Both the position numbers and the translations under genes were made by a program. Positions 1 to 64,000 of a DNA stretch of 64,000 nucleotides are shown here, one piece after another (within the stretch, counting starts at the first letter, position 1; each line of letters starts with the position of its first letter). The stretch is from assembly GCF_004343505.1 (NCBI RefSeq), contig NZ_SLXU01000002.1, positions 62,001-126,000 on the forward strand, read 5' to 3'. The notes beneath the pieces are model-generated. The model was not told where the DNA came from and did not search any database. It saw only the letters and a list, made by a program, of their open reading frames with translations. Origin of the DNA: Rhodovulum bhavnagarense. GTDB taxonomy: Bacteria; Pseudomonadota; Alphaproteobacteria; Rhodobacterales; Rhodobacteraceae.

Positions 1-593
1 GCGGCGTCCGGGGCCTGGGGTTTCGGGGCGGGGGCGCCGCCCGCGCCCGCGGTCATCACGGCCAGCTTGCCGCCGGCCTGCACGGTTTCGCCCTCGCCGG
101 CGAGGATTTCGCCCATAGTGCCCGAGGTAGGCGCCGGCACCTCGACCGACACCTTGTCGGTTTCCAGCTCGCACAGCATCTCGTCACGCTCGACCGCGTC
201 GCCGGGCTGCTTGAACCACGACGACACTGTCGCCTCGGACACGCTTTCGCCCAGGGTGGGGACCATGATGTCGATCGTGTCGCCGCCCGCATCGGCAGGG
301 GCGGCTGCGGTGGCGGCGGGCTGGTCGGCCTTGGGGGTGTCCGCCGGGGCCGCGGCGCCTTCGGTGATGGTGGCCAGCAGCGCGTCGACCGAGACGGTTT
401 CGCCCTCGGCCGCGACGATTTCGGCCAAGGTGCCGGCCGCGGGGGCGGGTACCTCGACTGTCACCTTGTCGGTTTCCAGCTCGCACAGCATTTCGTCGGC
501 CGCGACCGCATCGCCCGGCTGCTTGAACCAGGTGGCAATCGTGGCCTCGGTGACGCTTTCGCCCAGGGTGGGGACTCGGACTTCGGTGGACAT
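1..593 (-). CDS. sucB: 2-oxoglutarate dehydrogenase E2 (dihydrolipoamide succinyltransferase), 3' part beyond window
   Basis: This is the N-terminal ~197 residues of the E2 core of the 2-oxoglutarate dehydrogenase complex, which passes succinyl groups from the E1 thiamine enzyme to CoA through lipoyl-lysine. The start is the ATG at 593, four bases after the sucA stop. Two lipoyl domains are visible in tandem, each starting VPTLGESV and each carrying an ETDKV lipoylation motif ([11 protein letters not shown], then [11 protein letters not shown]), joined by an Ala/Pro/Asp-rich linker. Many E2 proteins of this type have one lipoyl domain, so the duplication is a real feature of this copy. The peripheral-subunit-binding and catalytic domains lie to the left of the window. 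It is the last visible gene of the sucCD-DUF805-sucAB operon. Confidence 0.95.
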
Positions 594-597
594 GGAC

Positions 598-3570
598 TTA
601 CCCTTCGATTGTCAGCGCGTCGTTCACGAGCGCGGCTTGCTGTGCCTTGTGCTGGCTGGCCAGGCCCGTGGCGGGCGAGGCGGCGGCGGGGCGGCCCGCG
701 TAGACGGGCCGACGGTGTTTCGCGTCGATCCGGGTGAGTACCCATTCGAGGTTCGGTTCGATGAAGGTCCAGGCCCCCTGGTTCCTGGGTTCTTCCTGGC
801 ACCAGACGATCTCGGCCTCGCGGAAACGTTGCAACTCCTTGACCAGGCTGAGCGCCGGGAAAGGATAGAACTGTTCGATACGCAACAGGTAGACATCGTC
901 GATGCCGCGCGCATCGCGTTCCTCAAGCAGGTCGTAATAGACCTTGCCAGAACAGAGTACGACGCGCTTGATCTCTGCATCCGGCTTGAGGGTCAGATCC
1001 GAGGCGCGATGGGTTTCCGCGTCATCCCACAGCACCCTGTGAAATGATGAACCGGTCAGGAATGCCCTTGCCTCGCTGACCGCCAAGCGATGGCGCAGCA
1101 GTGATTTCGGCGTCATCAGGATCAGCGGCTTGCGAAAATCGCGGTGCAGCTGGCGGCGCAGGATGTGGAAATAATTGGCCGGGGTCGAGCAGTTGGCGAC
1201 GATCCAGTTATCCTCGGCCGAGAGTTGCAGGAACCGTTCCAGCCGGGCCGATGAGTGTTCTGGCCCTTGCCCCTCGAACCCGTGCGGCAGCAGGACCACG
1301 AGGCCCGACATCCGCAACCATTTGCGTTCGCCGGAAGAAATGAACTGGTCGAACATGATCTGGGCGCCGTTGGCGAAATCGCCGAACTGGGCCTCCCACA
1401 TCACCAGTGCGTTGGGTTCGGCCAGGGAATAGCCGTATTCGAAACCCAGTACCGCGTATTCCGACAGCATCGAGTCGATGACCTCGTAGCTGGCCTGGCC
1501 CTTGCGGATGTGGTTCAGCGGATAATACCGCTCCTCGGTATCCTGGTTGATGATCGCGGAATGGCGCTGGCTGAAGGTGCCGCGCGCGCTGTCCTGGCCG
1601 GCCAGGCGCACCGGGTAGCCCTCGGTCAAGAGACCGCCAAAGGCCAGCGCCTCGGCCGTTGCCCAGTCGAACCCCTTGCCAGAGGCGAACATTTCCTTCT
1701 TGGTGTCCAGCAGGCGGCCCACGGTCTTGTGCATGTTGAAGCCATCGGGCACGTTGGTCAGTGCCGCCCCGATCGCCTGCATCGTCTCTTCGGAAATGGC
1801 GGTATCGCCTCGCTGGTATTCATCGCCGCCGCCGCGCTTTATATGGCTCCAGCGGCCGTCCAACCAGTCGGCCTTGTTGGGCTTGTAGTCTTTTCCGGCA
1901 TCGAATTCCTCGTTCAGGTGCGACTGGAACGCGGCCTTCATGTCCTCGATCTCGCCCTCGGGGATCAACCCGTCGGCAACCAGGCGTTCGGTGTAGAGTT
2001 GCAGGGTCGTCTTGTGCTTCTTTATCTTCTGATACATCAGGGGGTTGGTGAACATCGGTTCATCCCCCTCGTTATGGCCGAAACGACGATAGCAGAACAT
2101 GTCGATCACCACGTCGCGCCCGAATTTCTGGCGAAATTCTGTGGCGACCTTGGCGGCATGCACCACCGCCTCGGGGTCGTCGCCATTGACGTGGAAGATC
2201 GGCGCCTCGACCATCAGCGCGATATCGGTTGGATAGGGCGAGGACCGGCTGAAATGCGGTGCAGTGGTGAACCCGATCTGGTTATTCACCACGATATGGA
2301 TCGTGCCCCCGGTACGGTGGCCCACCAGCCCCGACATCCCGAAACATTCGGCCACCACGCCCTGACCGGCAAAGGCCGCATCGCCATGCAGCAGGACCGG
2401 CAGAACGGTGCTGCGTGCGTGGTCGTTGCGCTGTGCCTGCTTGGCGCGCGTCTTGCCCAGGACCACGGGGTTGGCGGCCTCTAGATGGCTGGGATTGGCG
2501 GTCAGCGACAGGTGAACCGAATTACCGTCGAATTCGCGGTCGCTTGATGCGCCGAGATGGTATTTTACGTCGCCCGAGCCATCCACGTCCTCGGGTTTGA
2601 AACTTCCGCCCTGGAATTCGTGAAAGATCGCGCGATAGGGCTTGCCCATCACGTTGGCCAGCACTGACAGCCGCCCGCGATGGGGCATGCCGATCACGAT
2701 CTCCTTGACCCCCAGCGCGCCGCCGCGCTTGATGATCTGTTCCATCGCGGGGATCAGCGCCTCGCCCCCGTCAAGGCCGAACCGCTTGGTGCCCATGTAT
2801 TTCACATGCAGGAACTTTTCAAAGCCCTCGGCCTCGACCAGCTTGTTCAGGATGGCGCGCCGACCCTCGCGGGTGAACTTGATCTCCTTGCCCAGGCCCT
2901 CGATCCGTTCCTTCAGCCAGGCCGATTGTTCCGGGTCGGAAATGTGCATGTATTGCAGGGCGAAAGTGCCACAATAGGTGCGTTTGACGATGGCGAGTAT
3001 CTCGCGCATCGAGGCAAGCTGAAGCCCCAGGACGTTGTCGATGAAAATGGGCCGGTCCATGTCGGCTTCGGTGAAACCGTATGATCCGGGGTCAAGTTCG
3101 GGGTGGGGCGTGGGGTTTGACAGACCCAGCGGGTCAAGATCGGCGACCAGGTGGCCGCGGATACGGTACGCCCGGATCAGCATCAGGGCGCGGATTGAAT
3201 CAAGCACCGCGCGCTTGATCTCGTCATCCGTGGGCTCGACGCCAACCTCCTGGGCCTTCTCGCGCAGCTTTTCCTCGGTGACCTTGATTTCCTGGGCGGG
3301 CGGCAGTCCGGGCCATTGACCGTCCAGCGCCGCCGTCAGATCGTCGGCAGGCGCGGGCGGCCAGTCGCGACGCGCCCAGCTTGGTCCGGCAGCCTCGCGC
3401 TTGACGGAAACCTCGTCATCGCCCATTTCGGCAAAGAAACGTTGCCAGCCCTCGTCGACCGAAGCTGGGTCGTTGGCGTAACGGGCGTAAAGCTGTTCGA
3501 CATATTCCGCGTTATGGCCTTGCAGAAAGCTGGTGTCGTGAAAGAGCGCGTTCGTGCCTTGATCGGTCAT
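598..3570 (-). CDS. sucA: 2-oxoglutarate dehydrogenase E1
   Basis: This 990-residue protein is the thiamine-diphosphate-dependent E1 of the 2-oxoglutarate dehydrogenase complex. It decarboxylates 2-oxoglutarate and succinylates the lipoyl group of SucB. The N-terminus has the SucA-type E2-binding stretch ([14 protein letters not shown]). The core has the family signatures [32 protein letters not shown] and [11 protein letters not shown], followed by a transketolase-like C-terminal half. The ATG at 3570 has GAGG seven bases upstream and overlaps the end of the DUF805 gene by four bases, indicating translational coupling. Length is normal for the family. The operon is read leftwards: sucC, sucD, DUF805, sucA, sucB. 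Confidence 0.98.
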
Positions 3571-4073
3571 TGCACTACCTCATGCGGGTTGGGACCGTAC
3601 TGGTTCGGGCCGGGCTCGGAGGGGCGGGTCAGCCACCACAGCACCAGCAGCGGAGAAATCATCAGGATCAGCATTGCGAAAAGCAGGGCCAACCCTGCCA
3701 GCCCGGTCAATGTGCTGACCATCGGCTCGGGCCCGGTTCCGGCAAACCCGGCGGCGATGCCGGTAAAACTACCGATGCCGATCATTACGATCAGCGGGTA
3801 AAACAGGAACAGCCCGGAGCGTCCGGTGTCATGCATCCGCCGCCAGCCCGCCGCCAGCCCCGGCGCGAGAGTGCCAAGCCCGAAAACAGCGCCGAGCGGA
3901 CCGGTGCCCGTGCCGCGCACGTCCCTGCCAAGAAAAAGCCCGTCCAGCGCCCCGGCAACAAGGCTGCCGAAGGACAGGAACAGAACGAACCACCAGAATT
4001 CGGGACGCGCCGCACGCCCCGAAAACGTGACGTATTTCCTGAAACAGGTCCTGGTGGCCTCAGCAAAGCCCAT
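3567..4073 (-). CDS. DUF805 family inner-membrane protein
   Basis: This 168-residue membrane protein belongs to the DUF805 (YhaH-like) family. It shows the usual opening YVTFSGRAARPEFWWF, the loop motif RRMHDTGRSG, about four hydrophobic helices, and a C-terminal NQYGPNP signature. No biochemical role is established for the family. It sits inside the suc operon, 27 bases after sucD, and overlaps the sucA start by four bases (ATGA), so it is co-translated with a core TCA enzyme. The start at 4073 has a GAGGAAC ribosome-binding sequence. The placement could reflect a membrane link for the dehydrogenase complex or simple operon capture; the sequence does not decide between these. Confidence 0.88.
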   Translation of the reverse strand: MGFAEATRTCFRKYVTFSGRAARPEFWWFVLFLSFGSLVAGALDGLFLGRDVRGTGTGPLGAVFGLGTLAPGLAAGWRRMHDTGRSGLFLFYPLIVMIGIGSFTGIAAGFAGTGPEPMVSTLTGLAGLALLFAMLILMISPLLVLWWLTRPSEPGPNQYGPNPHEVVQ

Positions 4074-4100
4074 TGTTCCTCTCCCGGCGGCCGGGTTTGC

Positions 4101-4982
4101 CTAGCCGATCGCCTTCAGCACTGCCTCGCCCAGTGCGGCCGGGCTGTCCGCGACAACGATCCCGGCGGATTTCATCGCCTCGATCTTGTCCTCGGCGCCG
4201 CCCTTGCCGCCGGCGACGATGGCACCCGCGTGGCCCATGCGCCGGCCCGGAGGCGCGGTGCGCCCCGCGATAAAGCCTGCGATGGGTTTCGATCGGCCGC
4301 GTTTCGCCTCGTCCTTGATGAACTGGGCGGCCTCCTCTTCGGCCGAGCCGCCGATTTCACCGATCATGATGATCGAGTGGGTTTCGTCATCGGCCAGGAA
4401 CCATTCCAGCACGTCGATATGTTCGGTCCCCTTGATCGGGTCGCCGCCGATGCCCACGCAGGTGGATTGGCCCAGACCCACATCGGTGGTCTGCTTGACC
4501 GCCTCATAGGTCAGCGTGCCCGAGCGGGAGACGACCCCGACGCTGCCGCGCTTGTGGATATGGCCGGGCATGATGCCGATCTTGCAGGCCTCGGGCGTGA
4601 TGACGCCCGGACAGTTGGGGCCGATCAGCACGCAATCGCTGTCGGCAAGCGCCCGTTTCACCGTCATCATGTCCATCACCGGGATGCCCTCGGTGATGCA
4701 GACGATCAGCGGGATTTCCGCGTCTATGGCCTCAAGGATGGAATCCGCGGCAAACGGCGGGGGCACGTAGATCACGCTGGCATTCGCCCCAGTTTTCGCC
4801 ACCGCCTCGTGGCAAGAGTTGAAGACCGGCAGGTCCAGATGCGTCTGCCCGCCCTTGCCCGGTGTCACACCGCCGACCATCTGCGTGCCGTAGGCGATGG
4901 CCTGTTCTGAGTGGAAGGTGCCCTGAGAGCCGGTAAAGCCTTGGCAGATGACCTTGGTGTTTTCGTCTACGAGAACTGCCAT
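4101..4982 (-). CDS. sucD: Succinyl-CoA synthetase alpha subunit
   Basis: This 293-residue protein is the CoA-binding, phosphohistidine-bearing alpha subunit of succinyl-CoA synthetase, which conserves the thioester energy of succinyl-CoA as a nucleoside triphosphate. It opens [21 protein letters not shown] (CoA-binding Rossmann fold), has the [10 protein letters not shown] segment near residue 121, and carries the phosphorylated histidine as His251 in [10 protein letters not shown]. The open frame continues upstream into sucC; the ATG at 4982 is chosen because it gives the standard N-terminus and lies five bases after the sucC stop. It is the partner of SucC and second in the operon. Confidence 0.97.
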
Positions 4983-4987
4983 GACCC

Positions 4988-6181
<1,194 letters not shown>

Positions 6182-6287
6182 CAAACTGTCCCGTGCTGGT
6201 TCGGCTCACGGTTTATAAACACAGGACAGACGTGCGACGAAACGCCTTTCTACTGAAATTACCGGGATTTCGTGCTGTTTTCGTCAT

Positions 6288-6320
6288 TTGTGATCACACC
6301 TTTTAAAGGTGTGATCACAA
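6288..6320. promoter_or_regulatory. Twin-palindrome operator upstream of sucC
   Basis: This is a perfect inverted repeat with 16-base arms around one central base. Each half contains the self-complementary decamer TGTGATCACA (6290-6299 and 6310-6319), with centres 20 bases apart. It lies 107 bases upstream of the sucC start and 19 bases after the mdh stop. The same decamer, slightly degenerate and 21 bases apart, occurs upstream of sdhC. On the minus strand no T-run follows, so a transcription-factor site is more likely than an mdh terminator. The regulator is unknown. Confidence 0.65.
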
Positions 6321-6338
6321 CGTAATGTTCTTTCGGGC

Positions 6339-7698
<1,360 letters not shown>

Positions 7699-8559
7699 AT
7701 GGACCCACGCGCCCGCCCGTTTCGTTCTGTCCTGTACATTCCCGGCTCGAAAGAGCGCGCCCTTGAAAAGGCAAAAACCTTGCCTGTGGACGCGATCATC
7801 TTTGACCTGGAAGATGCCGTTGCCGTCGAGGAAAAGCCCGCGGCTCGGCAACTCCTGGCCCAGACGCTCAAGGCAGGCGGATATGGCGCGCGCTTCAAGA
7901 TCGTGCGGGTCAACGGGCTGGATACCGAATGGGGCCGCAAGGACGTGCAGGCGATGGCCTTTGCCGGGGCCGACGCGGTGCTGTTGCCCAAGGTGGAAAA
8001 GGTTGCCCAACTGGACGAACTTTCAGAGATGCTGCCGGGCATGCCGCTCTGGGCGATGATGGAAACCCCGCGCGGCATCCTGAACGCCGATGCGCTGGCC
8101 GCCCATCCGCGGCTGGAGGGGTTCGTGATGGGCACCAACGACCTTGCCAAGGAATTGTGCTGCCGCTATCGCGCCGACCGCCTGCCGCTTATGACCAGCC
8201 TCACCCATTGCCTGCTGGCCGCACGCGCCCATGGGGTTGTGGCGGTTGACGGGGTCTACAACGCCTTCAAGGACGAGGATGGGCTGAAGGCGGAATGCGA
8301 GCAGGGCCGCGATCTGGGCTTTGAGGGCAAGACCCTGATCCACCCCGCCCAGGTCGCCATTGCCAACGCCGCCTTCGCCCCCTCTGACGCGGAAATCGAC
8401 CTGGCGCGCCGCCAGATCGCCGCCTTCGAGGAGGCCGAGAAAGAGGGGCAGGGCGTTGCCGTGGTGGATGGCCGCATTGTCGAAAATCTGCATATCGTTA
8501 CCGCACGGGAAACGCTGGCCAAGGCGGCGGCGATTGCGCAACTGGAGGCTTCGACATGA
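7699..8559 (+). CDS. mcl2: (3S)-malyl-CoA thioesterase (Mcl2-type citrate-lyase-like protein)
   Basis: This 286-residue protein belongs to the HpcH/HpaI aldolase / citrate lyase beta family. It has SVLYIPGSKERALEKA at the N-terminus, the acidic metal/CoA region IIFDLEDAVAVEEKP, MMETPRGILN near residue 116, and LIHPAQV near the end. In Rhodobacter sphaeroides the Mcl2 paralogue, of nearly this length and near sdh and mch, hydrolyses (3S)-malyl-CoA to malate and CoA in the ethylmalonyl-CoA pathway. The true malyl-CoA lyase (Mcl1) is longer, about 318 residues. Length and position therefore favour thioesterase over lyase, although the fold alone cannot decide. The stop overlaps the next start by four bases. 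Confidence 0.85.
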   Translation: MDPRARPFRSVLYIPGSKERALEKAKTLPVDAIIFDLEDAVAVEEKPAARQLLAQTLKAGGYGARFKIVRVNGLDTEWGRKDVQAMAFAGADAVLLPKVEKVAQLDELSEMLPGMPLWAMMETPRGILNADALAAHPRLEGFVMGTNDLAKELCCRYRADRLPLMTSLTHCLLAARAHGVVAVDGVYNAFKDEDGLKAECEQGRDLGFEGKTLIHPAQVAIANAAFAPSDAEIDLARRQIAAFEEAEKEGQGVAVVDGRIVENLHIVTARETLAKAAAIAQLEAST

Positions 8560-9122
8560 TGTATCTGATCCTGGGTGTTCTGCTGTGGAGCTTTGCCCAT
8601 CTCTTCAAACGGGTGTTCCCTGACCTTCGGGCCAGCCTGGACAGCGCGATGGGCCAATGGTCCAAGATCCTGTTCGCCGTGCCGCTGGTGGCATCCGTCG
8701 TCCTGATGGTGATGGGCTATCGCGGCAATGAGGCGCCGATCCTCTACACCACGCCAGACTGGACGGTACACCTGAACAACACGCTGATGCTGCTGGCGGT
8801 CATCTTCTTCGGTGTCGGCAAGTCCAAGAGCCACGCGCGCAGCTGGTTCCGTCACCCGCAGCTTTACGGTTTCCTGACCTGGGTGGTCGCGCACCTGCTG
8901 GTCAACGGCGATCTGGCCTCGATCCTGCTTTTCGGCGGTCTGGGCCTTTGGGCGATTGCCGAAATCGTGCTGATCAACAAGCAGGACAAGGCGGTCACGC
9001 GCTATTCGGGCGGCTCGCTCAAGGGTGATCTGCGGCTGTTGGGGATCGGGATCGTTCTGTACCTGATCATCATCGGTCTGCATATCAGGGCCGGCGTCTG
9101 GCCGCTGCCGGTGAGCGGCTGA
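8556..9122 (+). CDS. NnrU family membrane protein
   Basis: This 188-residue integral membrane protein has about five hydrophobic helices and matches the NnrU domain: N-terminal GVLLWSFAHLFKRVFP, a central HLNNTLMLLAVIFFGVGKSK loop, and RHPQLYGFLTWVVAHLLVNGD. NnrU was named from denitrification gene clusters, but most members are of unknown function, and relatives include the NnrU-like domain of zeta-carotene isomerase. Here it lies in the mcl2-mch operon and overlaps both neighbours (ATGA with mcl2, TGATG with the DUF1737 gene). Tight coupling to ethylmalonyl-CoA pathway genes, with no nitrogen-oxide genes in view, argues against a denitrification role in this setting. Confidence 0.8.
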   Translation: MMYLILGVLLWSFAHLFKRVFPDLRASLDSAMGQWSKILFAVPLVASVVLMVMGYRGNEAPILYTTPDWTVHLNNTLMLLAVIFFGVGKSKSHARSWFRHPQLYGFLTWVVAHLLVNGDLASILLFGGLGLWAIAEIVLINKQDKAVTRYSGGSLKGDLRLLGIGIVLYLIIIGLHIRAGVWPLPVSG

Positions 9123-9325
9123 TGCGCGCCTACCGGCTGCTGACCGAGGTCGATACCGCCGCGTTCTGCCACAAGGTGACCGAGGCCCTGGACAAGGGGT
9201 GGGAGCTGTACGGCTCCCCCGCCTATGCCCATGACCCGGTCACCGGGCAGATGCGTTGCGCACAGGCGGTGGTGAAGGATGTCGAGGGGGCCTATGCCCC
9301 TGACGTGAAACTGGGGGATTTGTGA
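9122..9325 (+). CDS. DUF1737 small protein
   Basis: This 67-residue soluble protein matches the short DUF1737 pattern: YRLLTEVDTAAFCHKVTEAL, then GWELYGSPAYAHD, ending with a Gln-containing AQAVVKDV strand. The family is of unknown function and resembles other small one-domain proteins that begin with a YR(L/V)L...V strand and a GW.L.G.P loop. Its ATG shares a base with the preceding stop (TGATG), and its own stop falls just before the mch start, so the four genes from mcl2 to mch are probably one translational unit. Confidence 0.75.
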   Translation: MRAYRLLTEVDTAAFCHKVTEALDKGWELYGSPAYAHDPVTGQMRCAQAVVKDVEGAYAPDVKLGDL

Positions 9326-9327
9326 GT

Positions 9328-10362
9328 ATGGCCAAGACCAACCCGGGCTGGTTCTTCGAGGATTATTCGGTAGGGCAGGTGATCGACCACGCGGTGCCGC
9401 GCACGCTGTCGGGCGGCGAACGCGCGCTTTATCACGCGCTCTACCCGGCGCGACATGCGCTGTATTCCTCGGATGCCTTCGCGCAGGCCTGCGGGCTGCC
9501 GTCGGCGCCGCTGGACGATTTGATCGCGTTCCATACGGTGTTCGGCAAGACGGTGCCGGACATCTCGCTGAACGCGGTGGCGAACCTGGGCTATGCCGAG
9601 GGGCGCTGGCACCGCCCGGTCTGGCCCGGCGATACGCTGCGGTCGCAATCCGAGGTGATCGGGCTGAAGCAGAATTCCAACGGCAAGTCCGGCGTGGTCT
9701 GGGTCCGCACCAGCGGGCTGAACCAGAAGGACGAGGTGGTGCTGGACTACGTGCGCTGGGTCATGGTGCGCAAGCGCGACCTCGACGCCCCCGCGCCCGA
9801 GACGGTCATTCCCGACCTGTCCAAAACGGTCGCGGCCGAGGATCTGGTCGTGCCCGCGGTGCTGAACTTCACCGGCTACGATTTCACCCTGGCCGGAGAG
9901 CCGCATCGCTGGGGCGACTACGAGGTGGGCGAGGTCATCGACCATGTCGATGGCGTGACCATCGAAGAGGCCGAGCACATGCAGGCCACGCGGCTGTGGC
10001 AGAACACCGCCAAGGTGCATTTCGACGCCACCTTCCGCGAGGATGGCAAGCGGCTGATCTATGGCGGCCATGTCATCAGCATGGCGCGCGCGCTGTCGTT
10101 CAACGGGCTGGCCAACGCGCAGATGATCGTTGGCCTGAACGGCGGCGCCCACGCCAACCCCTGTTTCTCGGGCGACACCGTCAAGGCGTGGTCCGAGGTG
10201 CTGGACAAGGCCGAGACGGGCGCACCCGGCGTCGGCGCGCTGCGGCTGCGGCTGGTGGCGGTCAAGGCCGGAGCGCAGCCGGGGGCGCTGAAGGGCGATG
10301 ACGGGAAATACCTGCCCGATGTCCTTCTTGATCTCGATTACTGGGCACTGATACCGCTTTGA
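9328..10362 (+). CDS. mch: Mesaconyl-CoA hydratase (beta-methylmalyl-CoA dehydratase)
   Basis: This ~344-residue MaoC-like double-hotdog protein opens AKTNPGWFFEDYSVGQVIDH, the signature of mesaconyl-C1-CoA hydratase. The enzyme hydrates mesaconyl-CoA to beta-methylmalyl-CoA, the step before cleavage to glyoxylate and propionyl-CoA in the ethylmalonyl-CoA pathway. The second hotdog half begins near GYDFTLAGEPHRWGDYEVGEVIDHVDG and repeats the entry pattern of the first. The ATG at 9328 is chosen because GGGGGA lies at normal spacing; a GTG at 9322 overlapping the previous stop is possible. The gene closes the mcl2 operon, and sdhC follows under its own promoter. Confidence 0.92.
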   Translation: MAKTNPGWFFEDYSVGQVIDHAVPRTLSGGERALYHALYPARHALYSSDAFAQACGLPSAPLDDLIAFHTVFGKTVPDISLNAVANLGYAEGRWHRPVWPGDTLRSQSEVIGLKQNSNGKSGVVWVRTSGLNQKDEVVLDYVRWVMVRKRDLDAPAPETVIPDLSKTVAAEDLVVPAVLNFTGYDFTLAGEPHRWGDYEVGEVIDHVDGVTIEEAEHMQATRLWQNTAKVHFDATFREDGKRLIYGGHVISMARALSFNGLANAQMIVGLNGGAHANPCFSGDTVKAWSEVLDKAETGAPGVGALRLRLVAVKAGAQPGALKGDDGKYLPDVLLDLDYWALIPL

Positions 10363-10379
10363 CAGCTTGAGCGGGAATT

Positions 10380-10410
10380 TGTGATCACGATTGATATTTT
10401 TGTGATCGCA
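10380..10410. promoter_or_regulatory. Paired operator sites upstream of sdhC
   Basis: TGTGATCACG (10380-10389) and TGTGATCGCA (10401-10410) are one-mismatch relatives of the TGTGATCACA decamer at sucC, with centres 21 bases apart. A third relative, TGTTATCACA, lies at 10487-10496 in the leader. The second site overlaps the -35 element of the proposed sdhC promoter, which would suit repression. The shared motif suggests that suc and sdh belong to one regulon; the binding protein is not identifiable from this window. Confidence 0.6.
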
Positions 10411-10428
10411 AATTCTCATTTTTATGCT
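10400..10428 (+). promoter_or_regulatory. Putative sigma-70-type promoter for sdhC
   Basis: TTGTGA (10400-10405) and TATGCT (10423-10428) are spaced by 17 bases, a good match to -35 and -10 hexamers, in an AT-rich island about 110 bases before sdhC. The -35 element is part of the second palindromic operator. A small inverted repeat (TCAGGCC 10443-10449, GGCCTGA 10458-10464) sits in the predicted leader. Confidence 0.5.
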
Positions 10429-10533
10429 CTTGCGGCAGAAAATCAGGCCAGAATATCGGCCTGACCCGTGACTCCGGCGCGAAACTTGTTATCACATCGG
10501 TCCAAGATCGCGCCCCAGAACGAGAGGGACAAA

Positions 10534-10917
10534 ATGGCTGACGTCAATCGCGGCAACCGTCCGCTTTCCCCGCATCTTCAGATCTACCGCCCGCAGTTGA
10601 CCTCGGTGACCTCGATCTTCACCCGGATCACCGGCAATGCGCTGATTCTCGGTTCCATTCTCATCGTGTGGTGGTTCATTGCCGCGGCCAAGGGGCCGGA
10701 TGCCTTTGCCCGCGCCGACTGGGTGCTGACCTCGTTGGTCGGGGATATCGTCATGACGCTGTCAGTCTGGGCGCTGTGGTATCATTCGCTGGCCGGAATA
10801 CGTCACCTGATCTGGGACAGCGGGCGCGGCCTTGAGCTTCGCGTCGCGGAAAGGCTGGGCATGGCGATCATCGCGGGCTCTGCGATCCTGACCGTTCTTA
10901 CCGTCATCATCGTCTGA
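10534..10917 (+). CDS. sdhC: Succinate dehydrogenase cytochrome b556 subunit
   Basis: This 127-residue membrane anchor of complex II has three transmembrane helices. The N-terminal HLQIYRPQLTSVTSIFTRITG contains the quinone-site residues Ser27 and Arg31, in the same numbering as the E. coli protein, and the heme ligand lies in WYHSLAGIRH (His84). The frame extends further upstream, but the ATG at 10534 follows GAGAGGGAC at proper spacing and gives the family N-terminus. It is the first gene of sdhCDAB, downstream of the proposed promoter and operator pair. Confidence 0.95.
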   Translation: MADVNRGNRPLSPHLQIYRPQLTSVTSIFTRITGNALILGSILIVWWFIAAAKGPDAFARADWVLTSLVGDIVMTLSVWALWYHSLAGIRHLIWDSGRGLELRVAERLGMAIIAGSAILTVLTVIIV

Positions 10918-10927
10918 GGGGAAAGCG

Positions 10928-11299
10928 ATGCGTTATATTACCGACCGCAAGCGCGCCGTGGGCCTTGGCGCGGCGCATACCGGCACCGAACATCATTGGT
11001 ACATGATCGTGAGTTCGGTCGCCCTTGTCGGGCTGATCCCGGTTTTCGTGTTCCTTGTCGGCTCGTCGCTGGGTAACCCGCATGACGAGGTGGTCGCGAC
11101 TTTTTCGCGCCCCTTTCCTGCGGTGGTTGTCCTGCTGACACTTTGGGTGGGCTGGATGCATTTCCGCCGGGGGGCCCAGACCATGATCGAGGATTACGCC
11201 CGCGGCTTGACCCGCAAGATCCTGCTGATCGCGATGATGTGCATCAGCTACACGGCCATGGCGGCCGGCCTTTACGCGATCGTCCGCATCGCGATCTGA
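10928..11299 (+). CDS. sdhD: Succinate dehydrogenase hydrophobic anchor subunit
   Basis: This 123-residue second membrane anchor of complex II has three hydrophobic segments. The segment [18 protein letters not shown] carries the SdhD signature: His78 as probable heme ligand, and the Asp89-Tyr90 pair corresponding to the quinone-site residues of the family. The start at 10928 is ten bases after sdhC with a GGGGAAAG ribosome-binding site. With SdhC it binds the heme and ubiquinone and anchors SdhAB to the inner membrane. Confidence 0.93.
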
Positions 11300-11321
11300 G
11301 ATTTCACGGAGAGACGGGCAC

Positions 11322-13127
11322 ATGGCCGCTTACGAATACGAAACGCACGAATATGACGTGGTTGTGGTCGGCGCCGGCGGCGCGGGCCTGCGCGCCACGC
11401 TGGGCATGGCCGAGCAGGGGCTGCGCACCGCCTGCATCACCAAGGTGTTCCCGACCCGCAGCCACACGGTCGCGGCCCAGGGCGGCATCGCCGCGTCCCT
11501 GGGCAACATGGGCCCCGACCACTGGCAGTGGCACATGTACGACACCGTCAAGGGCTCGGACTGGCTGGGCGATACCGACGCGATGGAATACCTCGCCCGC
11601 GAGGCGCCCAAGGCGGTTTACGAGCTGGAACATTACGGCGTGCCGTTTTCCCGCACCGAACAGGGAAAGATCTACCAGCGCCCGTTCGGCGGTCACACCA
11701 CCGAATTCGGCGAAGGCCCGCCGGTACAGCGCACCTGTGCCGCCGCGGACCGCACCGGCCACGCGATCCTGCACACGCTGTATGGCCAGTCGCTGAAGCA
11801 GAAGGCCGAGTTCTTCATCGAATACTTCGCCATCGACCTGATCATGTCCGAGGATGGCGTCTGCCAGGGCGTGGTGGCGTGGAAGCTGGATGATGGCTCG
11901 ATCCATGTCTTCGCCTCCAAGATGGTGGTGCTGGCGACCGGCGGCTATGGCCGTGCCTATTTCAGCGCGACCTCTGCCCATACCTGCACCGGCGACGGGG
12001 GCGGCATGGTGGCCCGTGCGGGCCTGCCGCTGCAGGACATGGAATTCGTGCAATTCCACCCCACCGGCATCTACGGCGCGGGCTGTCTGATCACCGAGGG
12101 CGCGCGCGGCGAGGGCGGCTACCTGACCAACTCCGAAGGCGAGCGGTTCATGGAACGCTACGCCCCCACCTACAAGGATCTCGCCTCGCGCGACGTGGTC
12201 AGCCGCTGCATGACCATGGAAATCCGCGAGGGCCGCGGCGTGGGCGAGCACAAGGATCACATCCACCTGAACCTCAGCCACCTGCCGCCCGAAACCCTGG
12301 CCGAGCGCCTGCCGGGGATTTCGGAAAGCGCCAAGATCTTTGCCGGCGTGGATGTCACCAAGGAACCGATCCCGGTTCTGCCGACCGTGCATTACAACAT
12401 GGGCGGCATCCCCACGAACTACTGGGGCGAGGTTCTGAACCCGACCGCCGACAACCCCGACCGTGTGACGCCGGGCCTGATGGCCGTGGGCGAGGCGGGC
12501 TGTGCCTCGGTGCATGGCGCCAACCGGCTGGGATCGAACTCGCTGATCGACCTGGTGGTGTTCGGCCGCGCCGCGGCGATCCGCGCCAAGGACGTGGTCG
12601 ATCCCTCGACCGCCGTGCCGGCGCCGAACCAGGCGTCGATCGACGCGGCGCTCTCGCGCTTCGACGGGCTGCGCTACGCGGCTGGCCACACGCCCACCGC
12701 CGAACTGCGGCTGGAGATGCAGAAGACCATGCAGGCCGATGCCGCCGTCTTCCGCACCGAAAAGACCCTGGCCGACGGGGTGCAGAACATGACCGCCATC
12801 GCCGGCAAGTTGGGCGATCTCAAGGTCACCGACCGGTCCCTGATCTGGAACTCGGACCTGATGGAAACGCTTGAGCTGACCAACCTGATGCCCAACGCGC
12901 TGGCCACCGTGGTCAGCGCCGAGGCCCGCAAGGAAAGCCGCGGGGCGCACGCGCACGAGGATTACCCGGATCGCGACGATGCCAACTGGCGCAAGCACAC
13001 GCTGTCCCATGTGGAGGGCGACAAGGTCACGCTGTCCTATCGCCCCGTGCACCTGGACCCGCTGAGTACCGCCGAGGATGGCGGGATCGACGTCGCCAAG
13101 ATCGCGCCCAAGGCGCGGGTCTACTGA
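11322..13127 (+). CDS. sdhA: Succinate dehydrogenase flavoprotein subunit
   Basis: This 601-residue FAD subunit oxidises succinate to fumarate. The dinucleotide fold [15 protein letters not shown] lies at residues 13-27. The covalent FAD attachment histidine is in [11 protein letters not shown] (His48), and the FAD-binding [15 protein letters not shown] and substrate segments HPTGIYGAG and [11 protein letters not shown] follow in the expected order. Length and C-terminus ([16 protein letters not shown]) are normal. It starts 22 bases after sdhD with CGGAGAGA and is followed after 12 bases by sdhB. Confidence 0.98.
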
Positions 13128-13139
13128 GGAGGCTAGGGA

Positions 13140-13919
13140 ATGGTTGAACTCACGCTCCCCAAGGATTCGGTCATCAAGACCGGCAAGACCTGGCCGAAAC
13201 CGGACGGCGCCACCAATCTGCGCAAGTTCCAGATCTACCGCTGGGACCCGGACAGTGGCGAAAACCCCCGCGTCGACACTTATTTCGTTGATCTGGACAA
13301 GTGCGGGCCGATGGTCCTGGACGCGCTGATCAAGATCAAGAACGAGATCGACCCGACCCTGACCTTCCGCCGTTCCTGCCGCGAGGGGATCTGCGGGTCC
13401 TGCGCGATGAATATCGACGGAACCAACACGCTGGCCTGTACCCGGGGGATGGACGAAATCAAGGGCACGGTGAAGATCTATCCGCTGCCGCACATGCCCG
13501 TGGTCAAGGATCTGATCCCGGACCTGACGCATTTCTATGCCCAGCACGCCAGTATTATGCCCTGGCTGGAAACCGAAAGTAACGAGCCGGTCAAGGAATG
13601 GCGCCAGTCGCCCGAGGACCGGAAAAAGCTGGACGGTCTCTACGAATGCATCATGTGCGCCAGCTGCTCGACCGCCTGTCCGTCCTATTGGTGGAACGGC
13701 GACAAGTATCTCGGTCCCGCCGCCTTGTTGCACGCCTATCGCTGGATCATCGACAGTCGCGACGAGGCCACGGGCGAGCGGCTGGACCAGCTGGAAGATC
13801 CGTTCAAATTGTATCGCTGCCACACGATCATGAACTGCACCAAGACCTGTCCCAAGGGTCTGAACCCGGCCAAGGCCATCGCTTCGATCAAGAAGATGAT
13901 GGTCGACCGCGCGATCTGA
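13140..13919 (+). CDS. sdhB: Succinate dehydrogenase iron-sulfur subunit
   Basis: This 259-residue iron-sulfur subunit passes electrons from the SdhA flavin to ubiquinone. The 2Fe-2S cluster ligands are Cys80, Cys85, Cys88 and Cys100 ([13 protein letters not shown]...TLAC). The 4Fe-4S and 3Fe-4S ligands fall in [12 protein letters not shown] (Cys170, 173, 176, 180) and [14 protein letters not shown] (Cys227, 233, 237). All expected cysteines are present. GAGGAGGCTAGG precedes the start. A strong intrinsic terminator follows within 30 bases, closing the sdhCDAB operon. Confidence 0.98.
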
Positions 13920-13943
13920 CCGCCGCGGGAAACCCGATCCTCG

Positions 13944-13975
13944 AACGGCCGGTCCCCCATGGGTCGGCCGTTTTT
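13944..13975 (+). terminator. Intrinsic terminator after sdhB
   Basis: AACGGCCG (13944-13951) pairs perfectly with CGGCCGTT (13965-13972); further pairing is possible inside the loop. The run TTTTT follows at 13971-13975. It begins 25 bases after the sdhB stop and is a textbook rho-independent terminator. Confidence 0.85.
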
Positions 13976-14096
13976 CCTTGCCGGCGACCCTTGCACCCAG
14001 CACATGCCGAGTTTCGCGCAACGGCAGGTGCGCCACCGCGCCAAGGGGCGTATCTTTCGGAGCGGGAGGAGCAACCGAACCCGGATGGAGGGTTAC

Positions 14097-14246
14097 ATGC
14101 CCCGTACTGCCAAACCGCGCCATGTCGGTGCGAAAGAAGCCTTGAAGATCCTCGAAGAGTCCTACGCCTATTACGCGCCCGCGCATGTGTTCGTGCCCGG
14201 CCAGCGTGAGTCCGTGGAATACTACGAATACTGCGCCGCAAGCTGA
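14097..14246 (+). CDS. Small conserved-looking protein (49 residues)
   Basis: This 49-residue open frame begins MPRTAKPRHVGAKEALKIL and ends with an aromatic- and acid-rich stretch (YYAPAHVF..., EYYEYCAAS). The ATG at 14097 has GGAGGG four bases upstream; an in-frame ATG at 14085 has a poorer site. Codon use (strong third-position G/C) and the amphipathic helix EALKILEESYAYY look like a real protein, but no family is recognised. The gene stands alone after the sdh terminator. Without homologues to compare it remains a likely but unproven gene. Confidence 0.55.
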   Translation: MPRTAKPRHVGAKEALKILEESYAYYAPAHVFVPGQRESVEYYEYCAAS

Positions 14247-14307
14247 GCACGCGATCCGGGCTGCCGCGGCACTTGCCGCACGGCCCGTTTAGCGCTCTGA
14301 TGGGGGG

Positions 14308-15150
14308 ATGAACAATGCGCCCCCCGATGCAGATGCCCGCCGGGCCGCCCGCCCGGTTGTGTGCTATCCGCCCGACCACCTGCCCGCGCCCGACGCGGTC
14401 TGGACCGCCCGCCTGCGCGCGGGGCTGATGCCCCGTGAAACCGTCACCGTCCCCCCGCGCGAGGCCCGCTGCCTGCGCATCCCGGCCGGCCACATCCTGC
14501 GGATCACCTGCATCGAAGGGCCGCAGGTGGGCGATCTGAACCTGTGGAACGCCGCCGACCTGTCCGAACGCTTCTACTCGGGCAAGACGCGTGCCTTGCA
14601 CGGCACCCACCTGACCACGGGCCACCGGCTCTGGTCCGCCTTTCCCCATTTGCGGCCGATGGCCACGATCCTGCATGACAGCCTGGACTGGTACGGCTTC
14701 GACGCGGACGGGGCGGGGGTGCATGACGTGATCGGCACGCGCTGCGATCCCTATACCGACACGCTTCTGAACGGCGGGCCTTACCATCATTGCTGCCACT
14801 CCAACCTGGTGCGCGCGCTGGCCGCCGAAACCGGGCTGCCCCCGGATCGGGCCGAACCCCATGTCCATGACGTCTTCAACGTCTTCATGTGTACCGGCTT
14901 CACCCGCGACACCCACCGGTATTTCACCAAGGCGAGCCCGGTGCGCCCCGGCGACAGCATCGAGCTTTTCGCCGAAATCGACCTGCTGGCCGCGCTCTCG
15001 GCCTGCCCCTGGGGCGATTGCGCCTCCAACAGCACGGACACGGCCGTCTGCCACCCGCTCAGGATGGATTGCCTCGCCCCGGACCAGGCGGCCCTGGCAG
15101 AATGGCAGCCGCCGCCGCCAAATGGCTACGACCGCTCCCATGGGCTGTGA
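14308..15150 (+). CDS. DUF1989 / urea carboxylase-associated family protein
   Basis: This 280-residue protein matches the DUF1989 (urea carboxylase-associated, UcaA-like) family. It shows RIPAGHILRITCIEGPQVGDLNLWNA, a segment of the RFYSGKTRALHGTHLTTGHRLWS type, GGPYHHCCHSNL, HDVFNVFMCTGF, and a C-terminal CPWGDC motif. The His/Cys-rich segments suggest a metal-binding double-stranded beta-helix fold. Family members accompany urea/guanidine carboxylase genes, but no carboxylase is visible here. The gene is alone on the plus strand and convergent with deoD, so the substrate cannot be inferred. The start ATG at 14308 follows ATGGGGGG. Confidence 0.82.
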   Translation: MNNAPPDADARRAARPVVCYPPDHLPAPDAVWTARLRAGLMPRETVTVPPREARCLRIPAGHILRITCIEGPQVGDLNLWNAADLSERFYSGKTRALHGTHLTTGHRLWSAFPHLRPMATILHDSLDWYGFDADGAGVHDVIGTRCDPYTDTLLNGGPYHHCCHSNLVRALAAETGLPPDRAEPHVHDVFNVFMCTGFTRDTHRYFTKASPVRPGDSIELFAEIDLLAALSACPWGDCASNSTDTAVCHPLRMDCLAPDQAALAEWQPPPPNGYDRSHGL

Positions 15151-15156
15151 GCCTAT

Positions 15157-15205
15157 CTTCTTCTTGGGAAAAATACCCAAGGTGCACCCTCGGCCAAGGG
15201 GCCGA
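15157..15205 (-). repeat. Dispersed GGGTATTT/CCAAGAAGAAG element, copy 1, with hairpin
   Basis: On the minus strand a hairpin (TCGGCC/GGCCGA, 15190-15205) is followed by GGGTATTT, three variable bases (TTC) and CCAAGAAGAAG (core 15157-15178). It lies just after the deoD stop in the same direction. The T-rich core behind a GC hairpin could serve as the deoD terminator. It is one of four copies in the window. Confidence 0.75.
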
Positions 15206-15214
15206 CGCCAGGGG

Positions 15215-15919
15215 TTATGCGAACGCGGCCTCCAGCGCGATTTCGACCATCGCGCCGAAGCTCGTCTCCCGGTCCTCCGGGCTCAGCGCGCGCCCGGTCG
15301 GCAGGTGGTCCGATACGGTCAGCACCGCCAGCGCCCGCGCCCCGTACCGGGCGGCAAGGATGTAGAGTTCGGCCGCTTCCATCTCGACGGCCAGCACGCC
15401 GTGGCGGATCATCTGTTCGTCGAGGTCGGGACGCTCGTCGTAGAAGACATCCGAGGAATAGATCCCGCCCACATGCGCGCGCACCCCCTTGGCCATGGCC
15501 GCGCGGTGGGCGGCCGAGAGCAGGGCGAAATCCGCGCAGGGGGCGAAGTTCAGCTCCCTGAAGACGCCCCTGGAGGGCGTTGAGAGCGTCGAGGCCGTCA
15601 TCGCCAGGACGATGTCGCGCAACTGGACATGGTCCTGCATCGCCCCGGCCGAGCCGATGCGGATCACCGTTTTCGCCCCAAAGTCCCGGATCAGTTCGTT
15701 GGCGTAGATCGACAGCGACGGCATGCCCATGCCGCTGCCCTGGATCGTCACGCGGTGCCCGTTCCAGGTGCCGGTATAGCCCAGCATGCCCCGGACGCGG
15801 TTAACGCAGACCGCGTCGGCCAGGAAGGTTTCGGCCGCCCATTTCGCCCGCATCGGATCGCCGGGCATCAGCACGGTTTCGGCGATCTCGCCGAGTTTGG
15901 CACCAATATGGATGGTCAT
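15215..15919 (-). CDS. deoD: Purine-nucleoside phosphorylase, DeoD type
   Basis: This 234-residue enzyme splits purine (deoxy)nucleosides with phosphate for salvage. It begins [27 protein letters not shown], has the phosphate/nucleoside signatures [22 protein letters not shown] and RIGSAGA, and the nucleoside-binding VEMEAAELY. The aspartate-bearing loop appears as TVSDHLPTG, as expected for the hexameric 6-oxo/6-amino purine class. The ATG at 15919 has GAGG five bases upstream, which excludes a GTG two codons earlier. It is a single gene, convergent with the DUF1989 gene. Confidence 0.96.
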
Positions 15920-16026
15920 GGGCACCTCGTTGGATCATGCTCGCAGACTGGCATGACACCGGGGCGAGGCCAAGGGCATCCAGCGCACCGCAACAGTTTC
16001 ATCGCGCCCGTGGTGGTGCGTGCGAC

Positions 16027-16077
16027 GCGGGGGGCCTGCCCCCCGCACCCCCCCGGGGTATTTGCGCCAAGAAGAAG
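16027..16077 (+). repeat. Dispersed GGGTATTT/CCAAGAAGAAG element, copy 2, with hairpin
   Basis: A strong hairpin (GCGGGGGG 16027-16034, CCCCCCGC 16039-16046) precedes GGGTATTT, variable GCG and CCAAGAAGAAG (core 16056-16077). It sits in the short gap between the deoD start and the ecm stop, both on the minus strand. The element therefore reads against its neighbours and cannot be explained simply as a terminator of either gene. Confidence 0.75.
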
Positions 16078-16087
16078 GGTATATGTC

Positions 16088-18055
16088 CTATTGCGCGGCA
16101 ACCGGGGCAGGGTCGATCAGGCCGACGATGTCGAACATGATCCGGTTCAGTTCGAAATCCTTGGGCGTGTAGACCTTGGCCACGCCCATCGCGCGCAGGC
16201 GCGCGGCGTCATCGTCGGGGATGATGCCGCCGACCACGACCGGGACATGCATCAGGTCGTTTTCCTTCATCAGCCGCATCAGCGCCTCAAGCAGGGGGAG
16301 GTGGCTGCCCGACAGGATCGACAGGCCCACGATATGCACGTTTTCGGTCTTGGCCGCCTCGACGATTTCGGCGGGGGTCAGGCGGATGCCTTCATAGGTG
16401 ATGTCCATGCCGCAGTCGCGGGCGCGGGCGGCGATCTGCTCGGCGCCGTTGGAATGGCCGTCCAGCCCAGGCTTGCCGACCAGCAATTTGGGCTTGCGGC
16501 CCAGCCGCCCGGTCAGGGCGTCGACCTCGGCGCGGATCTCGTCTAGGCCCTCGGTGCGGTTCGAGGGGCTGCGTGACACGCCCGTGGGTCCGCGATACTG
16601 GCCGAAGACGGCGCGCATCACGTCGCCCCATTCGCCCGTCGTGGCCCCGGCGCGGGCGGCCGCGATCGAGGGCGGCATGATGTTTGCGCCGTTTGCCGCG
16701 GTCTCGCGCAGGGCCCGGAGAGCCTGTTGTACCGCGTCTTCGTCGCGAGTGTTGCGCCACTCGTTCAGGCGGGCGATCTGTTCGGCCTCGACCTGAGGGT
16801 CGACCACCATGATCGCGTCTTCCCCGGCGGTCAGGGGCGAGGCTTCACCCTCGGTCCAGCGGTTCACGCCGACCACTGTGGTCTGACCGGTCTCGACGCG
16901 CATGATGCGCTCGCTGTTGCTGTCGACCAGGCGCGATTTCATGTATTCGATCGCCGCCACCGCGCCGCCCATCGCGTCGATCTGGGTCAGTTCCGCGCGC
17001 GCGCCTTCTTTCAGCGCCTCGACCTTGGCGGTCACCGCCGGGTTGCCGTCGAAGAGATCGCCATATTCCAGGAGATCGGTTTCATAGGCCAGGATCTGTT
17101 GCATTCTCAGCGACCATTGCTGGTCCCAGGGGCGCGGCAGGCCGAGCGCCTCGTTCCACGCGGGGAGCTGCACGGCGCGCGCGCGCGCGTTTTTCGACAG
17201 CGTCACTGCCAGGGCCTCGATCAGGATGCGGTAGACGTTGTTTTCGGGTTGCTGTTCGGTCAGGCCGAGGGAATTGACCTGTACCCCGTAGCGGAAGCGG
17301 CGGAATTTGGGATCCTCGACGCCATAGCGATCCTGGCAGATTTCGTCCCAGAGTTCCACGAAGGCGCGCATCTTGCACATCTCGGTGACGAACCGGATGC
17401 CCGCATTCACGAAGAACGAGATACGTCCCACCATCGCGGGGAAATCGGCCGGGTCGACCTTGCCCTTGAGGTCGTCCAGCACCGCCGTGGCGGTCGCCAA
17501 CGCGAAGGCGAGTTCTTGTTCCGGCGTCGCGCCGGCCTCTTGCAGGTGGTAGGAACACACGTTCATCGGGTTCCATTTTGGCAGGTGTGCGCGGGTATAG
17601 GCCGCGACATCGGTGATCATCCGCAGCGATGGTTTCGGCGGACAGATATAGGTGCCGCGCGAGAGGTATTCCTTGATGATGTCGTTCTGGACGGTGCCCT
17701 GCAGTTTCGAGATGTCGGCGCCCTGTTCCTCGGCCACGGCGATGTAGAGCGCCAATAGCCACGGAGCCGGCGCGTTGATCGTCATCGAGGTGTTCATCTG
17801 TTCCAGCGGGATGCCGTCGAAGAGCGTGCGCATGTCGCCCAGGTGGCTGACCGGGACGCCGACCTTACCGACCTCGCCGCGCGCCAGTTCATGGTCGCTG
17901 TCATAGCCCGTTTGCGTCGGCAGGTCGAAGGCCACGGAAAGTCCGGTCTGGCCCTTGGCGAGGTTGCCGCGATAGAGCGCGTTGGACGCCTTGGCGGTGG
18001 AATGGCCCGCATAGGTGCGGAACAGCCAGGGGCGGTCTTTATGGATTTCGGTCAT
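16088..18055 (-). CDS. ecm: Ethylmalonyl-CoA mutase
   Basis: This 655-residue adenosylcobalamin enzyme converts (2R)-ethylmalonyl-CoA to methylsuccinyl-CoA. The N-terminal barrel domain carries RPWLFRTYAGHSTAKASNAL, NLAKGQTGLSVAFDLPTQTG and FFVNAGIRFVTEMCK. The C-terminal B12 domain has the DxHxxG motif (Asp532, His534, Gly537 in KPGLDGHSNGAEQ), SILSGSHL and VVVGGIIP. It resembles methylmalonyl-CoA mutase, but its divergence from ccr and the surrounding ethylmalonyl-CoA pathway genes support Ecm. The ATG at 18055 follows CGAGGCGTGCC and gives MTEIHKDRPW; the open frame extends 14 codons further without a better site. Confidence 0.94.
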   Translation of the reverse strand: MTEIHKDRPWLFRTYAGHSTAKASNALYRGNLAKGQTGLSVAFDLPTQTGYDSDHELARGEVGKVGVPVSHLGDMRTLFDGIPLEQMNTSMTINAPAPWLLALYIAVAEEQGADISKLQGTVQNDIIKEYLSRGTYICPPKPSLRMITDVAAYTRAHLPKWNPMNVCSYHLQEAGATPEQELAFALATATAVLDDLKGKVDPADFPAMVGRISFFVNAGIRFVTEMCKMRAFVELWDEICQDRYGVEDPKFRRFRYGVQVNSLGLTEQQPENNVYRILIEALAVTLSKNARARAVQLPAWNEALGLPRPWDQQWSLRMQQILAYETDLLEYGDLFDGNPAVTAKVEALKEGARAELTQIDAMGGAVAAIEYMKSRLVDSNSERIMRVETGQTTVVGVNRWTEGEASPLTAGEDAIMVVDPQVEAEQIARLNEWRNTRDEDAVQQALRALRETAANGANIMPPSIAAARAGATTGEWGDVMRAVFGQYRGPTGVSRSPSNRTEGLDEIRAEVDALTGRLGRKPKLLVGKPGLDGHSNGAEQIAARARDCGMDITYEGIRLTPAEIVEAAKTENVHIVGLSILSGSHLPLLEALMRLMKENDLMHVPVVVGGIIPDDDAARLRAMGVAKVYTPKDFELNRIMFDIVGLIDPAPVAAQ

Positions 18056-18285
18056 GGCACGCCTCGGGATTCGGGGTGGCAATAAAATTTCGCTCACGGC
18101 GTCATACGGAAAATATTATACGGCTGTCAATTCGCTGCATCGCGGCGAGTTGCGCCATGGAAGAGTCATAAAATTACCAATTATGACCAAATTGAATTGC
18201 AAAATTACGTGCGCACTTTTATCTGACAGGAAAGCCGGGCGATTCTGCGCTGCGGCGAAGCGTAACGACCAGCAAGGAGGCCCCG
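18056..18285. promoter_or_regulatory. Divergent ecm-ccr promoter region
   Basis: This 230-base region is AT-rich compared with its surroundings. For ecm (minus strand), exact TTGACA (18130 to 18125) and TATAAT (18120 to 18115) hexamers occur but too close to work together. For ccr, TTGCAA (18197-18202) and TTATCT (18219-18224) are spaced by 16 bases. An inverted repeat with 7-base arms, GTCATAA (18165-18171) and TTATGAC (18181-18187), lies between the two promoters and is a candidate operator for coordinate control. AAGGAGG precedes ccr. Confidence 0.5.
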
Positions 18286-19578
18286 ATGGCACTCGACACC
18301 AACCCGTCTGTCGTTCCTTACGAGGCGCCAGAGAAAGACCTTTACGAGATCGGTGAAATGCCCCCGCTGGGGTATGTTCCCTCCAGGATGTATGCGTGGG
18401 CGATCCGGCGGGAACGCCACGGCGAGCCGGACAAGTCGTTCCAGGTCGAGGTCGTGGAAACGCCCGAGATCGACAGCCACGAGGTGCTGGTTCTCGTGAT
18501 GGCCGCGGGCGTGAACTACAACGGCATCTGGGCTGGTCTGGGCATCCCGGTGTCGCCGTTCGACGGCCACGGTGCGCCCTATCACATTGCCGGTTCGGAC
18601 GCGTCGGGCATCATCTGGGCCGTGGGCTCGGCGGTGAAGAACTGGAAGGTGGGCGACGAGGTCGTGATCCACTGCAACCAGGACGACGGCGACGACGAGG
18701 AATGCAACGGCGGCGACCCGATGTTCAGCCCCAGCCAGCGGATCTGGGGCTATGAAACCCCGGACGGGTCGTTCGCGCAGTTCACCCGCGTGCAGGCGCA
18801 GCAATTGCTGCCCCGGCCCAAGCATCTGAGCTGGGAAGAATCGGCCTGCTACACGCTGACGCTGGCCACCGCCTACCGGATGCTGTTCGGCCACCATCCG
18901 CATGAACTGAAGCCGGGGCAGAACGTTCTGGTCTGGGGGGCCTCGGGCGGGCTTGGGTCTTTCGCGATCCAGCTGATCAACACCGCGGGGGCGAATGCCA
19001 TCGGCGTGATCTCGGACGAATCCAAGCGGGATTTCGTCATGGACCTGGGCGCCAAGGGCGTCATCAACCGCAAGGACTTCAAGTGCTGGGGGCAACTGCC
19101 CAAGGTCAACACGCCCGAATACAAGGAATGGTTCGCCGAGGCGCGCAAGTTCGGCAAGGCGATCTGGGACATCACCGGCAAGGGCAACAATGTCGACATG
19201 GTGTTCGAGCACCCGGGCGAGGCGACCTTCCCGGTGTCGACCTTCGTGGTTAAACGCGGCGGCATGGTGGTGATCTGCGCGGGCACGTCCGGGTTCAACC
19301 TGACGATGGACGCACGCTATGTCTGGATGCACCAGAAGCGCGTGCAGGGCAGCCACTTTGCCCACCTGAAACAGGCCGCGGCCGCCAACCGGCTGATGTG
19401 CCAGCGGCGCCTTGATCCCTGTATGTCCGAGGTCTTCCCCTGGGCGGAGATCCCGCAGGCGCACCTGAAGATGCTGCGCAACGAGCACAAGCCGGGCAAC
19501 ATGGCGGTGCTGGTGCAGGCGCCGCGCACCGGGCTGCGCACCTTCGAGGACGTGCTGGAGGCCGGACCGACAGTCTGA
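18286..19578 (+). CDS. ccr: Crotonyl-CoA carboxylase/reductase
   Basis: This 430-residue MDR-superfamily enzyme reductively carboxylates crotonyl-CoA with NADPH and CO2 to (2S)-ethylmalonyl-CoA, the defining step of the ethylmalonyl-CoA pathway. It has VNYNGIWAGLG (Asn79), WGYETPDGSFAQF (Glu157), the nucleotide fold WGASGGLGSFAIQL (217-230) and GSHFAHLKQ (His357). These Asn, Glu and His correspond, from memory of the Kitasatospora enzyme, to CO2-binding residues. The perfect AAGGAGG site suggests strong translation. It is divergent from ecm, its next step bar epimerisation. Confidence 0.97.
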   Translation: MALDTNPSVVPYEAPEKDLYEIGEMPPLGYVPSRMYAWAIRRERHGEPDKSFQVEVVETPEIDSHEVLVLVMAAGVNYNGIWAGLGIPVSPFDGHGAPYHIAGSDASGIIWAVGSAVKNWKVGDEVVIHCNQDDGDDEECNGGDPMFSPSQRIWGYETPDGSFAQFTRVQAQQLLPRPKHLSWEESACYTLTLATAYRMLFGHHPHELKPGQNVLVWGASGGLGSFAIQLINTAGANAIGVISDESKRDFVMDLGAKGVINRKDFKCWGQLPKVNTPEYKEWFAEARKFGKAIWDITGKGNNVDMVFEHPGEATFPVSTFVVKRGGMVVICAGTSGFNLTMDARYVWMHQKRVQGSHFAHLKQAAAANRLMCQRRLDPCMSEVFPWAEIPQAHLKMLRNEHKPGNMAVLVQAPRTGLRTFEDVLEAGPTV

Positions 19579-19616
19579 GGCTGGCGCTGCGCGGGGCAGG
19601 GCGCTAGGGTCCGCCC

Positions 19617-21149
19617 ATGACCCTGCCCGCGCTGACATTTTCCGACGATCAGGCCGAGGCCCATGACCGCGTGACCGAGTTGTTGCGCGGCATGGGCGTC
19701 GATCTTGATGCTGGCCGCCTAACCCCGCGCGTCGAGGGCAAGGCGGGCCTGCTGGCGGTGACCGGCAAGGCGGGGTCCGGCAAGACGATGCTGCTGGCCG
19801 AACTGGTCAAGGCGCTGGGCGAGGCCGGGGTCAAGACGGTATCGGGCGATTACGAAGGGCGCAGGAAGCGCGACCAGCGCACGCTGGCGATCCTTGCGCC
19901 CACGAACAAGGCGGCAAGCGTTCTGCGCCAGCGCGGCGTGCCCGCGACCACCATTCACCGCATCATCTATACCCCCGTCTACGATCCCGAATACGAAAAG
20001 ATCGCCGAGTGGCTGACCGGCGAGGGCGACCGCCCCGAGATCGAGGGCCTGACCGAGGCTGCGCTGGACCGGGCGCATGCCTTTTATCAGGGCAACAATT
20101 CGGTTCCTGGGGCATTGGCGGCGGCGGGGCTGCGTGGCAGCGATTTCATCCTGGGCTGGAAGCGGCGCGAGAACCCCCTGGATATCGGGTTTGTCGACGA
20201 GGCCTCGATGCTGGACGCGCGACAGTTCGAGGATTTGCGCGAGATTTTCCCGACTCTGGTCCTGTTTGGGGATCCTGCCCAGCTTGCCCCGGTCAACCAG
20301 TCGGGCAAGATGGTGTTCGATGGTCTGGATGATAGCCAGACGATGCACCTGCACCGCATCCACCGGCAGGCTGATGACAACCCGATCCTGGACCTGGCCC
20401 ACGCCCTGGCCGATCCCGACCTGGGCTTCGAGGATTTCGAGCGGTTGGTGGAACAGAAGGCCGCGCAGGACGATCGGGTGCAGATCGGCCGTCGGGTCGA
20501 TTCCGACCTGATGGCGCGCTCGCCCGTTCTGGTCTGGCGCAACGCGACCCGAATTCGGCTGATCCACGCCTTCCGCGCGGCCCACGGGGCGCCGGCCGAC
20601 GATCTGCTGCCGGGCGAGCCGCTGATCTGCGACGGGATCGAGCTGCCGCTCAAACACCGCAAGAAACGGCTGGATCTTGAGGCGCGCGGCCTGATCAAGG
20701 GTGCGCAGGTGATCTATCTCGGCCCCGGCCGCAAGCCCGGCTTTTCCCGCCTGCACGTGATCGGGGCGGAAGAGCCGCAGCTTTCGGCGGCCTCCATCGT
20801 CAAGATCGAGATGCCCGAGGAAGAGGAACCCTTCATCCCCTATGCCGCGCATATGGGCGCGACCTTCCTGCATGGTGCGGCGGTGACGATCCACAAGGCG
20901 CAAGGCTCGCAATGGGATACGGTGCAGGTCTTTGCCCCGGATCTGTACTCCGCCGCGCGGATGGGCCGGGTAGAGGCGGGCCAGCCGCTGTGGAAACGGC
21001 TGGCCTATGTCGCCATCACGCGGGCCGAGCATCGGCTGATATGGGTGACGCGCTATGCCCTGGCCCGCCCCAGAACGCCGCTATCTACAGGCGACCTGGT
21101 CGTTCCCGCCGCGCCGCTGACCCTGACGGCCGAGGACCCCGAAACTTGA
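19617..21149 (+). CDS. RecD-like ATP-dependent DNA helicase
   Basis: This 510-residue superfamily-1 helicase has an AAA_30-type N-terminal half and a UvrD_C_2 C-terminus. Motifs visible are Walker A TGKAGSGKT (residues 49-57), motif Ia LAPTNKAASVL, Walker B VDEAS (193-197), motif III FGDPAQLAPV (217-226) and the C-terminal IHKAQGSQWD (425-434) followed by YVAITRAEHRLIW. It lacks the RecD2 N-terminal helix-hairpin-helix region, so it is a short RecD-like protein rather than full RecD2. No RecB or RecC partner is nearby. The start at 19617 is 38 bases after ccr with no clear ribosome-binding site. Confidence 0.88.
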   Translation: MTLPALTFSDDQAEAHDRVTELLRGMGVDLDAGRLTPRVEGKAGLLAVTGKAGSGKTMLLAELVKALGEAGVKTVSGDYEGRRKRDQRTLAILAPTNKAASVLRQRGVPATTIHRIIYTPVYDPEYEKIAEWLTGEGDRPEIEGLTEAALDRAHAFYQGNNSVPGALAAAGLRGSDFILGWKRRENPLDIGFVDEASMLDARQFEDLREIFPTLVLFGDPAQLAPVNQSGKMVFDGLDDSQTMHLHRIHRQADDNPILDLAHALADPDLGFEDFERLVEQKAAQDDRVQIGRRVDSDLMARSPVLVWRNATRIRLIHAFRAAHGAPADDLLPGEPLICDGIELPLKHRKKRLDLEARGLIKGAQVIYLGPGRKPGFSRLHVIGAEEPQLSAASIVKIEMPEEEEPFIPYAAHMGATFLHGAAVTIHKAQGSQWDTVQVFAPDLYSAARMGRVEAGQPLWKRLAYVAITRAEHRLIWVTRYALARPRTPLSTGDLVVPAAPLTLTAEDPET

Positions 21150-21291
21150 AATCGGGATCTTCGCCAAGATCGGTGCGATCGGCGGCAGCGCCGCGCCGGG
21201 CTATCATGTTCGCGACCAAGCCCGATTTCGGCCGGGGGGTGACCGAAACGGCAATTGCGGTGCGCGCGGCGCTGTGGCACTCCCCTCCCGA

Positions 21292-21807
21292 ATGCGCCTC
21301 TCCGCTCTCATATCCGCCTACCTGGGCTTTTGCCGCTGGCTTGACCGGCTTGCGCTTGCACTTTGTGTGTCGGCGGGATTGTTCCTGGCGGGAGCTGTTC
21401 TGGTTGTCGTGGTGTTGCGCTACGGGTTCGGCACCGGATTTGTAGAGTTGCAGGACGCCGCCGCCTATGCCTTTGCGGTTCTGATGGCGCTGTCGATCCC
21501 GGTGACGCTCGCCCGGGGCGGCCATGTCCGGGTCGAGGTCGTGTCCGAACGCCTGTCGCGCGCCTATCTGCGCGCCGCCGATGCGGTGGCGCTGGTGATC
21601 TTCCTGATCCCGGTCTTCGGGTTGCTGATCCGGGCGTTCTGGCCCGATCTGGTCTATGCATGGTCGATCCGCGAAGGATCGGTCGAGACCGGGGGGCTGG
21701 GTGGCCTTTTCCTGGTCAAGACCGCGCTGCCCGTGGCGGCAGCGCTGACCATCCTGCAAGGGCTGGCGCAGGTGCTGCGCCCCGCACCCGGAAAGGACAG
21801 CGCATGA
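21292..21807 (+). CDS. TRAP transporter small permease (DctQ type)
   Basis: This ~171-residue protein with four hydrophobic helices is the small membrane subunit of a tripartite ATP-independent periplasmic transporter. Typical features are VVVLRYGFGTGFVELQDAAAYAF, where the amphipathic start of helix 2 carries the DctQ-type E-(L)-Q-D pattern, and LARGGHVRVEVV. An in-frame GTG at 21274 is an alternative start; neither has a strong ribosome-binding site. Its stop overlaps the large permease start by four bases. It forms one operon with the next two genes. Confidence 0.9.
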   Translation: MRLSALISAYLGFCRWLDRLALALCVSAGLFLAGAVLVVVVLRYGFGTGFVELQDAAAYAFAVLMALSIPVTLARGGHVRVEVVSERLSRAYLRAADAVALVIFLIPVFGLLIRAFWPDLVYAWSIREGSVETGGLGGLFLVKTALPVAAALTILQGLAQVLRPAPGKDSA

Positions 21808-23345
21808 CGGTCGAGGCCGGGTTCCTGCTGGCGATGCTGGCCGGGCTGTTCGCGGGCATCCTCAGCGGTATTCCGGCGATGCTGGCGATTGCGGGTGTGC
21901 CGATGGTGACCGCGCTGATCGGTGCGGCACTGGGCGTGTTCGATCTGGATTTCCTGAACTTCTTTCCCGGCCGGGTCTGGGGCGTGATGTCCAACCGGCT
22001 GCTGATGGCGGTGCCGCTCTTTGTGCTGATGGGGGTGCTCTTGGAACGCGCCCGGCTGGCCGAGCGCATGCTGGGCGTGCTGGGCCGGCTGACGGGCGGC
22101 TCGGCCCGGGGCATGGGGTTGAGCGTTCTGGCCTTTTCCACGCTGATCGCGGCCTCTACGGGGATCATCGGGGCAACGGTGGTGATGCTGGTTCTGATCA
22201 GCCTGCCCGCGATGCGCGCGGCGGGGGTGGACAAGCGGCTGGCGGCCGGGCTGGTCTGTGCCAGCGGAACGCTGGGGCAGGTGATCCCGCCCTCGATCAT
22301 CCTGGTGCTACTGGGCGACCAGATCGGCAATGTCTACATGGAGGCACAGCAGGCGGCGGGCAATTTCGCGCCCGATCCGGTCTCGGTGGGCGATCTGTTC
22401 GCGGGCGCGCTGGTGCCGGGGCTGATGCTGGTGGGGTTCTACGCCGCCTATCTGGCGATCCGGCTGAAACCGGCCCGCAGCGCCGCGCCCGCGCCGCGCG
22501 ATCCGGTCCCGTTGGGCGAAATCGTCTTCACCTTCCTGCCGCCGATCCTGCTGATCCTGGCGGTGCTGGGCTCGATCCTGGCCGGGGTTGCCACCACGAC
22601 CGAGGCCGCGGGGCTGGGCGCCATCGGCGCGCTGTTCCTGGCAGGCTACGGCACCACGGGCGGGCGCGCGGGCCGTTGGGCGATTGCGGCAGGCGCATTT
22701 GCTGCGCTGGTGCTTGTGGCCATGGGGCTGGCCGGGCTGGGCCGCGCAGGCGCGGGCAGTATCGCGGGCCTGGTCGCGCTGGGCGCGGGCGGGCTGATCG
22801 GGCTGGGCACGCTGGCCGCGGGCTGGCGGACCTGGCGCGCGGGGCTGCTGCCCGGCGCGATGGAAGAGACGATCCGCATCTCGGGCATGGTCTTCGGCAT
22901 CGTGGTCGCGGCCTCTCTGTTGGCGCTGGTGTTCCGGGGCTTTGGCGGGGACCGCATGGTGGCGGACTTGATGGCTGGCCTGCCGGGGGGCGGAATGACC
23001 GCCATCGCGCTGGTGATGGCGCTGATCTTCGTGCTGGGCTTTATCCTGGAGGCGGTGGAGATCATCTATATCGTCGTGCCGCTGCTGGGCCCGCCGATCC
23101 TGGGCACCGATATCTCGCCGGTCTGGTTCGCCGTGCTGATCGCGATGAACCTGCAAACTTCGTTCCTGACGCCGCCTTTTGGTTTTGCGCTGTTCTATTT
23201 CCGTTCTGTTGCGCCGGCCGATATCTCGACCGTCGATACCTACCGGGGCGTCGTGCCCTTTGTCCTCTTGCAGTTGGCCGCCCTTGGCGTTCTGATCGCC
23301 GTGCCGGGGCTGGCGACATGGCTGCCCGACATGATTTTCCGTTGA
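21804..23345 (+). CDS. TRAP transporter large permease (DctM type)
   Basis: This 513-residue, highly hydrophobic protein is the ion-coupled transport subunit. The N-terminal GILSGIPAMLAIAGVPMVTALIG, FAMxx-like GRVWGVMSNRLLMAVPLFVLMG, TLGQVIPPSIILVLLGDQIG and C-terminal MNLQTSFLTPPFGFALFYF are DctM signatures. It is about 80 residues longer than the common ~430-residue form: an extra hydrophobic stretch of Gly/Ala-rich helices lies between residues ~270 and 350. Long members of this type are known in the mannitol/chloroaromatic group. The ATG at 21804 is inside the DctQ stop (ATGA), so the two are coupled. Confidence 0.92.
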   Translation: MTVEAGFLLAMLAGLFAGILSGIPAMLAIAGVPMVTALIGAALGVFDLDFLNFFPGRVWGVMSNRLLMAVPLFVLMGVLLERARLAERMLGVLGRLTGGSARGMGLSVLAFSTLIAASTGIIGATVVMLVLISLPAMRAAGVDKRLAAGLVCASGTLGQVIPPSIILVLLGDQIGNVYMEAQQAAGNFAPDPVSVGDLFAGALVPGLMLVGFYAAYLAIRLKPARSAAPAPRDPVPLGEIVFTFLPPILLILAVLGSILAGVATTTEAAGLGAIGALFLAGYGTTGGRAGRWAIAAGAFAALVLVAMGLAGLGRAGAGSIAGLVALGAGGLIGLGTLAAGWRTWRAGLLPGAMEETIRISGMVFGIVVAASLLALVFRGFGGDRMVADLMAGLPGGGMTAIALVMALIFVLGFILEAVEIIYIVVPLLGPPILGTDISPVWFAVLIAMNLQTSFLTPPFGFALFYFRSVAPADISTVDTYRGVVPFVLLQLAALGVLIAVPGLATWLPDMIFR

Positions 23346-23369
23346 GACCCGATACGAAAGGGACCGAAA

Positions 23370-24434
23370 ATGCATCGCAGAACCTTCCTCAAGACAGGCG
23401 CGGGCGTGACTGCCGCCGGTGCGCTTGCCACGCCCGCCATCGCGCAGGGCAAGATCACCTGGAAGCTGCCGACCGCGTTTCCCAAGATGGCGCCGGGCGT
23501 GGGCACCAACGTGACCACCTTTGCCGCGCGGGTCGCGGCGATGTCGGACGGGCGGCTGAGTTTCGATGTTTACGGCGCGGGCGAGCTGGTGCCGGCCTTC
23601 GGGGTCGAGGATGCGGTGCAGCAGGGCAAGGCGCCCGTGGGGCACGGGCCGACCTATTACGCGGCGGGCAAGAACCCCGCGCTGCACTGGTTCACCGGGG
23701 TGCCCTTCGGCATGACCTCGAACGAGCATTACGCCTGGCTGCGCTGGGGCGGCGGGCAGGAGATCTGGGACGACATCTACGCTCAGCGGAACCTGAAACC
23801 GATCTACTCGGGCAATTCCAACACCCAGTCGGGCGGCTGGTTCAAGAAGCCCGTCGAGTCGGTGGCCGACCTGCGGGGCCTGAACATGCGCATCGCGGGG
23901 CTGGGCGGAGAGATCTACCGCAAGCTGGGCGTGAACGCGGTGCTGATGCCGCCGCCCGAAATCTTCCAGGCGCTGCAATCGGGCGCCATCGATGCCGCCG
24001 AATGGGTGGGGCCGATGCTGGACCAGGCCTTTGGCCTGCAAAAGATATCGCAACTGTGCTACCTGCCTGCGTTCAACGAGCCGGGCGCAGGGCTGGCGGT
24101 GGTGTTCAACCGGGATGCCTGGACCGAATTGTCCCCCGATTTGCAAGCCATCTGCGAAACCGCATCGCTGGCCGCCGCGCTGGAGGCGCAGGCGCAGTTC
24201 GATTATTTCAATGCCCGCGCGCTGGACGAACTGAAGGCGCAGGGCGTTGCGTTCCGCAATTTCCCGACGGATGTGATTGCCGCGCTACGCGATGCCTGGA
24301 ACGAGGTCCAGGACGAGCTGGCCGCCGCGCATCCGGACGTGGTGCGCGTGCGCGAAAGCTATGATCCCGCCCTCGCGCGGGCCCGCGATTACGCGGTTGC
24401 GATGACCGCGCCGCTCTTGACCGGGCGGGGCTGA
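23370..24434 (+). CDS. TRAP transporter substrate-binding protein (DctP type)
   Basis: This 354-residue periplasmic receptor has a Tat-type signal (RRTFLKTGAGVTAAGALATPAIAQ), then the mature DctP fold: ITWKLPTAFPKMAPGVGTNV, SFDVYGAGELVPAFGVEDAV, and LRGLNMRIAGLGGEIYRKLG carrying the conserved arginine that usually salt-bridges a carboxylate. VLMPPPEIFQALQSGAIDAAEWVGP is typical of the mannitol/chloroaromatic and 2-oxo-acid binding group. The ligand is therefore probably an organic acid, but not identifiable. Expression with the permeases as DctQ-DctM-DctP is clear from the spacing of 24 bases. Confidence 0.92.
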   Translation: MHRRTFLKTGAGVTAAGALATPAIAQGKITWKLPTAFPKMAPGVGTNVTTFAARVAAMSDGRLSFDVYGAGELVPAFGVEDAVQQGKAPVGHGPTYYAAGKNPALHWFTGVPFGMTSNEHYAWLRWGGGQEIWDDIYAQRNLKPIYSGNSNTQSGGWFKKPVESVADLRGLNMRIAGLGGEIYRKLGVNAVLMPPPEIFQALQSGAIDAAEWVGPMLDQAFGLQKISQLCYLPAFNEPGAGLAVVFNRDAWTELSPDLQAICETASLAAALEAQAQFDYFNARALDELKAQGVAFRNFPTDVIAALRDAWNEVQDELAAAHPDVVRVRESYDPALARARDYAVAMTAPLLTGRG

Positions 24435-24443
24435 GATGGCCGT

Positions 24444-24467
24444 GCCCCCACCGCCACCGGTGGGGGC
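24444..24467. terminator. GC hairpin after the TRAP operon
   Basis: A perfect 10-base stem, GCCCCCACCG (24444-24453) with CGGTGGGGGC (24458-24467) and a CCAC loop, begins ten bases after the DctP stop. No T-run follows, so it may be a 3' stabilising hairpin or a weak terminator rather than a classical one. Confidence 0.45.
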
Positions 24468-24551
24468 GACGGTCGACCGCGATCCGGCATGCGCGAGTGG
24501 TCGCGAAGGCGCGCCGATCCTGTCTCATCCTCGTGGCGCGGACGGAATTTT

Positions 24552-24573
24552 GGGTATTTGGGCCAAGAAGAAG
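24552..24573 (+). repeat. Dispersed GGGTATTT/CCAAGAAGAAG element, copy 3
   Basis: GGGTATTT, variable GGG and CCAAGAAGAAG end eight bases before the next ATG, so the element abuts the ribosome-binding site GGCAGGAG. A weaker upstream pairing (CGCGCC 24510-24515 with GGCGCG 24535-24540) takes the place of the tight hairpin seen at other copies. Confidence 0.75.
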
Positions 24574-24581
24574 GGCAGGAG

Positions 24582-25208
24582 ATGACACCGCAGGGGGTCG
24601 AGGCGCTGTTTACCCGCGCCGACGGGAACTATCTTTTCGCGCGCTGGGGACGGCCGATCGCGCCGGTGGTCTTTGGTGTGGACGATGTGACGCTGGCCAC
24701 GGTCAAGGGCGCCTGCGAGGCGGTGGTGGCTTTGGCCGGTCACGAGATGGCCGAAAGCGACCCGGAACTGGGCGTCAACCTGATGCTGTTTTTCCTGCGC
24801 GACTGGTCGGAGCTGGCCGAGACGCCCGATCTCGACCGGCTGCTGCCCGATCTCGGTTCGTTGGTGGACCGGCTGAAGACGGCGGGGGCGAACCAGTACC
24901 GGCTTTTCCGATACGATGCCGCGGGCGCGATCAAGGCGGCGTTCGTGTTCGTGCGGATGGATGCGACCTTGTCGGCGCTGCCTGCCGAGGCGGTCGCGTT
25001 GGACCAGGCTGTGCGGGTGATCCTGCTATGGTCGGAGCGGGCTTTCATGAGCGATGGTCCGCTGGTGCCTGCGCCCGATGGGCGACTGGTGTTGCGGCCA
25101 GAGATCGCGGACGTCATCCGTGTAGGGTATGATCCGGTGATGCCGGCCATGTCGCGGGACGTGGCCCATGCGCTGCGGCTGGCCGCGAGGATGGGAACGG
25201 AAGGGTGA
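24582..25208 (+). CDS. Conserved-looking protein of unknown function
   Basis: This 208-residue, acidic, probably cytoplasmic protein has no recognised domain. The N-terminus (MTPQGVEALFTRADGNYLFARW, IAPVVFGVDD) and a central FFLRDWSELAETPDLDRLLPDL stretch are followed by an alpha/beta C-terminal half. The ATG at 24582 is chosen for the GGCAGGAG at 24574-24581; the frame extends upstream through non-coding-like sequence. Its stop overlaps the GTG start of ybgC by four bases, so it is translated with the tol-pal operon. That context hints at an envelope-related or thioesterase-linked task but proves nothing. Confidence 0.75.
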   Translation: MTPQGVEALFTRADGNYLFARWGRPIAPVVFGVDDVTLATVKGACEAVVALAGHEMAESDPELGVNLMLFFLRDWSELAETPDLDRLLPDLGSLVDRLKTAGANQYRLFRYDAAGAIKAAFVFVRMDATLSALPAEAVALDQAVRVILLWSERAFMSDGPLVPAPDGRLVLRPEIADVIRVGYDPVMPAMSRDVAHALRLAARMGTEG

Positions 25209-25594
25209 GCCAGGAATTCGAGCTTAGGGTTTATTACGAGGATACCGACCTTGCGGGCATCGTCTATTATGCGAACTACCTGAAATTCATCGAACGCGCG
25301 CGCAGCGAATGGGTGCGCGGGCTAGGCGTGGACCAGATTCGGCTGAAGGCGCAGGAAGGGATCGTATTTGCCGTGCGCAGGGTCGAGGCCGACTATCTGG
25401 GGCCGGCCAAATTCGATGACCTGCTGAGGGTCGTGACGCAGGTCGAGGCCGTGACGCCGGCGCGGCTGATCCTTTGGCAGGAGGTGTTGCGCGGCGCGCA
25501 GCCTCTTTTCGTGGCGCGTGTGACCATTGTTGCCCTGGGCCGGGGAGGAAAGCCCACGCGCCTGCCGGCAGAGTTCCGCCGAAAGCTGGCCTGA
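25205..25594 (+). CDS. ybgC: Tol-Pal-associated acyl-CoA thioesterase
   Basis: This 129-residue hotdog thioesterase of the YbgC family shows YYEDTDLAGIVYYANYLKFIERAR with the catalytic aspartate (Asp15 in the DxxG motif), then FAVRRVEADYLGPAKFDDLL. YbgC hydrolyses short- to medium-chain acyl-CoA or acyl-ACP and sits with tol-pal in most proteobacteria, where it is thought to link to phospholipid synthesis at the membrane. The GTG start at 25205 overlaps the previous stop (GTGA). A 113-base gap separates it from tolQ, leaving room for a tolQ promoter. Confidence 0.93.
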   Translation: MSQEFELRVYYEDTDLAGIVYYANYLKFIERARSEWVRGLGVDQIRLKAQEGIVFAVRRVEADYLGPAKFDDLLRVVTQVEAVTPARLILWQEVLRGAQPLFVARVTIVALGRGGKPTRLPAEFRRKLA

Positions 25595-25707
25595 AGCCCG
25601 GAGAGAGGGTGGCCCTGACGCCCTTGTGTTGGCATTTGTCGTGAAAAGCCTGTAAGCTTCGCGGTAATCAGAGCCGAATTTCACGGCCGCAACAACGAGC
25701 AGACAGT

Positions 25708-26403
25708 ATGGAAACCGAAACCCTTGCGATGGCGCAGGAGATTGACTTCTCGCTGCTGGCCTTGTTCCTGCGCGCGACTTTTACCGTCAAGATCGTGATG
25801 CTTTTGCTCATTGCGGCCTCGTTCTGGGCCTGGGCGATCATCATCCAGAAAGTGATCCTGTATCGCAAGGCGCGCGCGGCTTCGGCCGAATTTGACCGCG
25901 CTTTCTGGTCGGGCGAACCGCTGGATGAGCTGTTCGAGACGCTGGGGGCAGAACCGAGCGGCGCGACCGAAAAGATTTTCGCCGCGGGCATGATGGAATG
26001 GCGGCGCAGTCACCGCCAGGATGGCGCCCTGATTGCCGGGGCCGCGGCGCGGATCGACCGGTCGATGGACGTGGCCATCGCCAAGGAGGCGGAGGTTCTG
26101 AACGGGGGGCTTTCCTTTCTTGCGACCGTGGGCTCGACGGCGCCTTTCGTCGGGTTGTTCGGCACGGTCTGGGGCATCAAGCACGCCTTTGAACAGATCG
26201 CGCTGCAACAGAACACCAATCTTGCCGTGGTGGCGCCCGGCATTGCCGAGGCGCTTGTCGCGACGGCGCTGGGGCTGCTGGCGGCGATCCCGGCGGTGAT
26301 CTTCTACAACAAGCTGTCGGCAGACAGCGACCGGCTCGTGGGGGGGTACGAAAGTTTCGCAGACGAGTTTTCCACCATATTGTCGCGCCAGTTGGACGGT
26401 TGA
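25708..26403 (+). CDS. tolQ: Tol-Pal system proton-channel subunit TolQ
   Basis: This 231-residue MotA/TolQ/ExbB-family membrane protein has three transmembrane helices: near the N-terminus (TFTVKIVMLLLIAASFWAWA), at FLATVGSTAPFVGLFGTVWG, and near IAEALVATALGLLAAIPAVI. The conserved Thr/Gly/Pro residues of the last two helices line the proton path. With TolR it harvests proton-motive force to drive TolA during outer-membrane constriction. The next gene starts three bases after the stop. Confidence 0.96.
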   Translation: METETLAMAQEIDFSLLALFLRATFTVKIVMLLLIAASFWAWAIIIQKVILYRKARAASAEFDRAFWSGEPLDELFETLGAEPSGATEKIFAAGMMEWRRSHRQDGALIAGAAARIDRSMDVAIAKEAEVLNGGLSFLATVGSTAPFVGLFGTVWGIKHAFEQIALQQNTNLAVVAPGIAEALVATALGLLAAIPAVIFYNKLSADSDRLVGGYESFADEFSTILSRQLDG

Positions 26404-26406
26404 GCG

Positions 26407-26886
26407 ATGGGCGCCTCGATGAGCCCCCGCAAGGGATCGCAGGGCGGACGCAGGTCGCGGCGCCATGGCCGTCATCCCGCCGCGATGTCCGAGATCAACG
26501 TGACGCCCTTTGTCGACGTTATGCTGGTGCTGTTGATCATTTTCATGGTCGCGGCGCCGCTATTGACGGCGGGCGTGCCGGTGGAATTGCCGCGGACCGC
26601 CGCCCAGGCCCTTCCGGCGGCGCAAGAGACGCCCCTGACGATTACCCTGACCGCCGATGGGCGCATCATGTTGCAAAACGAGCAGATCGCGAGCGATGGT
26701 CTTGTTGCCAAGCTGCATGCGGTGATGGCCGAGCGCGAGGATGACAAGGTCTATCTGCGTGCCGACGGGGCCATTGCTTATGAGCGCGTGGTCCAGGTGA
26801 TGGGAGCGCTCAACGGTGCGGGTTTCCGCGATATCGGGCTGGTGACGGAAACCGGCGGGCCGACACTGGATGGCCGGGACGAATAG
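26407..26886 (+). CDS. tolR: Tol-Pal system protein TolR
   Basis: This 159-residue ExbD/TolR-family protein has an Arg-rich cytoplasmic N-terminus, one transmembrane helix with the essential aspartate (Asp37 in NVTPFVDVMLVLLIIFMV), and a periplasmic domain (ITLTADGRIML, VYLRADGAIAYERVVQVMG). It pairs with TolQ as the rotor/stator-like proton motor. An earlier Met (26407) is used; a second in-frame ATG four codons later is possible. It sits between tolQ and tolA in the usual order. Confidence 0.95.
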   Translation: MGASMSPRKGSQGGRRSRRHGRHPAAMSEINVTPFVDVMLVLLIIFMVAAPLLTAGVPVELPRTAAQALPAAQETPLTITLTADGRIMLQNEQIASDGLVAKLHAVMAEREDDKVYLRADGAIAYERVVQVMGALNGAGFRDIGLVTETGGPTLDGRDE

Positions 26887-26893
26887 GCGCGGC

Positions 26894-28054
26894 ATGAGAA
26901 CCGGCATCTATATTTCGGGCGCGGCGCACCTGGTGCTGATCGCCTGGGTGATGCTGGCGGGCCTGTTTTCGGCCCCGCGCCCTGCGCCTGTCGAGGTCAG
27001 CGAGGTCAGCCTGATTTCGGCCGCCGAGTTCGCCGCGCTGACGCGCGAGGCCACTGCGCCCGCCCCCGTCGATGAGGTGGCACCGCCGCAAAGCCCCGCG
27101 CTTCCAGCCTCGCCGCGACCCGCGCCGCCGCCCGAGAACCGGCCAGACCGGCCCGCGCCGCCGGCCCCCCAAGAGCCAACCATGCCCGATACAGCGCCTG
27201 ATACCAGCGGAGTTCAGCCGTTGTCTGAGGCCGACATTGCCGAAAGCGTGCCCCAGCCGGACTTGCCGGAGGCCAGCGACGCGCCAGAGGCCCCCGAGGC
27301 CGATCGCGCGCCGCCGCGCCAGGCGCCGCGTGTCGCCCCCACGCCTGCGCCACCCGCCCCCGAGGATGTGGCGATTGCCGATCTGCCGCCGCAGCCCATG
27401 CTGCGTCCTGATCCTTTGGCCACGGGCGAAGTTGTCGAGACGCCGCCCGCGGCGCCCCAAGAGGCGACGACCGAGATCGTCACAGAGGCCGAACAGCAGC
27501 CAGAGGCCGGGCAGGGGATTGCCCGTTCGCCCCGGCCGCTGGCGCGTCCGTCCCGTTCGGTGGCGTTGCAAGCCGCGGATGCGGCACCCGCCGAGGTGAT
27601 GCCGCCCTCGGATGCGCAGGCCGATGCCTTGGCCGATGCCGTGGCACAGGCCGTCGCCGATGCGATCGCCGCGCCCGTTCAGCCCCCGACCCCGGCGCAG
27701 CTTGCAGGCACCGGGATTGCCCGCGGCGGCCCGACTCTCAATGCCGGCGAGCGCGACGCGCTGCGGCTTGCGGTTTCGCGATGCTGGAACGTGGGGGCAC
27801 TGTCCAGCGAGGCCTTGATGACGACAATTGTCGTGGGTCTTCAGATGCAGCAGGATGGCCGTCCGCGTGCCGATACACTCCGGCTCTTGTCGTGGTCCGG
27901 CGGGTCGCAGGCGGCCGCGCAACGAGTTTATGATAGCGCCCGGAGCGCGATCATCCGCTGCGGGGCGAGCGGATTTCCCTTGCCACCGGAGAAATACGAT
28001 CAATGGCGTGATATCGAGATCACATTCGATCCCGAGAAGATGAGGACCAGATGA
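26894..28054 (+). CDS. tolA: Tol-Pal system linker TolA
   Basis: This ~386-residue TolA spans the periplasm between the TolQR motor and TolB-Pal. One N-terminal membrane helix ([17 protein letters not shown]) is followed by about 220 residues of Pro/Ala/Glu low-complexity sequence, in place of the long Ala/Lys helix of enteric TolA. The C-terminal domain ([20 protein letters not shown] ... [16 protein letters not shown]) has the two cysteines expected of a TolA III domain. The ATG at 26894, eight bases after tolR, is preferred; an in-frame ATG at 26870 overlapping tolR would only add eight polar residues. Confidence 0.88.
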
Positions 28055-29385
28055 ATATGCGTATCCTGACCCTGTTGATCGCCCTGGTTCTTTGTGTGGG
28101 CATCGCGCCCCCCCCTGTGCAGGCGCAAGGCGGGCCCCTCAGGATCGTGATCGACCAAGGTGTGATCGAACCGTTGCCCTTTGCCGTGCCGGCCTTCGTT
28201 GCCGAGAGTGCAGAGGCCTCGCGCCATGCGGCCGATATCGCGCGCGTGATCGCGGATGACCTGGCTGGTACCGGGTTGTTTCGCGAGATCCCGCAAGAGG
28301 CGCACCTGACGCGGGTCACCAGCTTTGCCAGCCCGGTGCAATATGCAGACTGGAAGGCAATCAATGCGCAGGCGTTGATAACCGGCGCGGTGGCGCTGGA
28401 TGGCAACGGGCGGCTGACGGTCAAGTTCCGCCTGTTCGATGTGGTGTCAGAAGCCCCTCTGGGTGAGGGGCTGCAATTTGGCGGCCCCGTGGAAAGCTGG
28501 CGCAGGGTGGCGCATAAGGTGGCCGACCAAGTCTATGGCCGTATCACCGGAGAGTCAGGTTATTTCGATAGCCGCGTCGTGTTCGTGGCCGAGCGCGGGC
28601 CCAAGAATGCCCGCCAGAAACGCCTGGCGATCATGGATTATGACGGCGCGAACGTGCAGTTCCTGACGGACGCCTCATCGCTGGTGCTTGCGCCACGGTT
28701 TTCTCCCGACGGGGGGCGGGTTCTTTACACCAGTTATGAAAGCGGGTTCCCGCGTGTCTACCTGATGGATATCGCCACCGGCGGACGCCGGGCGCTGGAC
28801 GAGCAGCCCGGTTCGATGACCTTCGCACCACGCTTTGCGCCTGACGGGCGGCGGGTGGTATTTTCCATCTCGCAGGCGGGCAATACCGACATCTATACCC
28901 TCGACCTTGCCAGCGGGCAGCGCAGGCGCCTGACCTCTGCGCCCTCGATCGAGACTGCGCCCAGTTTTTCGCCTGATGGCAGCCAGATCGTGTTCGAAAG
29001 CGACCGTTCCGGTAGTCAGCAACTTTACGTCATGCCCGACGGCGGCGGTGAGCCGCGGCGAATTTCCTTCGGTCAGGGCCGCTATGGCACGCCCGTCTGG
29101 TCGCCGCGTGGTGACCTGATTGCCTTTACCAAGCAGAACAAGGGGCGATTCCATATCGGCGTCATGCGCACCGATGGCTCGGAAGAGCGTCTTTTGACAT
29201 CTTCTTTCCTTGACGAGGGTCCGACCTGGTCGCCCAACGGGCGCGTGATCATGTTCACGCGTGAAACCGCCGGGACCCAAGGCGTGCCCGCACTTTACAG
29301 TGTCGATATCTCGGGACGAAACCTGCGCGGTGTGGCCTTGCAGGGCGCGGCCTCTGACCCGGCATGGTCGCCGCTCTTGCCTTGA
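28051..29385 (+). CDS. tolB: Tol-Pal system periplasmic protein TolB
   Basis: This 444-residue periplasmic protein has a signal peptide ([24 protein letters not shown]), an N-terminal alpha/beta domain ([28 protein letters not shown]) and a C-terminal six-bladed beta-propeller with repeated FSPDG-type motifs ([58 protein letters not shown]). TolB binds Pal and the TolA C-terminal domain. Its start overlaps the tolA stop by four bases; a second ATG two codons on is equally usable. Confidence 0.97.
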
Positions 29386-29461
29386 GGCGCGCGTTTTCAA
29401 ACAGATCCACGACTGATAGGATGCCCCCGATCGGTCTTGACCCGATGCAAAGGAAAAACCC

Positions 29462-29974
29462 ATGACCCCTATGACCAAGACCCTCCTGCTGATTTCCGCG
29501 CTGGCCGTGTCGGCCTGTAGCAATCCCGGTGGCGCGGCCTGGAACACGCCCGGCGGTTTGGGGGCGGGCGCCGGTGGCGGCGCGGCGGGGTCGGTTTCCG
29601 ACCCGACCTCGGTGGCCTATTTCCAACAGAGCGTGGGCGACCGAGTACTGTTTGCCGTTGATGAAAGCACCGTGTCCGAGGGGGCGCGGGTGATCTTGCA
29701 GGCGCAGGCCGAGTGGCTGATGAAGAACCCCGATTACCAGGCTGTGATCGAGGGCCATGCCGACGAACAGGGAACGCGCGAATACAACCTTGCGCTGGGC
29801 GCCCGCCGCGCCAGCGCGGTGCAGGAATTCCTGGTCTCGCGCGGGGTATCGCCCGCGCGTCTGCGCACGGTGACCTACGGCAAGGAACGTCCTATCGAAA
29901 TCTGTTCTGCCGAGGCCTGCTATGCCCAGAACCGTCGGGCCGTCACCGTCGTCACCGCCGGTATCGGAAGCTGA
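29462..29974 (+). CDS. pal: Peptidoglycan-associated lipoprotein
   Basis: This 170-residue outer-membrane lipoprotein has a lipobox (LAVSAC, lipidated Cys19), a Gly-rich linker and an OmpA-like peptidoglycan-binding domain: FAVDESTVSEGARVILQAQAEW, IEGHADEQGTREYNLALGARRA and LRTVTYGKERP. Pal ties the outer membrane to peptidoglycan and is released or captured by TolB under TolQRA control. AAGGAAAAACC precedes the start. The 76-base gap after tolB is the largest inside the cluster after tolQ. Confidence 0.96.
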   Translation: MTPMTKTLLLISALAVSACSNPGGAAWNTPGGLGAGAGGGAAGSVSDPTSVAYFQQSVGDRVLFAVDESTVSEGARVILQAQAEWLMKNPDYQAVIEGHADEQGTREYNLALGARRASAVQEFLVSRGVSPARLRTVTYGKERPIEICSAEACYAQNRRAVTVVTAGIGS

Positions 29975-29984
29975 GGGGGCGGCG

Positions 29985-30839
29985 ATGCGCAGTCTCGCGC
30001 TGATCTTGCCCGTCATTCTGGCTCTGGGGGCGGCCAGCCCCGCGCCCGCCCAGTCATCGCCCTCGTCAACGGTCCAGCCGCGCGACGAAACCCTGGCCGA
30101 TATCCGTCAGCAGCTTTCGGTGTTGTTCGTCGAGGTGCAGCGTCTCAAGCGCGAGTTGTCGACCACGGGTTCGGCCAGCATTCCGGCGGCGGGCGGACCC
30201 ACCTTGCAACGGCTCGATGCCATCGAACAGGAGTTGCAGCGCCTGACGGCCCGCACCGAGCAGATGGAATACCGTATCCAGAGTATCGTGGCAGATGGCA
30301 CACGCCGCATCGGCGACCTGGAATTCCGCCTTGTCGAACTTGAGGGTGGCGATGTCAGCAAGCTGGGCGAGGCCACGACACTGGGCGGGGTCGACCTGGC
30401 ATTGCCCGCCCCGGCCACCGCGCCTGCGGTCGTATCGGGGGCAATACCTGAACTGGCCGTGGGCGAGCAGGCTGATTTCGACGCAGCCCGCGCCGCGCTT
30501 GCCGCGGGTGAACATGCCAGTGCCGCCGACCGGTTCGCCGCCTTTACCCGCGATTACCCCGGCAGCCCGCTATCGGGCGAGGCGCATTTCCTGCGCGGTG
30601 AGGCCCATGCCGCGCTGGGGGAGACCTTGGCCGCGGCACGTGCCTATCTCGAAAGTTTTTCCGGCAGTCCCGAAGGCCTCCGTGCCGCCGAGGCGTTGTT
30701 GGGGCTGGGGGTGTCGCTGGATGAACTCGGACAGCAACGCGAGGCCTGTGTCACGCTGGGCGAGGTCGTAACGCGCTTTGCCGGGACCGCCCCCGCACAG
30801 GAAGCTGCCACCGCCATGGACTCGATCGGGTGCCAATAG
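29985..30839 (+). CDS. cpoB: Cell division coordinator CpoB / YbgF-like
   Basis: This 284-residue periplasmic protein has a signal peptide (MRSLALILPVILALGAASPAPAQ), an N-terminal coiled-coil region (residues ~35-115, heptad-like RLDAIEQELQRLTARTEQME) and C-terminal TPR repeats beginning QADFDAARAALAAGEHASAA, the YbgF pattern. In E. coli CpoB links Tol-Pal constriction with peptidoglycan synthesis. The ATG at 29985 with GAGGGGGCGGCG is chosen over an upstream in-frame ATG inside pal. The tilS GTG start overlaps its end by ten bases. Confidence 0.9.
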   Translation: MRSLALILPVILALGAASPAPAQSSPSSTVQPRDETLADIRQQLSVLFVEVQRLKRELSTTGSASIPAAGGPTLQRLDAIEQELQRLTARTEQMEYRIQSIVADGTRRIGDLEFRLVELEGGDVSKLGEATTLGGVDLALPAPATAPAVVSGAIPELAVGEQADFDAARAALAAGEHASAADRFAAFTRDYPGSPLSGEAHFLRGEAHAALGETLAAARAYLESFSGSPEGLRAAEALLGLGVSLDELGQQREACVTLGEVVTRFAGTAPAQEAATAMDSIGCQ

Positions 30840-32053
30840 ACGACCTTGCGTCGGTGCTTGCGCGGGGATGCCCCGGCCCCGCGCCGCTTGGGGTCGCAGT
30901 GTCGGGCGGGGGGGACTCCCTCGCGTTGCTGATCGCTCTGGCCGAGGCGGGGGGGCGGTCGTTGCGGGCGGTGACCGTCGATCATGGCCTGCGCCCCGAG
31001 GCGGCAGACGAGGCCCGCTTTGTTGCGGGTATCTGTGCGCGGCTGGGGGTTGGTCACGACACGCTGACATGGCGCGGTTGGCGCGGACAGGGAAACTTGC
31101 AGGATGCCGCGCGGCAGGCCCGGTTCGGCCTGATTGCCGATTGGGCGCGGGCGCGGGGAATCGGGCGTGTTGCGCTTGGCCATACCCGCGACGACCAGGC
31201 CGAAACAGTGCTGATGCGCTTGGCACGGGGGGCCGGGGTTGACGGGCTGTCGGCGATGGCGCCGGTGCGGCGCGCGAACGGGATCGATTGGTTGCGCCCT
31301 TTCCTGGACGTTTCGCGCGCCGATCTGCGGGCCTTCCTGCACGCGCGCGAACAAGGCTGGATCGAGGACCCGAGCAACGAGGATACCCGTTTCGCCCGTA
31401 TCCGCGCGCGCCAGGTGCTGGCCGGGCTTGCGCCGCTGGGGCTGGATGCCGGTGCGCTGGCGGCGACGGCCACCCGCATGGCCGAGGCGCGTGTGGCCTT
31501 GCAGGTCTGTGCCGCCGACACCGCCGCGCGTATCGCGCAAGAGGATCGGGGCGACGTGATCCTGTCGTGCCCCGGTTTGCAACAGGCCCCGGCCGAAATT
31601 GCCCGTCGCCTGCTGGTCGCCGCGATCCGCTGGGTGGCGTCGGCCCCATACGCGCCGCGGGCCGATGCCCTGGCAGAGGCGATGACAACGTTGCAACGCG
31701 CCCCGAGAGTGACGCTTCACGGATGCTTGATCACGCGCGAGCGCAACAGGTTGCGGATCGCCCGTGAACCAGCCGCCGTGGCCGATATCAGCGCGCTGCC
31801 CGGTTTGCCTTGGGATGGGCGCTGGTGGGTGCAGGGGCCGGCAGAGGGCGACGAAACCCTGCGTGCACTGGGCGAGAACGGACTTTCGGCCTGTCCGGGA
31901 TGGCGGGATGCGGGCTTGCCACGGGCCTCGCTGATCGCCTCGCCTGGCGTGTGGCGCGGTGAGACGCTGGTTGCTGCGCCGCTGGCCGGACTAGGAGCGG
32001 GCTGGACGGCACGAACCGGCACGGGCTTTGCCGATAGCCTAGTATCGCATTGA
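30830..32053 (+). CDS. tilS: tRNA(Ile)-lysidine synthetase
   Basis: This 407-residue N-type ATP pyrophosphatase modifies cytidine 34 of the CAU-anticodon tRNA-Ile to lysidine, allowing AUA decoding. The PP-loop SGGGDS lies at residues 25-30. VDHGLRPEAADEA, LGHTRDDQAETVLMRLARGAG and RPFLDVSRADLRAFL are TilS signatures, followed by a degenerate C-terminal domain. It starts with GTG inside the end of cpoB, a common location for tilS in this group, and is followed by ftsH. Confidence 0.94.
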   Translation: MPIDDLASVLARGCPGPAPLGVAVSGGGDSLALLIALAEAGGRSLRAVTVDHGLRPEAADEARFVAGICARLGVGHDTLTWRGWRGQGNLQDAARQARFGLIADWARARGIGRVALGHTRDDQAETVLMRLARGAGVDGLSAMAPVRRANGIDWLRPFLDVSRADLRAFLHAREQGWIEDPSNEDTRFARIRARQVLAGLAPLGLDAGALAATATRMAEARVALQVCAADTAARIAQEDRGDVILSCPGLQQAPAEIARRLLVAAIRWVASAPYAPRADALAEAMTTLQRAPRVTLHGCLITRERNRLRIAREPAAVADISALPGLPWDGRWWVQGPAEGDETLRALGENGLSACPGWRDAGLPRASLIASPGVWRGETLVAAPLAGLGAGWTARTGTGFADSLVSH

Positions 32054-32131
32054 ACCCTGCCCCTTAATCTCTATCTTAGGGCAACGGACAGGCGCCCGGC
32101 GCAGGTCTGAGCGAAATTCAAGGAGAACGTT

Positions 32132-34045
<1,914 letters not shown>

Positions 34046-34063
34046 TTCCAGGTCGGTTCCGAT

Positions 34064-34101
34064 ACCGCCGCGCCGTTTCCCGGTTGCGGCGGTTTCCTTT
34101 T
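34064..34101 (+). terminator. Intrinsic terminator after ftsH
   Basis: ACCGCCGC (34064-34071) pairs with GCGGCGGT (34086-34093); TTTCCTTTT follows. It begins 18 bases after the ftsH stop and should separate ftsH from fhs transcription. Confidence 0.8.
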
Positions 34102-34141
34102 GTGAATTGAATTGCGTGTCTGGCGGCACATGTCTTGCCGT

Positions 34142-34186
34142 GCGGCCCGTTCCGGGCCGCGTATGGGTATTTTAACCAAGAAGAAG
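34142..34186 (+). repeat. Dispersed GGGTATTT/CCAAGAAGAAG element, copy 4, with hairpin
   Basis: The hairpin GCGGCCCG/CGGGCCGC (34142-34149 and 34153-34160, loop TTC) is followed by GGGTATTT, variable TAA and CCAAGAAGAAG (34165-34186). ftsH already has its own terminator upstream, so this copy is not needed to end ftsH transcription. It precedes the proposed structured fhs leader. Confidence 0.75.
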
Positions 34187-34205
34187 AGCGCGCCCGCGGC
34201 ATGAT

Positions 34206-34285
34206 CCGCCACGAACGCGCGAGATGCCGAAAGGGACCCGTACCTGCGAGCTGTCGGTCAGGCGGGCCAAGGGGGAAAAGGTACG
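34206..34285 (+). promoter_or_regulatory. Candidate structured 5' leader of fhs
   Basis: Three possible pairings fall in the 80 bases before the fhs start: CCGCC (34206-34210) with GGCGG (34261-34265), the nested CCGA (34227-34230) with TCGG (34254-34257), and CGTACCT (34239-34245) with AGGTACG (34279-34285). The last pairing touches the start codon and the 3' edge of the ribosome-binding sequence (GGGGGAAAAGG), so it could mask it. No known riboswitch class is recognised with confidence; this is a prediction from complementarity alone. Confidence 0.3.
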
Positions 34286-35962
34286 ATGAGCCATCCCAGC
34301 GATATCGAGATCGCCCGTGCGGCGAAAAAACGGCCAATACGCGAGATCGGCGCGGAACTGGGCATTCCCGAGGCCGCGTTGGTGCCCTATGGCCATGACA
34401 AGGCCAAGGTCAGCGCGGATTTTATCGAGGGGCTGTCCAAGCGGCCGATGGGGCGGCTGGTTTTGGTGACGGCGATCAATCCCACCCCTGCGGGCGAGGG
34501 CAAGACGACGACCACGGTTGGGCTGGGTGACGGGTTGCGCAGGCTCGGCCACAAGGCGGCGATCTGTATTCGCGAGGCATCGCTGGGCCCGTGTTTCGGA
34601 ATGAAGGGCGGGGCAGCGGGGGGCGGTCGTGCGCAGGTCGTGCCGATGGAAGACATGAACCTGCATTTTACCGGGGATTTCCACGCAATCACCGCGGCGC
34701 ATAACTTGCTGGCCGCCATGATCGACAACCATATCCACTGGGGTAACGAACTGGGCCTGGATCAGCGCCGCATCACCTGGCGCCGCGCGATGGACATGAA
34801 CGACCGCGCCTTGCGCGACCTCGTCTGCGGTTTGGGTGGGCTGGCCAACGGTGTTCCGCGTGAAACAGGGTTCGACATCACGGTCGCTTCAGAGGTTATG
34901 GCGATCCTGTGCCTCGCCACCGACCTGGACGATTTGCAGCGGCGGCTGGGCGATATCATCATCGGCTATACCGGCGAGAAGGTTCCGGTGACCGCGCGTG
35001 CGTTGAAGGCGGACGGCGCCATGACGGTTCTTTTGAAGGAGGCTTTGCAACCCAACCTGGTGCAGACACTGGAACACACGCCTGCCTTTGTCCATGGCGG
35101 GCCGTTTGCCAATATCGCCCATGGCTGCAACTCTGTCATGGCGACGACAACGGCGTTGCGGCTGGCCGATTTCGTCGTGACGGAGGCCGGGTTCGGGGCT
35201 GACCTTGGCGCCGAGAAATTCATGAATATCAAGTGTCGCAAGGCCGGGCTGTCACCGGCGGCGGTGGTGGTGGTGGCCACGATCCGTGCGCTGAAAATGA
35301 ATGGCGGCCTGGGCAAGGACGCCCTTGGCGCCGAGGATGTTGCCGCGGTCGAAAGGGGCTGTGCGAATCTCGGGCGCCATATCGAGAACATGAAATCCTT
35401 CGGGGTGCCTGTCCTGGTGGCGATCAACCGGTTTTCAGGCGATAGAAAGGCCGAGATGGAGGCGGTCGAGGCATTCGTGCGCGCACAAGGCAGCGAGGCC
35501 TTTGCCTGCACCCATTGGGCCGAGGGGGGCGCGGGGACGAGCGCACTGGCGGCACGGGTGGCCGAGGTGGCGGCGGCGGACCGGACCGGGTTTGTCCCGC
35601 TTTATCCCGATGCAATGGGCCTGTTCGAAAAGATCGAGACAATTGCCAAGCGCATCTACCGGGCCGAGGGGGTGACTGCCGACAAGAAGATCCGCGACCA
35701 GTTGCATGCCTGGGAAGAGGCGGGTCATGGCCATTTGCCGATCTGCATGGCCAAGACGCAATATTCCTTTTCGACCGACCCCGCCTTGCGTGGGGCGCCC
35801 GAGGGCCATTACGTTCCGGTGCGCGAGGTCAGGTTGGCCGCGGGCGCGGGGTTCATCGTCGTGATCTGCGGCGAGATCATGACCATGCCGGGTCTTCCGC
35901 GCCGCCCTGCGGCAGAGACTATCGGGCTGAACGCCGAGGGACAGATCGAGGGGCTGTTCTGA
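34286..35962 (+). CDS. fhs: Formate--tetrahydrofolate ligase
   Basis: This 558-residue enzyme makes 10-formyl-THF from formate, ATP and THF. The phosphate loop [10 protein letters not shown] lies at residues 67-76. [28 protein letters not shown]-type sequence, [11 protein letters not shown]-like [11 protein letters not shown], and [16 protein letters not shown] are family signatures. It sits upstream of a small chorismate mutase and folD in the same direction. With FolD it forms a one-carbon route feeding formate into, or draining it from, the folate pool, a logical partner for methylated-compound use in this group. The start follows GGGGGAAAAGG. Confidence 0.97.
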
Positions 35963-36031
35963 GCCGCATTGCAGGTGCGCGCGCCCCGCGTTAAGCCGGG
36001 GCCAAGAGGGTGGAACGCGAAGGGCGATCAG

Positions 36032-36340
36032 ATGCAGGATCCGCGGGACTGTCACAGCATGGTGGAGCTGCGCGCGGGGATCGACGCGCTTGACCGGGAA
36101 CTGGTGGCCCTGCTGGCATGCCGCGCGCGTTTCATCGATCGGGCAGCCGAGTTGAAACAGGCCGCGGGTTTGCCCGCCCGGATCGGGGCAAGGGTAGATG
36201 AGGTCTTGGCCAATGCGCGGGCCAATGCACGGGCCGCAGGGCTGGACCCGGATCTTGCCGAGCGGCTGTGGCGCGACATGGTGGAATGGGCGATCCAGCA
36301 CGAAGAGGCGGCAATGGGCATCAAGGAGGACCGGGCATGA
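36032..36340 (+). CDS. Chorismate mutase, AroQ-type single domain
   Basis: This 102-residue all-helical protein matches the AroQ chorismate mutase fold: [26 protein letters not shown] with Arg14 and Arg31, Lys42 in AAELKQ, and the third helix [12 protein letters not shown] with Gln89. These positions correspond to the active-site Arg, Lys and Gln residues of the E. coli P-protein domain. It would convert chorismate to prephenate; a PchB-like lyase activity cannot be ruled out. The ATG at 36032 is chosen after AAGGGCGATC; an upstream in-frame ATG has no site. Its stop overlaps the folD start (ATGA). Its place between two folate genes is unusual. Confidence 0.82.
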
Positions 36341-37239
36341 GCGCAACACTGATCGACGGCAAGGCCTTTGCCGCAACCATCCGCGACAAGGTGGCGGGCC
36401 ATGTGCGCCGCCTGCATGGCGAACATGGCCTTGTTCCAGGTCTGGCCGTGGTTCTGGTCGGTGACGATCCTGCCAGCCAGGTTTACGTTCGTAACAAGGG
36501 GGCGCAGACGCAAGAGGCCGGAATGGCATCTTTCGAACATCGCCTGCCGGCCGAGACCGGCGAGGCAGAGCTGTTGGCGCTGATCGAGAGGTTGAACGGT
36601 GCGCCTGCGGTGCATGGTATCCTGATTCAGTTGCCACTGCCGGATCACATCGATGCGGCCAAGGTCATCAACGCGATCGACCCGGCCAAGGATGTCGATG
36701 GCTTTCACATTTCGAATGTTGGCCTGCTGGCGACCGGACAAAAGGCAATGGTGCCCTGCACGCCGCTTGGATGCTTGATGATGTTGCGCGATCACCTGGG
36801 CGAGCTGTCCGGGCTGGACGCGGTCGTGGTGGGCCGGTCCAATATCGTGGGCAAGCCGATGGCGCATCTGCTGCTGGGTGAGAATTGTACCGTTACCATT
36901 GCCCATTCCCGTACCCGCGATCTCGCGCAGGTCTGCGCCCGCGCCGATATCCTGGTGGCCGCGGTGGGACGGGCGCGAATGATTCCGGGCGACTGGATAA
37001 AGCCGGGCGCCACGGTGATCGACGTGGGCATCAACCGCGTTCCGGCCCCCGAACGTGGCGAGGGCAAGACGCGGTTGGTGGGAGATGTCGATTTCGACAG
37101 CGCCGTGCAGGTGGCCGGCGCAATCACGCCCGTTCCTGGCGGTGTCGGCCCGATGACCATCGCCTGTCTTCTGGCCAATACCGTGACGGCCTGTTGCCGG
37201 GCGCATGGCCTGGCAGAGCCCGAGGGCCTGACAGCCTAG
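36337..37239 (+). CDS. folD: Bifunctional methylene-THF dehydrogenase / methenyl-THF cyclohydrolase
   Basis: This 300-residue enzyme interconverts 5,10-methylene-THF, 5,10-methenyl-THF and 10-formyl-THF with NADP. The active-site lysine is Lys54 in [49 protein letters not shown], the nucleotide-binding [14 protein letters not shown] and the C-terminal [17 protein letters not shown] are all present. The ATG at 36337 follows AAGGAGGA and overlaps the chorismate mutase stop. The gene's TAG overlaps the TAG of the convergent thioesterase gene on the opposite strand. Confidence 0.97.
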
Positions 37240-37670
37240 ACCGCAACCGGGACGATCGTTCCCAGGAGCGTCGCGGTATGGATGCGTGCCGCGCCATCCT
37301 CGGCAAAGACATCGGCCCGCACGATCACCAACCGGCGGCCCGGCTTGATCACCGCGCCACGCGCCACCAGCCGCTGGCCGCGCCCGGGCGCGAGCAGGTG
37401 CAGCTTCATCTCGCTGCTCAGAACCTCGTGACCGGGGGGCAAAAGGCTGAGCGCGGCATAGCCCGCCGCGGTATCGGCCAGCGAAAAGGTCAGCCCGGCA
37501 TGGGCGTGGCCCTGTTGCTGGGCAAATGCAGGGTTCAGCGGTGCGGCAATCTCGGCCATGCCGGGATCCAGCGCCACGAGCTCTGCATTCAGGCTTTTCA
37601 TCATGCCTTGCGCGGCGAAACTCTCTTTCACCGTGCGGGCATAGTCGGGGTTGCGGGTTTCGAAATGCAC
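37236..37670 (-). CDS. PaaI-family hotdog thioesterase
   Basis: This 144-residue hotdog-fold protein of the 4HBT/PaaI type has [23 protein letters not shown], the conserved active-site loop and helix, followed by [21 protein letters not shown]. Relatives hydrolyse phenylacetyl-CoA or other acyl-CoAs, often as housekeeping proofreading. No aromatic-catabolic genes are nearby, so the substrate is open. It is the last gene on a minus-strand run and ends on folD, sharing a CTAG in which both stop codons lie. Confidence 0.85.
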
Positions 37671-37700
37671 CTGTGCCTCTTTTGGTCGCCTGAACCAAGG

Positions 37701-38399
37701 CTAGCTGCCCCGGCCTGTATTGCGCAAGCGGCCTGCGGGGCGCATCGGAACCGGGGATGGCCGCGGCCCGATCAGAACCGCCACGGCCCCTGGCTGCATC
37801 AGCGCATCGAGTTCCGGCGCGTCCATTGCCAGACCCCCGGTATAGGCGCCAAAGGCTGGCAGGATCGCGCGGTGCCCGTCGGTCAGCAGGCAGCGCCGGG
37901 TGATGCGCCGGCCGGCCAGTGTCAGCCGCGCCTTGGGATGATAGTGGCCTGACACCTCGCCCGGCGCCGAATCCGGCCTTGCAACATGGCGAAAGGTCAG
38001 CGGGCCAAGGGCCGTCTGCGCAAGCTGTGCGCCGTTCAGACCGTTGGGGCCCGGATCGTGGTTTCCGGTGATCCAGACCCATCCTCGCCCGGCCATAAGC
38101 GACAGCAGGCGCGCCCTGGCCATGTCGGGCAGGGTGCGAGCGGCAAGATCGTCATCGAAACTGTCGCCCAGGCAGATCACGCGGGCGGGATCCGTGGCGG
38201 CGATATCGTTTTCCAGCCGGGCCAGGGTTTCGTCCGTGTCATAGGGCGGCAAAAGGGGGCCGCCGCGCCGGGCCACCCGCTCTGACTTGCCCAGGTGGAG
38301 GTCGGACACGGTCAGGATGCGCTCTGTGGCCCACCATAGCGCGCCGGAGGGCATCACGCACAGCTCTGCCCCCGCCAATGTGAATCGATGGCCGTTCAT
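37701..38399 (-). CDS. pdeM: Ligase-associated DNA damage response endonuclease PdeM
   Basis: This 232-residue metallophosphoesterase has all metal motifs: SDLHLGK (Asp33, His35), LGDSFDDD (Asp79), GNHD (112-115) and GHYHPK (His152, His154). The PdeM family accompanies an ATP-dependent DNA ligase, an exonuclease and an Lhr-like helicase in a proposed DNA-repair set. Here only the helicase is adjacent (six bases upstream in the same operon). No ligase or exonuclease is in the window. The basic C-terminal tail (PMRPAGRLRNTGRGS) could bind nucleic acid. Confidence 0.9.
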   Translation of the reverse strand: MNGHRFTLAGAELCVMPSGALWWATERILTVSDLHLGKSERVARRGGPLLPPYDTDETLARLENDIAATDPARVICLGDSFDDDLAARTLPDMARARLLSLMAGRGWVWITGNHDPGPNGLNGAQLAQTALGPLTFRHVARPDSAPGEVSGHYHPKARLTLAGRRITRRCLLTDGHRAILPAFGAYTGGLAMDAPELDALMQPGAVAVLIGPRPSPVPMRPAGRLRNTGRGS

Positions 38400-38405
38400 G
38401 CCTTG

Positions 38406-40856
38406 TTAAACCCCTTTTTCGGCGTGGTGTGCATGCGCTTGGCCCAGCCCCGCCTCTTCCATCAGTCGCGCGGCCGCCTCGTCGATCAGCCGCTGCTCTG
38501 CCATGCCCTTGAGGGGGATGCGCCCGGCCTCGAGGAAGAGTGGCGCGGCCAGCGGGGTCGCGCGTGGACAGGCGATATGGTCGATGCGTCCTTGCACCCG
38601 CGCCAGCATCGCCTCGATCCGGCCGAAATCGACAAGGCCTTTCATCGCCTCTTCGCGGGTGATGTCCAGCATGACATGGCCGGGGTCGTATTTCATCAGC
38701 GTGTCATAGAGGATGTCCGAGGAAAACGTGGCTTGGCGCCCGGATTTGCGCTTGCCGGGCTGGTTGCGTTCGATCAGCCCGGCGATGACGGCGGATGTTC
38801 GAAATGTGCGCTTCATGACCGCGTTTCGGGCCAGCCAGCCCTCGAAAGCGGCCGTAAGAGCATTCGATTCCAACAAGTTCGCAGGCGCGGTAATCTCCTC
38901 CAGCCCCCAGATCAACGTGGCATAATCCGTGGCAACGAAGCCCAGTGGGGCCAGCCCTGCATCCTCCATTCGTTGGCTCAATAAAAGGCCCAGGGTCCGT
39001 TGCGCGTTGCGCCCGGCAAAACCGTAGACGCACAGGTGATGCCGTCCATCCCTGGGAAAGGTTTCGACCAGTAGCCGCTCGGGCGTCGGCAGGCGCGAAA
39101 CGCGGCCCTGCAAAGCCAGCCAATCGGCGGTATGGGAAGGCAGGGCCGAAAAATCGCCCTCGCGAAACAGTGCAAGAATGCGATCCGCCAGCCGGGTGGA
39201 GGTGGCAAACCTGGTGCCTGTGAAAACCGCAATCCTCGGTTCGCGCGCCGGGCTGCGGGTGACCTCGACGACCATCTCGCGCAAACCCTCGTAGCGGACG
39301 ACCTGGCCACCGATCAGAAACGTGTCGCCATGCGTCAGCGTGGCGGCAAAGGCTTCCTCGACTTCTCCCAGCGGTGCGCCTCCGCGGCTGGGTTTAAGAC
39401 GTACCTTTAGCGTTTCGGCATCGACGATTGTGCCCAGATTCATGCGGATGGTTTGTGCGATGCGCGGGTCGCGCAGCCGCCAGCGCCCGTCGGCGTCCTG
39501 CATCAGCCGCTGCCAGCGGTCATAGGTGCGCAGGGCATAGCCCCCCGTTGCCGCGAATTCCAAGCATGCATCAAATTGCGGGCGAGAGAGCGCGGTATAG
39601 GGACCGGCGCGCGTGACCTCGGCAAACAAGGTGTCGGCGTTGAACGGGCCCGCCGCGGCGGTGGCCAGTATATGCTGGCACAGCACGTCGCGGGCGCCGG
39701 GACCGCGCGGTTCGCCATCGAGGTCACCCTCGCGCACGGCCTCAAGCGCGGCCAGGCATTCGACCACCTCGAACCGGTTGGCGGGCACCAGAAGCGCCCT
39801 TGAGGGGGCGTTATAGCGATGGTTGGCCCGCCCGATCCGTTGCACCAGGCGCTTGACGTTCTTGGGGGCGCCCACCTGGATCACAAGGTCTACATCGCCC
39901 CAGTCGATGCCAAGATCCAGCGAGCCGGTGCAGACCACCGCGCGCAATCCCCCCGTGACCATCGTGTTTTCCACCTTTTCGCGCGCCTCGCGCGACAGGC
40001 TGCCATGGTGGATCGCGATGGGCAGGTTGTCGGCATTGGCGAGCCACAGGTCGCGAAAGAACAGTTCCGCCTGGGCGCGGGTGTTGTGAAAGATCAGCGT
40101 CGTGCGATGGCGCGCGATCTGATCCAGAATCGCCGGGATCGCGTGGCGCCCGCCGCCACCAGCCCAAGGTGGGGGCGTCGGGGTGTCGAGCATCGTTATG
40201 TCAGGGGCCGGGCCGGAATCCGCGATCAGCACCGCGCAAGGATCTGGGTGCGGCGCAAGAAAATGCGCCAGCGCCGGCGGGTCCTCGACCGTGGCCGACA
40301 GGCCAACCCGGCGCAGGCCGGGACATAGGGCCGACAGCCGCGCGAGCCCCAGCATCAACTGATCCCCGCGCCTCGACTCGGCCAGCGCATGGGTTTCGTC
40401 AACGATCACTCGTTCGAGCCCGGCAAAGATGCGCGGCGCGTCCTCGTAGGACAAGAGCAAGGCCAGGCTTTCGGGCGTGGTCAGCAGGATATGGGGCGGA
40501 TCGGCACGTTGACGGCGGCGCCGTGTCTGTGAGGTGTCGCCAGTGCGATCCTCGACCCGGATATTCAGCCCCATCTCGGCGATCGGCGTGGCCAGGTTGC
40601 GGCGGATGTCCGCCGCCAGGGCCTTGAGGGGCGAAATGTAGAGCGTGTGCAAGCCCGGCGCCGGATTCGCGCCGAGTTCGGCAAGCGTTGGCAGGAATCC
40701 GGCAAGCGTCTTGCCCCCGCCCGTGGGCGCGATCAGCAAAAGCGCCGGTACGGCGGCGCGCTCCAGCATGGCGTGCTGGTGGGGATGGACCGACCAGTCG
40801 CGGGCGGCGAACCAGTCGGCGATGACAGGGGGCAGGGCAGAGGGCGGGGCGGTCAT
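38406..40856 (-). CDS. Ligase-associated Lhr-like DEXH-box helicase
   Basis: This 816-residue superfamily-2 helicase of the ligase-associated DNA damage response type has Walker A APTGGGKT (43-50), the Ia-like SPLKALAADIRRNL, a DETH box (153-156, IVDETHALAE), GLSATVEDP, HNTRAQAE and the arginine-finger motif QRIGRANHR, then the DEAD_assoc/WH region. Lhr-type enzymes of this class are monomeric 3'-5' DNA helicases in repair. The ATG at 40856 opens the pdeM operon. The usual ATP-dependent ligase and exonuclease companions are not beside it. Confidence 0.93.
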   Translation of the reverse strand: MTAPPSALPPVIADWFAARDWSVHPHQHAMLERAAVPALLLIAPTGGGKTLAGFLPTLAELGANPAPGLHTLYISPLKALAADIRRNLATPIAEMGLNIRVEDRTGDTSQTRRRRQRADPPHILLTTPESLALLLSYEDAPRIFAGLERVIVDETHALAESRRGDQLMLGLARLSALCPGLRRVGLSATVEDPPALAHFLAPHPDPCAVLIADSGPAPDITMLDTPTPPPWAGGGGRHAIPAILDQIARHRTTLIFHNTRAQAELFFRDLWLANADNLPIAIHHGSLSREAREKVENTMVTGGLRAVVCTGSLDLGIDWGDVDLVIQVGAPKNVKRLVQRIGRANHRYNAPSRALLVPANRFEVVECLAALEAVREGDLDGEPRGPGARDVLCQHILATAAAGPFNADTLFAEVTRAGPYTALSRPQFDACLEFAATGGYALRTYDRWQRLMQDADGRWRLRDPRIAQTIRMNLGTIVDAETLKVRLKPSRGGAPLGEVEEAFAATLTHGDTFLIGGQVVRYEGLREMVVEVTRSPAREPRIAVFTGTRFATSTRLADRILALFREGDFSALPSHTADWLALQGRVSRLPTPERLLVETFPRDGRHHLCVYGFAGRNAQRTLGLLLSQRMEDAGLAPLGFVATDYATLIWGLEEITAPANLLESNALTAAFEGWLARNAVMKRTFRTSAVIAGLIERNQPGKRKSGRQATFSSDILYDTLMKYDPGHVMLDITREEAMKGLVDFGRIEAMLARVQGRIDHIACPRATPLAAPLFLEAGRIPLKGMAEQRLIDEAAARLMEEAGLGQAHAHHAEKGV

Positions 40857-40900
40857 GCCCCTTATCTAGCGGCGCGGCGAACTTTGCCAAAGCCTGGCGA

Positions 40901-42211
40901 TCAATGAACGATGGCCTCGTCCCGCACGAACATGTTGGCCCAGGCCCGGTCGATCAACTCGGGTGTCATCTGGTGGGGGATGCCCTCGAACTCACAGATC
41001 GCGATCATCTGGTCGATCAGAAAGACCGGCTGATAATTCGCGTAGACATTGCCGATGGTCGGGTATTTCTCGTTCAGAAGATAGATCAGCGTTTGTTCGT
41101 CCAGCGGCATTTTTTTCTTGCGGGCGACCATCGCGAAGATCTTGAGGAAGTCTCTCTGGCAGGGGCCGTCGATCTTGATCTTGAAAAATATCCGGCGCAG
41201 CGCGGCGCGGTCGAAGATGTCGTTGGGGTGAAAGTTGGTCGAAAAGATCACCAGCGTGTCGAAAGGCACCTCGAATTTCTCGCCCGATTGCAGGGCGAGG
41301 ATGTCGCGGCCTTCCTCCAGCGGCACGATCCAGCGGTTGACAAGGGCCTGCGGCGGTTCCTCTTGTCGGCCAAGGTCGTCAACGATGAAGACGCCACCGC
41401 TTGATTTCAGTTGCAGCGGCGCCTGGTACGTGCGCGCGGTCGGGTTGTAGACAAGATCCAGCATCGACAGCGACAGTTCGCCCCCGGTGATTACGGTGGG
41501 CCGTTCACAAAGCACGTAGCGCGAGTCAAAGCGATTCGTGCTGCGCCGCAGGGTCCGGGGATCGTCGACCAGTTCCTCTGCGGCGGAATGCACGATCGGG
41601 TCGTAGACGGTGATGACCTGGCCGGCATATTCGATGGCGCGGGGCACGTAGATCCGGTCGCCCAAAGCATCGCGAATACCGTTCGAGATCGAGGATTTGC
41701 CGTTGCCGGGTGGGCCATACATCAGGATCGAGCGGCCGGAACTGACCGCGGGGCCAAGGTGACCAAGAAGATCATCGGGCAAGATGAGGTGACCCATCGC
41801 GTCGGTCAGCTGGTCGCGTGTGATCTGGATGTTGCGGATCGACTGGCGCTTTACCTGCTCGGCATAAACCGCCAGCGGTACCGGCATGGCGCCGTAATAT
41901 TCCGACTGGCCAAGCGCATCCAGGGCACGGGCCTTGCCCGCCTCGGTCAACTGATAGCCCATCTCGCCGCCGGAATTGGCATGCAGGGTGCCCGTCGCCT
42001 CCAACAGCTTTTGCGTCCGGGCGAGGTCGACCAGTTCCTGCGTCACCGGAACCGGCAGGCAGATCGCGCGCGCGATTTGCGTCACCACGTCGATATTCTT
42101 GCGAAAGACGGTTTTCAGAAGGATATCCCGCATCATCACGATCGGCAGGCGCATCTCGTCCAGCGAGCGCGGGGCGGGCGGGGCGATCACCCCCGAGGTC
42201 TGCATGTTCAT
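40901..42211 (-). CDS. AAA+ ATPase with N-terminal winged-helix-like region, at the end of the Tad locus
   Basis: This 436-residue protein has Walker A YGPPGNGKSS (165-174), Walker B GGVFIVDDLGR (272-282), a sensor-1-like FSTNF near 323 and an arginine-rich ALRRIFFKI. The first ~150 residues look like a winged helix (DLARTQKLLEATG, YQLTEAGKARALDAL). It resembles ATPases that accompany Tad/pilus clusters in Rhodobacterales, but no precise function is known to me. The ATG at 42211 gives MNMQTSG; the frame extends upstream without a ribosome-binding site. A 278-base gap separates it from cpaA, so it may have its own promoter. Confidence 0.8.
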   Translation of the reverse strand: MNMQTSGVIAPPAPRSLDEMRLPIVMMRDILLKTVFRKNIDVVTQIARAICLPVPVTQELVDLARTQKLLEATGTLHANSGGEMGYQLTEAGKARALDALGQSEYYGAMPVPLAVYAEQVKRQSIRNIQITRDQLTDAMGHLILPDDLLGHLGPAVSSGRSILMYGPPGNGKSSISNGIRDALGDRIYVPRAIEYAGQVITVYDPIVHSAAEELVDDPRTLRRSTNRFDSRYVLCERPTVITGGELSLSMLDLVYNPTARTYQAPLQLKSSGGVFIVDDLGRQEEPPQALVNRWIVPLEEGRDILALQSGEKFEVPFDTLVIFSTNFHPNDIFDRAALRRIFFKIKIDGPCQRDFLKIFAMVARKKKMPLDEQTLIYLLNEKYPTIGNVYANYQPVFLIDQMIAICEFEGIPHQMTPELIDRAWANMFVRDEAIVH

Positions 42212-42314
42212 GATGTGACCTGAAATTGTTCCGTTCGTCTCGCATGCTGGCCGGTATTTCTGGCAAATCTGGGGCGAGAGGCCGGAGATTTCGGACAATC
42301 CGAGGATTCATGCC

Positions 42315-42338
42315 GTTTCGTACAGCGTTTCGTGCAGC
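42315..42338. repeat. Tandem 12-base repeat in the ATPase leader
   Basis: GTTTCGTACAGC and GTTTCGTGCAGC lie head to tail with one mismatch, about 105 bases upstream of the AAA+ ATPase start. They could be a direct-repeat binding site. The rest of the 278-base gap shows nothing recognisable. Confidence 0.5.
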
Positions 42339-42489
42339 GGCCCTTGGGCACAAAGGCCGGGGAGGACAAGATCGGTGGTGAAACAGGCACATTCGATCCT
42401 GCGTGCCACGGCGCGGCCGCCATCCCCGCCGAGATACGGCCGCGCGCCATGACCGTGCCGCTTGTCCGCGATGCTGTGCCCTGGCGGTG

Positions 42490-42984
42490 TTACGCGCCGG
42501 CCCATCCCGAAATCGCGAGATAGGCAACAAGCGTCGGCCCTAGCGCGAGGCCCATCGGGAAATCGCGCGCCTCCCACGAGGCCCAGTCGGGTGCGATACG
42601 GCGCATCGCGGGGATGCGGCGCAGGATGCGATGCGTCAGCAAAGCCGCGATCAGTATCAGCGACAACAGCATCAGCGCCATCATGACATCCGAAAGCGCG
42701 ACGAACGGTGCCATCGCCGCGGCGAACTTGGCATCGCCCGCGCCGATCACGCCCGCCATGTTCAGAACAAAGCCCATGATCAGGATCACCAACAGATGTG
42801 CCCAGCGCCAAGCCCAGATTTCCAGCGGCAGAACGGCAAGGCCCACCACGGCAAAGACGGCGACCAGCGCATAGACCGACTTATTTGGGATGCGCATGGT
42901 CTTGAGGTCGCTGAACGCCACCCATAGCCCGATGGGTAGGGCGAAGGGCAGGAACCACAGGGCGGTCGGATCGAGAAGCTGCAT
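42490..42984 (-). CDS. cpaA: Prepilin peptidase of the Tad system (CpaA/TadV)
   Basis: This 164-residue type IV prepilin peptidase (A24 family) has about five to six membrane helices. It carries the two catalytic aspartates: Asp26 in FSDLKTMRIPN and Asp84 in the GAGD motif GAGDAKF. It lacks the N-methyltransferase domain of PilD, as usual for CpaA/TadV. It should process the two Flp-type pilins at the start of the locus. It follows the TPR lipoprotein gene by four bases. Confidence 0.92.
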   Translation of the reverse strand: MQLLDPTALWFLPFALPIGLWVAFSDLKTMRIPNKSVYALVAVFAVVGLAVLPLEIWAWRWAHLLVILIMGFVLNMAGVIGAGDAKFAAAMAPFVALSDVMMALMLLSLILIAALLTHRILRRIPAMRRIAPDWASWEARDFPMGLALGPTLVAYLAISGWAGA

Positions 42985-42988
42985 CGGA

Positions 42989-43846
42989 TCAGTTTACCAC
43001 GTTGCTGTCGAGCGCCCGCAGCGCCCGCTCGGCGGCCTCGAAATGCTGGGGATTGGCGTCGATCGCCTCTTTCAGCAGGCCGCGGCCGATCTCGACATCG
43101 CCCTGCTTGATCGCGGTGAGGGCAAGTGTATGAAAAAGCTGTGCCTTTTCTGCCTGAGTCATCTCCACGATGGGTAGTTGATAGTTGCGTTGGGCGCCGC
43201 GGGCGAGGACGAGGTTGTTCTTGGCGGTGAACAGCGTGGCGTCATAGGTGATCGCCTCGACGAATAGCCTCTCAGCGCCGGTATAATCCCCGCGCGACAG
43301 TTTTGAATAGCCCCAGTTGTTCAGCACGCCCGAGGGCCTTGTCGTCAGTTCGACCGCGGTTTCGTAGAAACTGTCGGCTTTTTCCCATTCCTTGTTGCTG
43401 TCGGCGACCATCGCTTCCAGCCGGTAGCGTTTATAGGTTTCGAACGTGGGCGGGATTGCGTCCAGGATCTTTTCGGCCTTTTTCCAGTCGCCGTTGCGGA
43501 TCAGTGCGTCGGCATGGTCAACCCGGTCGTCATCGGTGGCATCGGGGTGATCGACGACCTTTGCCCAGGCCAGTGCGCCCTCGGTATTGCGCTTGGCGCG
43601 GATCAACGCGCGCGCAAGGCCCCGTTTGGGCGCGATATCGTCTGGCCGTTCCTTGGCCACGGCCGAGAAATGGCGGACCGCCTCATTGGGGTCTGCCACG
43701 TTCATCATGATTTCGTTGAGACTGCTTTCGTCGCTGGCCAGCACGTCCTGCACGGCGCGCTCTACCTCGGCCTCGCCATTTGTCGTACAGCCAGGTACTG
43801 CCAGCGCCGCAATGGCGCAGACCGATACAAGAAAGACATGGCGCAT
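42989..43846 (-). CDS. TPR-repeat lipoprotein of the Tad locus
   Basis: This 285-residue protein has a lipoprotein signal (CAIAALAVPGC, lipidated Cys20) and several TPR-like repeats, for example NEAVRHFSAVAKERPDDI, RPSGVLNNWGYSKLSRGDYTGAERLF and QGDVEIGRGLLKEAIDANPQHFEAA. TadD-type TPR lipoproteins assist secretin assembly or pilus biogenesis. It lies between a second TPR gene and cpaA, in the usual tadD region, so an outer-membrane pilotin-like role is likely. Which of the two TPR proteins is the true TadD equivalent is not clear. Confidence 0.83.
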   Translation of the reverse strand: MRHVFLVSVCAIAALAVPGCTTNGEAEVERAVQDVLASDESSLNEIMMNVADPNEAVRHFSAVAKERPDDIAPKRGLARALIRAKRNTEGALAWAKVVDHPDATDDDRVDHADALIRNGDWKKAEKILDAIPPTFETYKRYRLEAMVADSNKEWEKADSFYETAVELTTRPSGVLNNWGYSKLSRGDYTGAERLFVEAITYDATLFTAKNNLVLARGAQRNYQLPIVEMTQAEKAQLFHTLALTAIKQGDVEIGRGLLKEAIDANPQHFEAAERALRALDSNVVN

Positions 43847-43872
43847 TTTCCTGCGTCCTCTGCTGCTCTGCC

Positions 43873-44475
43873 TCAGGGGGTGGACAGCAGCAGGTATTTT
43901 CCACTGCCCCGCCTCACCAACACAAAATCGTTGTTTTGCGGCGGATCATAGGCCGAATTCTCGGTTTTTGCGATAGCGCGGCGCAGATTTTCGCGGATTT
44001 CGTCCGATTCGCCACTGTCCAGCGCATAGGCGGTGCGGAATACCCGGCGTGCCTCTCCGGTTTGTCCGCTCTCCATCAGGACCACGCCGAGATTGTTCCA
44101 GGCGGGCACGAATGTCTCGTCGACGTCGATCGCCCGGCGCAACTGTGCCTCGGCCTGTCCCAGCCGTCCCAGATGCAGGTTTGCCGATCCGATGGCGGAC
44201 AGGACATCGGCCGTCAGCCCTTGTTCGGCCGCCGCGCGATAATAGGCCTTGAGCGCCAGTTCGAATTCTCCCGCCGCCATCAAACGATGACCGACGATCA
44301 AGCCATCCACGGCCTCGGTCACCTCGGGCGTGCCGGGCGGAGGCGGGGGACCGTGGCGGCCGTTTCCCGGCCCACCCAGGCCGTTCTGGCAGGCCGCCAG
44401 AAAAGACAGCGCAGCCGCTAACAGTGCCATTGAGAGGCTAGAACGCCCCCTTTTGGAGAGTTTCGTAAATGCCAT
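43873..44475 (-). CDS. tadD: TadD-like TPR lipoprotein
   Basis: This 200-residue lipoprotein (lipobox FLAAC, Cys29, after a basic n-region TKLSKRGR) has a Pro-rich linker and two to three TPR units (AGEFELALKAYYRAAAEQG, LSAIGSANLHLGRLGQAEAQL, VPAWNNLGVVLMESGQTGEA). The order tadC then a TPR lipoprotein matches TadD. The ATG at 44475 overlaps tadC by 38 bases and supplies the positive signal-peptide start. An ATG at 44430 just after tadC would leave a signal of only 13 residues with no positive charge. Confidence 0.82.
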   Translation of the reverse strand: MAFTKLSKRGRSSLSMALLAAALSFLAACQNGLGGPGNGRHGPPPPPGTPEVTEAVDGLIVGHRLMAAGEFELALKAYYRAAAEQGLTADVLSAIGSANLHLGRLGQAEAQLRRAIDVDETFVPAWNNLGVVLMESGQTGEARRVFRTAYALDSGESDEIRENLRRAIAKTENSAYDPPQNNDFVLVRRGSGKYLLLSTP

Positions 44476-45427
44476 ACACCGAGGGGCCAATCAGGATGAT
44501 CATCAGCGGCGGAACCGTGAACATCATCGTGCCCAGTGTCAGCTTGGTAGGCAAGACATTCGCCTTTTCTTCGGCCCGCATCACGCGTTTGTCGCGCATT
44601 TCGCCCGCATAAACGCGTAGTGCCTCCGAGATGGAGGTGCCAAAGCTGGCCGACTGGATCAGCACGGTCACGAAAGAGGCGACATCGGGCACGCCGCAGC
44701 GTTCGCCCATATCCTTGAGAACCTGGATCTTGTCCTTGCCTGCCTTCAACTCGTGGGCGACCATTTCGTACTCGTCAGCCAGGTCGGGAAAGCCCGCACG
44801 GATCTCGGCGGCGACGCGGATGATGGCCTGGTCCAGCGACTGGCCCGCCTCGACGCAGACCAGCATCATGTCCAGGCTATCGGGAAAGCCGTTGGTGATT
44901 TCTCCTTGCCGGGTTTGCAATCGGCGCTGTACCCAGTATTTCGGCAGGTAATAGCCAATCGCCCCGGGAACGATGATCGACAGGATCATCTGCGTGGAGG
45001 ACATCCCGCCGGTGGAGTTGCCGACGATGGCATAGAGCACCCCCGCCACCAAAAGCGCGATCCCCAACGCGAACTGCGCGAAATGATACATGCGCACCGA
45101 TGATCGCGAGCGGTAGCCGGCGCGCATCAGCTTGAGCCGAATGGCACTGAATTCCTCTTCGTTCTGGGGTTCGAGGAATGTGGAATACTTGTCCAGCTTG
45201 TCGGCCCGCGAGTTGTAGCGCAGCCGGGGCAGGCCTGTCTCGGCGCTGGCGCGCTGGCGTGCGAGGTTTTCTTCGCGCAGCCGGTCCAGCGGATCGGCGC
45301 GTTTTTTCAAAAGCGAGGGCAGCGCCAGCGCCAGCAATGTCACCGCGAGAAATCCCACCGCATAGATCGGGCCGAGCGGGCCGAGCCTTTCGACCAGAAT
45401 TGCCTGGATCGTATCGAGCATTGCCAT
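44438..45427 (-). CDS. tadC: Tad pilus inner-membrane platform protein TadC
   Basis: This 329-residue T2SSF-domain protein has hydrophobic helices near residues 20-40, 115-160 and 290-325, and a cytoplasmic core containing FPDSLDMMLVCVEAGQSLDQAI and the mirrored VPDVASFVTVLIQSASFGTSISEALR. With TadB it forms the platform on which the CpaF ATPase acts. The start at 45427 is ten bases after tadB. The end overlaps the following lipoprotein gene. Confidence 0.94.
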   Translation of the reverse strand: MAMLDTIQAILVERLGPLGPIYAVGFLAVTLLALALPSLLKKRADPLDRLREENLARQRASAETGLPRLRYNSRADKLDKYSTFLEPQNEEEFSAIRLKLMRAGYRSRSSVRMYHFAQFALGIALLVAGVLYAIVGNSTGGMSSTQMILSIIVPGAIGYYLPKYWVQRRLQTRQGEITNGFPDSLDMMLVCVEAGQSLDQAIIRVAAEIRAGFPDLADEYEMVAHELKAGKDKIQVLKDMGERCGVPDVASFVTVLIQSASFGTSISEALRVYAGEMRDKRVMRAEEKANVLPTKLTLGTMMFTVPPLMIILIGPSVYGIYETLQKGAF

Positions 45428-45437
45428 AGTGGCCTCC

Positions 45438-46406
45438 CTAGACCTTGATGTTGACCATCATGCGCATGAAAATCACGTTGGTGACGAGGAACACGCCGAC
45501 GGCGAGGGCGGCCGGGATGAAAAAGGCGGTTTGCTTGACGCTGTCGTAATAGTCGGGCTTGAGAACCGAAATCATCAGGATTGCCGCGATCGGGAAGCCC
45601 GACAGGAACATCCCCGACCATTTCGCCTCTGCGGTGATCGCCTTGACCCGGCGGAACAGTTTGAACCGCGCGCGGATGACAGCGGCGAGCCCCGCGAGGA
45701 TTTCGGCAAGGTTCCCGCCGGATTGCTGCTGGATCGTCACTGCCACGGCGAGAAAGCGTAGATCCTGCATGTCCATGCGTTCGGCAAGATCTTTCAGCGC
45801 CTCTGACACATCGCGCCCGTAGGCGGCCTCGTCCGCGATGATGCCGAACTCCGAGCCAAGCGGATCGGCTACCTCGCGCGCCACGATGTTGATCGCCGAG
45901 ATGAAAGGATGCCCCACCTTGAGCGATCGGACCATGAGTTCTACCGCGTCGGGAAGCTGTTCCTCGATCAGGGCGAGGCGTTTCTTGGCCTTGTTGTTGA
46001 TCCACACATAGACCCCGCCAACCCCCATCACCACCGCCACCAGCGCACGCACGGGCAGGGCCGCCTCGGTGCCCATGGTAAGCCCCATGAAAGCCACCCC
46101 CGACAGCAGCACCATGATCATGATCAGTTGTTTCGGCGAAAAGGCGATATTGGCTTTTTGCGCCTTGTCCGACAGCATCGAGTAAAGCGGGATGCCGCGC
46201 GCGTTCACGTGCTGGCTCATCTCCTTGCGGAGCTGTTCCAGAACCTCTTCGCGATTGCCGCCTTTTTCCAGCATTTCCAGCCGGCGGTTGAGCTTGCTGT
46301 TAAGGCTGATCGATCTGCCAAAGACGGTCAGGTACAGACCCTCGACCAGAACAAGGACAGAAACGAAAATCAGCCCGTAGATAAGGGGTTCGGCACTGAT
46401 TTGCAT
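45438..46406 (-). CDS. tadB: Tad pilus inner-membrane platform protein TadB
   Basis: This 322-residue T2SSF-domain protein has an N-terminal membrane helix (LIYGLIFVSVLVLVEGLYL), a charged cytoplasmic stretch (LNRRLEMLEKGGNREEVLEQL) and C-terminal helices. The core motif LPDAVELMVRSLKVGHPFISAI is the TadB counterpart of the TadC motif, and QQQSGGNLAEILAGLA is conserved in T2SS/T4P platform proteins. It lies three bases after the CpaF gene, so translation is coupled. Confidence 0.94.
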   Translation of the reverse strand: MQISAEPLIYGLIFVSVLVLVEGLYLTVFGRSISLNSKLNRRLEMLEKGGNREEVLEQLRKEMSQHVNARGIPLYSMLSDKAQKANIAFSPKQLIMIMVLLSGVAFMGLTMGTEAALPVRALVAVVMGVGGVYVWINNKAKKRLALIEEQLPDAVELMVRSLKVGHPFISAINIVAREVADPLGSEFGIIADEAAYGRDVSEALKDLAERMDMQDLRFLAVAVTIQQQSGGNLAEILAGLAAVIRARFKLFRRVKAITAEAKWSGMFLSGFPIAAILMISVLKPDYYDSVKQTAFFIPAALAVGVFLVTNVIFMRMMVNIKV

Positions 46407-46409
46407 GGC

Positions 46410-47840
46410 TTATGCCCCCATATTCGGTTCAAAAAGGCTGGCTGGCAGATCATAGCCCCACTGGCGGAAGCGTTCCGAATAGTGGCTGCGCACGCCGGTG
46501 GCGGTGAATCGGCCGATGATCTTGCCGTCGGGTTGCAGCCCGAGGCGTTCGTAGCGGAACACCTCCTGCATCGAGATCACGTCGCCCTCCATGCCGGTCA
46601 GTTCGGTGATCGAGACCATCCGGCGCGACCCGTCCTGCAGGCGGCTGGCCTGCACGATCAGGTTCACAGCGCTTGCGATCTGGCTGCGAACCGCTTTGAG
46701 TGGCATCTCGATCCCTGCCATCGCGATCATGTTCTCAAGGCGCGAAACGGCGTCACGGGCGTTGTTGGCGTGGATCGTGGTCATCGAGCCGTCATGGCCG
46801 GTGTTCATCGCCTGCAACATGTCGATGACCTCTTCGCCGCGGGTTTCGCCGACGATGATGCGGTCGGGGCGCATCCGCAGGGCGTTCCTCAGACAGTCGC
46901 GCTGGGTCACCGCGCCGCGGCCCTCGACATTGGCGGGGCGGCTTTCCATCCGGCCCACATGGGTCTGCTGCAGCTGCAGTTCGGCAGTATCTTCGATCGT
47001 CAGGATGCGTTCGGAATTGTCGATGAAGCTGGACAGCGCGTTCAATGTGGTCGTCTTGCCCGACCCCGTCCCGCCCGACACGATCACGTTGAGGCGGCAG
47101 GCCACGGCGGCCTGTAGATAGGCTGCCATTTCCTCGGTGAAGGCGCCGAAGCGGACAAGATCGTCAACGCCCAGCTTGTCCTTCTTGAATTTCCGGATCG
47201 AAACCAGGCTGCCATCCACCGCGATCGGCGGCACCATCGCGTTGAATCGCGACCCGTCAGCCAGGCGCGCGTCGACATAGGGGTTCGATTCATCGACGCG
47301 CCGGCCCACGGCGGAAACGATCTTGTCGATGATCCGCAAAAGGTGGCGTTCGTCCTTGAAGGTGATGTCGGTCAGTGTCAGCTTGCCCGCGCGTTCGACG
47401 AAGATCTGCTTGGGCCCATTGACCAGGATGTCGTTGATGGTTTCGTCCTGCAAGAGCGGCTCTAGCGGGCCGAGCCCCTTGACCTCGTCATAGAGTTCCT
47501 GGTGCAGTTGTCGACGGTCCTCCTTGTTGAGGACCACGCTCATTTCCTCTAGTGCCTCGGCGGCGATGTCCTGGATCTCGGCGCGCAGATCGGCCTCGGC
47601 GGCGTGTTCCAATGCGGCGAGGTTGAGGTTTTCCAACAGGCGCTTGTGCAATTCGACCTTGAGCTCGCCCAGCTTTTCGCGTCTCTTGCGTTCCTTGTCC
47701 TCGGGCATCGCGCGGGCCGGGGCGGTGCGTGGCTTGGCCGGGGCGCTGTTGGTTGTCGCGGGGCGGACCTGTTGGGGCGGCGTGGCGACATGCGCGAGAC
47801 GGGCGGCGGAATGGTCGGCCTTCTTGTAGCGCGAGAACAT
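46410..47840 (-). CDS. tadA: Tad pilus assembly ATPase CpaF/TadA
   Basis: This 476-residue secretion ATPase powers Flp pilus assembly. A basic N-terminal extension and a coiled region precede the ATPase core. Walker A GGTGSGKT lies at 256-263. The Asp-box-like RILTIEDTAELQL, the arginine-rich LRMRPDRIIVGETRGEEVIDML (Walker B) and HDGSMTTIHANNARDAVSRLE with the His box are all present. The relatives VirB11 and PilT share this layout. It is preceded by cpaE and followed by tadB. Confidence 0.97.
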   Translation of the reverse strand: MFSRYKKADHSAARLAHVATPPQQVRPATTNSAPAKPRTAPARAMPEDKERKRREKLGELKVELHKRLLENLNLAALEHAAEADLRAEIQDIAAEALEEMSVVLNKEDRRQLHQELYDEVKGLGPLEPLLQDETINDILVNGPKQIFVERAGKLTLTDITFKDERHLLRIIDKIVSAVGRRVDESNPYVDARLADGSRFNAMVPPIAVDGSLVSIRKFKKDKLGVDDLVRFGAFTEEMAAYLQAAVACRLNVIVSGGTGSGKTTTLNALSSFIDNSERILTIEDTAELQLQQTHVGRMESRPANVEGRGAVTQRDCLRNALRMRPDRIIVGETRGEEVIDMLQAMNTGHDGSMTTIHANNARDAVSRLENMIAMAGIEMPLKAVRSQIASAVNLIVQASRLQDGSRRMVSITELTGMEGDVISMQEVFRYERLGLQPDGKIIGRFTATGVRSHYSERFRQWGYDLPASLFEPNMGA

Positions 47841-47862
47841 CGGTGTTTCTCCCCGGTCCTGA

Positions 47863-49110
47863 TCAGGCGGTGCCAGAGGCTTCGGCTGCCTCGTTCAGAT
47901 CGTAAAGCGATTTGGCAAGCTTCTGGATTTCCTTGCGCAGCGGTGTCTTGGCCGCGGTTTCGGCCAGCGGCAGCCCGTGGTCGCCGGCCTGGGCGATAAC
48001 CTTGCCGCCATCGGGCAACAGCATGTCCAGGTCTATATCCAGGCTTTCGGCCAGCCGCTTGACGCGGCTCTTGCCCGCAAGGTCGGTGAACTTGGGCGCG
48101 CGGTTCAGGATGAAGCGTAACTTTTGATGGGGCAGGTCTTCGGATTTCAGCGCACGTAACAGCCGCAGCGTGTTTTGCGCCGAGCGCATGTCGAGTTCGA
48201 GCAATGCGAAATAGACATGCGCCTTGTTCAGGACCGTTTCGGTCCATTGCACCAGGGTCGTGGGCATGTCGATGACCACGAAATCGAACTGGGACCGAGC
48301 CATTTCCACCAGCGCCTCCACATCTTCGGAGGTGACGATATCCAGCGGCAGGATGTCGGACGGCGCGGTCAGGACGTGCAAGTCCTTGTTATAGGCCTGC
48401 AATGCCTGCATGAAGCTCTCGCAATCCATCGCGGCTATGTCGGTCAGAAGCTCGACAACCGCCTCCTTGCGCGGCAGGTCCAGGAAGGTCGAGACCGAGC
48501 CGAATTGCAGATCGAGATCCAGCAGGCAGATCCGCTTGTCCGTCTTTGCGGCCAGCCTGGTCAGTTCCCAGGCCATGTTCACCGCAAAATTCGAGGCCCC
48601 GACGCCGCCAGCAAGACCATGCACCGGTAAAACCACCCCATCGCGATGGTTCGATGTCACCTTGGGGGCGGCCGGGGCGCGCGCGGATACGGGTTCGGGA
48701 GCAGGGGTGCCAAGCCTGGCGATGGCCTCGTGCAACGCCCCATCGGGCAGCGGGTAGGGAACGAAATCGTCGGCCCCGTGCCGCATGAGCTGGTGCAGCG
48801 CGATCGGGCTCAGTTCTTCAGCGATGACGACGACCTTGATACCGTGGCTCTTGGCACTCCGTATGACCTGGCCGATAAAGGCGATATTGTCCTCATCCTC
48901 TTGATCGACCGCGACTGCCACGAAATTCAGCAAGGAACCGTCGGGCTGGCCGAAATAGGTCGTGGCATCCTCGAACGCGAGATCGCCCCAGCCCTCACCG
49001 AGCTCGGATTCCATATCCTCGATCAGAAGGTCGAAATTCTGGATGTCCCGCGACACAGTGCATGCGGTGATCTGGGCGGGCTCTGATTCCAACGCGGCCA
49101 TACTCGTCAT
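47863..49110 (-). CDS. cpaE: Tad pilus localisation protein CpaE/TadZ, atypical ParA-like
   Basis: This 415-residue protein has a receiver-like N-terminal domain and a MinD/ParA-like C-terminal domain. The P-loop region reads GLAGGVGAS (165-173): compared with the deviant Walker A motif KGGxGKS/T, both lysines are replaced by alanine, while the switch-like LLDLDLQFGSV and FVVIDMP remain. TadZ proteins are known to be atypical, but full loss of both lysines suggests binding rather than hydrolysis of nucleotide. The ATG at 49110 follows GAAGAGAGAGCG. It usually sets pilus position at a pole. Confidence 0.9.
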   Translation of the reverse strand: MTSMAALESEPAQITACTVSRDIQNFDLLIEDMESELGEGWGDLAFEDATTYFGQPDGSLLNFVAVAVDQEDEDNIAFIGQVIRSAKSHGIKVVVIAEELSPIALHQLMRHGADDFVPYPLPDGALHEAIARLGTPAPEPVSARAPAAPKVTSNHRDGVVLPVHGLAGGVGASNFAVNMAWELTRLAAKTDKRICLLDLDLQFGSVSTFLDLPRKEAVVELLTDIAAMDCESFMQALQAYNKDLHVLTAPSDILPLDIVTSEDVEALVEMARSQFDFVVIDMPTTLVQWTETVLNKAHVYFALLELDMRSAQNTLRLLRALKSEDLPHQKLRFILNRAPKFTDLAGKSRVKRLAESLDIDLDMLLPDGGKVIAQAGDHGLPLAETAAKTPLRKEIQKLAKSLYDLNEAAEASGTA

Positions 49111-49298
49111 CGCTCTCTCTTCCCCAATTGTTGGGTCGGCCGGGGAATGGGCGATGCCTGCCCGACGGACCCTCACGCGACTCGTGGGCGCGCGATTTAT
49201 TCCTTGGGAAACAGACTGGAGTTCAAACTGGGCAACATTACGGCTCAAAAACCGTAATTGTTGGATTATCGCGGGCGCCCGGACGTGGGCGATCGCGG

Positions 49299-49946
49299 TC
49301 AGTCGCTGGTTTGCGCAGCGTCGGCGTGGATGCCGGGTTCGGTCGCGCTTTGCAGGAATTCCTCGTAAACGCGCTGCGCATATTTGCCATCATGGACCAG
49401 GGGCACGGGCCTGAGGAACCCCGATACCTCGGTCACGGTGCGCCGGTTACGCCGTTCGCGCCCCTCGGTGACAATCAGAGGCTGGGTTTCGCCAAAGGAA
49501 ACCATGGCCTCAAGCCGGTTGCGCGAAATCCCCTGCGAAACCATGAAATCGACCGCCGCCCGCGCACGGCGCATGCCCAGTGCGCGGTTATAGGCGGTAC
49601 TGCCCACCATGTCCGTATGGCCGTAGACGCGGAACTTGACCAGCGGGTAGGCACGGATCCATTCCGCCTGGCGGCTCAGAACGGCGCGGGCCTGGCCGTC
49701 CAGAACGGCGCTGTCGAAGGCAAAGTTGATCGTGCTGGGCACTTCGGCGGCAAAGCGGCGCGACAGGTTGAGGACCGCGCTGCGGTCGCCATTCATCACC
49801 TGGGTGTTGTTCATCGTGGCATTGCCGAAATCGCCCTGACCGAGAAATTCGCCGGCTGGCCGGTTGAAGTCGACCATCGCGCCGGGCGAACAGGCCGACA
49901 GCGCGGTAATCGCGCCGAGAGACATCACGAGGACAGGCGCGCGCAT
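49299..49946 (-). CDS. OmpA-family lipoprotein of the Tad locus
   Basis: This 215-residue lipoprotein (lipobox ALSAC, Cys19) has an OmpA-like peptidoglycan-binding domain: INFAFDSAVLDGQARAVLSRQAEW, FRVYGHTDMVGSTAYNRALGMRRARA and FGETQPLIVTEGRERRNRRT. It sits between the secretin and cpaE genes, where other Tad loci have cpaD/rcpB-type outer-membrane proteins, and may anchor the secretin to peptidoglycan. The start overlaps nothing; the secretin stop lies three bases upstream, so the two are coupled. Confidence 0.88.
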   Translation of the reverse strand: MRAPVLVMSLGAITALSACSPGAMVDFNRPAGEFLGQGDFGNATMNNTQVMNGDRSAVLNLSRRFAAEVPSTINFAFDSAVLDGQARAVLSRQAEWIRAYPLVKFRVYGHTDMVGSTAYNRALGMRRARAAVDFMVSQGISRNRLEAMVSFGETQPLIVTEGRERRNRRTVTEVSGFLRPVPLVHDGKYAQRVYEEFLQSATEPGIHADAAQTSD

Positions 49947-49949
49947 CGT

Positions 49950-51320
49950 TTACTCCATCACATAGCCGTAAGAGCCGGTGAAATCCTGGCGCGCAACCTC
50001 GCCGGCGGCACCATTTTGCGGCAGGGATTTGCCGTCGACCTTGCCGAACAGGAACAACTCTCGTTCGCTGGGCGGCCGAATCCGGTCGGTCGGAAGTGCC
50101 AGCGCCTCGCCCCGCGTGGGGCTGACGAGATGGGCGGTCACGATGATTACCAGTTCGCTTTGTTCGCGCTGATATTCGGCACTGCGAAACAGGGCGCCCA
50201 GGATCGGGATGTCGCCCAGCCACGGCACCTGGCCGTTGAGACTGGTAAAATCATCCTTGAGCAGGCCCGCCACCGCGAAACTTTCCCCGTCGCGCAACTC
50301 TACCGTGGTCGAAGTGGACCGGGTCGAGAACCCGCTGATCGAGAACCCGCCATTGGTATAGGAAACGGTCGGATCGATGCCGCTGACCTCGGCGCCCATC
50401 TTGAGGTTGATGGTCTTGCCGATCACCCGCGGGGTGAAGTTCAGCGAGATCCCGAACGGTTTGAACTCGACGGTAATATTGCCCTCGTCGTTGGCGATCG
50501 GCACCGGATACTCGCCCCCCGCCAGGAATTTCGCCTCCTGGCCCGACAATGCAGTCAGGTTGGGTTCAGCCAGCGTGCGCACGAATCCCTTGGTTTCCAA
50601 TGCTTCTAGCAGAACGTCGAACTGCATCGCGCCGAGGCCGCCATTGATCGACAAAAGCCCCGTGCCGGTGCCGGAGGTCGTCATGGAATCCGCGATCACC
50701 GTTGTGTCGCCGCCGTCGATTGTCGCTCCGGCGCGGAAATTGGTGCCGAGGCTCTTTGAAACCGAGCGGTTCATTTCGGCAAAGCGGACCTTCAGCATCA
50801 CCTGTTCGCTGCCACCCACAGATAACAGGTTGGATACCTTGCCCGGCGCATAGCGCGACGCAAGGTCGATGGCGCGGTCCACGACATGGGACGAGGTGAC
50901 GGTGCCTGACAGCACCAGACCGTCATTGGCAGAGCGCACCTCGATCGGCTCGCCTGGCAGAACCTCGCCAAGGCGTTCCTTGAGTTCGCTCAGATCGGGC
51001 GTTACCCGCACCTCGACATTGGTCAGCAATCGGCCATCGGGCGCCAACAGTGTCAGCGTCGTGCGGCCCGGCGACTTGCCCAGCACATAGATCGTGCGAT
51101 CAGACAGCGTCGAGATATCCGCGATCTGCGGGTTTGAAATCGACAATTCGGCGAAAACCTCATCGCTTTCCACCACGACGGCACGGTTCATCGGAACGGT
51201 CAGCTTTCCCGACGTGCCCCCGCCCAGCGCGCGCAAGGTCTGCGATTGGGCCATGCCCGCGATCCCTGCGACCGCGGCGGCCCCGATCAGCACGGCTGTA
51301 ACTAGCCCTTTGATTTTCAT
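49950..51320 (-). CDS. rcpA: Tad pilus secretin RcpA/CpaC
   Basis: This 456-residue outer-membrane secretin has a signal peptide (KIKGLVTAVLIGAAAVAGIAG), a pilus-secretin N-domain (LTVPMNRAVVVESDEVFAELSI, IYVLGKSPGRTTLTLL), a BON-like domain (VVDRAIDLASRYAPGKV) and the C-terminal secretin core with VRTLAEPNLTALSGQEAKFLAGGEYPVP-type sequence and VPWLGDIPILGALFRS. It forms the exit pore for the Flp pilus. It lies 177 bases after cpaB. Confidence 0.95.
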   Translation of the reverse strand: MKIKGLVTAVLIGAAAVAGIAGMAQSQTLRALGGGTSGKLTVPMNRAVVVESDEVFAELSISNPQIADISTLSDRTIYVLGKSPGRTTLTLLAPDGRLLTNVEVRVTPDLSELKERLGEVLPGEPIEVRSANDGLVLSGTVTSSHVVDRAIDLASRYAPGKVSNLLSVGGSEQVMLKVRFAEMNRSVSKSLGTNFRAGATIDGGDTTVIADSMTTSGTGTGLLSINGGLGAMQFDVLLEALETKGFVRTLAEPNLTALSGQEAKFLAGGEYPVPIANDEGNITVEFKPFGISLNFTPRVIGKTINLKMGAEVSGIDPTVSYTNGGFSISGFSTRSTSTTVELRDGESFAVAGLLKDDFTSLNGQVPWLGDIPILGALFRSAEYQREQSELVIIVTAHLVSPTRGEALALPTDRIRPPSERELFLFGKVDGKSLPQNGAAGEVARQDFTGSYGYVME

Positions 51321-51497
51321 GTGATCCTGCCTTTCCGATCACGCCTCGATGCAGGGTCTTTCGCGCCCAATTTTCAAGACCATGTTCGAAAACCGGAAAT
51401 TTTTCAAGAATCAATGCATTGGCGCGGGGCGTTTATGTAGAAAAACCGCAACAGGTCACTGCCGGGCCGGCCGCCCTGTCGCGGAAGTGGGCGCGCG

Positions 51498-52340
51498 TCA
51501 ATTCGTGCAGGGGATCGGGATTTCCACCACCTCGGCGCCCCGGCGGGTGCGGATGGTGCAGACTTCCTTTTGTGTTTCGACCAGTTCGGGCACCTCGTCA
51601 TCGACGATCCCCAAAAGTCGTTTCTGGTCGATTTCCACCACTTCGGAAATTGCTTCTTCGTCCGAGGCGACCAGCGACAGCGACAAGCGCCCGGTGGATT
51701 GTGCCTGCGCGAGGGCAGCGACCTGCTGCGGCGTGGCCTCGACCGTGACGGTGCGCGCGATCAGGGGCCGGGTGGTATCGTTGTCGGCGATCTGGTCCAC
51801 GGCGATCAGTGCCACACCGCTTTGGATCAGGCGGGTGACCTGTTTGCGATCGACATCGCCGGTCCAGTAGACATCGACCGTGTCGCCCGGCCTCAGGAAT
51901 CCCGAAACGCCCGAGGCCACGTCGACCCGGATCGCAAAGGCGCGCATGCCCTTGCCCAGCCGCGCGGTCAGTCCCGCATCTGCACCCGGCTCTGTCAGTT
52001 TCACGGCAAGCAGCGGCTCGCCCGCCTCGACCGCGCGCAGCACGCTGCGATAGGCGGGGGCGCCCTCTGGGAACATTGTCTTTTCGTCCTGGAAGGTGCC
52101 CTCGGGCAGCCATTTCTTGGGCCAGGGCGCAAGCGCCATCTTGTCGGCGGTCAGTTGTTCACCATAGCGCAGGGGGGTCTTGGCCACCAGAACCGGGACC
52201 AGCTCGATCTGGGGCGCGGTATTTGCGCGTTCCTGTGCCAGCGCCTGTTCATATTGCTGGATATAGCCCTGCGCCATGTAAACCGCGAACCCCGCCAGCC
52301 CCAGCCCGGCCACCAATACAAGCCCAAAGATCATCCGCAT
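51498..52340 (-). CDS. cpaB: Tad pilus assembly protein CpaB/RcpC
   Basis: This 280-residue protein has one N-terminal membrane helix (IFGLVLVAGLGLAGFAVYMA) and an SAF domain (VLVAKTPLRYGEQLTADKMALAPW), followed by the RcpC/CpaB beta-rich region with FAIRVDVASGVSGFLRPGDTVDVYW. It ends CTIRTRRGAEVVEIPIPCTN with two cysteines that could form a disulfide. It acts in the periplasm with the secretin. It follows the second pilin gene after about 175 bases. Confidence 0.94.
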   Translation of the reverse strand: MRMIFGLVLVAGLGLAGFAVYMAQGYIQQYEQALAQERANTAPQIELVPVLVAKTPLRYGEQLTADKMALAPWPKKWLPEGTFQDEKTMFPEGAPAYRSVLRAVEAGEPLLAVKLTEPGADAGLTARLGKGMRAFAIRVDVASGVSGFLRPGDTVDVYWTGDVDRKQVTRLIQSGVALIAVDQIADNDTTRPLIARTVTVEATPQQVAALAQAQSTGRLSLSLVASDEEAISEVVEIDQKRLLGIVDDEVPELVETQKEVCTIRTRRGAEVVEIPIPCTN

Positions 52341-52515
52341 GGCCCGATCCTTTCCTCTCAGGCCGCCCGCCAGATTTAGGGGCGGCGCCGCATGTACTTA
52401 CCTTCGGATCGAGGATGCCCGTCGATTACGGCAATTGCGTGGTAACACCACGGCGCCTGTCGGGATTTTTTCCGATCCGGGAACAAATCGCCGGAACAAC
52501 CGCCAGTCGCGCAGA

Positions 52516-52704
52516 CTAGTTCGTGCCGGCCCCGATCCCGGCCATCTTTGATGAAATGTCATCGCCCAACCCGTCGGTCGAGGTGCCGAAGGTCGACATC
52601 ACCAGCACACCCAGCCCGATGACCCCTGCGCTCAAAACCACCCAGTCCAGCGAGGTATTGCCATCTTCCTGGCGGATGAAGGTCGCGATGCGATCTGTTT
52701 TCAT
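52516..52704 (-). CDS. Flp-type pilin-like protein, second copy
   Basis: This 62-residue prepilin-like protein has a short basic leader (MKTDRIATFIRQEDG), a cleavage-type glycine at residue 15 and a hydrophobic helix (WVVLSAGVIGLGVLVM). The residue at mature position +5 is Asp20, followed by Trp21, instead of the Glu-Tyr of classical Flp pilins. The C-terminus is rich in Gly, Ser and Thr. The ATG at 52704 follows GGAGAAAGAC. It lies after the terminator of the first pilin gene and before cpaB, so it could be a minor pilin at lower level. Confidence 0.82.
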   Translation of the reverse strand: MKTDRIATFIRQEDGNTSLDWVVLSAGVIGLGVLVMSTFGTSTDGLGDDISSKMAGIGAGTN

Positions 52705-52880
52705 GTCTTTCTCCAAAGCACGAGCACTCGTTACGTCTGTTCATGGCGCGGCAGTGATGCGCAGGTGGCCATTTTCACAGGATGGTGGGCAATTGCGGCG
52801 CGCGCGGGGTGCCGATGTGCCCCCAACCGGGTGTTTTCGGGATCGGTTGCGGGCCGGGCCGGCTGGATGCGCCGAGAACG

Positions 52881-52910
52881 GAAAAGGCCGCGCCCTGGAA
52901 GGACGCGGCC
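52881..52910 (-). terminator. Intrinsic terminator after the first pilin gene
   Basis: On the minus strand GGCCGCG and CGCGGCC form a stem extended by TCC/GGG pairing, followed by TTTT (52885 to 52882). It begins 23 bases after the pilin stop. It would cut most transcripts here, giving more pilin than downstream assembly proteins. Confidence 0.8.
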
Positions 52911-52933
52911 AAATATCATCGGTGAGGGCGAGG

Positions 52934-53134
52934 TTAGTTCGCCGTCCAATCCGTGACGGTGGCAGTGTTGAGGTTGGTTTGGATCTTGCCGGCCAGGGTT
53001 TCCACGCCACCACCCACGGTGGTCAGCACGGCCAGGCCAAGGCCGACGATAGCGGCGGTCAGCACGACCCAGTCCACGGTCACGGCGCCGGATTCGTCGT
53101 CGCGGAAGTTTTTGATCAGGTTGAAAAGTTTCAT
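52934..53134 (-). CDS. flp: Flp-type major pilin
   Basis: This 66-residue prepilin has a leader ending in DDESG (cleavage after Gly16) and a mature helix AVTVDWVVLTAAIVGLGLAV. As in the second copy, mature position +5 is Asp (Asp21) and +6 is Trp, not the Glu-Tyr pair of most Flp pilins. The short C-terminus is rich in Thr and Asn. A strong GGAGGGACGAACA site precedes the ATG at 53134. It is first in the Tad locus with its own terminator, the expected arrangement for the major subunit. Confidence 0.88.
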   Translation of the reverse strand: MKLFNLIKNFRDDESGAVTVDWVVLTAAIVGLGLAVLTTVGGGVETLAGKIQTNLNTATVTDWTAN

Positions 53135-53490
53135 TGTTCGTCCCTCCAGTAGGATGCTCGCTCTGTTTCGGTTTGCCTTGTCGGGACCGTCTTGGGCCGG
53201 CCTCTGTCTTGGCCCGATCACCGCCTTGGCATGGGTGTATATGGCCAGCGGAATGGGGCGAGAGTTTGACTGAGGCTAGGCATTTTTCGAAGGGGTTAAA
53301 AAAGATAATACTTTTGGGTCAAGCCAATGAAAATAATTGTAAAAATTTTACACTTCGGGCTCTCGATCACGCATGGGCCGCGTGCGGGCCGATGCGCCAG
53401 GCCGCGTTCGCCCCCCTTGAGAGTAGCCATCAAGCGGGATTCTTGCGAGACTGACGCCAACGCGAAAACGGGCGCAGAGGCAGGAAGGCA
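53135..53490. other. AT-rich divergent region between flp and the lytic transglycosylase
   Basis: This 356-base region separates two divergent genes and must hold the flp promoter. No gene is visible. Positions ~53280-53352 are strikingly AT-rich for this genome. They end in a perfect palindrome TGTAAAA-A-TTTTACA (53338-53352), a likely operator or promoter-associated site. The part next to the transglycosylase start contains AGGAAGG as its ribosome-binding site. Confidence 0.55.
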
Positions 53491-54306
53491 ATGATGCGAC
53501 GCTTGGCGGCGGCGATAGGTTTCGGGGCGGCCCTCGCGCTGACGCCCTGCGCCGGGGCCGAGCCGTCAGCGACATCGGATTTCACCTTTCGGCGGGTCAA
53601 GCCGCCCGCACCCGGCGCGGGCCGCCTGATCACGGTTCAGATCGCCCCGGCCGCGCCGCAACTGCCCCCTGCCGCCGACGAACCGGGGACACGGCCTGTC
53701 CAGCCGGACGAATCCGCCGCCTGGTTCTGGGGGGCGGTTTCGCCAGCGCTTGCCGATAGCGGCCCGGGCCGGCTGTCGCAGGCTGTCGCCGCCTTGGCGA
53801 CAGCACCCGTCAACGAGGCGGTCAGCGCGCCGCGCCTGCACCTGCTGGAGCGCATCGCGCAGACCCATGGCGTCGATATACTCATGGCCACGGCGGGTAC
53901 TCGGGTATCGCCCGCGCTGGCACTGGCGGTCATCGGGGTCGAAAGTGCGGGCCGCGCCGATGCCGTAAGCAACGCGGGCGCACAGGGGTTGATGCAACTC
54001 ATGCCCGCCACCGCCGACCGCTTCGGGGTCGATCAGGCACTGGAGGCCGGAGCGAACATCCGCGGCGGGGTGGCGTTCCTGGATCACCTGATCGCGCGTT
54101 ACGCGGGCGATCCCATCCTTGTGCTGGCGGCCTATAATGCCGGTGAGGGCGCCGTGCGCGACCATGCGGGCGTGCCGCCCTTTGCAGAAACGCGTAGCTA
54201 TGTACCGCGCGTCCTGGCCGCCTGGACGGTGGCGCGCAACCTGTGCCAGGTCCCGCCCGTCCTGATCAGCGATGGCTGCATCTTCCAGCGGATGGAGAAA
54301 GGATAG
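53491..54306 (+). CDS. Lytic transglycosylase (SLT domain)
   Basis: This 271-residue exported protein has a signal peptide (RRLAAAIGFGAALALTPCAGA), a Pro-rich ~100-residue spacer and a C-terminal SLT domain. The catalytic glutamate is Glu151 in VIGVESAGRADAVSNAGAQGLMQLMPATA, and AAYNAGEGAV carries the second motif. It cleaves peptidoglycan glycosidic bonds, which could open the wall for the adjacent Tad pilus. Its stop directly abuts the next ATG, so it is co-transcribed with the HAD-UbiA gene. That links wall remodelling with the arabinose-donor genes. Confidence 0.92.
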   Translation: MMRRLAAAIGFGAALALTPCAGAEPSATSDFTFRRVKPPAPGAGRLITVQIAPAAPQLPPAADEPGTRPVQPDESAAWFWGAVSPALADSGPGRLSQAVAALATAPVNEAVSAPRLHLLERIAQTHGVDILMATAGTRVSPALALAVIGVESAGRADAVSNAGAQGLMQLMPATADRFGVDQALEAGANIRGGVAFLDHLIARYAGDPILVLAAYNAGEGAVRDHAGVPPFAETRSYVPRVLAAWTVARNLCQVPPVLISDGCIFQRMEKG

Positions 54307-55743
54307 ATGACCGGGAACAGGCCGCTGGTGCTGGATGTGGACGGCACGTTTCTGCGCACCGATCTTTTGCTTGAGTGCTTTTGGGGCGGGTTGCACCGCG
54401 CGCCGCTGGCTACTCTGGCGGCGACCTTTCGCAACCTCAAGGACCGTGCGGCGCTCAAGCGTGCGCTGGCGGAGATTGCGCCTCCGCGGGTCGATCTGCT
54501 TCCGCTGCGCAATGAGATCGCGGCCGAGGCGCTGGCCGCGCGCGAGGATGGGCGCGAGGTGGTCCTGGCCTCGGCGTCGGATGCCGCCTTGGTCGGACAA
54601 CTGACCGCGCATTACGGCTTTGGCCCGCACGGCTTTGGATCGGACGGGCGGACCAACCTCAAGGCAGAGACCAAGGCGCAGGCCCTGGTTCGGGCCTATG
54701 GTGAGCGCGGCTTCGATTATGCCGGCGACAGTGCTGCCGATCGCGCGGTCTGGGCGGTCGCCGATCAGGCGCTGGTTGTTGGGCCGGTCCGGGGTGCGGC
54801 CACGGCCCTGCGTGCCGCCGGTCACGAGGTGCGCGAGGTCGACGGCCGATGGCATCTGCGTGACCTGTTACGGGCGTTGCGGCCGCATCAATGGGTCAAG
54901 AACGGGCTGTTGTTCCTGCCGATGCTGGCCGCACATGATTTCAGGCTGGGTACTCTGGCGCTGGTGCTGGCCGGGATCGCGGCTTTTTCGGCGGCGGCGT
55001 CCAGCATCTATATCGTCAACGACCTGCTTGATCTCGAGGCCGACCGCCTGCATCCGACGAAATGTAATCGCCCGTTCGCGTCCGGTGCGGTGCCGATCCG
55101 GATCGGCATGGTGGCAACTGTTGCCCTGGCTTTGGTCGCGCTGGGGATCGGCGGGGCGCTGGGGCCGCCCTTCGTGGCCGTGATCGCGGTCTATATGGCC
55201 CTGTCGCTGGCCTATTCGCTCAGGCTCAAGCGGATGCGTTGGGTGGATGTCGCGACGCTTGCCTCGCTTTACACCCTGCGCGTTGTGGCCGGGGCGGCGG
55301 CTAGCGGTGGCGAGGCGTCGTTCCTGATGCTGGTTTTTGTCTTTCCGGTCTTCCTGACGCTGGGCTGCGTCAAGCGGATGACGGAACTGGCGCTGGCCCC
55401 AAGCGATGGGCGGCTGCCCGGTCGTGGGTACGGGCGTGCGGATCGCGACGATCTGCTAAACGTTGCGGGCCTGGGCACCGTGGGTGCGCTGGTGATCTTT
55501 TTCAGCTACAGTTTCACCTCGCAGGCAGAGGCCCTTTACCCGGCGCGCTGGATGTTGTGGCTGGCGCTGTTGCCGATTGCAGCATGGCTGATGCGGATGG
55601 TGCGGCTGGGTTATCGCGGACAGCAGGATTACGATCCGATCGTCTTTGCATTGCGTGACAGGGCCGGGCTTGGGCTGATCTTCTTGACGCTCTCGCTGAT
55701 GATGTACAGTTCCGGTCTGTGGCAACGCTGGGTCGGATTCTGA
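54307..55743 (+). CDS. HAD phosphatase / UbiA-type phosphoribosyl-polyprenyl-phosphate synthase fusion
   Basis: This 478-residue two-domain protein has a HAD-like N-terminus (residues ~1-185) with the nucleophile motif LDVDGT (Asp10, Asp12), the LASASD segment and GDSAADRAVW (Asp141). The UbiA membrane domain (~186-478) opens RPHQWVKN and has the first Asp motif NDLLDLEAD (238-246) directly followed by HPTKCNRPFASG. It then has KRMTELAL and PIVFALRDR. These last motifs match, from memory, mycobacterial DPPR synthase Rv3806c rather than quinone-type UbiA. The HAD part could remove the 5'-phosphate of the product, a job done by a separate protein in mycobacteria. It is convergent with the dprE-like genes. 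Confidence 0.83.
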   Translation: MTGNRPLVLDVDGTFLRTDLLLECFWGGLHRAPLATLAATFRNLKDRAALKRALAEIAPPRVDLLPLRNEIAAEALAAREDGREVVLASASDAALVGQLTAHYGFGPHGFGSDGRTNLKAETKAQALVRAYGERGFDYAGDSAADRAVWAVADQALVVGPVRGAATALRAAGHEVREVDGRWHLRDLLRALRPHQWVKNGLLFLPMLAAHDFRLGTLALVLAGIAAFSAAASSIYIVNDLLDLEADRLHPTKCNRPFASGAVPIRIGMVATVALALVALGIGGALGPPFVAVIAVYMALSLAYSLRLKRMRWVDVATLASLYTLRVVAGAAASGGEASFLMLVFVFPVFLTLGCVKRMTELALAPSDGRLPGRGYGRADRDDLLNVAGLGTVGALVIFFSYSFTSQAEALYPARWMLWLALLPIAAWLMRMVRLGYRGQQDYDPIVFALRDRAGLGLIFLTLSLMMYSSGLWQRWVGF

Positions 55744-55760
55744 GCCCGGCCAGGGCTCAG
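55740..55760. terminator. Bidirectional hairpin sharing both stop codons
   Basis: CTGAGCCC (55740-55747) pairs perfectly with GGGCTCAG (55753-55760). The TGA of the HAD-UbiA gene (plus) and the TGA of the SDR gene (minus) are both inside the stem. It lies in the 13-base gap between convergent genes and probably ends transcription from both sides, though T-runs are weak. Confidence 0.55.
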
Positions 55761-56494
55761 ATCGACAGCTTTTTGAAGATCGGTTCGGGGATGGCGCGGA
55801 TAATTGCCATGATCGCCATCCACAATAGCGGCGTATAGATCACGTTTCGCCTTTTATCGACTGCGTTCAGGATGTCGTTGGCGACCTTTTCGGGCGCCGC
55901 GACCAGGAACATTCCCTTCATTCCCCACGTCATGGCGGTGTCGGTAAAGCCGGGTTTCACCGTCACGACATGCCCGCCCGATCGCGCCAGGCGATTGCGC
56001 AGCCCCGAAAGATAGGTGGCAAACCCTGCCTTGGCCGCGCCGTAGACATAATTGCCGATTCGCCCTCGGTCGCCCGCGACCGAGGTGACGCCGACCACGG
56101 TGCCCGCGCCGCGGGCCTCGATCATCGGGGCAAGCCGATGCAGGAATTCCGCCGGTCCGGTGAAACTGTCCGTGGCAACGCCCGCGATCAGCGAGGGATC
56201 GGCGTCGATGTCGGCTTGCGGCGGCATCGATCCGACAAAAACCGCCGCCGACAACGTACCCTCCTGCGCGGTGAGCCTGTCCAGGATGGGGTCGAAACTT
56301 GCCGGGTCGCGCGCGTCGAAGGCGACAGTTTCGGCCAGCGCGGCCCCGCGCACGCGGGCGTCGGCGGCATCACGTTCCAACTCGGCGGGGTTGCGTCCGG
56401 CAAGGATCACGCCGTCGCCGCGCTCGGCCAATTTGCGGGTAAAGGCGCGCGCCATCGATGAGGACGCGCCGAGGATGATCCAGGTTTCACTCAT
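55757..56494 (-). CDS. dprE2: DprE2-like short-chain dehydrogenase
   Basis: This 245-residue SDR enzyme has the NAD motif GASSSMA (residues 9-15), Ser138 in VTSVAGDRGR, the YxxxK pair Tyr151-Lys155 (NYVYGAAKAG) and KPGFTDTAMTWG. The C-terminus (NVIYTPLLWMAIMAIIRAIPEPIFKKL) matches the membrane-associating tail of mycobacterial DprE2. DprE2 reduces the 2-keto intermediate made by DprE1 to decaprenyl-phospho-arabinose. It overlaps dprE1 by four bases, so the two are made together, as expected for an epimerase pair. Confidence 0.85.
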   Translation of the reverse strand: MSETWIILGASSSMARAFTRKLAERGDGVILAGRNPAELERDAADARVRGAALAETVAFDARDPASFDPILDRLTAQEGTLSAAVFVGSMPPQADIDADPSLIAGVATDSFTGPAEFLHRLAPMIEARGAGTVVGVTSVAGDRGRIGNYVYGAAKAGFATYLSGLRNRLARSGGHVVTVKPGFTDTAMTWGMKGMFLVAAPEKVANDILNAVDKRRNVIYTPLLWMAIMAIIRAIPEPIFKKLSI

Positions 56495-57804
56495 GCTACG
56501 GTCCTCAGGTTCAGCCGCCGAACCAGGTCGGTCGCAAGACGGCCGTCAGGGTCGGTCTTGGCGATCTCGGCCCGCCAGGCGGACAGTTCGGGATACATCG
56601 CCGCGATGTTGTCGGGATGGGCAAGCGCGTCCTTGGCAAAGTAAAGCCGTCCGCCCGCATCCAGCACCTGCTGTTCCAGCTTGGCAAAGATCGCGGGCAC
56701 CTTCTTGCGGGCCGGAAAATCGACGGCAAGCGTGTAGCCCGCCATCGGGAAAGACAGGTGGCCGGCCCGCCCCGGACCCATCTTTTTCAGTACAGCCAAC
56801 GGCGAGGCGATGCCGGCCTTGGCGATGGTCTCCAGGATCGCCTTCAATTCGGGCCCCTTGTCCAGCGGCACCACGCACTGGAACTGGTGAAAGCCGCGTT
56901 TGCCGTAAAGGCGGTTCCAGTCGTAGATGCGGTCGAGAGGGAAAAAGAACTCTTCCAGCGGGCGAGTGCGTTTGCGGGAGGTGTCGGGAATGCGCGAGAT
57001 ATAGAAAGCGTTGAACAGCTTGACCACGGGCCAGGACAGGGCCAGCCGCGGCGCGTCCAGCGGCACAGTGATCGCGCGGCGCCGCGGACCGGGGCGGCCG
57101 CCCTCGGCCAGTGTACCCTCTTCCAGGATGCCGCGGCCCAGCCGTTTGCCGCGCTTGGTCGCGTCGATCCAGCCCACGGTATATTCGGCCTGTGAACTGT
57201 CGAAAGCGGCAAGAAAACTGTCGAAGTCGCGGATACGGGTTTCCTTTACCCGCATCCGCTGGCCCGGGACGGGCTGAAGTTGCAGTTTTGCCGACAGGAT
57301 CGCGCCGGTTTGACCCTGGCCTCCCATGGTGGCGCGGAACAACGCGGGCTCGGCTTCGGGGCGCACCTCTCGCGGGCCTTGGTCGGTCATCAGCCTGAGG
57401 CCCAGCACATGCTGACCAAAGCTGCCCGCGTTATGATGATTCTTGCCATGCACGTCATTGGCGATGCAGCCCCCCACCGTGGCAAATCCGGTGCCCGGCA
57501 TGACCGCGGGCATCCAGCCGCGCGGGGCAAAGACGCGCAGCAGCTCGGCAATGGTTGCGCCTGCCTCGACCTCCAGGACGCCGGTTTCGGGGTCGAAGGC
57601 CAATAGCCGGTCCATCCGCGTCATTTCTATTGCCGCGCCGCCATCGTTGAGCGGCCCGTCGCCGTAGGAACGGCGGTTGCCGATAGCCGGGCCGCGCCCT
57701 GCCAGCGCCGTTGCGAGCGCGGGCAGATTCTCGGGGCGGGCCAGCGTGCCACGGGCCCTGACGACCCGGCCCCAGCCGGCATATTCAGCGATTTTCCATT
57801 GCAT
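56491..57804 (-). CDS. dprE1: DprE1-like FAD-dependent polyprenyl-phospho-ribose 2'-oxidase
   Basis: This 437-residue VAO-type flavoprotein has the FAD-binding IGNRRSYGDGPLNDGG and VMPGTGFATVGGCIANDVHGKNHH. The latter contains the DVHGKNHH stretch typical of DprE1. The C-terminus has GGRLYFAKDAL with Lys391, which aligns with the essential Lys418 of the M. tuberculosis enzyme. Ala360 in TLAVDFP aligns, with the same offset of 27, with Cys387, the residue hit by benzothiazinones. Its role would be oxidation of polyprenyl-phospho-ribose at C2. It overlaps the upstream flippase-like gene by 20 bases. Confidence 0.87.
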   Translation of the reverse strand: MQWKIAEYAGWGRVVRARGTLARPENLPALATALAGRGPAIGNRRSYGDGPLNDGGAAIEMTRMDRLLAFDPETGVLEVEAGATIAELLRVFAPRGWMPAVMPGTGFATVGGCIANDVHGKNHHNAGSFGQHVLGLRLMTDQGPREVRPEAEPALFRATMGGQGQTGAILSAKLQLQPVPGQRMRVKETRIRDFDSFLAAFDSSQAEYTVGWIDATKRGKRLGRGILEEGTLAEGGRPGPRRRAITVPLDAPRLALSWPVVKLFNAFYISRIPDTSRKRTRPLEEFFFPLDRIYDWNRLYGKRGFHQFQCVVPLDKGPELKAILETIAKAGIASPLAVLKKMGPGRAGHLSFPMAGYTLAVDFPARKKVPAIFAKLEQQVLDAGGRLYFAKDALAHPDNIAAMYPELSAWRAEIAKTDPDGRLATDLVRRLNLRTVA

Positions 57805-58792
57805 GCCTGGTCCTTTTCGACATCCGTTCGGCGATGGGAAAGACCATCGCGCCCAAACCGATCGCGAACCACAGCGTGGTGACCCGGATCACAGCGGTGG
57901 CCGCTATGGATGTTTCGGGTGGTAACCCCTCCAGCGTCAAGAGCGCGATCATCGCAGCCTCGGCCCCGCCCAGCCCGCCGGGCGCCCCGGTCAGCCCGCC
58001 CGCCAGCGTTGCGAAAACGAAGATCGCCGTTGCCGTGGACAGGGCTATATCCGCCCCCAGCCAGATCAGCAGCATGTAAAAGGCCACGCCCTCGGCCATC
58101 CAGCCGACCACGCCCAGCCCGACCGCTGCGGCAAGCGTGCCCGAATGAGAGAAATGGCGCAAGGCGCGCGCCATGCCGCGGGCCCGCACGAACAGGCGCG
58201 GGCAGCAGCCCAGCGCCCGATAGGCCAGCGTTACCAGCCCTGCCAGCAGCCGCGGACGGGTGGCGACCACCGCCGTGCCCAACGCCAGCCCCGCCAGCGG
58301 CAGCGCCCCCGCGATCCCGCTGGCCGACAGCGCCAGCGCCCCGGCCAGGATCAGCGCCATCGCCACCAGATCGGCGGCCCGGTCCACCAGGAACAGCGGT
58401 GCCGAGCGGTCCAGCGGCACGCCGGTTTCCCGCCGGATCCAGCGGATGCGCACCAACTCGCCCACCCGGCCCGGTGTCGCACTCATCAGGAAACCGCCCA
58501 GGAAATGCCGCATGTCGCGCACCAGCCCCGGCGGCAGGCCGATGCGGCGGGCGAACAGGTGCCAGCGCAGCCCCCGCATCAGGTAGTTGACCAGTGAAAA
58601 CCCCAACAGCGCCGCGACCTGCACCGGGCCAAGGCGCAGCAACTGCGCGCGCGTTTCCGCCCAACCCGTTGCGGCAGCCAACCCGATCAGGCCCGCGACG
58701 ACCAGCGCCATGAGCCCCCCCAGCAGCGCCAGATCGCGCCAGCGGCGCGGCGCGGCGGCCGGGGCGGGGGAGGGCGGAAGGGTCATCGACAT
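57785..58792 (-). CDS. Flippase-like multi-spanning membrane protein (UPF0104/YbhN type)
   Basis: This 335-residue integral membrane protein has about eight helices. It matches the lysylphosphatidylglycerol-synthase-like / UPF0104 transmembrane family: RGLRWHLFARRIG, GFLMSATPGRVGELVRIRWIRR, and the characteristic GGLTGAPGGLGGAEAAMIALL near residue 265. Family members include proposed glycolipid or phospholipid flippases. It is first in the operon with dprE1 and dprE2, so it is a candidate to move polyprenyl-phospho-arabinose across the membrane, the role suggested for GtrA-like Rv3789 in mycobacteria. The ATG at 58792 is used; one two codons later is possible. Confidence 0.82.
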   Translation of the reverse strand: MSMTLPPSPAPAAAPRRWRDLALLGGLMALVVAGLIGLAAATGWAETRAQLLRLGPVQVAALLGFSLVNYLMRGLRWHLFARRIGLPPGLVRDMRHFLGGFLMSATPGRVGELVRIRWIRRETGVPLDRSAPLFLVDRAADLVAMALILAGALALSASGIAGALPLAGLALGTAVVATRPRLLAGLVTLAYRALGCCPRLFVRARGMARALRHFSHSGTLAAAVGLGVVGWMAEGVAFYMLLIWLGADIALSTATAIFVFATLAGGLTGAPGGLGGAEAAMIALLTLEGLPPETSIAATAVIRVTTLWFAIGLGAMVFPIAERMSKRTRHAMENR

Positions 58793-58937
58793 GGCACCCC
58801 GGCGATAGCGGCAGAATCGGACGGCTAGGTGACCCCGGTTCGGTCAGAACGTTACCGCTGCGGCCGCCCGCGCCCTTAACGGCAAGGGGCCGCGCGGGGC
58901 CTGCCCCCACACGGCCCGGTTCCCGGCATTCCGCCGG

Positions 58938-59567
58938 TCAGTTGACGATGGTCGCCTCGGTCGCGGCGCGGATCTCGTCCTCGGTCACGCCCTCGGCGCA
59001 TTCCACGATCTTCAGACCGCCCTCGACCACGTCGAGCACGCCCAGATTGGTGATGATCCGGCTGACCACGCCGGTCCCGGTCAGCGGCAGGGTGCATTCC
59101 TTCAGCAGCTTGCTGTCGCCATGCTTGTTGGTGTGGTCCATCACGATCACCACGCGCTTGACGCCCGCGACAAGGTCCATCGCGCCGCCCATCCCCTTGA
59201 CCAGCTTGCCGGGGATCATCCAGTTCGCCAGATCGCCGTTTTCCGACACTTCCATCGCGCCCAGGATCGCCATCGCGATCTTGCCGCCGCGGATCATGCC
59301 AAAGCTTTGCGCGCTGTCGAAATAGGCCGAGTGGGCCAGTTCGGTGATGGTCTGCTTGCCGGCGTTGATCAGGTCGGGGTCTTCCTCACCCTCCAGCGGA
59401 AAGGGGCCAAGGCCCAGCATCCCGTTTTCCGATTGCAGCGTGACGTGCACGCCCTCGGGGATGTAGTTCGCGACCAGCGTCGGGATGCCGATCCCGAGGT
59501 TCACATACATCCCGTCCTTCAGTTCCTGCGCGGCGCGCGCCGCCATCTGGTTGCGGTCCCAGGGCAT
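58938..59567 (-). CDS. scoB: 3-oxoacid CoA-transferase subunit B
   Basis: This 209-residue class I CoA-transferase beta subunit has [17 protein letters not shown], the catalytic glutamate region [12 protein letters not shown] (Glu in QSENG), and [21 protein letters not shown]. With ScoA it moves CoA between succinyl-CoA and acetoacetate or related oxoacids, linking ketone-body-type carbon to the TCA cycle seen at the other end of the window. Its ATG shares a base with the stop of the small gene upstream (TGATG). Confidence 0.95.
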
Positions 59568-59761
59568 CAGTCGTTCTCCCGTTCGGTTCTGGCCGCGAGG
59601 CTTGCCATGAGCTGTGCCGTCTGCGTCACCAGGAGTGGAATTTCTTTCGTCACGTCGGGGCCGAAATGGGCATCGGCCACCCGCTGCGCCACGTGCAGGT
59701 ATCCGGCCGCCTCTTCGCCGAGGGTCTCGACCTCTTCGAAAAACGTGCCGGAACGTGCCAT
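59567..59761 (-). CDS. Small protein between CoA-transferase subunits (64 residues)
   Basis: This 64-residue acidic, mostly helical protein opens [25 protein letters not shown] and ends [14 protein letters not shown]; it belongs to no family known to me. It is placed exactly between scoA and scoB, eleven bases after scoA and overlapping scoB by one base, which strongly supports it as a real gene. The coupling suggests a small partner or assembly factor for the CoA-transferase, or a passenger. No membrane segment or motif is evident. Confidence 0.7.
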
Positions 59762-59772
59762 GGCGGGGTCCC

Positions 59773-60468
59773 TTACGCGGCGCGCGTGGTGCGCTGTTCG
59801 ATGCGCTTCTCGTGGTCGCCCTTGATCAGGCGGTGCACGTAGATGCCGGGCAGGTGGATCTTGTCGGGGTCAAGCTGACCGGGTTCGACGATCTCCTCCA
59901 CCTCGGCGACGCAGACCTTGCCGCACATCGCGGCGGGCGGGTTGAAGTTGCGGGCGGTCTTGCGGAACACCAGGTTGCCGGTGGTGTCGGCCTTCCATGC
60001 CTTGACGATGGACAGGTCCGCCACGATCCCGCGTTCCAGGATGTAGGTTTCGCCGTCGAACTCCTTGTGTTCCTTGCCCTCGGCGATCTGGGTGCCCACG
60101 CCGGTTTTCGTGTAGAAACCGGGGATGCCGCAGCCGCCGGCGCGCATCCGTTCGGCGAGCGTGCCCTGGGGGTTGAATTCCAGCTCAAGCTCACCCGACA
60201 GGTACTGGCGCATGAACTCGGCATTCTCGCCCACATAGGACGAGATCATCTTTTTCACCTGGCGGGTCTGCAGCAGGATGCCGATGCCGAAATCGTCGAC
60301 GCCCGCGTTGTTCGAGGCGAAGGTCAGGTCCCTGGTCCCCGCGTCCTTGATCGCCTCGATCAGCAACTCCGGAATGCCGCACAGGCCGAAACCGCCCGCG
60401 GCGATGAACATGCCGTCGAAAAGCAGCCCGTCCAGGGCCTCCGCGGCGCTGTCGTATACCTTGTTCAT
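59773..60468 (-). CDS. scoA: 3-oxoacid CoA-transferase subunit A
   Basis: This 231-residue class I CoA-transferase alpha subunit opens [19 protein letters not shown] and has the glycine-rich [31 protein letters not shown] and [21 protein letters not shown] of the family. The ATG at 60468 follows GGGGAGTGTTCC; the frame extends upstream without a site. It forms the SCOT-type enzyme with ScoB, with the 64-residue gene between them. Confidence 0.95.
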
Positions 60469-60537
60469 GGAACACTCCCCATTCGAACCATTGGCGCAAG
60501 TTGTGGCGAAGGGGCAGGGGCAAGTCAATGAACCGCA

Positions 60538-60559
60538 GGGCCGGCCGTCACGCCGGCCC
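60538..60559 (-). terminator. GC hairpin after topA
   Basis: GGGCCGGC (60538-60545) and GCCGGCCC (60552-60559) form a perfect 8-base stem just after the topA stop. There is no T-run on the minus strand, so termination may be partial or need Rho. Confidence 0.45.
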
Positions 60560-60565
60560 CGTCGA

Positions 60566-63160
60566 TCAATCCTCTTTCTTGGCGGCGGTCTTGCGCGTGG
60601 CGGTCTTCTTGGCCGGGGTCTTTTTCGTCGCGGTCTTTTTCGCCGCCGGCTTCTTGGCGGCGGCCTTCTTGCCGCCCTTCTTGGCGGCCTTTTCCGCGAT
60701 CAGTTGCACGGCCATGCCTATGGTCACATCCGCGGGGTCCACGTCCTTTGGCAGGGTGGCGTTGACCTTGTCCCACTTGATGTAGGGGCCATAGCGGCCC
60801 TCCATCACGTTGACGGCGCCGCCCTTTTCCGGGTGTTCGCCCAGTTCGCGCAGGGGCTTGGCGGCAGAGGCCCCCCGGCCGCGGGTCTTTTTCTGGGCCA
60901 GCACCTCGACCGCGCGGTTCATGCCGACGGTGAACACCTCTTCCACGTCGGGCAGGTTGGCATAGACGCGGCCGTGCTTGACGTAGGGGCCATAGCGGCC
61001 GATGCCCGCCTCGACCAGTTCGCCATCCTCGGGGTGGGCGCCGATCTCGCGCGGGAGCGACAGCAGCATCAGCGCCTTTTCCAGGTCGATCGTCTCGGCC
61101 GCCCAGCCCTTGGGCAGGCTGGCACGGGGCGGTTTCGGCTGGTCCTCGGTCGGTTCGCCCTTTTGCACATAGGGGCCGAAACGACCATTTCTCAGGGTGA
61201 TTTCCTCGCCGTCGTCATGGCCCAGAACCTTGCCGTCCAGTTCGGCGGCAGGGTCGTCGCCATTGGGGGCCGACAGCGGGCGGGTATAGCGGCATTCGGG
61301 ATAGTTGGTGCAGCCGATAAAGGCCCCCCCCGAGCGCGCGGTCTTCAGGTTCAGCCGCCCCAGCCCGCATTTGGGGCAGACGCGGGGGTCGCCACCATCC
61401 TCGCGCGCGGGATAGAGGTGGGGGGCGAGAACCTCGTCGATCTTGTCCAGAACCTCGGAAATACGCAGGTCGGCGGTTTCGGCGAGGGCCGCAGAGAAAT
61501 CGCGCCAGAAGCGGGCCAGCACGTCGTGATAGTCGCGGCTGCCGGCGGACACGTCGTCAAGCTCGTCCTCCAGGTTCGCGGTGAATTCATAGCCCACGTA
61601 TTTCTGGAAGTAGTTGGACAGGAAGGCGGTCACCAGCCGGCCCTTGTCCTCGGGGATCAGGCGGTTCTTGTCCTTGCGCACATAGCCGCGGTCCTGGATC
61701 GTGGTGACGATGGACGCATAGGTGGAGGGCCGGCCGATGCCGAGTTCCTCCATCCGTTTGACCAGCGTGGCCTCGGTATAGCGGGGGGGCGGCTGGGTGA
61801 AATGCTGTTCGGGGGTGACGCTTTGGCGTTTGGCGGGCTCGCCCTGCGCGATCTGGGGCAGGCGCTTGTCCTCGTCGTCGACCACGACATCGTCGCGCCC
61901 CTCTTCGTAGACCTTGAGGAAGCCGTCGAACAGAACGACCTGGCCGGTGGCGCGCAGGCTGACCTGTTTGTCGCCGCTGGTGACGTCGACAGTGGTGCGT
62001 TCCAGCCGCGCGGCCTCCATCTGGCTGGCCAGCGTGCGTTTCCAGATCAGGTCATACAGTTTCTTCTGGTCGGCATCGCTCACCCGCAGGCTGGCCGCGT
62101 CGCGGGTCATGTCGGTGGGCCGGATGCATTCGTGGGCCTCTTGGGCGTTCTTGGCCTTGTTCTTGTACATCCGCGGCGATTTCGGGACGTAATCGGCGCC
62201 GTAGCGGTCCTTGATCGCGTCGCGGGCGGCCATCACCGCCTCGGGGGCCATGTCGATGCCGTCGGTCCGCATGTAGGTGATATGCCCCGCCTCGTAGAGC
62301 CGTTGCGCCGCCTGCATGGTCTGGCGCGCGCCGAAGCCGAACTTGCGGCTGGCCTCTTGCTGGAGGGTCGAGGTCATGAAGGGCGGGGCGGGGTTGCGGC
62401 TGGCGGGCTTGGCCTCGACGGCCTCGACGGTGAACTCGCGGCTGGTGATCGCCTGCACGGCCAGCTCGGCGGCGGTGTCTGTGGCGATGTCGAACTTGTC
62501 CAGCTTCTTGCCGCCCAGAACGGTCAGCCGGGCCTCGTAGGTCTGGCCGCGGGGGGTGGCGAAGATGGCCTTGACCGACCAGTATTCGCGGGCGCGGAAG
62601 GCCTCGATCTCCATCTCGCGCTCGACGATCAGCCGAAGGCAGACCGATTGCACGCGCCCCGCGGATTTCGCACCGGGCAGTTTCCGCCACAGCACCGGCG
62701 ACAGGTTGAAGCCCACCAGGTAATCCAGCGCGCGCCGCGCCAGGTAGGCATGCACCAGCGGTTCGTCGACCTGGCGGGGGTTCTTCATCGCCTCGGTCAC
62801 GGCGGACTTGGTGATCGCGTTGAACACCACGCGGCTGACGGCGGTGTCCTTCTTGATCGCCTTGCGGCTGCGCAGGGCTTCCTCAAGATGCCAGGAAATC
62901 GCCTCGCCCTCGCGGTCGGGGTCGGTGGCGAGGATCAGCGCGTTGTCCTCTTTCAGGGCGTCGGCGATCGCCTTGACATGTTTGCGGCTGTCGCTCGCGA
63001 TCTCCCATTTCATTTCGAAATCATGCTCGGGATCGACCGACCCGTCCTTGGGTGGCAGATCGCGCACGTGGCCATAGGATGCCAGGACCGTGTAGTCATC
63101 CCCAAGATACTTGTTGATCGTCTTGGCTTTGGCCGGGGATTCGACAACAACGACGGGCAT
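60566..63160 (-). CDS. topA: DNA topoisomerase I
   Basis: This 864-residue type IA topoisomerase relaxes negative supercoils. The Toprim domain has VVVESPAKAKTINKYLG (4-20) and LATDPDREGEAISWHLEE. The catalytic tyrosine is Tyr296 in HITYMRTDG. A four-cysteine zinc finger (CPKCGLG ... CTNYPEC) is followed by repeated YGPY(V/I)K modules. The C-terminus is a Lys/Ala-rich tail (KKPAAKKTATKKTPAKK), which probably binds DNA. The ATG at 63160 with AAAGGAAT is chosen over an in-frame Met 15 codons earlier. It follows dprA, a common order in alphaproteobacteria. Confidence 0.97.
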   Translation of the reverse strand: MPVVVVESPAKAKTINKYLGDDYTVLASYGHVRDLPPKDGSVDPEHDFEMKWEIASDSRKHVKAIADALKEDNALILATDPDREGEAISWHLEEALRSRKAIKKDTAVSRVVFNAITKSAVTEAMKNPRQVDEPLVHAYLARRALDYLVGFNLSPVLWRKLPGAKSAGRVQSVCLRLIVEREMEIEAFRAREYWSVKAIFATPRGQTYEARLTVLGGKKLDKFDIATDTAAELAVQAITSREFTVEAVEAKPASRNPAPPFMTSTLQQEASRKFGFGARQTMQAAQRLYEAGHITYMRTDGIDMAPEAVMAARDAIKDRYGADYVPKSPRMYKNKAKNAQEAHECIRPTDMTRDAASLRVSDADQKKLYDLIWKRTLASQMEAARLERTTVDVTSGDKQVSLRATGQVVLFDGFLKVYEEGRDDVVVDDEDKRLPQIAQGEPAKRQSVTPEQHFTQPPPRYTEATLVKRMEELGIGRPSTYASIVTTIQDRGYVRKDKNRLIPEDKGRLVTAFLSNYFQKYVGYEFTANLEDELDDVSAGSRDYHDVLARFWRDFSAALAETADLRISEVLDKIDEVLAPHLYPAREDGGDPRVCPKCGLGRLNLKTARSGGAFIGCTNYPECRYTRPLSAPNGDDPAAELDGKVLGHDDGEEITLRNGRFGPYVQKGEPTEDQPKPPRASLPKGWAAETIDLEKALMLLSLPREIGAHPEDGELVEAGIGRYGPYVKHGRVYANLPDVEEVFTVGMNRAVEVLAQKKTRGRGASAAKPLRELGEHPEKGGAVNVMEGRYGPYIKWDKVNATLPKDVDPADVTIGMAVQLIAEKAAKKGGKKAAAKKPAAKKTATKKTPAKKTATRKTAAKKED

Positions 63161-63357
63161 GAAATTCCTTTCGACTCGCGGCATATGACCTTGGCGGCGG
63201 ACCATGTGGCGGAGTGATGCAAATTGTCAATGCGCCGGTCACGGGGCCGGTTGGGGTCGGCGGTCCGGGGCAGGGGCCAGGGAACGGCGCGTCGGATCGC
63301 ACGGGCGCGCCGCGCCCTGCACCCGTTGCAAGGGCGGCACGAAACGGCGCTGCGGCC

Positions 63358-64000
63358 TCAGATGCGGCGGGACAGGAAACCGCCCGGCGCCCGCTCGATG
63401 CGCCCGTCCAGTTCCAGCGTGACCAGTGCGGGCGCCACATGTCCGGGCGGCAAACCGATATCGCGGATCAACTGGTCCTCCGCCAGCGGCGAGGGCCCCA
63501 GCCGATCAAGGATCTGGCGGTGCAGGCTGGCCGTTTTGGAATGGGCGTCGGGGCTGGCACTGCCCGGCATGCGGCGAATCTCGGTTGCGCGCAGGCGCGG
63601 TGCTGGCGTGTCGGGCACATGTGGCCGGGATACAGGTGGGGTCACGACCTCGGCCATGCCGGGCAAGGCCGGCGCCGCGGTGCCGGACAGGATCTCCAGC
63701 ACATCGTCGGGCCCGCGTACCAGCACGGCACCGTCACGGATCAGCATGTTGCAGCCCGCGGCCCGCGCATCCAGCGGATGACCCGGCACGGCCAGCACCT
63801 CGCGTCCTTGGTCCAAGGCGTTTTTCGCCGTGATCAGGCTGCCCGAACGGGCCGCTGCCTCAACCACCACGACCGCCAGCGCAAGCCCCGATATGATCCG
63901 GTTGCGCTGGGGAAAATGGCGGGCCTGCGGCTGCAGGCCGACGGGGTTCTCGCTCAGCCTCAGCCCCTTCTCGCCGATCTCGTGGCAAAGCTGCGTGTTC
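63358..64000 (-). CDS. dprA: DNA-processing protein DprA, N-terminal part beyond window
   Basis: These are the C-terminal ~213 residues of DprA, which loads RecA on incoming single-stranded DNA in transformation and recombination. The visible Rossmann-like core has HFPQRNRIISGLALAVVVVEAA, RSGSLITAKNALDQGREVLAVPG and AGCNMLIRDGAVLV. A winged-helix domain follows (LHRQILDRLGPSPLAEDQLIRDI ... LVTLELDGRIERAPGGFL). Frame and motifs are continuous to the right edge. It lies upstream of topA with a 197-base gap that shows nothing else. Confidence 0.95.
   Translation of the reverse strand, partial: NTQLCHEIGEKGLRLSENPVGLQPQARHFPQRNRIISGLALAVVVVEAAARSGSLITAKNALDQGREVLAVPGHPLDARAAGCNMLIRDGAVLVRGPDDVLEILSGTAAPALPGMAEVVTPPVSRPHVPDTPAPRLRATEIRRMPGSASPDAHSKTASLHRQILDRLGPSPLAEDQLIRDIGLPPGHVAPALVTLELDGRIERAPGGFLSRRI

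Follow-up and report, generated by a model that had tools for sequence, protein, structure and literature searches.

The 64,000-nucleotide stretch of the Rhodovulum bhavnagarense genome analysed here (the window) encodes two short prepilins, PilA1 and PilA2, in which the Glu-Tyr pair of classical Flp pilins at mature positions +5 and +6 is replaced by Asp-Trp. Their genes head a tad/cpa operon, whose machinery genes lie downstream on the same (-) strand. We consider it probable (roughly 0.6) that both proteins belong, as subunits, to a Tad (type IVc) pilus with a re-wired core contact, a reading supported by the tad operon with its own prepilin peptidase, by +5 and +6 states that travel together, by the retention of the pair in divergent sequences, and by the placement of the associated machines in one TadA group. 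Asp-Trp (DW) pilins are probably a lineage-wide variant of the Tad pilin with a re-wired, tighter core.

PilA1, a DW prepilin of the consensus type, is encoded at positions 52934..53134 (-), and PilA2, a divergent DW prepilin adjoining cpaB, at positions 52516..52704 (-); both genes are preceded by GGAG-type ribosome sites at a distance of 6-9 bases. Each short frame runs from a charged leader through a single Gly into a hydrophobic helix, and divides into leader and mature part as MKLFNLIKNFRDDESG / AVTVDWVVLTAAIVGLGLAVLTTVGGG... for PilA1 (cleavage after Gly16, mature AVTVDW) and as MKTDRIATFIRQEDG / NTSLDWVVLSAGVIGLGVLVMSTFGTS... for PilA2 (cleavage after Gly15, mature NTSLDW). The presence of Asp+5-Trp+6 behind the Gly cut in both prepilins, the starting claim of an earlier sequence-only reading, was thereby confirmed. 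That reading had named cleavage at another site, restoring Glu at +5, as one of two findings that would speak against it; the chance of this is negligible, since each leader contains one Gly situated right before the hydrophobic stretch (the cleavage Gly is kept in 21/21 aligned sequences) and no alternative cut after a leader Gly or Ala places Glu at +5. Compared with their own family consensus, PilA1 matches at 23 and PilA2 at 11 of 25 mature residues. Both are predicted to be processed by a TadV-type peptidase and assembled into pili, with PilA1 as the probable main subunit and PilA2 possibly serving as a minor or accessory one. An AlphaFold model of a lone subunit has helices at 3-14 and 20-57 with a pTM of 0.40, and is uninformative on the fibre.

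The operon continues, all on the (-) strand, with CpaB/RcpC (51498..52340; TIGR03177 at 218 bits, RcpC at 87.6 bits), the secretin CpaC/RcpA (49950..51320; Secretin and pilus N-terminal domains), an OmpA-domain protein (49299..49946; PF00691), a CpaE/TadZ-like ATPase whose true start is uncertain (47863..49248; AAA_31, with TIGR03815 under cut-off), the motor ATPase CpaF/TadA (46410..47840; T2SSE, with TIGR03819 at 348 bits under its cut-off of 373), the platform proteins TadB (45438..46406; TadB_TadC_N and T2SSF) and TadC (44438..45427; T2SSF), a TadD-like TPR protein (43873..44490), a second TPR protein (42989..43846), and the prepilin peptidase TadV/CpaA (42490..42984), the sole Peptidase_A24 match found in the genome assembly. 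Between pilA1 and pilA2 lies a terminator-like hairpin of 11 pairs with a T tail (52886..52910 (-)), recognised as a consensus match only; three sites of the terminator type were found in the region, against a mean of 1.3 in shuffled sequences. Such a hairpin would raise the output of pilA1 over that of the remaining operon. A search for CtrA-type sites gave a single one-mismatch match in the window, far from the pilA genes, with 1.57 expected. Divergent from pilA1, across a gap of approximately 350 bases, a gene for a lytic transglycosylase with an SLT domain is found (window 53491-54306 (+)), possibly a wall-opening partner.

By their sequence features, PilA1 and PilA2 resemble the major pilins of Flp/Tad systems (Flp_Fap, PF04964; for example Caulobacter PilA), which are likewise short prepilins with a Gly cut and one long hydrophobic helix (some 20 hydrophobic residues behind the cut), encoded beside cpaB-secretin-cpaE-cpaF-tadBC and a prepilin peptidase. 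They differ in lacking the Glu-Tyr of the GXXXXEY motif, both reading Asp-Trp, and the residues that follow are mostly Val-Val-Leu-Thr in DW pilins as opposed to Gly/Ala-Leu-Ile in Flp/Tad major pilins. The trait of the DW family, an AVTVDWVVLTA-type mature start with tad linkage, is present. TadE/TadF minor pilins share the type IV leader, the acid at +5 and, by expectation, the peptidase, but are longer and carry Glu-Phe or Glu-Leu at +5/+6 by the cuts placed on contigs C7 and C1 of the same genome; PilA1 and PilA2 are neither long nor Glu-Phe, and gave no match to the TadE domain. Flp_Fap matched neither protein at E 1, and both stayed under the cut-off of every Pfam and NCBIfam model tried, PilA1 being far under those of DUF4244 and Flp1_like (14.3 of 27 and 13.4 of 33.5 bits). 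Among the 21 aligned sequences, one matched Flp_Fap (E 0.042), and weak helix matches to DUF4244 and Flp1_like were found in 13 and 8, with best E values of 0.0008 and 0.006. PilA1 and PilA2 are filed as a variant family that would work like Flp pilins, outside Flp_Fap as defined. The best match of the family profile among solved structures (E 0.076) proved to be an unrelated lectin; the genome's own classical Flp reached the pilin structures 8u1k and 8u2b only at E 0.68 and 1.3. Plasmids gave no match, and neither did PHROGs at E 0.1.

The pairs at mature +5/+6 were counted with a profile built from 35 pilins of both kinds with these two positions masked, which was searched against 312 loci; as the loci were drawn with DW-type or Flp_Fap queries, the ratio of DW to EY is no measure of prevalence. 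Within the order Rhodobacterales, 285 distinct hits comprised 241 DW, 29 EY, 5 DF, 4 EW and 1 DY, the remaining five being register failures or TadG-like proteins. The 48 distinct hits outside the order comprised 46 EY, 1 EW and 1 register failure, with no DW. Eight further sequences had no cut site by the rule used, four of which also read DW. The claim that the pair is common to both copies and no chance mutation was thus borne out, the masked profile still giving DW in 241 of the 285 order hits. As counted here, without phylogenetic correction, the +5 and +6 states nearly always travel together, Trp standing at +6 in 241 of 247 sequences with Asp at +5. The coupling is not absolute: single-side variants (EW, DF, DY) occur, and at least some of these belong to additional gene copies (L029, L036, L076). 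One of the 29 EY sequences is a paralogue of the DW family reading AVTVEYVVLTS (L174), the other 28 being of the classical kind.

Of the 196 genomes in the order sample, 183 (own genome counted) contain a PilA1 relative at E 1e-5 or better; this number is a reading of the match table, where nine genomes have no match and G006, G022, G055 and G163 also miss the threshold. At E 1 or better the count is 187/196. All 196 genomes share one family code, so that the order is here effectively that family. A scan for T[VI]DWVVLT-type stretches gave at least 578 confirmed matches of 592, from which 80 loci were kept, in Actibacterium, Tropicimonas, Celeribacter, Octadecabacter and other Rhodobacterales, with a few labelled only Alphaproteobacteria or Proteobacteria. 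A wider pattern, found in 184/196 order genomes, was not used as a count, since it allows other residues and many genomes also match its backward control. Flp_Fap exceeded its cut-off in 15 of the 196 genomes, and 28 matched at E 0.001. The Asp-Trp pair is therefore real and shared, as the sequence-only reading had it, but is not peculiar to these two genes: it is the common state of one tad-linked pilin family in the lineage. A wide occurrence of Asp-Trp in classical Flp families, which the same reading had listed as speaking against it, was not seen in that literal sense: 27 of 29 loci found with Flp_Fap gave a pilin by the filter used (two gave none), those read being Glu-Tyr, and the count of DW outside the order was zero. 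Ten genomes of genus code g7 lack a strong PilA1 match in the match table, and in two of the ten (G048 and G188) its place is taken by a Glu-Tyr Flp that passes the Flp_Fap cut-off, a natural case of replacement or loss. Another genome (G017) holds 16 family matches over many contigs; most genomes have fewer, and a few others 11-15.

The candidates for DW pilins read beyond the order were rejected. In the class sample of 385 genomes, a DWVVL[TS]-type DNA pattern had matches in 41, of which four belong to the own family; of the 30 loci read, 29 are no pilin and one (L262) belongs to the order. Most of the 29 are copies of one repeated long protein with DWVVLSACNTA, which we take to be a CHAT-type protease, a few matches lie in what is presumably a GlmS-like protein, and the rest are short or unrelated frames. 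Matches to an EYVVLTA pattern in one genome (G057) likewise fell inside a large unrelated protein.

CpaB stands beside the DW pilins in 72 of the 80 named loci, and of the 46 loci that measure 18 kb or more, 41 have TadA; a match to the window's TadV in only 6 of these 46 counts against a re-wired core. At least two pilin copies are present in 59 of the 72 named loci with CpaB and an upstream pilin, and in 44 of the 72 the copy closest to CpaB departs most from the consensus, with a tie in 14; PilA2 of the window agrees with this layout. In the bin of the 36 family sequences with the lowest resemblance to the consensus, one of them a register failure, DW is kept in 31, an acid at +5 in 35 and an aromatic residue at +6 in 36. 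The profile favours the whole block from +1 to +11, which is otherwise nearly as conserved as D5/W6, and the bin was chosen by low identity at the other 23 positions, so that the low conservation of +12 to +25 within it arises partly by construction.

A quick TadA tree was built with 33 of 72 sequences (all EY, EW and DF loci, the window, and every third of the others) and rooted at the midpoint. The 21 machines that accompany DW pilins fall into a single TadA group with an SH-aLRT of 98. Adjoining it are two machines of genomes beyond the order, whose pilins are Glu-Trp in one case and Glu-Tyr in the other; long branches were flagged, most of all the own C7 TadA, and by this warning the joining of these two long branches may be false. 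The Glu-Trp case is an alphaproteobacterial E5-W6 pilin (L051/L189), which resembles the DW pilins in its Trp at +6, differs in Glu at +5 and is otherwise weakly alike (best E to an order genome 1.1e-4); its TadA is the closest of 12 comparison machines, the own C7 included (60.7% over 412 residues). It possibly represents an intermediate state, and a step order Glu-Tyr to Glu-Trp to Asp-Trp is possible. As DW has about one origin, the joint occurrence of the +5 and +6 states amounts for the most part to a single event that is counted repeatedly. The single TadA group and the conservation of neighbouring positions would also suit a founder effect, in which an ancestral pilin drifted to DW and the pair was kept by constraint on the N-terminal block with its mechanics unchanged. 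We regard this as unlikely: both sides of a known contact differ, Asp and Glu are unequal in reach, and the pilins of Flp_Fap type read within this order carry Glu-Tyr.

A second Tad locus lies on contig C7 of the same genome. It encodes a Glu-Tyr Flp over the Flp_Fap cut-off, a TadA, relatives of TadB, TadC, CpaB and the secretin, and TadE-domain proteins; C7 showed no relative of CpaE at E 1e-5. With its Flp accompanied by its own TadA, CpaB, secretin and TadE-type proteins, this locus might be thought to supply the true main pilin, leaving the DW proteins an accessory role. Such an arrangement is very improbable, as the C7 machine is distant from that of the window (TadA 43% identical) and a C7-type Flp as main pilin is no general rule, Flp_Fap passing its cut-off in 15 genomes of the order sample against 183 with a PilA1 relative. 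Contig C1 carries a TadG-like protein with TadE and a TadF-like protein (Glu-Phe and Glu-Leu by the placed cuts, the second under the TadE cut-off), which may serve the window's machine. As the sole match to a prepilin peptidase is the TadV of the window's operon, this enzyme presumably cuts all prepilins of the genome, including the Glu-Tyr and Glu-Phe ones. One peptidase serving Glu-Tyr, Glu-Phe and DW prepilins points to assembly, not cleavage, as the step affected.

GXXXXEY is given as the Flp pilin motif (PMC10934763) and the Glu-Tyr pair is called invariable (PMC9531140). The work on the Caulobacter fibre, whose helical parameters are a rise of 14.7 Å and a twist of -52 degrees, describes Glu19 (+5) as bonding Tyr20 (+6) of one subunit and the Ala17 backbone of another, reports that both residues are needed for assembly and not for expression or processing, and proposes that the pair implies a universal Tad assembly mechanism (PMC11067988). 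The sequence-only reading had assigned to +5 the neutralisation of the neighbouring subunit's N-terminus; this is the type IVa account, and in the Caulobacter Tad fibre Glu+5 instead hydrogen-bonds Tyr+6 and a backbone atom (PMC11067988), which makes the joint change at +5 and +6 the interesting part. By ideal geometry, not from a model, the maximal alpha-carbon reach is 14.1 Å for a direct E..Y bond and 11.3 Å for D..W via the indole nitrogen. With a span about 3 Å shorter, Asp-Trp cannot simply replace Glu-Tyr.

In the mechanism proposed for the re-wired core, TadV would cut the prepilins after the Gly, CpaF with TadB/TadC would stack the helices, and Asp+5 and Trp+6 would take the two sides of the contact made by Glu+5 and Tyr+6 in Caulobacter. 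Asp+5 would most likely accept a bond from the indole N-H of Trp, from a neighbouring backbone or N-terminal amine, or from both. Because Asp plus Trp is shorter, neighbouring N-termini would come closer, or the bonding partner would change; a tighter core with different packing is favoured over other partners for Asp. The exact D..W bond is a guess held with low confidence, and counted against it is that it would not fit the place of an E..Y bond at full stretch. Asp+5 could also neutralise the neighbour's N-terminal amine as Glu+5 does in type IVa pili, with Trp+6 only packing and no D-W bond. A salt bridge is described for type IV filaments in PMC10191384, the acid at +5 persists in nearly all of the most divergent sequences (35/36), and Phe, which offers no side-chain bond donor, is tolerated at +6 in the five DF sequences; set against these are the Caulobacter bonding pattern and the near fixation of Trp+6 behind Asp. 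We judge this arrangement rather doubtful, and the re-wired core remains our preferred reading.

Longer putative frames with DW-type starts (or D5 with an altered +6) were observed in four related genomes (L336, L337, L341, L342, L343, L344 and L345, in G017, G009, G016 and G007), either at a distance from the listed pilin arrays or on different contigs of the draft assemblies. Their tails measure very roughly 90-250 residues, one containing a DPDP-rich linker (L341; L345 is another example), and in L338 and L344 the D5-Y6 and D5-W6 starts are followed by similar tails of approximately 100 residues with a QRN-VDDA stretch. None of the four long frames tested gave a Pfam match over cut-off, and long-tailed DW frames were not seen in the window's own genome. 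They are candidates for tip pilins or decorated pilins and bring to mind the customised Tad tips described in PMC12075869. At a further locus (L340, in G011) two neighbouring frames have family-like starts with degenerate +5/+6 (NM and DQ); their tails are of low complexity, rich in Ala/Lys or Ser/Gly, and close with repeated HKKD-type units.

The literature searched, in which coverage of subscription papers was thin, yielded no report of Tad pilins with Asp-Trp, and the main text of a study of Rhodobacterales tad genes (PMC8383342) contains none of the terms 'pilin', 'tryptophan' and 'aspart'. The Glu-Tyr pair is part of the definition of Flp pilins, and here a whole lineage departs from it at both positions; as its pilins are missed by the Pfam and NCBIfam models tried, the tad operons of this lineage may look pilin-less to annotators. 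Tentatively, and at somewhat less than even odds, the Tad filament of the Rhodobacterales would be structurally distinct, its Glu+5-Tyr+6 network having been replaced once, possibly via Glu-Trp, by a core of Asp+5 and Trp+6 in which the N-termini lie closer and the helical geometry differs, and genomes such as that of R. bhavnagarense would run both types of fibre with one peptidase. Two substitutions that occur naturally on either side of one subunit contact offer a probe of what holds pili built from single short helices together, and predict a measurable geometry.
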